Source: Deltaproteobacteria bacterium
Lineage (GTDB): Bacteria; Desulfobacterota; Desulfobaccia; Desulfobaccales; 0-14-0-80-60-11
Reading direction: 5' to 3'
NCBI GenBank assembly: GCA_026388765.1
Contig: JAPLJC010000201.1
Span: 1-36,907, forward strand
DNA length: 36,907 nt
Every line of letters begins with the position of its first letter. Position 1 is the stretch's first letter. The position numbers were made by a program, and so were the translations under genes. Shown here in pieces: positions 1 through 36,907 of this stretch. A model generated the notes under the pieces. That model saw only the letters and a program-made list of their open reading frames with translations, made no database searches and was not told the DNA's origin.

Positions 1-794
1 GCAGCCGGAGCCTCAGGAGCCGGCGGGGCCGGGGCCGGGGCCGCTTGCGCTTCTGCTTCCAACTGGGCCGCGGCCGCTTCCTTATCGATTTGCCCCTGGA
101 GGCGCTCCTCCGCCAGTTTCTTGCCCTCCACCACCGCATCGGCGATGCGGGAGGTGAGGAGGCGGATGGCGCGAATGGCGTCGTCATTGCCCGGCATGGG
201 ATAATCGATCTCCGTGGGGTCGCAGTTGCTGTCGACTATGGCCAGCAAGGGGACGTTGACCTTGCGGGCTTCCATGACGGCGATGTCTTCCTTGCGGGGG
301 TCCACCACGTAGACGATGTCGGGCAGGCGCCCCATATTCTTGATGCCGCCCAGGGAGCGCTCCAACTTGGCGGCCTTTTTTTCCATCATCAGGATTTCTT
401 TTTTGGGGAAGCGTTTGATGGTACCGTCTTCCTTCATGGTCTCAAATTCTTTCAGGCGCGCAATGGAGCGGCTAATAGTCTGGAAGTTGGTGAGCATGCC
501 TCCCAGCCAACGGTGGTTGACATAGAACATGCCGCAGCGTTGGGCCTCTTCGCGGATGGCGTCCTGGGCCTGCTTCTTGGTGCCCACAAAGAGGACGATG
601 CCGCCGTCCGCCACCCGGTCCACCACGTAATTGTAGGCGGTCTTGAAAAACTGGACGGTCTTTTGCAGGTCGATGATGTGGATGCCGTTTCTGGCCCCGA
701 AGATATAGGGCGCCATCTTGGGGTTCCAACGGCGGGTCTGGTGGCCGAAATGCACCCCGGCCTCCAGCAGTTCCTTCATGGTGACATACGCCAT
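1..794 (-). CDS. rpsB: 30S ribosomal protein S2, partial (3' end outside window)
   Basis: Structural protein of the small ribosomal subunit. Reading the minus strand from the ATG at 794 gives [19 protein letters not shown], then [40 protein letters not shown] and [19 protein letters not shown], all hallmark S2 segments. About 264 codons are visible without a stop; the C-terminus turns Ala/Pro/Glu-rich and runs off the left edge, so it is longer than the compact E. coli-type tail. The start is fixed by a GGAGGAAG ribosome site 6-7 bases upstream. A good promoter lies at 920-948 and the leader between is structured. tsf would be expected next, beyond the window. Confidence 0.97.
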
Positions 795-840
795 AATTTA
801 CTTCCTCCGGTTAGTCCGCCGCTCCGCCGACGACGGGGCC

Positions 841-896
841 ACCGGAGGCAGCCTGAAAAACAGACTTCCGGCACCAGCCCGCCCTGGCGGGGCGTG
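841..896 (-). promoter_or_regulatory. structured 5' leader of rpsB
   Basis: Two hairpins can be drawn in the transcribed leader: CCCGC/GCGGG around 881-894, and a CCGGA/TCCGG stem enclosing a CTG-AAAAA-CAG loop around 842-870. S2 autoregulates through its leader in other bacteria; a link to this structure is inference. Confidence 0.35.
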
Positions 897-919
897 AGTA
901 GTTTAATTCAAATCGAATT

Positions 920-948
920 TTTATAACAGATAATCGATGACTTTACAA
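920..948 (-). promoter_or_regulatory. sigma70-type promoter of rpsB
   Basis: On the minus strand: -35 TTGTAA (948-943), 17-base spacer, -10 TATAAA (925-920) preceded by TGT, an extended -10. It lies about 125 bases upstream of the rpsB start. Confidence 0.7.
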
Positions 949-1136
949 GGGGTTTCAGGCGGACACTTTCTCCGGCCGAGAATTCTCCGGGATGGCCAGG
1001 GCTTTAGGCAGCAGCGGCGGCCCGCCGGCGCCTTGCCCAGGGGCGCACCAGGCGACCCTTATTATTATAATTAATATTTTCGAGAAAAGCTTCTGATCCC
1101 GCGTAGGACGAACCCTGACAGAATAATCATGATCCC

Positions 1137-1183
1137 GCCGACATAAAAATCGGAGTCGCACCGATAGCGAAAATCCTGTCGGC
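1137..1183 (+). promoter_or_regulatory. two-tier stem-loop in the leader of the Sec-rhodanese gene
   Basis: GCCGACA (1137-1143) pairs perfectly with TGTCGGC (1177-1183) and encloses a second stem ATCGG (1149-1153)/CCGAT (1161-1165). It sits 78 bases upstream of the start codon. No known riboswitch family was recognised. Confidence 0.35.
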
Positions 1184-1260
1184 CTCTATTATCTAAACAG
1201 ATTTCAGAGGATGCCACCATACCCCACAAGAAAATCCTAATACCAAAAAGGAACTGAGAC

Positions 1261-1971
1261 ATGAGCGAAATTGCGAAGGGAAGCACCCCCACCAGTCTGG
1301 AAGGCGCGCAAGTGGTATCTCCAAAGGAAGCCAGACAGATTCAGGCGCAGGGAGGATTGCTGATCGCCTGCTACACCCACATGACGGATTGGGTTCAGGC
1401 CCGGCCGGTTGCTGCCATTCACATTACCATGGATGTCCCTAAAGATCATAAACGGCCGGACTTCGACTTGGCAGAGGCCCAATTCGATATGTCGGCGCTG
1501 CCGGAGGACAAAGCGCGTCCCCTGGTGGTGTTCTGTGCGGATGATATGTGATGGAAATCCTATCATGCTGCCAGGCTGGCAGTGAGAGCCGGATATAATA
1601 ACGTTAACTGGATGAGGGTGGGCATCAAGGGCTGGCATAAGGCCTTTTATGCCACGGCATCTGATTCAAAGGTCTTCATGGCGTTGATGGACCTCAATCA
1701 GAGTGATCCCGAAAAATGGATCATTGACCAAGGCAGGACCAAATTTCTAAAGAATCCGACCTTTCTGGATTTGCGCTCGCCGGAGCAATTCGACCAGGGA
1801 CACGTGGCCGGGGCGATCAATATCCCCTATGCGGATTTGTGGACGTTCGACAATTTCGAGAAAGTCAATAAGAGCCGGGATATCGTGCTAATTTTTGATA
1901 ATCCGGTGGTGGCCGGCGCCTTGGCCCTGACCTTGAGGCTGCTGGATTATCAAGCGTTTATTTTGGCCTAG
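1261..1971 (+). CDS. tandem rhodanese-domain selenoprotein (UGA = Sec97)
   Basis: Predicted sulfur/selenium-transfer protein of 236 residues if the TGA at 1549-1551 is read as selenocysteine. The frame before the TGA (96 codons) and after it is the same. The junction reads VVFCADDM-U-WKSYHAARLA, matching the rhodanese active-site pattern C-x4-C-W-K-S-Y-x-A-A, with U exactly at the catalytic Cys. It continues with AGYNNVNW...GWHKA, a normal rhodanese end. A second domain follows (FLDLRSPEQFDQGHVAGAIN, residues ~155-236) whose active-site loop reads IFDNPVVAG without Cys, so it is probably structural. Start ATG has an AAAGGAA site. A SECIS-like hairpin follows the TGA. The alternative is a nonsense mutation; placement and hairpin argue against that. 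No sel genes are in the window. Confidence 0.85.
1549..1594 (+). promoter_or_regulatory. bacterial SECIS-like element
   Basis: Right after the in-frame TGA, CTGCCA (1568-1573) pairs with TGGCAG (1577-1582) around loop GGC. A lower stem ATCC (1557-1560)/GGAT (1591-1594) is also possible. There are 22 bases between the TGA and the loop, and the loop begins with G, as expected for a bacterial SECIS read by SelB. Confidence 0.7.
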
Positions 1972-2050
1972 CGGTCGGGGGCGCACTCTACCGCAGATTC
2001 AATTCCCATAAAGCACCTTCCACATTTCATCCTCCCGTTCCAAAGGTATT

Positions 2051-2078
2051 GTAGGGGCGGCTCGTGAGCCGCCCCTAC
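2051..2078. repeat. palindromic element GTAGGGGCGG type
   Basis: GTAGGGGCGGCTC (2051-2063) and its exact complement (2066-2078) form a 13-bp palindrome between the convergent rhodanese and MFS genes. It may act as a bidirectional terminator. Related cores occur at 16431, 19356, 20613, 23113 and 28503. Confidence 0.75.
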
Positions 2079-2138
2079 GACACCTTCCAAAAATACCAAA
2101 ACTTTTGGCAACGACTTGGGCTAAAGAACTATCTCGGA

Positions 2139-3410
2139 TTATGAGGATAGAGAAGTGGGTGGCGGCATGGGAGCGGCCTCCGGCGGCCCCGGGGCGCTGA
2201 AATCGAAGTGGCGCAGGTCGGGGTAGCGCAACAGGACCAGTCCGGCGCAGAGGGCCGCAAAGAGGCTGCCGCCGGAGATGGCCAGCCCCGGGCTGGTGTA
2301 ATGGGCCGTCACCCCGTAGATGATGCTGCCCACCGGGGCGAAGCCCATGACGATGAGCCCGAAAAGGCTCATGAGGCGGCCCCGCAGTTCATCGGGCACA
2401 TTAAGCTGCAGCAGGCTGTTGCCGGTGGAGAGCTGGGTCACCATGCCGTAACCGGACATGAAGATGAAGCCCAGGGCGGCGTAATAGTTGCCGCAGAGCC
2501 CCAGCCCCACCAGCCCGAGGAGAAACAGGCCCAGCCCCGCCAGAAAGGAGGGCATGGGGGGGCGGCTTTGCAGGCGGCGGGCCAGGGTGAGGCCGCCCAG
2601 AAAGGCTCCCAGGCCGCTGGCGGCCATGAGGATACCGAAGCCCCGGGGGCCCACCCCCAGGGTGGCCCGGGCCAGCATGGGTAGCAGCACGTAATAGGGC
2701 ATGGCGAAGACCGCCACCAGGGACATCAGCAGCAGGACCAGCCGCAACTCCCGCCGGGTCCAGAGGTAATCCAACAGTTCCTTCCAGGCGTGCAGAAAGG
2801 GCTTCCAGGGCGTCTGGCGAGCCTGAGGCAGACGCATCATGGCCAGGGCCAGGATTACCGCCAGAAAGCTGGCGGCATTGAGGAAGAAGCAGTTGGCCAT
2901 GCCCACTGCGGCGATGATCGCCCCGCCCACGGCCGGCCCCAGCACCCGGGTGAAGTTGAACAGGGTAGAGTTAAGGGCAATGGCGTTGGGCAGGTCCGGC
3001 TTGCCCACCAGGTCCACGATGAAGGCCTGGCGCGCCGGGATGTCGAAGGCCATCACCGTGCCGGACAGAAAGACGATCAGGCAGAGGTCCCAAATCTTGA
3101 TGAGTTCCAGGCCCACCAATACCCCCAGGGCCAGGGCCAGGAGGAGCAGGGCCGCCTGGGTGAGGAACATGAGGCGCAGTTTGCTGGTGTGGTCCGCCAC
3201 CACGCCCCCAAGGAAGGAGAAGAGGAGCACCGGCAAGGTCTGCAGCGCCCCCACCAAGCCCAGATAGAAAGAGGAGTTGGTTAGCACCAGGACCAGCCAA
3301 CTGAAGGCCACCGACTGCATCCAGGAGCCGGTGAGAGAAATCATCTGGCCGGTGTAAAATAGTCGGAAATTGCGGTGGCGCAAGGCCTTAAAGGTTCCGG
3401 TAGGATTCAT
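2139..3410 (-). CDS. MFS transporter, exporter type
   Basis: Inner-membrane secondary transporter of 423 residues with about 12 hydrophobic segments. The start, MNPTGTFKALRHRNFRLFYT then GQMISLTGSWMQSVAFSWLV, is the hallmark of the MFS_3 / enterobactin-exporter-like (EntS, MefA) group, followed by GGVVADHTSKLRL, the loop 2-3 MFS motif. DIPARQAFIVDLV and NSTLFNFTRVLGPAVGGAII are also typical. Substrate cannot be told from sequence; the family includes siderophore and drug exporters. It stands alone, convergent with the rhodanese gene; its 5' leader carries a GC-rich hairpin (about 3426-3450) just before the start. Confidence 0.88.
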   Translation of the reverse strand: MNPTGTFKALRHRNFRLFYTGQMISLTGSWMQSVAFSWLVLVLTNSSFYLGLVGALQTLPVLLFSFLGGVVADHTSKLRLMFLTQAALLLLALALGVLVGLELIKIWDLCLIVFLSGTVMAFDIPARQAFIVDLVGKPDLPNAIALNSTLFNFTRVLGPAVGGAIIAAVGMANCFFLNAASFLAVILALAMMRLPQARQTPWKPFLHAWKELLDYLWTRRELRLVLLLMSLVAVFAMPYYVLLPMLARATLGVGPRGFGILMAASGLGAFLGGLTLARRLQSRPPMPSFLAGLGLFLLGLVGLGLCGNYYAALGFIFMSGYGMVTQLSTGNSLLQLNVPDELRGRLMSLFGLIVMGFAPVGSIIYGVTAHYTSPGLAISGGSLFAALCAGLVLLRYPDLRHFDFSAPGPPEAAPMPPPTSLSS

Positions 3411-3574
3411 CTTATCAAGAATGCCGGATTCCCCCGGGGGGGCGTTTCCGGCTGCTACGGTCTCTCCTCATGAGAATAACTAATTTTGCTATTGTAAGGA
3501 ATGCGGCCGTTTCACGCAATCCTTGGGGCCGGACCGCAGGGACCTAAGGGTGACTTGCTCGGACTCATTCTGAC

Positions 3575-3602
3575 TTGACAATTTTCCGGCCTTGGCCATA
3601 AT
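3575..3602 (+). promoter_or_regulatory. sigma70-type promoter of yggT-yggU
   Basis: TTGACA (3575-3580), 16-base spacer, CATAAT (3597-3602), about 35 bases before the YggT start codon. Confidence 0.65.
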
Positions 3603-3637
3603 AAACTAACCTTTGAAGAAAGCACGGAGAATCGGGT

Positions 3638-3937
3638 ATGTTTGCCTTCCGACATTTGCTGGAAGCCCTGGCCTACATCTTGGACCTGGCCCTGAACATT
3701 TACATGTGGGTGATTATCGCCCGAGCTCTCCTTTCCTGGGTAAACCCCGATCCCTACAACCCCATCGTCCGCTTTCTCTATAACGTCACCGAACCGGTGA
3801 TGGCCTGGGTCCGACGGCGGGTGCCCCTGGTTTTTGGCGGCCTCGACCTTTCGCCGCTTCTTATTCTCCTGGCCATAGTCTTTGTCCGGCAATTTCTCGT
3901 GGCCACCCTCTGGGATCTGGCCCGGCAACTCGGTTAA
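3638..3937 (+). CDS. YggT family membrane protein
   Basis: Protein of 99 residues with hydrophobic segments at about residues 8-33 and 65-85. The signature SWVNPDPYNPIVRFLYNVTE is diagnostic of YggT, as are a downstream PVMAWVRRRVP and DLSPLLILL. YggT proteins are small integral membrane proteins of uncertain role, linked elsewhere to osmotic shock, cell division or thylakoid organisation. The start ATG follows a GGAGAAT site. The next gene begins 18 bases downstream and both probably come from the promoter at 3575. Confidence 0.92.
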   Translation: MFAFRHLLEALAYILDLALNIYMWVIIARALLSWVNPDPYNPIVRFLYNVTEPVMAWVRRRVPLVFGGLDLSPLLILLAIVFVRQFLVATLWDLARQLG

Positions 3938-3955
3938 TAGTTTCGGATCTTAAAG

Positions 3956-4255
3956 ATGTCCTTTTACCAGGCCACTGGCCAGGGATACCTGGTGCGCCTG
4001 ACCGTGTCGCCGGGAGCTCGGCACACCGCAGTGGTGGGCCTGCATGGCGACCGGCTCAAGGTGCGGCTGGCGGCCGCCCCGGAAAAAGGAGCCGCCAACC
4101 GCGAACTCATCGCTTTCCTGGCCAGGGCCCTTAATCTCCCCAAAAACGCCTTCCGCCTCCTGGGGGCCCAAAGCCGCAGCAAGGTGGTGGAAATCCACGA
4201 TCTCTCCCCGGATCTGGCGCTCCGTTTGGAAGGTCTCCTCGCCGCCTCTCCATAA
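3956..4255 (+). CDS. DUF167 / YggU family protein
   Basis: Soluble 99-residue protein of the UPF0235 (DUF167) family. Seen: VSPGARHTAVVGLHGDRLKV, then RLAAAPEKGAANRELIAFLA and GAQSRSKVVEI, the conserved core in order. Biochemical role unknown in the family. Coupling of yggT and yggU is common across proteobacteria, so the pair is probably an operon. Between 4256 and 4489 no gene is evident; the stretch is AT-rich. Confidence 0.92.
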   Translation: MSFYQATGQGYLVRLTVSPGARHTAVVGLHGDRLKVRLAAAPEKGAANRELIAFLARALNLPKNAFRLLGAQSRSKVVEIHDLSPDLALRLEGLLAASP

Positions 4256-4489
4256 CGCTCTTTAGAAAAATTTAAATTTAAAAGAATTAATGGCTAGAGT
4301 TTATTAATATTCCTCAGTTTGAGGGGGGAAAAATAGGTATCTAGAGCCGCATTCAAAGGGGAGATTAGTCTAAGGCATAAATTCCAAGCCTCTCCAACTC
4401 ATTCCGCCAATTCTTGACAAGGGGAGTCTTGATGACCAAACTTACTTCAAGGGATAGGCAGCGTGAGCCTTGGGGGCGGTTTGGCCAGT

Positions 4490-5596
4490 ATGAAGGAATA
4501 TTATGAGATTTTAGGAATCGCCAATGATGCCTCCCAAGAGGACATTAAAGGCACTTACCGGCGGTTGGCTCTCAAGTATCACCCCGACAAAAATCCCGGG
4601 GACCATGAAGCGGAAGAGCAATTCAAGCTAATTTCCGAAGCCTATCAGGTCCTGTCGGATACCGAGAAACGGCAGCTTTATGATTTATACGGCCATGCGG
4701 GGTTGGCGGACATGGACCTCGGCGGCTTCAGCGGTTTTGAAGATATCTTCGGCTCCTTTGGGGAGATGTTCGAAGAATTCTTCAGCTTCGGCAATCACCG
4801 CACCCGGTCCGACCGCCCCCAAGCCGGGGCCGATCTGCGGCACCAGGTGGTCCTGACCCTGGAGGACGTGGCCCATGGCCTGGAAACCAGCCTGGAGGTG
4901 GAACGCCGGGTTAGCTGTCGGCGCTGCGGCGGCAACGGTCTGGAACCTGGCGCTCAGCGTCAAACCTGTCCCCGGTGCGGCGGTCGGGGTCAGGTGAGCC
5001 AGTCCCGGGGGCTCCTGAAGATCTTCAACAACTGCCCGGACTGTCTCGGCGCCGGCACCTTCATCACTTCCCCCTGCTTCAACTGTGGCGGCTCCGGCAT
5101 GGTGAAGGAGAAGAAGCAGCTCCAGGTGCGGATTCCGCCGGGGGTGGATACCGGCACTCGCCTGCGTCTCCGGGGTGAGGGGGAAGCCGGCTCCCTGGGC
5201 GGGCCAGCCGGCGATCTCTACCTGGAAGTGCAGCTCGCGCCGCACCCCATCTTCACCCGGCAAGCCCGGGACCTCCATTACCAGGCTCAGCTCTCCATGG
5301 TGGCTGCGGCCCTGGGCACGGCCATAAACATCCCCACCCTTAACTCCCGGAAACGTCTGGAGGTGCCGCCCGGCACCCAACCCGGGGCCACCTTTCGCCT
5401 CCGGGGCGAGGGGCTGCCGGGTCTGAAGGGCAATCCCCGGGGCGACCTGGTGGTGGAAATGGCGATGGAGACCCCCACCAATCTCACCCCGCAACAAAAG
5501 AAGCTGCTCAAGGAATTTCTTAAATCCCAGCCTGAACAAAAGGGCAAGAAGATCAAGATAAAAGGTGGTGGCGAAGGGCTGAGTTTCGAGTTTTGA
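4490..5596 (+). CDS. dnaJ: chaperone protein DnaJ
   Basis: Hsp40 co-chaperone that delivers clients to DnaK and stimulates its ATPase. Numbering from [11 protein letters not shown] domain residues 1-66 with HPD at 31-33; Gly/Phe region ~70-105; four zinc repeats CRRCGGNG (143), CPRCGGRG (160), CPDCLGAG (182), CFNCGGSG (196); then the two beta-sandwich substrate domains and a basic C-terminus ([11 protein letters not shown]). This is a full type I DnaJ of 368 residues. A GTG at 4463 would add nine residues (MSLGGGLAS) with an AGGGAT site, but homology starts at 4490. DnaK and GrpE are not adjacent, so it may be a second copy (CbpA-like use cannot be excluded). Its stop lies inside the hairpin at 5581-5613. 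Confidence 0.93.
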
Positions 5597-5613
5597 GTTA
5601 AAACTCGAAACTC
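5581..5613. terminator. bidirectional hairpin shared by dnaJ and uvrB ends
   Basis: A perfect 14-bp inverted repeat (arms 5581-5594 and 5600-5613, loop GAGTT) built from heptamers of the type AACTCGA. It contains the dnaJ stop (5594-5596) and touches the uvrB stop (5612-5614). A short T or A run does not follow, so termination strength is uncertain. Confidence 0.6.
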
Positions 5614-7606
5614 AAGCGTATTTGAGTTGTCCCGCCTCCAGGGTCCGGATCTGGTCCCGCAGGGCCGCGGCCCGCTCGAAGTCCAGCTTCTTGGCGGCGG
5701 TCTGCATCTCTTTCTTCAGCTTTCTGATTTGGGCGGGGACATCTTCCACCAGGTAGGCGGCCTGTTCCTCCGCGGCCAGGGGCACGGTGACGTAATCGGC
5801 TTCGTACACCGAGGCCAGCACGTCCTTGATGCGGCTCTGGATGGTCTCCGGGGTGATGCCGTGCTCCTGGTTGTAAGCTGCCTGCACGGTGCGGCGGCGC
5901 TTCGTTTCCTCGATGGCCGCGGCCATGGACGGGGTCACTTTGTCGGCGTAGAACAGCACCTCGCCCCGGACGTTACGGGCCGCCCGGCCGCAGGTCTGAA
6001 TCAGGGAGCGCCCGGAGCGCAAAAAGCCCTCTTTGTCCGCATCAAGGATGGCCACCAGGGAGACTTCCGGCAAGTCCAGCCCTTCCCGCAGCAGGTTGAT
6101 GCCCACCAGGACGTCGAAGACCCCCAGGCGCAGGTCCCGGAGGATCTCCATGCGCTCTAAAGTGGTGATGTCGGAATGGAGGTAGCGCACCTTGAGGCCC
6201 AGGTCCTGGTAGTACTCGGTGAGGTCTTCGGCCATGCGCTTGGTGAGGGTGGTGACCAGCACCCGCTCGCCCCGCTGGACCCGGCCCCGGATCTCCCCCA
6301 GGAGGTCGTCCACCTGGTTGGTGGCCGGCTTGACGGTAATATTGGGGTCCATCAGGCCGGTGGGCCGGACGATTTGCTCCACCACCCGGCCTTCGGCCTG
6401 ACCCATCTCGTAGGGGGCGGGGGTGGCGGAGACGTAGATTATCTGATGCACCCGGGCCTTGAACTCCTCGAAACAGAGGGGCCGGTTGTCCAGGGCCGAG
6501 GGCAGGCGAAAGCCGTAATCCACCAGGGTCCGCTTGCGGGACTGGTCCCCCCGGTACATGCCCTGGAGTTGGGGCACGGTGATGTGGGATTCGTCGATGA
6601 CCACCAGGGATTCCCGGGGAAGGTAGTCCAGCAGGGTAGGGGGGGGCTCCCCCGGGGCCCGGCCGGTGAGGTGCCGGGAGTAGTTCTCGATGCCGTGGCA
6701 GAAGCCCAGCTCCTTCATCATCTCCAGGTCGAAACGAGTGCGCTCTTCCAGACGCTGGGCCTCCAGGAGCTTACCCTGGGCGCGAAACCAGTCCAGGCGC
6801 TCGCTGAGCTCTGCCTCAATGGCGGCCATGGCCTGGCGCCGGGTCAGATCGGTGGTGACATAATGGGAGGCGGGATAGACCGTGATCTTCTGGAGTTTCC
6901 GCAGGGTCGTGCCCCGCAGCGGATCGATTTCCCGGATGGCCTCCACCTTGTCGCCCCAAAACTCGATCCGGATGGCCCGAGCCTCTTCATAGGCTGGAAA
7001 GATCTCCACCCGGTCACCCCGCACCCGAAAGGTGCCCCGGTGGAAGTCGATGTCATTGCGCTCATACAAGATCTCCACCAGTTTGGCCAGGACCTCCCGG
7101 CGGTCCTTCTCCATCCCCTCCTCTAAATAGAGAAGCATGCCGTGATAGGCCTCCGGCGAGCCCAAGCCATAAATGCAAGACACCGAGGCGACGATGATCA
7201 CGTCGTTGCGGTCGAAGAGGGAGCGGGTGGCGGAGTGGCGCATCCGGTCGATGGCTTCGTTGATGGCGGAGTCCTTTTCGATGTAAAGGTCCCTCTGGGG
7301 CACGTAGGCTTCGGGCTGGTAATAATCGTAATAACTGACAAAATACTCCACCGCATTATCCGGAAAGAACTCCTGAAACTCGCCATAGAGCTGGGCCGCC
7401 AGGGTCTTGTTGGGGGCCAACACCAGGGTGGGCAGCTGCAACTGGTCCACCACGTTGGCCACGGTGAAGGTCTTGCCTGAGCCGGTCACCCCCAATAATA
7501 CCTGATGGGGCTGACCGCGCCGCACCCCCCGGGCCAGACCCCTGATGGCCTGCGGCTGATCCCCGGTGGGCTGAAAGGAAGTGACTAAATGGAAACGCTC
7601 AGACAT
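5612..7606 (-). CDS. uvrB: UvrABC system protein B
   Basis: Damage-recognition helicase of nucleotide excision repair; receives DNA from UvrA and recruits UvrC. The 664-residue length is normal. Walker A GVTGSGKT at 39-46; beta-hairpin [20 protein letters not shown] at ~92-112 which clamps DNA; DESH helicase motif in [14 protein letters not shown]; motif V/VI region [17 protein letters not shown] and [10 protein letters not shown]-terminal UVR domain ([20 protein letters not shown]) that binds UvrC. All key residues are present. Transcribed alone, convergent with dnaJ. An extended -10 lies at 7633-7641; no clear LexA box was seen. Confidence 0.98.
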
Positions 7607-7632
7607 GATATAAAGATCGGCAAATTTTTATA

Positions 7633-7641
7633 ATTATAACA
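7633..7641 (-). promoter_or_regulatory. extended -10 of uvrB
   Basis: TGTTATAAT on the minus strand, about 27 bases before the uvrB start codon. No matching -35 was seen; the palindrome at 7641-7681 occupies that region. Confidence 0.5.
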
Positions 7642-7681
7642 TTTTTTGGGCGGGTGGCCTGCGGCCACCCGCCCAAAAAAT
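7641..7681. repeat. 19-bp perfect palindrome with flanking A/T tracts
   Basis: ATTTTTTGGGCGGGTGGCC (7641-7659) and its exact complement (7663-7681) around TGC. With T6 and A6 at the ends it resembles a terminator in either direction, although it sits upstream of uvrB, next to its -10. Confidence 0.75.
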
Positions 7682-7691
7682 GGGAAATGAT

Positions 7692-7794
<103 letters not shown>

Positions 7795-7799
7795 CATCT

Positions 7800-8078
7800 T
7801 TAACTGCTGATCTTGTCGAACTCCTCGATTGTTACCGCGGGGCAGGTGGTAAAACCGATGCCCGTCATCTTGCTCAGGGCCAACGAAGCCTTCATGGCGG
7901 CCTCTATTCCCGGCAGGGTGACGATAAACACCAGGTCGTATTTGCCCAGTAGGGCGTACGTGCCCTTCACTTCCCCACCCAGTTGTTTGATCAGATCTAC
8001 GGCCTTTTGGGTGCGCCCCGGGCTCATCTCCTTCATCGCCTGGGCTGAATATTTGCCGAACATCAAAAATGTGGCCAT
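7800..8078 (-). CDS. GYD domain-containing protein
   Basis: Protein of 92 residues. MATFLMFGKYSAQAMKEMSP, then RTQKAVDLIKQLGGEVKG and LLGKYDLVFIVTLPGIEAAM match the GYD (PF08734) family, small ferredoxin-fold alpha/beta dimers of unknown function; the GKYD here stands for the name-giving motif. Start ATG has AAAGGAGA nine bases upstream. It is downstream of cysS on the same strand but separated by about 180 bases with a large hairpin, so probably its own unit. A TTGATTCTCAATC palindrome (8108-8120) lies in its promoter region and resembles two sites at 29541 and 29608. Confidence 0.87.
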   Translation of the reverse strand: MATFLMFGKYSAQAMKEMSPGRTQKAVDLIKQLGGEVKGTYALLGKYDLVFIVTLPGIEAAMKASLALSKMTGIGFTTCPAVTIEEFDKISS

Positions 8079-8107
8079 ATTAAAATCTCCTTTTTAAGTT
8101 AATAAGG

Positions 8108-8120
8108 TTGATTCTCAATC
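8108..8120. promoter_or_regulatory. operator-like palindrome upstream of GYD gene
   Basis: TTGATTCTCAATC, one of three similar sites in the window (others 29541-29553 and 29608-29620). TTGA and TCAA half-sites are separated by three bases. Regulator unknown; a Fur-family half-site is only a suggestion. Confidence 0.35.
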
Positions 8121-8142
8121 GGCATTCGTTGATCTCTTTTGA

Positions 8143-8181
8143 GCCGTGGAAGTCAGGGCCGTAGGTCCTGACTTCCACGGC
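8143..8181. repeat. 15-bp palindrome between cysS and GYD gene
   Basis: GCCGTGGAAGTCAGG (8143-8157) with its exact complement (8167-8181) and a 9-base loop. Probably a dispersed palindrome acting as cysS terminator. A second, imperfect GC-rich hairpin follows at about 8207-8241. Confidence 0.7.
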
Positions 8182-8257
8182 CATCCTTATGGGGGTGTGA
8201 GGGAGGGCCGGGGCCCCTTACAAAAGAGCCCCTGGCCCCTTACCCACAAACATCATA

Positions 8258-9730
8258 TCATCCTTTCACCCGCCAGGTCGTGCCTTGGGGGGTGTCTTCC
8301 AGGAGAATATCCAGGTCCGCCAGCTGTTGGCGAACGGCGTCGGCCCGGGCCCAATCCTTATTTTTGCGGGCCTGCACCCGCTCGGCGATGAGGCGTTCGA
8401 TCTCTTCCGGGGTGATTTTTAAGTCCGCCGCCTTTTGGCGCAGGGTCCTGACCATCTCCTCGGGGTCAGCCTGGAGCAGGTTTAGCACCTCCCCCAGGCG
8501 CACCAGACTGTCATAGGTCTCCCGAAGGATGGTGAGATAGCCCGGATGCTCGGAAGGTTCCTCCATCAGGCGGTTAAGCAGGCGCACCGCGTCGAAGAGG
8601 AAGCCCAGGGCCTGGGCGGTGTTGAGGTCGTCGTCCATGGCCGCTTCAAACCGGGCCCCCAGTGACCCCAGGCGGGCGCATTCCTCCAGGGTCAGGTTGG
8701 CCTCGAAGTCGATGGAGGTCTGGGGCTGGAAGTCAGGATAGTCCCGAAGGGTCTCCTGGATGCGGGCCAGGGTGGTGTAAAGCCGCAACAGGGCAGCTTC
8801 GGCCTCGGCCAGGGCGGCGTCGGAGAAATCCAAGGGGCTGCGGTAGTGGCTGTTGATGAGGAAAAAGCGCACCACCTCGGCGGGGAAGCGGGCCAAGACC
8901 TCTTTGACGGTGAAGAAATTGCCCAGGGACTTGGACATCTTCTCCTGGTTGATGGTGAGCAGGCCGTGATGCAGCCAAAACTGTGCAAAAGGCCGGCCGG
9001 TGGCCGCTTCGGACTGGGCCAACTCGTTTTCGTGGTGGGGGAAGACCAAATCCTGGCCACCGCCGTGGAGGTCGAAGCTCTCCCCCAGGTAGTGCAGGCT
9101 CATGGCGGAGCACTCGATGTGCCAGCCGGGACGCCCCGGACCCCAGGGACTGGGCCAGGCCGGCTCCCCGGGCTTGCTGGCCTTCCACAAGACGAAATCC
9201 AGGGGGTCTTCCTTGTGGGGGTCCACCTCGATGCGGGCGCCCACCAACATGTCATCCAGACTCTGGCCGGAGAGCTTGCCGTAGCCGGGGAAGCGCCGCA
9301 CCCGGAAGTAAACGTCTTCGGCGCCCTGGTAGGCAAAACCCCGCTCTTCCAGGCGGCGAATCAGGTCGAGGATTTGCGGGATATGTTCCGTGGCCTTGGG
9401 CTCGATGGTGGCCGGGGGCAATCCCAGGGCGGCCATGTCCTCCTGAAACGAGGCGATGTAACGCCCCGCCACCTCCTGCCACGAGGCCCCGGTCTCCTGG
9501 GCCCGGCGGATGATCTTGTCGTCGATGTCGGTAAAATTTCTGACCCAGGTGACGTTCAGGCCGCGCCGGCGCAGGTGGCGCACCAGAACCTCGAAGACCA
9601 CGCAGGAGCGGGCGTGGCCCAGGTGGGCGTCATCGTAAACCGTCACTCCGCAGGCGTAAAAACCGACCTTTCCCGGCGTCAGGGGCTTGAAGGCTTCCTT
9701 GCGTCTGCTTAATGTATTATAGAGTTGCAT
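8258..9730 (-). CDS. cysS: cysteine--tRNA ligase
   Basis: Class I aminoacyl-tRNA synthetase charging tRNA-Cys in the cytoplasm, 490 residues from the ATG at 9730 ([20 protein letters not shown]). Signatures: [16 protein letters not shown] (HIGH-type motif HLGH and zinc Cys), WHIECSAMS and [15 protein letters not shown] for zinc and tRNA binding, KMSKSLGN (KMSKS loop), DALR-type C-terminal helical domain with [19 protein letters not shown] at 9772 would add 14 residues that do not belong to the family core. No strong ribosome site precedes 9730. It is divergent from the PC4-like gene. Confidence 0.97.
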
Positions 9731-9813
9731 CGAAAAAGGGGTTGACAAGGTCGATAAGATAAACGAAGTCAATCCCCAGCAGGTTTCCCGGGGAGGAAAC
9801 CACAGGGGGAAAG

Positions 9814-10074
9814 ATGTCCGAAATCATCAGTCAGATTACCAAAAACGCCCGAGAAGTAGTATTCCTGTCACTGTCCGAGTTTAAGGGCCACCGCCTCATC
9901 GATATCCGGGTCCACGTGCCCGGGGACCAGGAGGGCGACTGGGTGCCCACGCGCAAAGGAGTTTCCCTGTCGGTGGGTCTTTATCCCGCCTTCAAGCAGG
10001 CCCTGGTCCAACTGGAGCAGGCCCTGATCAAACAGGGTCTCCTGGATCCGGAAGACCTGGAAGCCTCGGAGTGA
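9814..10074 (+). CDS. PC4/p15-type transcriptional coactivator family protein
   Basis: Protein of 86 residues related to bacterial homologues of PC4 (YdbC-like), which bind single-stranded DNA as dimers. Seen: FLSLSEFKGHRLIDIRVHV, then WVPTRKGVSLSVGLYPAFKQ and ALVQLEQAL, matching the strand-strand-helix layout and the KxG(V/I)xL core. Start ATG follows GGGGGAAAG. Monocistronic. Its role in bacteria is uncertain; DNA binding is inferred from the family. Confidence 0.88.
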   Translation: MSEIISQITKNAREVVFLSLSEFKGHRLIDIRVHVPGDQEGDWVPTRKGVSLSVGLYPAFKQALVQLEQALIKQGLLDPEDLEASE

Positions 10075-10190
10075 CGCTGCAAAATTGAACTATACTCCAT
10101 CAGGACCTGGGACGCAACGAAAAGGCGGGGGTTTTAACCAGGGGCTTGGGATCGGCAGGCGGCCGCCACCGGTCTCCGGGGGCTTTTCTG

Positions 10191-10214
10191 GTTCCCAAGC
10201 AGGAGCTTGGGAAC
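10191..10214. repeat. GTTCCCAAGC palindrome
   Basis: GTTCCCAAGC-AGGA-GCTTGGGAAC, just downstream of the HAF-repeat gene stop. A close copy is at 26654-26676 and degenerate ones lie near 25921 and 26597. Confidence 0.7.
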
Positions 10215-10231
10215 GAGAACCATAATTGGCG

Positions 10232-11326
10232 TTAATCAGAGCCCAGCAGGAGGAGCAGGAGGGACGGGAGGGGGACGGGATTTTTAGTAAGCAGGTAAGC
10301 GCGGCCAGGAGAAATGGTCGCTCCCACGATCGAGCCCTGGTCGTTGATGCCATTAGCGGTTTGCCAGGAAACACCGGTAGGCAGGTCCACCAGGTCATTG
10401 AGGTCCTGCATCTGCCCATTGCTATAAAGAAAGGGATGGTATAAGGCATCGCCGGCAAGATATGAATATCCCACCACCTGGCCGCTGGCGTTGATGCCCC
10501 AAGCTTTGCTTTGAGTGCCCCCCAGGGTGCCCAGGTCCTGCATGGGGCCGCCGGGGTAGGGGTAAAGAAAGGCATGGGTTTGGCCACTGGTAGTAGTTGA
10601 ATATCCTACCACCTGACCGCTGGCGTTGATGCCAGTAGCGTAGCTTGAATTGCCCCCCAGGGTGCCCAGGTCATGTATGGGACCGCCCGGATAGGGGTAA
10701 AGAAAAGCATGCACTAAGGCATCGCCGGCAAGAGATGAATGTCCCACCACCTGGCCGCTGGCGTTGATGCCCAAAGCTTCGCTGTAAGTGCCCCCAAGGG
10801 TGCCCAGGTCATGCATGGGGCCGCCGGGGAAGGGGTAAAGAAAGGCGTGGTATGAGGCATTGCCGGCAGTAGATGCATACCCCACCACCTGGCCGCTGGC
10901 GTTGATGCCAAAAGCGAAGCTGTAAGTGTTCCCCAGGGTGCCCAGGTCCTGCATGGGGCCGCCGGGGTAGGGGTAAAGAAAGGCATGTGTTGCGCCACTG
11001 GTAGTAGATGCATACCCCACCACCTGGCCGCTGGCGTTGATGCCTGTAGCTTCGCGGTAATTGCCCCCCAGGGTGCCCAGGTCCTGCATGGGGCCGCCGG
11101 GGTAGGGGTAAAGAAAGGCGTCAGCAAAATCGCCAATTGTTGAACCTCCCACCACCTGGCCTCTGGCGTTGATGCCCCTAGCGTCGCTGCCACCAGTGCC
11201 CCCCAGGGTGCCCAGGTCATGGAAAGTGTAGGGTTTGCCGGCCTGCACCGAGGCGGGCGCCGCGCAGAGGGCCAGGAAGATGACCAGCACCAACACCAGC
11301 AGCCTATGCAGGTTTCCTCTTGCCAT
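10232..11326 (-). CDS. secreted HAF-repeat protein with PEP-CTERM-like but cut C-terminus
   Basis: Protein of 364 residues. Signal peptide at 1-29 (MARGNLHRLLVLVLVIFLAL... ending SVQA). Then six HAF repeats of about 45 residues each, of the form DLGTLGG...GINASGQVVG...HAFLYPYPGGPMQ, and a diverged seventh (DLNDLVDLP...GINDQGSIVG...AYLLTKN). The end, NPVPLPSLLLLLLGSD-stop, looks like the start of a PEP-CTERM sorting tail (Pro motif and hydrophobic run) but lacks the rest of the helix and the Arg-rich end. It is probably exported; the cut tail may result from a mutation or give a released form. Function unknown: HAF repeats likely form a beta-propeller-like fold. Confidence 0.85.
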   Translation of the reverse strand: MARGNLHRLLVLVLVIFLALCAAPASVQAGKPYTFHDLGTLGGTGGSDARGINARGQVVGGSTIGDFADAFLYPYPGGPMQDLGTLGGNYREATGINASGQVVGYASTTSGATHAFLYPYPGGPMQDLGTLGNTYSFAFGINASGQVVGYASTAGNASYHAFLYPFPGGPMHDLGTLGGTYSEALGINASGQVVGHSSLAGDALVHAFLYPYPGGPIHDLGTLGGNSSYATGINASGQVVGYSTTTSGQTHAFLYPYPGGPMQDLGTLGGTQSKAWGINASGQVVGYSYLAGDALYHPFLYSNGQMQDLNDLVDLPTGVSWQTANGINDQGSIVGATISPGRAYLLTKNPVPLPSLLLLLLGSD

Positions 11327-11477
11327 AACCGTTTTCTCCCACTGAGTCTATGACCCATGGCTTTCGCCCCCGCCGCGCGGCGGGTTGGGCTTGATTCGAG
11401 CAATTCAAAATACGCGCGAATTTGAAAAAATGTCAAAGGATATTTAACGAAAGGTATTTCTTGAGGAAAGGAGAACA

Positions 11478-11569
11478 GGGTGCGCCCTGCGCATCGGACC
11501 CAGGCTATGCACCAGATTGATCTGGTGCGCAGGGCGCACCCTACATCTCGAAACTCGAAACTCGAAACT
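11478..11569. repeat. long inverted repeat plus three heptamers
   Basis: GGGTGCGCCCTGCGCA (11478-11493) and its exact complement (11526-11541) bound a 64-base element; an inner CACCAGAT/ATCTGGTG pair (11510-11527) is nested. Three copies of CGAAACT follow at 11549-11569 and reach the stop codon of the next gene. Confidence 0.75.
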
Positions 11570-12416
11570 ATCTTTTCTTCCGCTGGCGCTTTTCCCGGTA
11601 GAGGCGACCGTCGGCCCGAGCCATCAAAAGCGGCGGGGCGGCGGGACGTCGGGGCTGGAACAAGGCGTAACCCAGGGATAGCCCCACCGGCAGTTCGGCA
11701 AAGGCGGCGGTCAGATCCAGTTCCACCTCTTGACGCAGAAGCTTGAGGCGGGGCAGGGACCGCCTGAACAGACAGGCGAACTCATCACCCCCCAAACGGG
11801 CCAAGATTTCCCCCTGCTTGAGTTTGGCGTTCCAACTCCTGACCGTCTCCCTTAAAAAGGCGTCTCCCACCTGATGACCCCAGCCGTCGTTGATCTCCTT
11901 GAACCGGTCGATATCGGCCAGGCCCAGGGTAAATGGGGTTTGTCCCCGGCAGGCTTGCAACAGGGCATTCTCCCAGTAGCGCCGGTTGAAGGCGCCGGTG
12001 AGGCCGTCCCGCAAGGCCTGGTCCTGCAAGTCTCTTTGCGCCTGGGTGAGGCGCAGCCCTGCCTTGACCTTGGCGCTCACCTCCTGAGGATCAATTGGTT
12101 TGGTGATGAAATCATCGGCGCCCTGGGAAATGCCGTGGCCAATATAGCTCTTTTCCAGGGCGGTGAGGAAGATGAAGAAGGTGTCTTTTAGGTCTGGGTC
12201 CTTTTTTACGGCCTGGCAGACCTGCGGCCCATCCATATTGGGCATCATCCAGTCGCAGATGATCAGATCCGGCTTGGCGGCATGGGCCTGAGCCAGGGCC
12301 TGGACGCCGTCATCGGCGGCCATTACCTGGTAACCGTCCTTCTCCAGGAATTTTCGCAGAATCTGCAAGCAAGAAGGGTCGTCGTCAATGATCAATACCC
12401 GTGGTTGGGTTAACAT
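11568..12416 (-). CDS. response regulator with GGDEF diguanylate cyclase domain
   Basis: PleD-like protein of 282 residues from the ATG at 12416 (MLTQPRVLIIDDDPSCLQIL). Receiver domain residues 1-~120: acidic IIDDD, phosphoryl Asp in LIICDWMMPNMDG, Lys in FITKPID. GGDEF domain ~125-275: DGLTGAFNRRYWE, LADIDRFKEINDGWGHQVGD, and active loop RLGGDEFA. The active site is intact, so it should make cyclic di-GMP from two GTP. A GGAGGTGAC site precedes 12416; a longer frame from 12464 lacks one. It follows the hybrid kinase gene by about 64 bases on the same strand, a likely signalling pair. The stop codon is supplied by a heptamer repeat. Confidence 0.93.
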   Translation of the reverse strand: MLTQPRVLIIDDDPSCLQILRKFLEKDGYQVMAADDGVQALAQAHAAKPDLIICDWMMPNMDGPQVCQAVKKDPDLKDTFFIFLTALEKSYIGHGISQGADDFITKPIDPQEVSAKVKAGLRLTQAQRDLQDQALRDGLTGAFNRRYWENALLQACRGQTPFTLGLADIDRFKEINDGWGHQVGDAFLRETVRSWNAKLKQGEILARLGGDEFACLFRRSLPRLKLLRQEVELDLTAAFAELPVGLSLGYALFQPRRPAAPPLLMARADGRLYREKRQRKKR

Positions 12417-12480
12417 GTCACCTCCATACTCGGACGGTCCCCGACCTTTGAAAATGTTGCCCAATTGACTGCTCAGGCAG

Positions 12481-14178
12481 TTATTTTCCGGACACTAGTT
12501 CTGCCACCTTATCCACCAGATCCCGAGCCCGAAAAGGTTTGGTCAAGGTGGGTGGAATTTCATCAGTGGACTGGCTCAGCGCTGCATCATGTCCGGTGAC
12601 CAGGATCTGCGGAATGGCGATGGTCTGCGGGTCTTTTCGCAAGGCGACACAAAGGTCCAGGCCGTTGCGCAGAGTGGCCCGGGGCCGTACCGGCAGGCCC
12701 ATATCAATGGTGATGAGAGCCGGCGCCAGGCGCCGGGCCCCCTCCAGGCCGTCATCGGCGGTCACCGCGTAGACGGTGCGATAGCCGTGCTTCTGGAGTA
12801 TTCGGGTCATAATTTCAACTAATTTGGGTTCGTCTTCCACTACCAGGACCAGAGGTCCGTTAGCGGGGCCTTCGATCTGCAGGGCCCGTTCCCGGTCCTC
12901 CAGACGGCGCCAGTGCAACGGGGTCGAAGAGACCAGGGGGAGGGTGAAGAAGACTGTGGCGCCTTGCCCCGGGCCGGCGCTGCTGAGCCAAATCTGTCCG
13001 CCCATAAACTCCACCAGATTTTTACAGATAGCCAGGCCCAGACCGCTGCCGCCATACTGTCTGGTGGTGGAGCCGTTGCCCTGGACGAATTTCTGAAACA
13101 AATCATGCTGGATTTCCTGGGGGATGCCGATACCGGTATCGCGGACTTCGAAGCGGACGTGCCCCTTGGCACGGAAGACCCGGGCCTTGACCTGGATCTC
13201 TCCTTCGTGGGTGAACTTAATGGCATTGGCCACCAGGTTGAGAAGAACCTGTTGCAGTTTGCCCGGATCGGCCCGCACCGTCACCTCAGGCCGCCGAAAG
13301 GTCAGCCGTAATTTTTTTTGGGCGGCCTGCACCTGACTTAATTTCTGCACTTCCTCGAAAACCTGGGAAATATCGACCTCCACCAGGCTGAGTTCAACCT
13401 TCCCGGCCTCAATCCTGGCAGTATCCAGGAGCTCGTTGATGAGAATGAGGAGGTTTTTGGCGCTGTCATAAGCGTTTTGGAGAAATTCTTGTTCTTCCGC
13501 GGGATTGTCGCATAATTTATCCAGCACGATGCGCAAAAAACCCAGGATGGAGTTCAAAGGAGTGCGCAGCTCATGGGAAGTATTGGCGAGGAATTCGTCT
13601 TTCAGGCGGTTGGCCCGGGCCAGCTCCAGATTGGCCAGCTCCAGGCTGCGGTTGAGATGGACCAGGGCTAATTCCTGCTGCTGAAAATTGCGCACCAGGT
13701 CATCGGGGTGGCGCCGGTCATTAATCATGGCGATACTGCCCAACATCCGGGAAGAAGCGTCATGGACCCGAACCAGGCTGATTTCCACCGGCACGGGCGA
13801 GCCGCTGTTATGCCGGGCCATGATGGGGTAATTGTCTACCCGGCCCTGGGTCCGGGCCTGGGCCAGCATTTGGTTAAGGGTGGCGGAGTCGGCATAAAAC
13901 TCCCGAAAATGATGGCCTACGACCTCTTCGGCCTTCAAGCCATAGATGTTTTGGCAAACGGAGTTGGCATAGCGGATGATCCCAGCGGCATCGGCAATGC
14001 CAATACCGCGCACGCTCATATCCATCAAGGTCTCCAGGAAGGCCTGGGGATTGCTCGGCCAAGCCGGGGGTGAGTTCGCCGCCGCCGGCGCTGACGACCG
14101 CGCCTTATCAGACGTTGCCTTCTGGGTCGGAGGCCTGGGTGGCGGGTTGCCCCGTGGCTTTCTATCCTGCATTGGCAT
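12481..14178 (-). CDS. PAS-containing hybrid histidine kinase
   Basis: Soluble kinase of 565 residues from the ATG at 14178 (MPMQDRKPRGNPPPRPP, AGAGGGGAAGC upstream). Order: disordered Pro-rich N-terminus; PAS domain ~45-170 (GIGIADAAGIIRYANSVCQN); coiled coil; HisKA with HELRTPLNSILGFL (phospho-His); HATPase with NLVANAIKF (N box), DTGIGIP (G1), GSGLGLAICKNLV (G2); C-terminal receiver LVLVVEDEPKLVEIM, phospho-Asp in LITIDMGLPV, and Lys in PPTLTKPFRARDL. No membrane segment is seen, so it senses a cytoplasmic cue. Probably feeds the receiver-GGDEF protein downstream. A longer frame to 14349 would overlap the sod promoter. Confidence 0.93.
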   Translation of the reverse strand: MPMQDRKPRGNPPPRPPTQKATSDKARSSAPAAANSPPAWPSNPQAFLETLMDMSVRGIGIADAAGIIRYANSVCQNIYGLKAEEVVGHHFREFYADSATLNQMLAQARTQGRVDNYPIMARHNSGSPVPVEISLVRVHDASSRMLGSIAMINDRRHPDDLVRNFQQQELALVHLNRSLELANLELARANRLKDEFLANTSHELRTPLNSILGFLRIVLDKLCDNPAEEQEFLQNAYDSAKNLLILINELLDTARIEAGKVELSLVEVDISQVFEEVQKLSQVQAAQKKLRLTFRRPEVTVRADPGKLQQVLLNLVANAIKFTHEGEIQVKARVFRAKGHVRFEVRDTGIGIPQEIQHDLFQKFVQGNGSTTRQYGGSGLGLAICKNLVEFMGGQIWLSSAGPGQGATVFFTLPLVSSTPLHWRRLEDRERALQIEGPANGPLVLVVEDEPKLVEIMTRILQKHGYRTVYAVTADDGLEGARRLAPALITIDMGLPVRPRATLRNGLDLCVALRKDPQTIAIPQILVTGHDAALSQSTDEIPPTLTKPFRARDLVDKVAELVSGK

Positions 14179-14301
14179 GCTTCCCCTCTTAAATTCTTCG
14201 GTTAAAGCGGGGAAAAACTTGAGGCAAGAGTTTACTCTCCACGGTTCTAACCTTTCCGGCCTGATAAAATTCTTCGCCGAGGTTGCATTGTCCAGGGACG
14301 A

Positions 14302-14329
14302 CCTTATCTTTAGCGCAAACGAGATAAGG
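14302..14329. promoter_or_regulatory. operator-like inverted repeat before sod
   Basis: CCTTATCT (14302-14309) and AGATAAGG (14322-14329) are exact complements 12 bases apart, about 22 bases before the sod ATG and overlapping a possible -10 (TATCTT, with TTGCAT 16 bases upstream). It could be an operator or an mRNA hairpin. Confidence 0.4.
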
Positions 14330-14351
14330 CTTAGGCCAGAAAGGAGCATCT

Positions 14352-14936
14352 ATGAGTTACGCCGCGCAGGATTTTTCTTTTCTGTTGGGTATGAAGGGCT
14401 TCAGCGACACCTTACTCAAGAATCATTTCACCCTGTACCAGGGCTATGTGACTAACACCAATAAGGTCATGGATTTGCTGGCCGGTATGCTGAAAGACGG
14501 CAAACAGGGAACCCCGGAATTTGCCGAATTGAAGCGGCGCCTGGGATGGGAATTCAACGGCATGCGCTTACATGAACTCTATTTCGGGAACCTCGGGGGC
14601 GACGGGAATCCGGACAAGGCCCCGAACCTGACCAAAAGGGTGGCGGCCCAGTTCGGCTCAGCGGATGCCTGCGCCCAAGACTTTATGGCCACCGCAGCCA
14701 TGCGGGGTATCGGCTGGGTCGTCTGTTTCGAGGATATCGAAAACGGGATGATCTTCAATCAATGGGTCAATGAGCATGACGTGGGCCACCTGACGGGCTG
14801 CAACCCCATCCTGATCTGTGACGTCTTCGAACACGCTTTTATGATCGATTACGGCCTCAAGCGGGCGGACTACCTCACCAGCTTCTTCAACAACGTCAAA
14901 TGGGACGTGGTGGAGCAGCGGCTGGAGACGGCTTAG
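14352..14936 (+). CDS. superoxide dismutase, Fe/Mn family
   Basis: Converts superoxide to oxygen and peroxide; 194 residues. The metal ligands appear as His25 (KNHFTLYQGYV), a His in RLHELYF, and Asp/His in CDVFEHAFMIDYG, followed by KRADYLTSFFNNVKWDVVEQ, the classic C-terminal signature. His25 sits one residue closer to the YV pair than in E. coli SodB, and the first helix lacks the double His, a pattern of a divergent SOD subgroup. No signal peptide: cytoplasmic. AAAGGAGC ribosome site precedes the ATG. Divergent from the kinase gene; an inverted repeat at 14302-14329 may regulate it and a terminator follows. Metal (Fe or Mn) cannot be decided. Confidence 0.93.
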   Translation: MSYAAQDFSFLLGMKGFSDTLLKNHFTLYQGYVTNTNKVMDLLAGMLKDGKQGTPEFAELKRRLGWEFNGMRLHELYFGNLGGDGNPDKAPNLTKRVAAQFGSADACAQDFMATAAMRGIGWVVCFEDIENGMIFNQWVNEHDVGHLTGCNPILICDVFEHAFMIDYGLKRADYLTSFFNNVKWDVVEQRLETA

Positions 14937-14957
14937 TCAGGCGGGTTAGCAGATCCT

Positions 14958-15010
14958 GAGGCGAGAGCTGAGAACGGCAGGGGAAATTCGTCGCTCTCGC
15001 CTCTTCTTTT
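14958..15010 (+). terminator. sod terminator
   Basis: GAGGCGAGAGC (14958-14968) pairs exactly with GCTCTCGCCTC (14993-15003), followed by TTCTTTT. Confidence 0.7.
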
Positions 15011-15052
15011 GCAGCTTAATCAATTGACTAGTGAAGTGAAGGGAAGTCCGAC

Positions 15053-15247
15053 ATGAGGACCATGGAAGGGTATATCCGCGCCATCGCCGGGAGCTTTGTT
15101 TTGCTATCTCTGGCTTTAGGCTATATCTTTAGCCCGTATTGGCACCTTTTTACCGCCTTTGTAGGTCTAAATCTCCTGCAGTCTGCCTTCACCAGGTGGT
15201 GTCTGATGGAAAAATTCTTGGCGAGACTGGGAGTGTCGGAGACCTAG
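15053..15247 (+). CDS. DUF2892 (YgaP-type) inner membrane protein
   Basis: Protein of 64 residues with two membrane helices (about 11-27 and 30-50). IRAIAGSFVLLSLALGYIF and FVGLNLLQSAFTRWCLMEKF are the DUF2892 pattern, found alone or fused to rhodanese (YgaP). Here it is stand-alone; the rhodanese in this window is 13 kb away. AAGGGAAG precedes the start. Function in the family is poorly known. Confidence 0.88.
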   Translation: MRTMEGYIRAIAGSFVLLSLALGYIFSPYWHLFTAFVGLNLLQSAFTRWCLMEKFLARLGVSET

Positions 15248-15335
15248 GCTAAGATTATAATTCCTTTCGGTTAGGTTGGCTTAATGGTGGGTGGGACGCC
15301 CGCCCTCCGGCTACTCCAGTGACCAGGAGATAGAA

Positions 15336-16301
15336 ATGCGCCGCACCGGCTACGTATATGCCCTCCGCTACCTGTTGCACGATCCGGGCTCATGGCATCC
15401 GGAACGCCCCGACCGCCTGAAGGCCATCCATGACGCTCTCGTGGACAGCGACGTCTTTGAGTTATTGGTGCGCCTCAGACCCGACTATGCCCCCCTAAAA
15501 TGGGTGGAGCGCCTGCATGATCCCGACTATATCCGGCGCTTCAAGGAAGCCTGCGAACAGGGCCGGCAGATCTTGGATACCCAGGACTGCGGCATCTCCA
15601 AAGATTCATACCTGACTGCCTTGCTGGCTGTGGGCGGGGTGATGATGGCGGTGGACTCGGTCATGAAGGGCGAACTGGACAACGCCTTTTGCGCCGTGCG
15701 CCCGCCGGGGCATCACGCCGAACGGGATCGGGCCAAGGGGTTCTGCTTTTTCAATAACGTGGCCATAGGCGCGGTCTACGCCCTGGAGAACTACGGGCTG
15801 GAGCGGGTGGCCATCGTCGATTGGGACGTGCATCACGGCAACGGCACCCAGCACCTGTTCGAGGATGACCCCCGGGTGTTTTATGTGTCGCTCCATGAGG
15901 ACCCGCAATTCTGTTACCCCGGCACCGGTTACCGCCGGGAGGAAGGCAAGGGTCCGGGGAAGGGCTTCAACCTGAACCTGCCGTTTCCGCCCCGCAGCGA
16001 GGACAGCGATTACCTGGAGGCCTTAAAAAAAGAGGCCCTGCCCCTCCTGCGGCAATTTGCGCCGCAATTAGTCTTCATTTCTGCTGGCTTTGACGCCCAC
16101 ACAAAGGATCCCCTGGCGCACATGAACCTCACCCGGGAAGGCTACCGGGAGATGGGGCGGCTGGTGCTGGACCTGGCCCTGGAAACCGCCGGGGGCCGGT
16201 TGATCACCGTGCTGGAAGGGGGCTATAACCTGGAAGTTTTGGAGGAGTGCGTCGAGGACCACCTCAGGCTGTTGTTGGACATCCCCTACGACCACTTTTA
16301 A
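15336..16301 (+). CDS. histone deacetylase family protein (class II / acetylpolyamine amidohydrolase-like)
   Basis: Zinc hydrolase of the arginase/deacetylase fold, 321 residues from the ATG at 15336 (MRRTGYVYALRYLLHDPGSW; AGGAGAT upstream). Signatures: HPERPDRLKAI at the N-terminus; RPPGHHAERDRAKGFCFFNN with the catalytic His pair; AIVDWDVHHGNGTQ with the zinc Asp and His; SLHEDPQFCYPGTG; ISAGFDAHTKDPLA with the second zinc Asp; LEGGYNLE. All catalytic residues present. Removes acetyl or similar acyl groups from amines; substrate in bacteria is usually an acetylpolyamine or acetyl-lysine, not decided here. Stands alone; no terminator recognised. Confidence 0.94.
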   Translation: MRRTGYVYALRYLLHDPGSWHPERPDRLKAIHDALVDSDVFELLVRLRPDYAPLKWVERLHDPDYIRRFKEACEQGRQILDTQDCGISKDSYLTALLAVGGVMMAVDSVMKGELDNAFCAVRPPGHHAERDRAKGFCFFNNVAIGAVYALENYGLERVAIVDWDVHHGNGTQHLFEDDPRVFYVSLHEDPQFCYPGTGYRREEGKGPGKGFNLNLPFPPRSEDSDYLEALKKEALPLLRQFAPQLVFISAGFDAHTKDPLAHMNLTREGYREMGRLVLDLALETAGGRLITVLEGGYNLEVLEECVEDHLRLLLDIPYDHF

Positions 16302-16320
16302 AACCTATCTCAAAACCTAA

Positions 16321-16397
16321 TCTTAGGCCTCAAATATATTCGCAGCCTGCAAAAGTTTGGGGACAGAGGTTCTAAGTCCCCCTTTTCTAAAGGGGGA
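16321..16397. repeat. 77-base direct repeat, copy 1
   Basis: Begins TCTTAGGCCTCAAATATATT and ends with a CCCCC...GGGGG palindrome. Copy 2 lies 218 bases downstream without indels and with about six mismatches. Confidence 0.85.
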
Positions 16398-16430
16398 CTT
16401 TATAGGAATACTGTTCAATTAAGCGCCTTT

Positions 16431-16498
16431 GTAGGGGCGGGGTCTCCCCGCCCGGGCTGGACATCCTTATCTTCTGGGCGGGGGAACCCCACCCCCAC
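16431..16498. repeat. imperfect 68-base inverted element
   Basis: Left arm starts GTAGGGGCGGGGTCTCCCCG (16431); the right arm to 16498 is its near complement (about 19 of 23). A longer member of the GTAGGGGCGG family. Confidence 0.7.
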
Positions 16499-16538
16499 AA
16501 CCTCGGTGTCCAATATTACTTGTTTGACGGCAACTCGG

Positions 16539-16615
16539 TCTTAGGCCTCAAATATATTCGCAACCTCTACAAGTTTGGGGACAGAGGTTCTAAGTCCCCC
16601 TTTTTTAAAGGGGGA
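16539..16615. repeat. 77-base direct repeat, copy 2
   Basis: See copy 1 at 16321-16397; the same boundaries, differing mainly in the middle (CAACCTCTAC for CAGCCTGCAA). Confidence 0.85.
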
Positions 16616-16897
16616 TTTAGGGGGATTATCAAGCGCTTATTTAATCCCCCCACCCCCCCCTTTGAAAAGGTGGGTTAAAAACTGCGGTTTTAAATATCAT
16701 AGCAACTATGCAGCACTACACTAATGTTCTGTCCAGTAAGTCCCTTTCAAGAGTCCTCGCTTTTAATCCCCTCCCCCTTGAGGGGAGAGGGTTAGGGTGG
16801 GGGAGTAATTCCTCAGAAATACCTGGAAGACCACTTACGGCTATCGGGCCTATCAGGGTAAGTTTTGGCGGGCAGCCGAACTATGTAAAGAAAATAC

Positions 16898-16927
16898 TTG
16901 ACATTCACCCCGTGGTTGTGCTAACGA
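16898..16927 (+). promoter_or_regulatory. probable promoter of the cold-shock gene
   Basis: TTGACA (16898-16903), 18-base spacer, TAACGA (16922-16927). It would give a leader of about 155 bases, which is typical for cold-shock mRNAs. Confidence 0.45.
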
Positions 16928-16998
16928 ATTTTTCATCACTTTTTTAGACCTTTTGTCAGGCGCATATGCAGTGCTCGGGCGACAAAGTTAAAACCAGG

Positions 16999-17030
16999 AA
17001 CGGTAAGGCGGGAGCCGGCCGTTTTTTTTT
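16999..17030 (+). promoter_or_regulatory. terminator-like hairpin in the cold-shock leader
   Basis: AACGG (16999-17003) pairs with CCGTT (17019-17023), with inner GGC/GCC, followed by nine Ts (17022-17030). Its place between promoter and start codon suggests attenuation or a cold-responsive switch; that is inference. Confidence 0.45.
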
Positions 17031-17091
17031 GGGCCTGCGTCCCCTAAACTGTTAGCCCGGCAAGGACACCAAAGCTAAAGGAGTAAATGGA

Positions 17092-17307
17092 GTGGACGAA
17101 TTGATGAGCTATTCCGGCACGGTGAAGTGGTTCAACGAAGCCAAAGGCTACGGCTTCATCAAACGCGAGGACGGCCCCGACCTGTTTGTGCACTACACCA
17201 ACATTGTGGGCAGCGGCTTTCGCACCTTGAAGGAAGAGGACAAAGTCGAATTCGAGGTGAACGAAGGCCCCAAGGGCCTGCAGGCGGTCAAGGTCACCAA
17301 AATCTGA
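17092..17307 (+). CDS. cold-shock domain protein (CspA family)
   Basis: RNA chaperone of about 67-71 residues with a single cold-shock OB fold. [20 protein letters not shown] holds RNP1 (KGYGFI) and [10 protein letters not shown] holds RNP2 (LFVHY); the end [17 protein letters not shown] is normal. Start choice: GTG 17092 is 8 bases from AAGGAG and is used here. The homologous start is ATG 17104, which is coupled by a TGATG overlap to a five-codon mini-frame (ATG 17087, MEWTN-stop) that follows the same ribosome site closely. Long leader with hairpin upstream and terminator downstream. Confidence 0.95.
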
Positions 17308-17348
17308 ACCGGCCGCTGCCGGGATATTGACCGGGGAGTGGGACGCCG

Positions 17349-17380
17349 GGGAGGGTGGTCCTCCTCCCTTGGTTTTTTTT
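17349..17380 (+). terminator. terminator of the cold-shock gene
   Basis: GGGAGG (17349-17354) pairs with CCTCCC (17363-17368), followed by TTGG and eight Ts. Confidence 0.65.
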
Positions 17381-17596
17381 CGAGGTGAGCCATTGAAAAA
17401 AGTAGATTGGTCTTATTGTAAATAAAAATGATTTGGGAACCCAGCCTGCTTCTTTGATAGGAGATTAAAATGGGCAAAGAGAGCTGATAAATATGGTGTT
17501 GAATATATTTTTATAAGGCCTGAATTTGATTGGCCCCTCAACGAACCTGTTTTTATCTTAGAAGATAAAATACTTGAGCTGGCACGAAGAGGAGAT

Positions 17597-18070
17597 TTGG
17601 AAGCAAAGCTTTTGTATGCTCTTGACCAATATATTTGGGCTATTGAAAAACTCACACATAATGACTCTACTGAATTATCGGTATTATCATATTTAAATAA
17701 AGCAAGGGATATATTCCCTGCTCAGGAATTCGATGAAGCCATTTCAGCAGTTACCGCGTTTTATAGAAAGGAGACTTCTGGAAAGGAGACTTCTGAAAAG
17801 GAGGCTTCTGGAGGGACCCGGAAATCCGGGTGTTTCATAGCATCAGCAACCTATGGGAATTATAATTCTCCAGAAGTGGTCTACCTGTCTGCCTTTCGTG
17901 ATGATGTGCTTAAAAGAACCAAGGGTGGCCAATGGTTCATAAACTTTTACTACACGGTTTCCCCTTGCTTGGCCGAAACTATTTCCAGATTTAAGATATT
18001 ACAGATGTTAAGTCGGGTATTTTTATTGAGGCCAATTATTTTCATGCTGCGGCAGATTCGCCGACCCTAA
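17597..18070 (+). CDS. CFI-box-CTERM domain protein, probably 5'-damaged
   Basis: The C-terminal half holds GCFIASATYGNYNSPEVVYL, then SAFRDDVLKRTKGGQWFINF and YYTVSPCLAE, the CFI-box-CTERM module, with a hydrophobic end. The N-terminal half is helical and lysine/glutamate-rich, with an ETSGKETSEKEASGG linker. The TTG at 17597 is a poor start. The same frame is protein-like upstream (YGVEYIFIRPEFDWPLNEPV) as far as a TTG at 17393 with a GAGGTG site (MKKVDWSYCK), but is broken there by TAA (17423) and TGA (17429). So the intact gene probably ran 17393-18070 and has decayed, or the sequence has small errors. AT-richer than its neighbours. Function unknown. Confidence 0.7.
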   Translation: MEAKLLYALDQYIWAIEKLTHNDSTELSVLSYLNKARDIFPAQEFDEAISAVTAFYRKETSGKETSEKEASGGTRKSGCFIASATYGNYNSPEVVYLSAFRDDVLKRTKGGQWFINFYYTVSPCLAETISRFKILQMLSRVFLLRPIIFMLRQIRRP

Positions 18071-18192
18071 AGCGTTGGAATGAGGTTGGAACCATTGAAT
18101 TGGGGCAGGCGTCAGCACCAGACAACAAGCCGCTAAAGGATACTAATAACCAGCCCTTGTTAGGCTGATGAAAAAAAGGAGGTGAATCTGGT

Positions 18193-18309
18193 ATGGCTAA
18201 CGAAAAAATAAAATGTGGCAAATGTGGCAGAGAAAATTGGGTGGATCCCTTTAAAACTACCTCATGTGAAAAATGTGGGGCTCCAATAAAAGGTACAAAG
18301 GCAAAATAA
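18193..18309 (+). CDS. tiny zinc-ribbon protein (38 aa)
   Basis: MANEKIKCGKCGRENWVDPF then KTTSCEKCGAPIKGTKAK. Two CxxC pairs (CGKC and CEKC) about 20 residues apart form a zinc ribbon. AGGAGGTGA lies 8 bases before the ATG, one of the best ribosome sites in the window, which supports translation despite the small size. Lies between the CFI-box gene and the unknown 211-residue gene. Function unknown; zinc ribbons of this type often bind nucleic acid or protein partners. Confidence 0.7.
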   Translation: MANEKIKCGKCGRENWVDPFKTTSCEKCGAPIKGTKAK

Positions 18310-18506
18310 TGAATAAATTTGATCCGGAGGAGGAGAATCTCTAAATGCCCTCTTCCGGTTTAACGGTTTCGGTTTCGTTTGCTGGAAATGAGAGCGATCA
18401 AAGGTTTTCCCCTGGGAAAGAGGTCCCAGGGGAAAACGTAAAAAATGATAGCCGTATAATCGTAGGATTAAGAATTTCATAAATAAAGAAACTGAGGAGG
18501 GTAGCC

Positions 18507-19142
18507 GTGGGATTTTTCTCCAGGAGCTATGAGCCGGGAGGAGTGCATCATCTCCGAATCACCGACTCGGTATTTGAGGAGGCACAGGAACTTATTCGAA
18601 CTGATGAAGAACTCAGGAAACATTTTAAAGAGGTTGCTCAAGACGAAGGGTGTGCTAAGTATGAGGCACATGACTTTCCTGTGACCGAAATATTGGGAAA
18701 TTTTATGTTAACTTACGAACTTCAGGAAGAAAAATCGGGAGTCCCTGAGAACTTGCGACTTGGCAATATTCGGCTCGGCAGAAAAGACCAGGTTGAATAT
18801 GAAAAATTTGTGGCAAGGCAAAATCAGCGTATCCAATCGAAAATTGAGAGGAAAGAGGCAGCTTGGGCTGAAAAGGGGTTTGGAGGTAAGCTCTTCAGTG
18901 TTGCAACGAGCCTAGCAGCTGAAGGAATCAAACGGGCAGCGACCGGAAAATCTCAGGATACAAGAATGTTCGAGAAGGATTTTACCGATTACATATGTGG
19001 TGCTTCACCTAAGGCAAAAGAATACCTTCTTAAATTTGCCCATGAATTTGGTGCCGATGATGAAGGAGTAATCGCAGTAGCCCAGGCAATAAGGACTCAT
19101 TTTGCGATCGCAGAGTTTGCGAAATATAACCGAAGCAAGTAA
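18507..19142 (+). CDS. hypothetical protein (211 aa)
   Basis: Not recognised. Soluble, mostly helical, charged protein that begins at GTG (GAGGAGGGTAGCC upstream). No membrane segment or signal. Central region KDQVEYEKFVARQNQRIQSK and IERKEAAWAEKGFGGKLFSV is coiled-coil-like; the C-terminal part YICGASPKAKEYLLKFAHEF could be a small helical domain. It is followed 33 bases later by a second zinc-ribbon gene on the same strand, so the two may be cotranscribed. Base composition is AT-richer than the housekeeping genes, suggesting acquired DNA. Confidence 0.75.
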   Translation: MGFFSRSYEPGGVHHLRITDSVFEEAQELIRTDEELRKHFKEVAQDEGCAKYEAHDFPVTEILGNFMLTYELQEEKSGVPENLRLGNIRLGRKDQVEYEKFVARQNQRIQSKIERKEAAWAEKGFGGKLFSVATSLAAEGIKRAATGKSQDTRMFEKDFTDYICGASPKAKEYLLKFAHEFGADDEGVIAVAQAIRTHFAIAEFAKYNRSK

Positions 19143-19174
19143 AACAATAAAAATTATTAGTGGAGGATCGAAAA

Positions 19175-19339
19175 ATGGCCCAACCACAATGCTATAATTG
19201 TGGCAGCAGAAATTACAGAATGGACGATGCAAAATGGTGTCCGCATTGTCAAATTATTGTCTGTTGCGGTCGGAAGTATCAATGTCCAAAATGTGAAAAA
19301 CACAGTTTGGACTCGCCCCCTGGCCGCTTGAAAAATTAA
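19175..19339 (+). CDS. small zinc-ribbon protein (54 aa)
   Basis: MAQPQCYNCGSRNYRMDDAK then WCPHCQIIVCCGRKYQCPKC. Three CxxC pairs (CYNC, CPHC, CPKC) and an extra CC point to one or two zinc sites. TGGAGG lies 8-9 bases before the ATG. It follows the 211-residue gene and ends the AT-rich cassette. A GGGCGGAC hairpin at 19360-19381 follows. Function unknown. Confidence 0.7.
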   Translation: MAQPQCYNCGSRNYRMDDAKWCPHCQIIVCCGRKYQCPKCEKHSLDSPPGRLKN

Positions 19340-19359
19340 TACGACGTTCTTTCCTGTAG

Positions 19360-19381
19360 GGGCGGACCCATGTGTCCGCCC
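19360..19381. terminator. palindrome between convergent genes
   Basis: GGGCGGAC-CCATGT-GTCCGCCC followed by TCTTTTC on the plus strand; preceded by GTAG as in the other family members. Sits between the zinc-ribbon gene and ahbC. Confidence 0.6.
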
Positions 19382-19386
19382 TCTTT

Positions 19387-20574
19387 TCATTTCACCCCAA
19401 TCTCTTTATCCGTCAGATAGCAGGCGGGGTCCGGGGCCCAGAGGTCGCCGGTGAGGGCCTCGGCCCGGACCCGGAAGTTGCCGGCGCAGACGTCCAGCCA
19501 GCGGCAGTCGGCGCAGCGGCCGGTGACATAGTGTTTTTTGTCTTTGAGGCGGGCCATGAGTTCGTCGGTCATATCGGACCAGATCTGGCTGAAGGACCGC
19601 TGGCGGACGTTGCCGAAGGAGTGGTGGCGCCAGAACTGGTCGGCGTGGACCTCGCCGTCCCAACTGACGCAGCCGATGCCGCGGCCGGAGCTGTTGCCTT
19701 CATTCATCTGCAAAAGCGACAGCACCTCAGCGGCCCTTTCGGGGTCTTCCTGGAGCAGCTTGAGATAGAGGTAGGGGCCGTCGGCGTGGTTGTCCACCGT
19801 CAGCACCTCCACGGCCCGGCCCTGGTCGAAAAGCTTGCGGGTGCGGGCGCAGATCAGGTCCACCAGCTCCCGGGTCTGCTGATGGCTCAGGGCCTCCTCC
19901 ACCAGCTTGGTGCCCCGGCCGGCGTACACTAGGTGGTAGAAGCAGATGCGGGGAATGTCGTACTCCTCCACTAGGTCGAAGATGGCCGGCACTTCCTGGA
20001 AATTGAGGCGGCTGACGGTGAAGCGCAGGCCCACCTTGAGGCCCGCGGCCTGGCAGTTGCGCACCCCGGCCATGGCCGCGGCAAAGGCCCCGCTTTGGCC
20101 CCGGAATTTATCGTGGGTCGGCTCGGTGCCGTCCAGGCTGATGCCCACGTAAGAGAGTCCCAGGTCCTTCAGGCGCCGGGCCGTCTCGGAGGTGATGAGG
20201 GTGCCGTTGGTGGAGATCACCGCCCGCATGCCGTGATTTACGGTCCACTCCACCAGGTTAAGCAGGTCGGGGCGCATCAGGGGCTCGCCGCCGGAAAACA
20301 GCACCACGGGCACCCCGAAATCCTTCAAGTCCTGAAGCAAGGCCAGGCCTTCCGCCTGGGTCAACTCATTGGGGGCAGGGCCCGCCGTGGCCTTGGCATA
20401 GCAGTGGACGCACTTCAGGTTGCACTGCTTGGTGACGTTCCAGACCACCACCGGCTTTTTATCCGCCGAAAATTGCAATAAATGAGAGGGCAGGTCTTGG
20501 GCCCGGCGGTCGTGATAGCGGAGGACATCTCCGGGTTCCACGGCGCCGCAATATAATTTGGAAACTCCGATCAT
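19387..20574 (-). CDS. ahbC: radical SAM heme-biosynthesis enzyme, AhbC-like
   Basis: Radical SAM/SPASM protein of 395 residues. MIGVSKLYCGAVEPGDVLRY resembles the AhbC start; radical SAM cluster in CNLKCVHCYA (~51-60); GGEP in LFSGGEPL; C-terminal auxiliary-cluster cysteines in GCVSWDGEVHADQFW, CADCRWLDVC and the final PAC. AhbC (12,18-didecarboxysiroheme deacetylase) makes iron-coproporphyrin III in the siroheme-dependent heme route of sulfate reducers and archaea. AhbD and NirJ are close relatives; the N-terminus favours AhbC. Other ahb genes are not in the window. It stands alone on the minus strand. Confidence 0.82.
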   Translation of the reverse strand: MIGVSKLYCGAVEPGDVLRYHDRRAQDLPSHLLQFSADKKPVVVWNVTKQCNLKCVHCYAKATAGPAPNELTQAEGLALLQDLKDFGVPVVLFSGGEPLMRPDLLNLVEWTVNHGMRAVISTNGTLITSETARRLKDLGLSYVGISLDGTEPTHDKFRGQSGAFAAAMAGVRNCQAAGLKVGLRFTVSRLNFQEVPAIFDLVEEYDIPRICFYHLVYAGRGTKLVEEALSHQQTRELVDLICARTRKLFDQGRAVEVLTVDNHADGPYLYLKLLQEDPERAAEVLSLLQMNEGNSSGRGIGCVSWDGEVHADQFWRHHSFGNVRQRSFSQIWSDMTDELMARLKDKKHYVTGRCADCRWLDVCAGNFRVRAEALTGDLWAPDPACYLTDKEIGVK

Positions 20575-20615
20575 AGTTACAATACCTTCATGCGATTAAA
20601 TAGGATCACAAAGTA

Positions 20616-20664
20616 GGGCGGACCTGCGTGTCCGCCCAAAGTGGGCGCACACCTGGGTGCGCCC
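20616..20664. repeat. two tandem palindromes (GGGCGGAC and GGGCGCAC)
   Basis: GGGCGGAC/GTCCGCCC at 20616-20637 and GGGCGCAC/GTGCGCCC at 20643-20664. Both lie downstream of the ClpX-like gene and may terminate it. Confidence 0.7.
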
Positions 20665-20677
20665 CTATAAAAGATGC

Positions 20678-22429
20678 TTATTCCCGAAACAGGGGCGTCG
20701 GATAGTTCTCCCGGATGATCCGATTGAGGTAAGTATCGAGATCGGTCAAGGCTTCCCGGGTTAAGATGAAATGGTCCTGCGAGGTGCGGTCCCGCACCAG
20801 TTTTAAGGCGTATTCCAGATCACTGGAAAGATTTTTGCAGACAGTAGTGGCCGAGGCGCCGCTATCCAGGGCCTGGCGCAGAATTTCATCCACCGCCTCC
20901 TCATCGAAATGGAGTTGGATGGCGTGCTCGGCAAAGAACCGGTCTTCGAAATTTCGAACCTGGCCATGGAGGCGGCCCATCTCGTCAAAGGCGGTCTTCA
21001 GGTCGTAGTCCCATTGGTAATAATGGTCAACCATCAGGGCCACCCGGCTGTCGGTGAGGGGCAGGTGGTAGCGCTCGATTAGCTCCCGTTCCCGGTGCCG
21101 GATGAATTCCTTGAGGATGTCCCGCTCCACCCGGTCCGCCTCCTGAAACCGGGCCTTGAGTTCCGGATCATCGGGGCTACTGATGAGCCGCTCCAGTTCT
21201 TCCTGGGGCCGGCGCACCACTTCCGGGGTGACGACGAAGTCCTTAATCTCAGTGGAGGGCAGCCGTTTTTCAAATTGAATGAGAACCCGCTCGATGACGC
21301 TCACCAAACCCCGGGCCCCAGTCTTTTCCTGGGCCGCCAATTCCGCCAGCAGCCGCAAGGCTTCAGCCTCGAATTTGACGTTGATGCCATAGGCCCAAAA
21401 GTCCCGCTTCTTGCTGGTGATGATGGGGTTATTGGGGTTGTGCAGGATGTCGTAGAGGTCCCCGGCGGTTAGTTCTTCCAGCACCGCTTCCACGGGCAGG
21501 CGGCCCACGAATTCGGACTCAAACCCGTATTTGATCAGGTCTTCCGCGGTCACCTGCTTCAGGAAGGCCCGCTCTTCTTCCTTGGAGGTCATCTTGCCGT
21601 GGAAGCCGATTTTCCTTTTGCTGAGGCGCTCCTTGACGATCTTATCCAGGCCGTTGAAGGCGCCGCTGACGATAAAGAGGATATGGCGGGTATTGAGGGT
21701 GCGCTTCTCTTTCTTGCCGGTGCGGCGATAATGTTCGATGGCCTGAATCTGGGACACCGGGTCGTGGGCCACCTTCAGATCCACCTCGGTCTCCTCCATG
21801 GGCTTGAGCAAGGCGCGCTGCACCCCGGTGCGGGAGACATCCGGCCCGCCCCAGGTATGGCCTGACGAAGCGATCTTATCAATTTCGTCAATATAAATGA
21901 TGCCGTACTGGGCCAGCTCCAGGTCATCACCGGCGGCATAGACCAGGTCCCGCACCAGGTCTTCCACATCGCCGCCCACGTAGCCGGTTTCGCTGAATTT
22001 GGTGGCATCCCCCTTGATAAAGGGGACCCCGATCTTTTTGGCAATCAGTTTCACCAGATAGGTCTTACCAACCCCGGTGGGCCCAATGAGGATGATGTTG
22101 TTTTTGATGGAACCCACCCCAGGCTCCGGTTCCAGGCCCTGCTCCAGGGAATGGCGGATGCGGTTGAAGTGGGTGCAGACCTTGGTGGCCAGAATGCTTT
22201 TGGCAAGCTCCTGCTTAATGACGTATTCGTTCAGATAGGCTTCCAGCTCTTCGGGCTTCAGGTCGAACTTGATTTTACTGCCGAGATCACCTTTGCCTTT
22301 GCTGTCACCATCCTTGTCGACTTTGGCGACCAGTTGGGGGGCCAGGACCTTGATGCGGCTGCCATATTTCTTGGAAAGGTAGTCGCTCAGTTCTTTTTGC
22401 AGCTCTTCTGGATCCGGAATTTTTTCCAT
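20678..22429 (-). CDS. ClpX-like AAA+ ATPase without zinc-binding domain
   Basis: Protein of 583 residues related to the ClpX unfoldase. Walker A GPTGVGKT (116-123), Walker B IIYIDEID (177-184), ClpX-type GYVGGDVEDLVRDLV (149-163), ClpP-binding IGF tripeptide (274-276, RKIGFHGK), Arg-finger region EFVGRLP (306-312), sensor-2 TGARGLVSVIE. The N-terminus has no Cys4 zinc finger but a lysine-rich segment, and a helical C-terminal extension of about 170 residues follows the small domain. The IGF loop suggests it still docks on ClpP; the altered N-terminus suggests different substrates or adaptors. No clpP nearby. Divergent from the gene at 22630. Confidence 0.88.
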   Translation of the reverse strand: MEKIPDPEELQKELSDYLSKKYGSRIKVLAPQLVAKVDKDGDSKGKGDLGSKIKFDLKPEELEAYLNEYVIKQELAKSILATKVCTHFNRIRHSLEQGLEPEPGVGSIKNNIILIGPTGVGKTYLVKLIAKKIGVPFIKGDATKFSETGYVGGDVEDLVRDLVYAAGDDLELAQYGIIYIDEIDKIASSGHTWGGPDVSRTGVQRALLKPMEETEVDLKVAHDPVSQIQAIEHYRRTGKKEKRTLNTRHILFIVSGAFNGLDKIVKERLSKRKIGFHGKMTSKEEERAFLKQVTAEDLIKYGFESEFVGRLPVEAVLEELTAGDLYDILHNPNNPIITSKKRDFWAYGINVKFEAEALRLLAELAAQEKTGARGLVSVIERVLIQFEKRLPSTEIKDFVVTPEVVRRPQEELERLISSPDDPELKARFQEADRVERDILKEFIRHRERELIERYHLPLTDSRVALMVDHYYQWDYDLKTAFDEMGRLHGQVRNFEDRFFAEHAIQLHFDEEAVDEILRQALDSGASATTVCKNLSSDLEYALKLVRDRTSQDHFILTREALTDLDTYLNRIIRENYPTPLFRE

Positions 22430-22629
22430 AATGTTTTGGGGCTTTCCGACCGATAAGGGTTTAAAGTTGCCGGATAAAATACCTTCTCATCCGTGTATAA
22501 AAGAAATTATAACCATCTATCCGGGCGGTTGCAAGAAAGCAATTCGGAAAGAGGTCAATATTAATAGATAGATAAACCTGGTTAAAAACTATAACTGAAA
22601 GGGTAATCCTGTTAAAAAGGGGCCTACGT

Positions 22630-22983
22630 ATGGAGGCTAGCGAAACGGGATATGAAGAGATTTTTCGTGAAAATAGGTTCCCCAAGACGGGAGAGGTCGT
22701 GCGCTGCCGCAAATCAGGCACCCTCTGGCGGGTCATGGAGCGGGAGGTCTGGCAAAAGGTCGTGGAAGACTCGCTGACCGGAGAGACCTGGATCGTCCCT
22801 TTCTGCTATTTTTCCTTCTGGCGCATTCAGGACGGCGTGCCACCCCGGGTGGGGGAGATGCTGGGATTTCTTTGCAATCCGGATGATAATGATTTTGCCG
22901 ATACCTGGGAAGTGCTATACGATCCTAATGGGCGGGCGCCAGCCAGGAAGCCCGCGATTTCTGCCATCTTCAGACTAAATTAG
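22630..22983 (+). CDS. hypothetical protein (117 aa)
   Basis: Not recognised. Soluble protein rich in Trp (TLWRVMEREVWQKVVEDSLT, GETWIVPFCYFSFWRIQDGV). The pattern of a short strand-rich segment around GEVVRCRKSGTLWRV could be a small beta-barrel. GC-typical codon use supports a real gene. Preceded by AAAAAGGGG about 10 bases before the ATG. No functional neighbours; between 22984 and 23275 only palindromes occur. Confidence 0.7.
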   Translation: MEASETGYEEIFRENRFPKTGEVVRCRKSGTLWRVMEREVWQKVVEDSLTGETWIVPFCYFSFWRIQDGVPPRVGEMLGFLCNPDDNDFADTWEVLYDPNGRAPARKPAISAIFRLN

Positions 22984-23112
22984 GAGAGCCTGACCCTGCT
23001 CTACCCCGGTGGCCGGTCATATCAGAGATATGGCTAGCCGCGCCATTTCTGCCGAACCCCGCCGTAAATCCAGTTTCTCTTATACCATTTCCGCTTTGAA
23101 ATGAAATCATTT

Positions 23113-23170
23113 GTAGGGGCCGACCCAGGTGTCGGCCCTATTTGGGGGCGGACGCGCGGGTCCGCCCCTG
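23113..23170. repeat. two tandem palindromes of the GTAGGGGC family
   Basis: GGGCCGAC/GTCGGCCC (23117-23138) followed by GGGGCGGAC/GTCCGCCCC (about 23146-23168). Same arrangement as at 20616-20664. Confidence 0.7.
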
Positions 23171-23275
23171 CGGCACTTGTCGTTTCCAATGCGAATCAGG
23201 TATTAATTCCATCCGCCGCGCCGGCAGATAAAGATCTATTGACTTAATGTCGCGAGAATCTATTCTGTAACCGAT

Positions 23276-23884
23276 ATGAATACCTTCTTTAAAGAACTGG
23301 CCCAGGCGCGGCCTGACCCGGGAGGGGGGGCGGCCGCGGCTTACGGCGCCAACCTGGGGCTGGCCCTGCTCGAAAAGGTGGTGCAACTGGAGGGCCAACG
23401 CCGGCCAAAGCCGGCGGGAGAAGCGCGCCGACCCTGGGAAGAAGCGCTGGCGCAGGTGCGGCAGCTGGCGTAGAGCCTGGAACAACTCCAGAGAAAGGAT
23501 GTTCAAGCCTATTTCAATCTTGTGGCCGCCAGGGCCTCCGGGGACGCCGCCCGACTGGCGGCTGCGGTCCGGGACGCGGTGGACTGCCCGCGGCGGATTA
23601 TGGAGCAAACGGCAGCAGCCCTAAAACTATTGGCCTGGGCCGGGGAACGCTGCCGGCAGCACCTGGTCTCTGATCTTTTGGTGGCCGGCGAATTCCTGGG
23701 CGCGGCGCTCCGGGGGGCCTATCACATCGCCTGCGCCAATCTGCCCCTGCCTACTGACGAGTCCAGCCGCCAGACCCTGGCCCTGGAGCTCGGCCAGGCT
23801 TGCCGAGAGGGCGAAGACTTGTATCAGCGGGTGAAGGTGGAGCTGGTGGATAGGATGAGGCTTCCTAATTGCCCAAATATTTGA
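23276..23884 (+). pseudogene. formiminotetrahydrofolate cyclodeaminase-like gene interrupted by TAG
   Basis: The frame reads MNTFFKELAQARPDPGGGAA (PGGG signature of the FTCD cyclodeaminase family), 65 codons, then TAG at 23471-23473, then continues in the same frame SLEQLQRKDVQAYFNLVAAR to the stop at 23884. The second half has the family helices (QTAAALKLLAWAGERC, AGEFLGAALRGAYHIACANL). Total 202 codons, the usual length. A single C-to-T change of CAG would create the TAG. The enzyme would release ammonia from 5-formimino-THF to 5,10-methenyl-THF, or in anaerobes act near the folate C1 pathway. Pyrrolysine reading is not supported by any known family but cannot be excluded. No strong ribosome site before the ATG. 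Confidence 0.8.
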
Positions 23885-23908
23885 GCCTCTTGCCAAAGTC
23901 TCCATGCC

Positions 23909-24041
23909 TGTCATTCTGAAGGAGCGCAGCGACTGAAGAATCTCGTCTTTTTGGTGGCACAGCCTTTCCAGGCTGTGCGCCAGCAAAGCACAGGCTCTAA
24001 AGCCTGCGGCAACAAGATCCTGCGCTGCGCTCAGAATGACA
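23909..24041. repeat. MITE-like element with 11-bp terminal inverted repeats
   Basis: TGTCATTCTGA (23909-23919) and TCAGAATGACA (24031-24041) bound 133 bases; the subterminal GGAGCGCAGCG and CTGCGCTGCGCTC are also complementary. An inner GCACAGCC-TTTCCA-GGCTGTGC hairpin is present. It has no coding capacity. Confidence 0.7.
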
Positions 24042-24324
24042 AAACTTGCATTTTGCCAAAAGCTCATTGAGCACCAGGTTTTTTAACCCCCTCCTTTTTT
24101 TAAGGGGGGCACGGGGTATTTTAAATAACCACCTGAAATCACCATAAAATACCTCTTTTCCCAAGGGGGACTTTAATACCATCGAAGTTCAGTTTTTCAT
24201 TTGATTTATTAATAGGCGCACCAAAGGCGATCCAGTTTTTTCCCCTCTCCCCCAATGGGGGAGAGGGTCAGGGTGAGGGGGAATTAATTCCTTTTCCGCT
24301 CCGATTAGTAATCCTTTACCATTT
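24042..24324. other. gene-free stretch with C/G palindromes
   Basis: Contains CCCCCTCC-T7-AAGGGGGG (about 24087-24109) and CCCTCTCCCCC-AAT-GGGGGAGAGGG (24243-24267). These resemble repeats around 16600-16800. Nothing else is recognised. Confidence 0.6.
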
Positions 24325-24351
24325 TTGCAGCGCTACCCTGGAGGAACGGCC

Positions 24352-25113
24352 TTGATCGTAGTCGCCGATAATCTCAACGTGGTCAATCCGGTGGTGGCCG
24401 CGGCCCTGAAAAACCTGGAGGCCGCGCCCTTGCAGGAACTGGCCCGGCGCTGTGAGCAGGCCGGCGCCAAAATACTGGATATTAACCCCGGTTATCTCTC
24501 CCCCCGACACGAAGACCGCATGGTCTTCATGGTGGAGGCGGTGCAGCAGGTGACCCAATTGCGCCTGATGCTGGACAGCCCTAACCCCCGGGTGTTGGCC
24601 CAGGGACTGGCCGCCTGCAACCAGCCGCCGGTGCTCAACGCCCTGACCCTGGAGCCCGAAAAACTCCGGGGGATTCTGCCCCTAGCCGCGGCCCGCGAGG
24701 CGGATCTGGTGTTGCTGCTCCTGGACGAGCGCTCCTTTCCGCCGCCCTCCTTGGAGGGCAAGGTCGCGGTGGCCATGTCATTGCGGGACGCCGCCCTAAA
24801 CGCGGGCGTCAAAGAGGAGCGCCTGATCTTCGATGCGGTCCTGCCCAACCTGAGTTGGCCCGACGCCTGGGCCCAGGTGGGCGCCATCGTCAAGCTGGTG
24901 CGCCTGTTGGCCGATGGGGCCCTGTTGCAGAGCCAGGCCCGCACCCTGGTGGGCCTCTCCAACCTCAGGAGCGGTCTGCGGCAGACCTACCCCGCCAAAA
25001 TAGACGAGTCCTGCCTTTACCTGATGGCCGGCGCCGGCCTCACCTATGTCCTGGCCGACGTGCTGCAACCCAACCTGATGGATACCGTCAGATTCATCAA
25101 CCAATTACTCTGA
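24352..25113 (+). CDS. pterin-binding (AcsE-like) methyltransferase
   Basis: DHPS-fold protein of 253 residues, related to methyltetrahydrofolate:corrinoid/iron-sulfur protein methyltransferase (AcsE). Seen in order: IVVADNLNVVNP; AGAKILDINPG (pterin pocket Asp-Asn); LRLMLDSPN; LNALTLEPEKL (AcsE NxxSLEPEK-like); LIFDAVLPNLS; GLSNLRSGL (GLSNxSxGLP-like); AGLTYVLADVLQPNLMDTVR. It likely moves a methyl group between folate and a corrinoid protein, as in the Wood-Ljungdahl pathway. The TTG at 24352 has GGAGG seven bases upstream and fits the homology start; a TTG at 24325 does not. Corrinoid partners are not in the window; the folate gene remnant upstream is suggestive. Confidence 0.85.
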   Translation: MIVVADNLNVVNPVVAAALKNLEAAPLQELARRCEQAGAKILDINPGYLSPRHEDRMVFMVEAVQQVTQLRLMLDSPNPRVLAQGLAACNQPPVLNALTLEPEKLRGILPLAAAREADLVLLLLDERSFPPPSLEGKVAVAMSLRDAALNAGVKEERLIFDAVLPNLSWPDAWAQVGAIVKLVRLLADGALLQSQARTLVGLSNLRSGLRQTYPAKIDESCLYLMAGAGLTYVLADVLQPNLMDTVRFINQLL

Positions 25114-25147
25114 CAATAAAGACAGTCGCTATGGGCTACGGCTCGTG

Positions 25148-25906
25148 TCAAGAGTTCTTCCACGGTTCTATGGCGTCCATTGTATGCCTCGCTTCGCGCG
25201 CCGCATTGAAAATTGATGCGTTGGCAGTTACAGCTGCAGTAAATTCGATAGCAACGATCACTTCATGGAGTTTGAGAAGTACGGCCTCTACAAATTCTTC
25301 CCGCTTCGATGCGGACGCGTTGCCAGACATCATGAAACGCCCGGTGAGCGGATCGTATAACTCCATGGTTGTTTCGTAACTACCATGTATATATGCGTCA
25401 TAAGTCATATTAAGAAATCGACGAACGATTCTCATCTGCTCACCGTCTATCTGGGCATTCTCCGCCAAGCGCAAGTCAGCCTTCATTAACTCCTCGCGGC
25501 TCACGTAACGGGTGCGCTCCGTCTCAGCCAGATCTTCCGGCGTGCGCGGTTTCTGAATGAAATACTGATCAACGAATTTTTGAACCGCAGCAGGGAACTT
25601 TCCACCTCTATTCAATGCCTCGCCAACAGCTGTGATTTCGGTGCAAAAATCAGACACCACCCTTAGAAGGGCTGCACACTCTGCCAAGTAGCCGAGGTCG
25701 GCTAGAACAAGCGCCGCTCGGATTCCGCTCACCGCACGAATTGATTTTCCGATCAACACCGAGTGCGGAATGTGCTCTCGAAATTCGAGCCGAATCTCAT
25801 TACCTTCTTCAAACACCTCCCGTGGCGGCAATAACGGAGATGCAAGCTCATTCGCCCAGCGGTCAAGCTGGTCAATCAATTTTCTCCCAAAGCTAAAGTC
25901 AGTCAT
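25148..25906 (-). CDS. hypothetical protein, weakly DUF5677-like
   Basis: Protein of 252 residues from the ATG at 25906 (MTDFSFGRKLIDQLDRWANE). All helical, no membrane segment. SVLIGKSIRAVSGIRAALVL then ADLGYLAECAALLRVVSDFC resembles the helix pair of DUF5677-type (HEPN-like superfamily) proteins with Arg in the second helix. YDAYIHGSYETTMELYDPLT is another recognisable block. The evidence is weak. Base use is more AT than the core genes; a longer frame to 25972 includes part of a dispersed repeat. Single gene on the minus strand, with no credible operon partner. Confidence 0.65.
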   Translation of the reverse strand: MTDFSFGRKLIDQLDRWANELASPLLPPREVFEEGNEIRLEFREHIPHSVLIGKSIRAVSGIRAALVLADLGYLAECAALLRVVSDFCTEITAVGEALNRGGKFPAAVQKFVDQYFIQKPRTPEDLAETERTRYVSREELMKADLRLAENAQIDGEQMRIVRRFLNMTYDAYIHGSYETTMELYDPLTGRFMMSGNASASKREEFVEAVLLKLHEVIVAIEFTAAVTANASIFNAAREARHTMDAIEPWKNS

Positions 25907-26213
25907 TGTTTTTTTCTCTTTTCCAAGCTGAGCGTTGGGAACGCCCTTTACCCGCCAAGCTGAGCTGCGCAAACCATTTTCTTTCTCAAATGCAACTTAG
26001 GAACGAGTATAAAATGGTTTCATTAATTTTACCACAAAAGTTAATCCCGACCATACTCGCCGCCATTCTGGCCACAGTATCACCCCTCCTTGACAGAGCC
26101 AGTAGGGCGGGAAAGCGAAGCGCATCCCGCCATTAGCATTATATTTTGAGCCGTTGCTCGTGAGCCCTTGGTCCACCCGTAAATCCTGAAAAGTTCCTAA
26201 TGGGCGCACCCCT

Positions 26214-26234
26214 AACCTTGAACCTTGAACCTTG
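26214..26234. repeat. heptamer array AACCTTG x3
   Basis: Three exact AACCTTG units (26214-26234), followed by AACATCT. One of several 7-base arrays in the window. Confidence 0.85.
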
Positions 26235-26289
26235 AACATCTCAACCGGGTCAACTGTCTCTGCTGTTCTGGCAATTTCTCTCCCGTTTC

Positions 26290-26509
26290 TTTACCTTATC
26301 TGCATGTGCAACTATACCGCTCTAACCAAGGACCACCGGGCTGCCCAGCGGCGCCAATGCGGTACACCAACGGCGCTTAAGCGGTCCCGGACCGGTCAGG
26401 CAGCGTCACCTCAGCGGACTAAAGTGAGCCAAATAAGGTACTTATGAGCCGCAACCTGCGGTACTTTTTCAGTTACCGGAACAGGTTGGCCCCGACGGGC
26501 CGCTTTTTT
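26290..26509 (+). ncRNA. candidate small RNA ending in two terminator hairpins
   Basis: Two terminator-like hairpins lie in tandem: CCGCA-ACC-TGCGG then TACTTTTT (26449-26469), and GGCCC-CGAC-GGGCC-GC-T6 (26488-26509). No gene precedes them on this strand, so they probably end an untranslated RNA. The sequence before them has complementary GC-rich segments (AGCGGCGCC around 26348 and GGCGCTTAAGCGG around 26372) and several GGA motifs. No known RNA family was recognised; the 5' end is a guess. Confidence 0.3.
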
Positions 26510-26653
26510 ATGCATGAAGTCCCTGCAAACAGGGGCGACTCACCTGTAAAACATAGTAATAATAGCTACTTGGATGATGCACAATTTTTCCTTCCCTAAG
26601 TTCAACCTGGGATTGCCTTTTTCGCCGCCAGGCCCAGCCTGGCAACCATTTCC

Positions 26654-26676
26654 GTTCCCAAGTTCAACTTGGGAAC
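26654..26676. repeat. 11-bp palindrome GTTCCCAAGTT
   Basis: GTTCCCAAGTT-C-AACTTGGGAAC. Same family as 10191-10214. A degenerate copy (CCTAAGTTCAACCTGGGA) begins near 26595. Confidence 0.8.
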
Positions 26677-26730
26677 GAGTGGAAAGTTTTGTTATTTAAT
26701 GCTAAAATTAAACTGAAAAGTCTGAGCGCT

Positions 26731-26779
26731 TTTAACTAAAAACTAAAAACTCAAAACTAAAAACTCGAAACTCGAAACC
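26731..26779. repeat. seven-unit heptamer array next to hflX
   Basis: Units TTTAACT, AAAAACT x2, CAAAACT, AAAAACT, CGAAACT, CGAAACC, in perfect 7-base register. It ends directly at the AAGAGG ribosome-site-like sequence in front of hflX. Confidence 0.85.
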
Positions 26780-26901
26780 AAGAGGTATTTTCTATCCATA
26801 AGCCCTTCGGTAATCTCAACGGGTTAAAATCCCACCAGTATCGTCTATTAGAGCGGCTCTACCGCCGCAAGGTTCCCACCGCCAGTCTGCTTACTCCGGA
26901 G

Positions 26902-28479
26902 TTGGCCCGGCAGCTCGCCGAAATTTCCCAGGACCTGCACCGCCAGGTGGGGGTGCTCCTGGACCGCCAGGGCCTGGTTACCCACGTCCTGGTGGGTGAC
27001 GCCAAGGGCCTGATTATTCCCCCGCTGCCCCGGGAACGCGGCGCCAAAGGCCGCCTCAAGGGCCTCAGGCTGATCCACACCCATCTCGACTCCAGCACCC
27101 TGACCCAGGACGACCTGATGGATTTGGCCCTGCTGCGCCTGGACGCGGTGGTGGCCATCATCGCTGGCCCCGACGGCCAGGCGGGGGCTATCCAGGTGGC
27201 CCACCTGCTGCCCCGGCCGCTGGACGGCCACAACTGGGCGGTTATCAACGCCCCTAATCCCGGCAGCTTGAATCTCGATTTCGCCGCCCTGGTGGCCTCC
27301 CTGGAAGAAGAGTTGGCCCGGGTGGAGGCGGCCGGGGAGGGTAGGGGACTTGAACGGGCTATTTTGATCGGCGTCACCGGCCGCAATCGCGACTCGGCTG
27401 AAGACTCCATGGCAGAACTTTCGGAACTGGCCCGGTCCGCCGGCCTTGAGGTGGCGGGCACTATTATCCAGCGCCGGCCCCGCTTCGATCCCCGCTTTCT
27501 CATGGGCAAGGGCAAGCTCTCGGAGTTGGTGGTCCAGGCCCTGCAATCGGCTGCGGACCTGCTGGTGTTCGACGCCGAACTCTCCCCCTCCCAGGTGCGC
27601 TCCATCACCGACTTCACCGAACTGAAGGTCATCGACCGCACCCAACTGATCCTGGACCTCTTCGCCCAGCGCGCCCGCAGCCGGGAGGGCAAGCTCCAGG
27701 TGGAGATGGCCCAGGTGAAATACCTGCTGCCGCGCCTGGTGGGCCGGGGCGACGCCCTGTCCCGCCTCATGGGGGGCATCGGCGGCCGGGGGCCGGGCGA
27801 GAGCAAGCTGGAGATGGATCGCCGGCGTCTGCGCGATCGCCTGCACAAGCTAAATCAGGAACTGGCCGGGGTGCGGGACGAACGCCGGGAGCGGCGCCAG
27901 CCCCGGCGGCGCCAGCGCCTGCCAGTCTTGTCCATCATCGGTTACACCAACGCCGGCAAATCCACCCTGTTCAACGCCCTGACCCATGCCAGCGTGCTTA
28001 GCGAGGACCGCCTCTTCGCCACCCTGGACCCCACCAGCCGGCGCCTGCGCTTTCCCCGGGAGCGGGAGGTGATCATCACTGACACCGTGGGCTTCATCAA
28101 GAACCTGCCCAAGAATCTCCTGGAAGCCTTCAAGGCCACCCTGGAGGAGTTGGAGGAGGCCGATCTCCTGATCCACGTCGTCGATCTGAGCAATCCCCGC
28201 TTCGTGGAGCAGATGGCGACGGTGGCCGACATCCTAACGTCCCTGAACCTGCAAGAGAAGCCGGTCCTCATGGTCTTCAACAAGGCGGACCGGGTCAACG
28301 CCAATCTCGCCGCGGTCCAATGCCGCATCCATCAGGGGGTGGCCATCTCGGCCATCGATCCCCAAACCCTGCCACCGCTCATCGCCCGCCTGGAAGAACG
28401 GGTGGAAGATCTGGCGATCCAGGCGGATTGGGGCAAAGCTGAGGCGGTCTGGCAGGATGTAGTAAGCAGTGAGCAGTGA
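26902..28479 (+). CDS. hflX: GTPase HflX (start codon unclear)
   Basis: Ribosome-associated GTPase that splits stalled ribosomes. From TTG 26902 it has 525 residues. Signatures: N-terminal HflX domain (GRNRDSAEDSMAELSELARS, FDPRFLMGKGKLSELV, FDAELSPSQVRSI, IDRTQLILDLFA, GRGPGESKLEMDRR), then GTPase domain G1 GYTNAGKST (~347), G3 DTVGF, G4 NKAD. But the conserved reading continues upstream in frame (NGLKSHQYRLLERLYRRKVP then TASLLTPEL) to about 26794 with no ATG, GTG or TTG; the frame is open back to a TAA at 26758. AAGAGG at 26780-26785 is 8 bases from an ATC at 26794. The true start is either non-canonical or was lost to the heptamer array. The C-terminus VVSSEQ and the stop are heptamer sequence. 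Confidence 0.95.
   Translation: MARQLAEISQDLHRQVGVLLDRQGLVTHVLVGDAKGLIIPPLPRERGAKGRLKGLRLIHTHLDSSTLTQDDLMDLALLRLDAVVAIIAGPDGQAGAIQVAHLLPRPLDGHNWAVINAPNPGSLNLDFAALVASLEEELARVEAAGEGRGLERAILIGVTGRNRDSAEDSMAELSELARSAGLEVAGTIIQRRPRFDPRFLMGKGKLSELVVQALQSAADLLVFDAELSPSQVRSITDFTELKVIDRTQLILDLFAQRARSREGKLQVEMAQVKYLLPRLVGRGDALSRLMGGIGGRGPGESKLEMDRRRLRDRLHKLNQELAGVRDERRERRQPRRRQRLPVLSIIGYTNAGKSTLFNALTHASVLSEDRLFATLDPTSRRLRFPREREVIITDTVGFIKNLPKNLLEAFKATLEELEEADLLIHVVDLSNPRFVEQMATVADILTSLNLQEKPVLMVFNKADRVNANLAAVQCRIHQGVAISAIDPQTLPPLIARLEERVEDLAIQADWGKAEAVWQDVVSSEQ
28465..28478. repeat. heptamer array AGCAGTG x2 over the hflX stop
   Basis: Two exact AGCAGTG units that supply the hflX stop TGA (28477-28479). 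On the other strand they read GCTCACT, GCTTACT, matching the NNNNACT form of the other arrays. Confidence 0.7.
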
Positions 28480-28506
28480 GCATCGAACGCGGTTACATAA
28501 CAGTAG

Positions 28507-28537
28507 GGGCACGGCGTGCCGTGCCCTTTTTCTTTTT
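28507..28537 (+). terminator. hflX terminator
   Basis: GGGCACGG-CGTG-CCGTGCCC followed by TTTTTCTTTTT. Preceded by GTAG, as in the dispersed palindrome family. Lies between the convergent hflX and phosphoesterase genes. Confidence 0.75.
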
Positions 28538-28545
28538 GGTGGCCT

Positions 28546-29496
28546 TTACGCCTGCCAGATTTGAGGTTGGAGTTGCAGCGAGGTCGAGCCCGCGACCAGG
28601 AGCAGCCAGCCGCAGCCGATGGGCCCCAAGCCGGGGCCAAGGCGTGCCGGGGTCCCCTGCAAGGCCTGGGGCCCGGGCCAGGCGGTGGCGGGCAGGGAGA
28701 TGTGAAGACGGTTTTCGGTTTTCTGTTTGCCGTTTTCCTTAAAAATCTCAATAAATCCATTGCTTTTACTGACTACTGGCCACTGACTACTGGCAACTGA
28801 ATGATGAGTGTGGCCATGGAGGCAGAGGACCCGCCGGAACGGGGCCAACATCGCTGCTACCTGCGGGCCGTCCACGGTCCACTGCTGCCAGGGCCGATAA
28901 ACAGGGTCCAGGGGCGCGTGGGAGAGGATAATGAGTGGCGCCTCGGGGTCCAGGCGGTTAAGCTCCCGGGCCAGCCAACGGCGGCCGGCATCACCTACGC
29001 GGAAGGCCGGTCCTCCGGGTCCCGGACACCAGGCGGTGTGCAGGCCCAGAACTTGTATAACTGTTTTCTGTTTTCCGTTATCTGTTTTCTGTAAAACCTG
29101 AGTAAACCAGGCGTTGCCAAAAAGGTGGCGCCAGGCGGCGGCCCCGTCCGGCAGGCCATCGCCTTCACCCATGACCATTAAGTGCGGTGCGGGCAGGTCG
29201 GAGAGGATTTCTTGGCCCAGGGCCAGGGCGCGGGGATCACCGTTATGGGCCAGGTCTCCGGCGAACAGGACCAGTCGCGGCGCAGGTTCGAGGCGGCGCA
29301 ACTCCGCCACCGCCCGGGTCAGGGCTTGCGCTTCGGGGCGCCGCTCGTCGCCATCTAGCAGATGCGCATCGGCCAGGAAGGCCAGGCGGAGTGTGGGGGG
29401 ATCGGCTAAGGCCGCCAGAGGCCAAGAGAGGGGCGACACGGAGCAACCTGCAGCCAGCACGAGTCCAATGTGCTTAATGAATTCTCGTCTTTCCAT
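28546..29496 (-). CDS. Tat-exported metallophosphoesterase with heptamer insertions
   Basis: Calcineurin-like phosphoesterase of 316 residues. The N-terminus MERREFIKHIGLVLAAGCSV has a twin-arginine motif (RREFIK) and hydrophobic run, so export by Tat is likely. Metal motifs: LADAHL (DxH), LFAGDLAHNGD (GD), LSHAPLD (His), LHGHTHHS (GHxH). The middle motif reads GEGD where GNH(D/E) is expected, so Asn and His are missing. Two stretches are odd: about residues 134-145 (QKTDNGKQKTVI) and 233-262 (SSQWPVVSKSNG... FKENGKQKTENR). Both are coded by tandem heptamers (29061-29095 and 28710-28798), keep the frame, and interrupt otherwise normal sequence (GHTHHSVA ... HISLPATAWPG). Activity is uncertain. 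Confidence 0.85.
   Translation of the reverse strand: MERREFIKHIGLVLAAGCSVSPLSWPLAALADPPTLRLAFLADAHLLDGDERRPEAQALTRAVAELRRLEPAPRLVLFAGDLAHNGDPRALALGQEILSDLPAPHLMVMGEGDGLPDGAAAWRHLFGNAWFTQVLQKTDNGKQKTVIQVLGLHTAWCPGPGGPAFRVGDAGRRWLARELNRLDPEAPLIILSHAPLDPVYRPWQQWTVDGPQVAAMLAPFRRVLCLHGHTHHSVASSQWPVVSKSNGFIEIFKENGKQKTENRLHISLPATAWPGPQALQGTPARLGPGLGPIGCGWLLLVAGSTSLQLQPQIWQA
28710..28798. repeat. two heptamer arrays inside the phosphoesterase gene
   Basis: GGTTTTC x2, TGTTTGC, CGTTTTC at 28710-28737, and GACTACT, GGCCACT, GACTACT, GGCAACT at 28771-28798, both in 7-base register. Confidence 0.8.
29061..29095. repeat. five-unit heptamer array inside the phosphoesterase gene
   Basis: CTGTTTT x2, CCGTTAT, CTGTTTT, CTGTAAA in register. 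It codes for the insert near residues 134-145. Confidence 0.8.
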
Positions 29497-29580
29497 CTTT
29501 TTATCTATCGGAATTATCCGGTTTAGATACCCTCATTATTATTGATTCGCAATTAATATAGGTTCTGAGATAATTTCTGC

Positions 29581-29620
29581 TTGACAGACCGAAAATATTA
29601 TATCATAATTGATTCTCAAT
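29581..29620 (+). promoter_or_regulatory. promoter with operator-like palindrome
   Basis: TTGACA (29581-29586), 17-base spacer, CATAAT (29604-29609). ATTGATTCTCAAT (29608-29620), a 5-3-5 palindrome, overlaps the end of the -10. A near copy ATTGATTCGCAAT is at 29541-29553 upstream. Confidence 0.6.
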
Positions 29621-29638
29621 AGCTAATTTATTCTCTTG

Positions 29639-30319
29639 ATGCAGGGGATAGATCGTGTTAAATCCGATGACATGGTGTGCTTCGACAGGCTCCGGTCACG
29701 AATATTCACAATCAAACGGGTCGGCCAGAATTTTGAATGGCCGGGCCTTGTGGGCGTTTTTGCGTTTCTCTCATTGAGCTTTATGTCATTAACACAGGGT
29801 TATCCAATGTTTGCCCTAATCATTCTACTCATTGGGTTATTTTGTGTAGCCCTTGCTTGCTACAATTCATACAGATATAAATCTACTGAGTTAGTAGATA
29901 GATATGAAGAAAGATTTTTTGTGAGAATGAAGGCCGAAAGAAAATATGCCGCCCAATATTTGTTGGGGGAATACCAAAATAGTGACCAGCTTGATTTTGT
30001 TCTTGATTATTTTGAAGCCCCAATAGCCGATAAAATGCTTTCTCGGTTAATAATGGAAAGCCAAATCTATGAATATTTTCGCCATTGGATTATATTGTAT
30101 TATTTGGCAGCGCAAAAATATATTGAAAATTACCGTGAAAATGACGATATTGGGTCGTGGAGCCATTTAAAACCTTTATACGATAGAATAATTGAGCTTA
30201 AGAAACAGCAATATGAAAAGGAATTAGGAAGAAAATGCACCGATGAAGATGTGATACCAAGCCAGGAAAAGCTGAAAGAATATTTACAGCAAGAAGCAAG
30301 GTTGAAGACTGATCTGTAA
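29639..30319 (+). CDS. two-helix membrane protein, DUF4760-like
   Basis: Protein of 226 residues from the ATG at 29639 (a TTG precedes it). Two membrane helices at about 34-52 and 57-78 (GVFAFLSLSFMSL; MFALIILLIGLFCVALACY), then a cytoplasmic helical domain: LDFVLDYFEAPIADKMLSRL, IYEYFRHWIILYYLAAQKYI and HLKPLYDRIIEL, which recalls DUF4760 proteins. AT-rich codons set it apart from neighbours. No good ribosome site; an ATG at 29669 is an alternative start. It has a strong promoter with an operator-like palindrome. The context (IS element, Abi-alpha gene) suggests an accessory or defence-type role, but that is inference. Confidence 0.7.
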   Translation: MQGIDRVKSDDMVCFDRLRSRIFTIKRVGQNFEWPGLVGVFAFLSLSFMSLTQGYPMFALIILLIGLFCVALACYNSYRYKSTELVDRYEERFFVRMKAERKYAAQYLLGEYQNSDQLDFVLDYFEAPIADKMLSRLIMESQIYEYFRHWIILYYLAAQKYIENYRENDDIGSWSHLKPLYDRIIELKKQQYEKELGRKCTDEDVIPSQEKLKEYLQQEARLKTDL

Positions 30320-30352
30320 CACAGCGACAGTTGCCTAAATTATTCCTATATA

Positions 30353-30517
30353 CTACTTCTCCTTATTCTCTTCGTCTGATTCAACCACTTTATATTTGGT
30401 CTTATGCTCCTCCTCCTTCACCCGTTTCGGATCAACCTGCAAAAATGCTCGTATCACATCTTCGAGCTTGTGGCCATAAAACGATATCGGCTTGAGCCTT
30501 TCTTTCTTTTTGGTCAT
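30353..30517 (-). CDS. small charged protein (54 aa), passenger-like
   Basis: MTKKKERLKPISFYGHKLED then VIRAFLQVDPKRVKEEEHKT, ending KYKVVESDEENKEK. Very charged, with no membrane segment. GGAG lies 7 bases before the ATG. It starts 10 bases after the stop of the 110-residue gene, so it is the third gene of a transposase-led operon. The sequence layout (short helix then acidic/basic tail) resembles small accessory proteins of no known function. Confidence 0.65.
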   Translation of the reverse strand: MTKKKERLKPISFYGHKLEDVIRAFLQVDPKRVKEEEHKTKYKVVESDEENKEK

Positions 30518-30527
30518 GATTATTCTC

Positions 30528-30857
30528 CTACTCGTCGCACATTATCTCATTTACCTCTCTTACATCTGTATCAGTAATCAAAATGTTCATTTGGCTGGAA
30601 GTATTGGACAGCCTCTCAAATACTTTCTCTCTTCTTAACATCTCAATAATCTTATCTTCGGTCTGTAAAAGGCACTCCCAGGTAAAGACGAGACAGCAAG
30701 GAGGCAATCCTTTTCGATTAACTTGAAATTTATAAAGGCTGAACGATTTCTCGCGATAAACGATCTCTGAATCTGGAAAAGCCTTCTGGATCGTATCCCT
30801 AATTACATCCAACTTCCTTTCCAACTCTTTTTTTCTCAATTCCGATTCGTTTTCCAT
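30528..30857 (-). CDS. hypothetical protein (109 aa), translationally coupled to transposase
   Basis: Starts at ATG 30857 within a TGATG overlap with the transposase stop. MENESELRKKELERKLDVIR then DTIQKAFPDSEIVYREKSFS, LPPCCLVFTWECLLQTEDKI and NILITDTDVREVNEIMCDE. Alpha/beta pattern without membrane segments. Not recognised. The tight coupling marks it as a passenger gene of the element rather than a chance neighbour. Confidence 0.75.
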   Translation of the reverse strand: MENESELRKKELERKLDVIRDTIQKAFPDSEIVYREKSFSLYKFQVNRKGLPPCCLVFTWECLLQTEDKIIEMLRREKVFERLSNTSSQMNILITDTDVREVNEIMCDE

Positions 30858-31792
30858 CAATATGCTCCTATTGTCTTATACATAAGCCGCTTTCCATCGC
30901 TACCCTTGATAGCCTCAACCGTCCGCTCACCATCAGTTGTTTTTCTATGGTTCCACCTAAATGAGAACTCATCGCAATATCTGTGAAGATGAACCTTAGA
31001 AACATGGTGGAAGGCCCCATGGATACCCCGTTTCAAGAGGGCAAAATATGATTCGACAGTATTTGTGGAGACACCCTCCCTTGAAAACTCTCTGCTTCCA
31101 TGATTAACGACCCAATGGCCGCCGGTGAAGTCCCTGCCGATTGCCCTGTATGCGGGCCATTCATCGGTCATAATCTCGGAATCCTTATGGACGAATTCTT
31201 TGATAGCGCCCTTCAAGGTTTTACCATCAACCCTCTCAATCGGTCTGGAAACTGCCCTGCCGTTTCTCTCCACCAGGGCCACGACCGCAACCTTTTTTTG
31301 TGACCCGCGGCCTCGTTTTAATTTAGGCTTATCTGATACGCCGGTATTTCCTTTCCTGGGCTTACCGCCAACATAGGTTTCGTCAACCTCTACGGTCCCG
31401 CTCAAGAGCCTCAGCATCGGGTCTTCATTCATCGCCAGGCGGATTCTATGGGCCAGATGCCAGGCACTTTGATAGGAACCCAGGCCAAGCTCCCTTTGAA
31501 GCTGTAGAGCGGATATACCCTTTTTGGAAGAACACATGAGATGAAAGGCTATGACCCATTGGCGGATCGTGATATGGGAAGATTCCATGACGGTCCCCAC
31601 GGTCACGGTGAAGGGTTTCCGGCAAGCCTTTACGGTACATTTATAGAGGCCATCCCGGTGAGATTCCCCATTGATCGCCCACGCGCCCTGATGACCGCAA
31701 TGAGGACAGACCGGGCCATTGGGCCAAAGGATTTTCTCAATATACTCGCGGGCTTCTTCCTCAGTCAGCTTGCCGATCTCACTAAGATTCAT
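30857..31792 (-). CDS. IS1595-family transposase (ISXO2-like)
   Basis: Transposase of 311 residues. N-terminal zinc ribbon CPHCGHQGAW ... CTVKACRKPFTV (~29-60), TVMESSHITIRQWVIAFHLM, then the DDE-type domain: VEVDETYVGGKPRKG (first Asp), IMTDEWPAYRAI (second Asp), and NTVESYFALLKRGIHGAFHH followed by RYCDEFSFRWNHR, the C-terminal signature of the group. Looks intact and full length. AAGGGGA precedes the ATG at 31792 and a good promoter lies at 31827-31855. Its stop overlaps the start of the next gene. Confidence 0.93.
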   Translation of the reverse strand: MNLSEIGKLTEEEAREYIEKILWPNGPVCPHCGHQGAWAINGESHRDGLYKCTVKACRKPFTVTVGTVMESSHITIRQWVIAFHLMCSSKKGISALQLQRELGLGSYQSAWHLAHRIRLAMNEDPMLRLLSGTVEVDETYVGGKPRKGNTGVSDKPKLKRGRGSQKKVAVVALVERNGRAVSRPIERVDGKTLKGAIKEFVHKDSEIMTDEWPAYRAIGRDFTGGHWVVNHGSREFSREGVSTNTVESYFALLKRGIHGAFHHVSKVHLHRYCDEFSFRWNHRKTTDGERTVEAIKGSDGKRLMYKTIGAY

Positions 31793-31826
31793 CTTGATTT
31801 CCCCTTATACCGCATTGTATGATTAA

Positions 31827-31855
31827 AACATAGCACAGATTTCAGGGTATGTCAA
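31827..31855 (-). promoter_or_regulatory. transposase promoter
   Basis: Minus strand: TTGACA (31855-31850), 17-base spacer, TATGTT (31832-31827), about 35 bases before the transposase start. Confidence 0.65.
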
Positions 31856-31951
31856 GCAGATAATTCCGTTATCTATTTTACTCAGAAGGCTTTTTAGAAT
31901 TCTTATCTATAAAAATATTAGGGGAAATTGAATAATCTTTATCAGCCAAAC

Positions 31952-32641
31952 TTAATGTCCCCGTTGACGGGTTGCAGTGCAAGCCTCGACAAAGGCTTTT
32001 CCCAGAGCGGTTAGTTCAACCCGGCTAAGATCAAGTCCTGACGGTGGTCCAAAGTACCCGCCACCTGAGGTAAGACAACCTAGACGGTGAAGATTTGAAA
32101 GTGATATTTGAACCTCAGGTGAAGGCTGAAGATTATCCGCAGGATCATCCACTACAGCTTCATCAGGCAGATGCCAGGTATAAACATCTTCCTTACCAGC
32201 ACGAGTTGAAGCATAGTAAATCTTATCCAAGATAAGTGCATCAAGAGAGCTTAGGTCCTCAAGAATGCTGATATAGGAACGTCGAATTTCTATATCGCTG
32301 GCAGCGTCTGCGGCGTTCACTAAAAGAGCGGCCCATCGGTCCTGTAAATAATCGTTTTCTTCCATGGATGCTGCCTGAAAGAGCGGAATGGCAAAACTCA
32401 TTGGGATCTCTCTAGTCGGACCTTTCATGCTTCTCTCGCTCAAGAAATTATGGGCACGCTCCATTAAACGAATTTGACGCTCCCATCTCAAATATTTAAG
32501 TTTGTCCTCGAAAATCCCTAAACCTTGTTCCAATGAGCCTTTAATAAAACATGCGATAAATCCTGCAAACTCACGGGTGGCATCGATGGCTTTTCCCGTA
32601 GTTTTAGCCACCTCCTGTATAGCTTTGGACTCTTCTTCCAT
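31952..32641 (-). CDS. DUF4393 / Abi-alpha family protein
   Basis: Protein of 229 residues. KYLRWERQIRLMERAHNFLS, PTREIPMSFAIPLFQAASME and ENDYLQDRWAALLVNAADAA are the DUF4393 (Abi-alpha) core, in order. The family is tied to abortive phage infection (AbiA/alpha-type) in some bacteria. The N-terminus (KTTGKAIDATREFAGFIACF) may be amphipathic or peripheral to the membrane. The C-terminal part (ISLSNLHRLGCLTSGGGYFG, LSRVELTALGKAFVEAC) resembles a winged-helix-like end. AT-rich, next to the IS element; likely part of an acquired defence-type island. Preceded by AGGGGCGG. Confidence 0.82.
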   Translation of the reverse strand: MEEESKAIQEVAKTTGKAIDATREFAGFIACFIKGSLEQGLGIFEDKLKYLRWERQIRLMERAHNFLSERSMKGPTREIPMSFAIPLFQAASMEENDYLQDRWAALLVNAADAASDIEIRRSYISILEDLSSLDALILDKIYYASTRAGKEDVYTWHLPDEAVVDDPADNLQPSPEVQISLSNLHRLGCLTSGGGYFGPPSGLDLSRVELTALGKAFVEACTATRQRGH

Positions 32642-32695
32642 CTATCTATCCGCCCCTAAAGATTCAATCTGTAACCTTTGAAATTTTTATTAAAC

Positions 32696-33250
32696 TTAGA
32701 TCTCTGGTTTCTTCACCACCAAGGTGCCGGCCATGATGTCGTGCAAGGCTTGCTTCTTCTCGGTCCAGCCGGCCATCAGAAAGCCGAGGCCCAAGAATAA
32801 ACCGGAGATGATCTTGCCGAAATATCTGCCTGTGGCTCGGCTGAAAGAGATAGGTTCTCCCTGAAGATCGGTGACCTTGAGTCCCAGCGCCATCTTTCCC
32901 AGGGTGGCCTGGTAGGCCGAGGATTCCATGCCGGCCCAATAAAGCCAGTGGATGAGAGTACCTACGGTAAAATTCCAGGCAAAGACGGCGCCGGTTTGCT
33001 TACCGCCGGATAAGACGCGGCGCCAGCCGATATCCATCCCCAACATCGCTCCCATCACGGCCTCGGCGCCCACCACGACAAAATACGTCAAAAATTCGTC
33101 AATGATAAAGGCGGCGAAACGGTGCCAGAAACCGGCATAGTGGACGATGGCGCGGTGCGGATCCGTGGCTCCCGGATACAGGGGATGCGCGCAGTATTGG
33201 CAAAAATTCGTCTGCTCCAGGGCTTCCTGGCCGCAGGTCGGACAGAACAT
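32696..33250 (-). CDS. RDD family membrane protein with N-terminal zinc ribbon
   Basis: Protein of 184 residues. Zinc ribbon MFCPTCGQEALEQTNFCQYC at 1-20, then the RDD domain: GFWHRFAAFIIDEFLTYFVV (Arg and Asp of the name), a second hydrophobic segment around 90-110, SSAYQATLGKMALGLKVTDL (TxGKxxxGL signature) and a last segment FGKIISGLFLGLGFLMAGWT with KQALHDIMAGTLVVKK. Role of RDD proteins is mostly unknown; some act as ion antiporters or in stress tolerance. Single gene; ends about 50 bases before the DUF4393 gene on the same strand. Confidence 0.9.
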   Translation of the reverse strand: MFCPTCGQEALEQTNFCQYCAHPLYPGATDPHRAIVHYAGFWHRFAAFIIDEFLTYFVVVGAEAVMGAMLGMDIGWRRVLSGGKQTGAVFAWNFTVGTLIHWLYWAGMESSAYQATLGKMALGLKVTDLQGEPISFSRATGRYFGKIISGLFLGLGFLMAGWTEKKQALHDIMAGTLVVKKPEI

Positions 33251-33288
33251 ATTCTCCCCCTAACATTTAACCTGAAACCAGCAGCGGT

Positions 33289-33873
33289 CTAAAGCACTCC
33301 TTTAGTCGAAGGCACCCCCTGAGCCCGGGGCTCCGGCTGGGTGGCTGCGTCCAGGGCCCGGCCGGCGGCCTTGAAGATGGCCTCCAGGATGTGGTGGGTG
33401 TTTTCCCCATAAGGGACGGTGATGTGCAGGGTCAGGCCGCCATGGATCGTCACGGCCCGCCAGAACTCCTTCACCAACTGGGGGTCAAGGCCGGCGCCGG
33501 CCGGAGGCAGTTTCGCCTCCAAGTGGAGAAAGGGGCGGTTGCTCAGGTCCACCGTGACCTGGGCCAGGGCTTCGTCCATGGGCACCCGGGCCTCGCCATA
33601 GCGCCGCACCTGGGGGCGGGCCTGCAGGGCCTCCCTAAAGGCGTGCCCCAAACAGATGCCGATATCCTCTACGGTGTGGTGCTGGTCCACTTCCAGATCG
33701 CCCGAGGCCCTGATCTTCAGGTCGAAGTAGCCGTGCGCCGCGAAGAGGTGCAGCATGTGGTCCAGAAAAGGAATGCCGGTGGCGAGGTCCACCTGGCCGC
33801 GACCATCCAACTCCAGTTCCAAATCCACCTCGGTTTCCCGGGTCCGGCGATGGACCTTACCCATGGGTGCCAT
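33289..33873 (-). CDS. hisB: imidazoleglycerol-phosphate dehydratase
   Basis: Sixth step of histidine biosynthesis; removes water from IGP. From the ATG at 33873 (MAPMGKVHRRTRETEVDLEL; AAGGAGAA 8 bases upstream) it has 194 residues, the normal bacterial length. Metal-binding signatures: DHMLHLFAAHGYFDL, DQHHTVEDIGICLGHAF, and near the end ENTHHILEAIFKAAGRAL. All manganese His/Glu residues are there. A longer frame to 34041 includes leader only. Other his genes are not adjacent, unusual for the family. Preceded by a probable promoter at 34013-34041 and a leader of about 130 bases. Confidence 0.97.
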   Translation of the reverse strand: MAPMGKVHRRTRETEVDLELELDGRGQVDLATGIPFLDHMLHLFAAHGYFDLKIRASGDLEVDQHHTVEDIGICLGHAFREALQARPQVRRYGEARVPMDEALAQVTVDLSNRPFLHLEAKLPPAGAGLDPQLVKEFWRAVTIHGGLTLHITVPYGENTHHILEAIFKAAGRALDAATQPEPRAQGVPSTKGVL

Positions 33874-34279
33874 GGCAGTATTCTCCTTAGGGGTGTCAAA
33901 AAACTCAAGACCGGTGGAAAAGTCCAGTATTGAAAGGGCGGGCGCTCTAAATGGGTCGCCCAGGCATCCGGCCGGAGCCCTGGCTGGTGCGCGCCTCGCC
34001 CCGCTATGGTCCATAATAAAACTTTTCGGCGCTAACGGCAAATGGTAATATTATCTGTATTATGCCGGTCTGATCCGGGCCGCTCCACCACCTCCCCACC
34101 GCAGAGGAAACGCCCCTGGGCTTTGGGCGCCTGCAACTAGGGGGAGTGGCGGCCATTAGTCTTTAACAACTTGATGGCTGCTGTCGATCACTGGCTCTAA
34201 GCGCTTGAGGTTGGAGCAGTTCCGGGTTAAATATTTTAATTAGAATCAAGCCATCCCTGGATAGGGCTGAGATCATAAC
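33874..34279. other. intergenic region between hisB and the DUF1573 gene
   Basis: About 400 bases that hold the hisB leader and promoter and an AT-rich divergent part towards 34230. No gene or known RNA was recognised. Confidence 0.5.
34013..34041 (-). promoter_or_regulatory. hisB promoter
   Basis: Minus strand: TTGCCG (34041-34036), 17-base spacer, TATTAT (34018-34013). Confidence 0.5.
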
Positions 34280-34291
34280 TTGAGGTTGTCT

Positions 34292-35038
34292 ATGAGACAT
34301 CAGTGGTGTGACCGACGGTTTCTGGCCGTCAGAGGTGCTACCTTCTGGGGGCCGGTGGTCCTGGCCCTTACCCTTTTGCTGTCTGCCTTTGCGCCTGGAG
34401 CTGCCGCCGCCCCCCAAACTACCCTGTTGGAAACCCAGCATGATTTCGGGGAAGTCTTCGAAGACCGGCAACTGAGCCACACCTTTGTGATCAAAAACAG
34501 CGGCGCCGACCCTTTGGAAATCCTCAAGGTAGATCCGGATTGCGCCTGCACCGTGCCCCGCTTCGACCGGACCATCCCCCCCCGTGGCCAGGGTGAGGTC
34601 ACGCTGACCATCAAGCCTTATTCGGTGGTGCGGCAGTTCCGCAAGGAGACCAGGATCTTTACCAATGACCGGGAGCAGGCCGAATTCAGTCTGGTGCTTA
34701 CCGGGAAGGCCAAGCCGTTCATCGAAATCCAGCCCAGCCACATCATCAGGCTCCGGGGCGCTCCGGGGGATAATCTGGAGGGCCAGGTGCGGTTTACCTC
34801 CCATCTCCCGGGGCCGTTTAAGATCACGGATTATCGTACCAATATCCCGGACAAAATCGAGGTGAACCTGAAGGCGGTGGAGGCCGACCGGGTCTACGTC
34901 CTGGAGGTGAAGAACAAGAGCCAGAATTCGGGGCCTTACGCCGGCCTCGTTGAATTGACCACCACCTCCAAGGAGCGTCCCCGGCTCATCGTGCGGGTGT
35001 TCGGAGAAATCTACTTGCCTTCCTCGACCGGCAGGTAA
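34292..35038 (+). CDS. DUF1573 domain protein, exported
   Basis: Protein of 248 residues from ATG 34292 (MRHQWCDRRFLAVRGATFWG; GAGGT upstream). Signal peptide to about residue 41 (LALTLLLSAFAPGAAAA). DUF1573 core: ETQHDFGEVFEDRQLSHTFV, then IKNSGADPLEILKVDPDCAC and PPRGQGEVTLTI, an Ig-like beta-sandwich. A second beta-sandwich-like half follows (IRLRGAPGDNLEGQVRFTSH). DUF1573 proteins are extracytoplasmic and of unknown function. The last 28 bases overlap the convergent lipoprotein gene. Confidence 0.88.
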   Translation: MRHQWCDRRFLAVRGATFWGPVVLALTLLLSAFAPGAAAAPQTTLLETQHDFGEVFEDRQLSHTFVIKNSGADPLEILKVDPDCACTVPRFDRTIPPRGQGEVTLTIKPYSVVRQFRKETRIFTNDREQAEFSLVLTGKAKPFIEIQPSHIIRLRGAPGDNLEGQVRFTSHLPGPFKITDYRTNIPDKIEVNLKAVEADRVYVLEVKNKSQNSGPYAGLVELTTTSKERPRLIVRVFGEIYLPSSTGR

Positions 35039-35595
35039 AGCAGGAGTTCGTTCAGCAGGTGAAAGGCAAAGGTTCGGGCCGCCAGGTTTAACAGCAGTTC
35101 CTTTTCCTTGGGGGCCGGAGGTCCCGGGTTAAGCGGGGAGGTCAGTCTGATCTGGTCCTGGAAGGCGAAAAGGGTCTCAGCGCCCCGGGTGACGCGGCCT
35201 TCCACCTTGAGCTCGGCCGTGATTTTGCCGAAGATGAACCTGAGGGAGGCGCCCCGGATGGTCAGGCGCGACACCGTGCCGCTCAGCACCGTGTCACTGC
35301 CCGGGTCTATCTTGAGGCCGTTAGCCTGAAAGGCCCGGGAGAGTTCGGTCTGCAATTGGGCTTGAAACGCCTCCGGGTCCACCCCCTGGGCGGTTGGCAC
35401 GGTGAAGGGCTCCAGGGCGTAAGCGGTCCGGTTTGCCGCGAAATCGGGGGCCCGGTAAGAGGCGGTCAAATAGCGGCCGGGCTGCAAGGTCAGGTCGCCC
35501 ACTAGGATCGGCGTCATCCGGGAGGCGCAGCCCCAAAGCAACATCATAGTTAGGGCCGCCATCGGGACCCAGGAGGTGCATCTCTTAATCCACAT
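35011..35595 (-). CDS. putative outer-membrane lipoprotein
   Basis: Protein of 194 residues from ATG 35595 (MWIKRCTSWVPMAALTMMLL). Signal peptide II with lipobox LLWGC; Cys23 should be lipidated, and Ala follows it (no Lol-avoidance Asp), so outer-membrane sorting is likely. Middle part VDPEAFQAQLQTELSRAFQA then NGLKIDPGSDTVLSGTVSRL resembles LptE/DUF4410-like assembly lipoproteins, but identity is uncertain. A TTG at 35601 is an alternative start. Tail overlaps the DUF1573 gene by 28 bases. Confidence 0.78.
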   Translation of the reverse strand: MWIKRCTSWVPMAALTMMLLWGCASRMTPILVGDLTLQPGRYLTASYRAPDFAANRTAYALEPFTVPTAQGVDPEAFQAQLQTELSRAFQANGLKIDPGSDTVLSGTVSRLTIRGASLRFIFGKITAELKVEGRVTRGAETLFAFQDQIRLTSPLNPGPPAPKEKELLLNLAARTFAFHLLNELLLYLPVEEGK

Positions 35596-35667
35596 GGCCA
35601 ATTGATTACCACAATCGGGCTATCTCTGCCAAAAGATTTAACCGGTCACTAGTCGAAAGGGGGTTTT

Positions 35668-35796
35668 ATGGCGATGCTCACCGCCCTGGCTCAAAAGATG
35701 AGCCAGGGAAAATTCCTCTACCCTGGCCTTGATGCTTGGCAATATCCAAATCTAGGGGACGCCTTTTCAGCAGCGAGATCACGCCATCTCTTTTAG
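35668..35796 (+). CDS. possible small protein (42 aa)
   Basis: ATG 35668 with AAAGGGGG five bases upstream opens MAMLTALAQKMSQGKFLYPG, then LDAWQYPNLGDAFSAARSRH and LF-stop. A 10-bp hairpin CCCTGGCTCA/TGAGCCAGGG (35684-35708) lies within it. Not recognised. Either a small gene, a leader peptide or chance. Confidence 0.3.
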   Translation: MAMLTALAQKMSQGKFLYPGLDAWQYPNLGDAFSAARSRHLF

Positions 35797-35866
35797 TTAT
35801 GGACCGGGAAAAGAGTATTGACTGAACAATCGACTCTGCTCTCTCAAAGACGAGAAAAGTGAATTA

Positions 35867-36907
35867 ATGAACAATAATGATCATATTAACTTCTTAAGGT
35901 ACCTTATGACACTTCGAACCAAAGCATCAATTCTAATTTCAATCATAATAATCATAGTTATGGGTGTGTCTGGTATTTACTATCTTCATTTTCTTCAACG
36001 ATCTCTTAAAGCTTCAATTCTGGCTGGAGTAGAAGGGGTTTCGGATTCTACCTCCCAAGCCATCTCCAAGTTTCTCGCCGATTCTTTGAAGGAAGCCCAG
36101 GCGGTCGCCTTAGCCCTGCCGGTTGAGTCTTTGGAAAAACAGGATAGGTTGATAATAAGAAACCGCTTGAAATTACTCTTAGATATTTTTCCAAAGTTCG
36201 AAAATGGGATGTTTATTCTCGATAAAAAAGGCCGCCTTTGGGTGGATTACCCGCAGAGTCCTGCCGCAGAGGGCACTGACTTTTCCTATCGAGAGTATTT
36301 CCAGAGAACCCTTAAAGAGAATAAAGGGATTCTGGGAGTCCCATATGTGTCTGGTCGAACCGGCAAACCGGTTCTCACCTTTACGGCCTTACTCCGCGGG
36401 TCTGACAACCAGGTGTTGGGGGTTCTGGGTTGCTCGGTGCAGATGCTGTCTCCAGATGCCCTGGGTGGGATAAGAAATATCAAGATAGGCCGGTCGGGAT
36501 ACATATTTGTTTATGATTCTTCAAGAATGATGATTCTTCATCCTCAAAATGAGAGGGTGTTGCAGCGAGATATACCTCCGGGAGCCAATAAGCTTCTTGA
36601 TGCAGCCCTGGCCGGGATTGAGGGTGTCGGTGAGACGGTCAACTCACGGGGTGTGCCAATGTTGTCCTCCTTTAAACGCATTCCCGCAACAGATTGGATC
36701 GTTGCCGCGCAACAACCCCAGAGGGAGGCATACGCCCCTCTGGTCAAGGCAACACAGGGACTTATTCTGAGTATAGTTTTGATGGTTATGGTTGCCGTTG
36801 TCTTGGTGGCACTGGCCATCCGGAGGGTAACCAGACCTCTGACCAAGCTGCGCCAGGCGGTAATGTTTTTTGGCAAGGAAGAAAGTACGGAATCCCAAAA
36901 AGTCAGT
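35867..36907 (+). CDS. Cache/HAMP sensor protein, partial (3' end outside window)
   Basis: Membrane receptor, 347 codons visible. N-terminal membrane helix (KASILISIIIIIVMGVSGIY), periplasmic double-Cache sensor domain (~40-290; NGMFILDKKGRLWVDYPQSP, RTGKPVLTFTALLRG, GRSGYIFVYDSSRMMILHPQ, TDWIVAAQQPQREAYAPL), second helix (LILSIVLMVMVAVVLVALAI) and the start of HAMP (RRVTRPLTKLRQAV). The output domain lies beyond the window: histidine kinase, GGDEF or methyl-accepting are all possible. ATG 35906 (MTLRTKASIL) with AAGG upstream is an alternative start. AT-richer at the 5' end than typical core genes. Confidence 0.88.
   Translation, partial: MNNNDHINFLRYLMTLRTKASILISIIIIIVMGVSGIYYLHFLQRSLKASILAGVEGVSDSTSQAISKFLADSLKEAQAVALALPVESLEKQDRLIIRNRLKLLLDIFPKFENGMFILDKKGRLWVDYPQSPAAEGTDFSYREYFQRTLKENKGILGVPYVSGRTGKPVLTFTALLRGSDNQVLGVLGCSVQMLSPDALGGIRNIKIGRSGYIFVYDSSRMMILHPQNERVLQRDIPPGANKLLDAALAGIEGVGETVNSRGVPMLSSFKRIPATDWIVAAQQPQREAYAPLVKATQGLILSIVLMVMVAVVLVALAIRRVTRPLTKLRQAVMFFGKEESTESQKVS

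Follow-up and report, generated by a model that had tools for sequence, protein, structure and literature searches.

Rhodanese selenoproteins and the window gene

Rhodanese selenoproteins are already known. Five forms are described in the accessible part of a 2026 review (PMC13188914), with UxxS (form 1) and UxxxxU (TsoB, form 5) among them, and selenoproteins of the sulfurtransferase or rhodanese type are mentioned in the available parts of PMC1088965, PMC2398784, PMC5029168 and PMC8318568 too. In the available text of PMC1794560, rhodanese is named only in a reference. No study on the function of a Sec rhodanese was found in the accessible portions of the literature searched, and a literature search for rhodanese with CXXCW returned nothing related. 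The gene described here lies in a window of 36,907 nucleotides, which is the whole stretch of DNA that was analysed (contig JAPLJC010000201.1 of a Deltaproteobacteria bacterium, assembly GCA_026388765.1). It belongs to a tandem rhodanese family with the motif CxxxxU, which is a variant of the known rhodanese selenoproteins, unless review form 1 is the same family.

TsoB (NF045694), a selenoprotein resembling a rhodanese/DsbD fusion, is similar to the window protein in two ways. Residues 78-138 of the window protein, which hold the Cys/Sec pair, align to model positions 102-162, and the motif listed for TsoB in the accessible part of the review has the same x4 spacing (PMC13188914). The two Sec of TsoB would then presumably fall on residues 92 and 97. 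However, TsoB contains a pair of Sec residues and a part resembling DsbD, whereas the window protein, 236 aa long, has CxxxxU and a second rhodanese domain, and its score of 38.4 bits stays below the cut-off of 805. Review form 1 (PF00581, WP_010941598.1), compared by motif only, has a rhodanese domain, and its UxxS corresponds to UWKS in the window protein. The window family may be the same as form 1, for which another tandem rhodanese with UPYS (locus L048, see below) is about equally eligible. Form 3 (NF041203) is also a rhodanese and matches weakly (19.2 bits, cut-off 115), but its motif in the accessible list is CxU and not CxxxxU.

The best NCBIfam match was TIGR03865, the PQQ-dependent catabolism-associated CXXCW protein (52.3 bits, residues 7-131), and the window protein has a W after the second Cys/Sec, as the CXXCW name suggests. 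This score is nevertheless below the cut-off of 128.05, and the model, with its 167 positions, includes no second domain. None of the NCBIfam cut-offs was reached by the four family members scanned (P0001-P0004, of 33). The best profile and Foldseek matches were the solved tandem rhodaneses 6mxv and 1yt8, which also have several rhodanese domains. Their loop differs in being two residues shorter in that alignment, and in lacking a second Cys or Sec.

As the sequence-only reading had proposed, the reading frame of the window gene runs through a TGA, which is its sole interruption (Table 1). Pfam PF00581 matches the window protein in two stretches (E=1.3e-17; 64.6 bits, gathering cut-off 22.2), the best of which spans the TGA, and the context of U97 reads VVFCADDMUWKSYHAARLAV. 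Another in-frame TGA, at 1255-1257 and immediately 5' of the ATG, makes a longer N-terminus impossible under ordinary decoding. No signal peptide was seen in the window protein by eye, and a promoter scan gave no plus-strand site just upstream of the gene. The gene is flanked on one side by ribosomal protein S2 and on the other by an MFS transporter, each encoded by the minus strand. About 70 bp 3' of the gene there is an inverted repeat of 21 nt (2043-2086; 90% complementary, 2-nt spacer) with no T-run, perhaps a dispersed repeat. Rfam gave no match at the SECIS and one sub-threshold match at 1951-2076. A coding-potential scan of the window for further UGA genes listed none, with the rhodanese itself scoring below the scan threshold.

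Table 1. Features of the rhodanese gene, in window coordinates
Feature	Position	Strand	Basis
Possible ribosome-binding site AAGGAA	1248..1253	+	By eye
Predicted tandem rhodanese selenoprotein gene, 236 aa	1261..1971	+	ATG 1261; TAG 1969-1971
Rhodanese domain 1, residues 43-127, with Cys92/Sec97 loop	1387..1641	+	Best Pfam stretch
Cys92 codon, canonical rhodanese cysteine position	1534..1536	+	Alignments to 6mxv (two domains) and 1yt8; C in 33/33
UGA codon for predicted Sec97, second position of C-x4-U	1549..1551	+	UGA in 33/33 family genes
Putative bSECIS hairpin, 7 pairs (6 Watson-Crick + G-U), GGC loop 1574-1576	1567..1583	+	Fold and comparative evidence
Rhodanese domain 2, residues 165-236, active-site loop without Cys	1753..1968	+	phmmer matches and loop sequences

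Selenocysteine at codon 97

A check of the source genome (3.7 Mb, 93.5% complete) for the Sec machinery, which the sequence-only reading had suggested, returned selA, selB, selD and tRNA-Sec, all above their cut-offs. The tRNA-Sec, with anticodon TCA, scored 75.7 bits (Rfam cut-off 47), SelA 602.4 (267.9), SelB 346.1 bits (242.25) and SelD 388.2 (125). Control genomes also gave matches in these searches, and only scores above the curated cut-offs were counted. All four genes are on other contigs than the rhodanese gene. The SelD of this genome (L057) is likely a selenoprotein as well, with its own in-frame UGA close to where the matched part begins.

Together with 32 relatives, the window gene forms a family of 33 genes from 32 genomes. 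UGA stands at codon 97 in all of them and Cys in none, and the C-x4-U-W-K-S-Y loop, with its Cys92, is kept in 33/33. The search profile had Cys at site 97, so that Cys members were not disfavoured; the extraction pattern required U or C before WKSY and allowed C, S, A, U or G at the first position. The frame downstream of the TGA is intact in the other genomes, apart from L134, where it is cut by the contig end, and L133, where it is partly cut. One relative, L002, from a genome labelled in its record as a Thermodesulfobacteriota MAG, was retrieved by a genome-contig scan and has 74% identity to the window protein and UGA at the same codon. The window probably comes from this phylum (Desulfobacterota) as well.

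Within the window's own order, the source genome was the only one of 29 with a match at E<=1e-15. In the phylum sample, 52 of 395 genomes match at E<=1e-6, and only the source genome and genome G348, with two copies, exceed 200 bits, the next score being 69.6. The two copies in G348 (L044 and L045) are paralogues of the exported form, located on different contigs, and both have the UGA. A four-member profile found matches in 29 of 389 genomes from the class of G348, at 32 places: 28 cover residue 97 and have one TGA each, and four are partial and miss this residue. At E<=1e-12, matches were obtained in 49 of the 257 genomes from the class of G317. Three of their 51 places exceed 300 bits, with one TGA each, and the other 48 are weak, more distant relatives (hereafter cousins).

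Downstream of the UGA lies a hairpin with the core CUGCCA-GGC-UGGCAG (1568-1582), whose loop starts 22 nt after the UGA and has G as its first base, as first noticed from the sequence. With a loop of 3 nt, a stem of 6-7 bp, a spacing of 22 nt and an MFE of -16.2 kcal/mol, it is within the bSECIS limits given in the accessible part of the review (loop 3-9 nt with G in the first two positions, stem 4-16 bp, spacing 16-37 nt, MFE <=-7.5; PMC13188914). Folded alone, the hairpin is not significant (z -1.67; 17 of 200 shuffles fold as well). The single-sequence fold is thus unremarkable, and the SECIS call is based on comparative evidence.

A perfect 6-bp Watson-Crick stem with a G-first loop is found at the same distance after the UGA in all 33 family genes. 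Under synonymous recoding (1000 rounds), perfect Watson-Crick stems numbered 1.0 on average and 5 at most, and with G-U allowed the mean was 1.7 and the maximum 7. Within the family, two pairs changed on both sides, one from C-G to U-A in four genes and the other in a single gene. Where the residue is the same, codons +1 to +11 show an identity of 0.79, compared with 0.44-0.56 elsewhere. The Arg105 codon is AGG in 32 of the 33 genes, while AGG makes up 28 of the 192 Arg codons in the surrounding frame. In L112 (436-477), Arg105 is replaced by Ser, with AGT for AGG, and the AG bases of the hairpin are retained.

For covariation, the family genes were aligned with five sites chosen from a set of eight Sec cousin sites, giving 38 rows, of which 36 are distinct. 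In this alignment, 98.8% of the cells pair, with double changes in three of the seven pairs (9 cells), and its slid controls paired in only 16-67%. The covariation score was reached by none of 500 shuffles and the number of doubly changed pairs by 7 of 500, the score being somewhat favoured by the choice of cousin sites, which left out L027, L038 and L042, where the hairpin is placed differently. The family stem occurs at its place in five of 13 Sec cousins and in none of 58 Cys cousin domains. Likewise, any stem of at least 6 pairs in the SECIS zone was present in 12 of 13 Sec cousins versus 8 of 58 Cys cousins. Taking together the Sec machinery, the conserved UGA and the covarying hairpin, the window gene almost certainly encodes a genuine selenoprotein and has a bacterial SECIS, its UGA being read as Sec. 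The proposal of selenocysteine at the TGA is therefore strongly supported. It also survived the two refuting conditions named with it, since neither a lack of Sec machinery nor a TGA confined to this contig with decay downstream was observed.

The Cys92/Sec97 loop and the second domain

The sequence-only reading had also placed Sec at the canonical catalytic Cys and had considered it the only catalytic group. Neither of these two claims was supported. In a profile search against solved structures, Cys92 aligns with the Cys of both domains of 6mxv and with that of 1yt8, presumably the rhodanese catalytic Cys, and a two-residue gap follows. In the canonical CxxGxRS loops of the cousins' second domains, the Cys also falls on Cys92, there is no gap, and Arg stands opposite Sec97. 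Since the gap differs between the alignments, the two-residue loop extension depends on the alignment. As judged by sequence comparison, Sec97 is the second member of C-x4-C whichever alignment is taken, that is, at the partner position. Sec as sole catalytic group was rejected because Cys92, at the canonical position, is invariant. The interpretation should shift accordingly: Sec would partner the catalytic Cys, and not replace it.

The first Cys is present in all 46 Sec loops examined (33 family genes and 13 cousins), where the cousin search pattern allowed C, S or G at the first position and one later-added cousin was sought with C fixed. Among 75 cousin domains (E<=1e-12), the pair was C/C in 58, C/U in 13, S/G in two, G/S in one and C/G in one. 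Three domains are without both residues, one has the first only and none the second only, counts that are not independent of shared ancestry. The cousins comprise the matches listed and hits fetched for their TGA; the set is consequently TGA-enriched, and 13/75 is not a frequency. It excludes 23 canonical domains and the repeat loci L046, L047, L052 and L089.

Cousins with Sec as the second residue of C-x4-[C/U] are spread over several separate branches of the tree described below (L024, L027, L028, L034, L038, L040, L042, L049, L050 and L051). In L027, L038, L042 and L051, a single frame encodes both a domain with Sec and a domain with Cys. L048 (4612-6364) consists of two adjoining tandem rhodanese genes with C-x4-U (CLSERUAYG and CMGHDUPYS). 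It belongs to a second tandem rhodanese group, together with L138-L155. The best 27 places in this class score 600-175 bits, each with at least one TGA, and among these places nine genomes have two adjacent copies.

In a tree of 104 domains, which was built without four cousin rows recovered later, all 33 family genes group in a single clade (99/95), in which the window gene falls inside an 8-gene clade whose members have no signal peptides (100/100). The proteins of this smaller clade are probably cytoplasmic; the other family members, 25 of the 33, look exported by eye. The rows nearest to the family are L019 and L032 (96/92). Both have S-x4-G-W-K-S-Y, a loop without either redox residue and otherwise the same. 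The tree requires no fewer than 10 changes of the Sec label, at least seven of them forced by well-supported branches (shuffled mean 33.7), a number that is uncertain due to the few columns and some long branches.

The second rhodanese domain, for which phmmer matches to solved rhodaneses lie between residues 160 and 234, is without an active-site Cys, as initially claimed. Its loop reads IFDNPVVAG in the window protein, and all 32 family genes that retain the loop lack the Cys (for example, IIHDVPAVAG), the remaining one being truncated. These loops suggest that domain 2 is probably inactive. Other Cys residues are found in domain 2 of many exported members. Cys37 was considered as a third partner and rejected, as it is Ala in L128-L132 and L134. 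An AlphaFold model from a two-sequence alignment shows a strand at 88-92, followed by a helix at 98-109, and with a mean pLDDT of 63 it is too weak for a Cys92-Sec97 distance. Foldseek with this model gave rhodaneses first, with low whole-chain TM-scores.

Possible functions and significance

The explanation that we favor, and consider likely, is a Sec-inserted rhodanese in which Cys92 and Sec97 form a couple, acting as a redox-coupled sulfurtransferase or persulfide reductase. With the bSECIS hairpin as its guide, SelB would insert Sec at the UGA at 1549, and the active-site loop of domain 1 would then hold the invariant pair. Either Cys92 or Sec97 could first accept sulfane sulfur (or selenium), with a persulfide, a polysulfide or thiosulfate as the donor. 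The other residue would attack and either release sulfide or pass the atom on, leaving a Cys92-S-Se-Sec97 bond to be reduced by thioredoxin or another thiol. Domain 2, without its active-site Cys, would serve as a structural or substrate-binding copy.

Inferring function from the neighbours was rejected, as no recurrent neighbour indicates a substrate, donor or acceptor. Across the 33 loci (at most 6.5 kb on each side, many cut by contig ends), no gene family was found in more than three loci, and some of the loci that share neighbours are close kin (L128, L129 and L134). One neighbour cluster of 24 loci turned out to be opposite-strand frames overlapping the gene itself. A mobile-element origin was also rejected, with no phage match and no viral contigs with the motif DNA. 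Four of 72,556 plasmid records match the window protein, partly and weakly, and none match the family member P0003.

It is conceivable, if unlikely, that Sec97 itself is the nucleophile accepting sulfur or selenium, as first proposed, and that Cys92 only resolves. Selenols are better nucleophiles, according to the accessible part of the review (PMC13188914), and Sec is invariant in the family at a site where many cousins use Cys. Against this, Cys92, and not Sec97, is aligned with the canonical rhodanese cysteine, and Sec never occurs without the first Cys in the Sec loops examined. We see an equally modest chance that the protein has a rhodanese fold but acts as a thiol-disulfide (selenenylsulfide) oxidoreductase or binds metal(loid)s, with no sulfur transfer. 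C-x4-U could cycle as a redox pair, and homology to thiol oxidoreductases is shared by most predicted selenoproteins, as stated in the available part of PMC9312934, but Cys92 occupies the place of the rhodanese cysteine in the fold, which speaks against this reading.

A role as selenium carrier appears improbable; in this scheme, selenide or elemental selenium would bind to the Cys-Sec pair, form a perselenide there and be delivered to SelD. The rhodanese TST has been described as a selenium transporter (PMC9369223, accessible part), and the source genome makes selenoproteins. However, the Sec machinery genes are on other contigs, no neighbour recurs, most members look exported and would thus be away from SelD, and the gene is patchy even within its order. 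Finally, the view that the TGA is a genuine stop or arose from faulty sequencing or assembly, and that the gene is a pseudogene or two separate genes, can be practically dismissed: translation table 11 lists only the downstream half as an ORF of at least 100 aa (129 aa), yet the TGA recurs at the same codon throughout the family, the covarying hairpin is conserved, and the source genome has complete Sec machinery.

Without decoding of UGA, an annotation pipeline would split this gene at its active site. Beyond the Cys92-Sec97 couple itself, we regard it as rather doubtful, though worth considering, that the family is selenium-obligate, with a modified loop and a chalcogen chemistry in which Cys cannot replace Sec in this lineage, for example, the one-site reduction of sulfane sulfur or the loading of elemental selenium. 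If this were true, the family would represent a distinct seleno-sulfurtransferase class, beside relatives that have lost both residues. Nearly all selenoenzymes have far more abundant Cys homologues, as reported in the accessible part of the review (PMC13188914). In contrast, Sec is kept in every family member found, while at site 97 in the wider sample Sec was gained or lost at least seven times. The question of when Sec is needed becomes testable within one loop of one fold.
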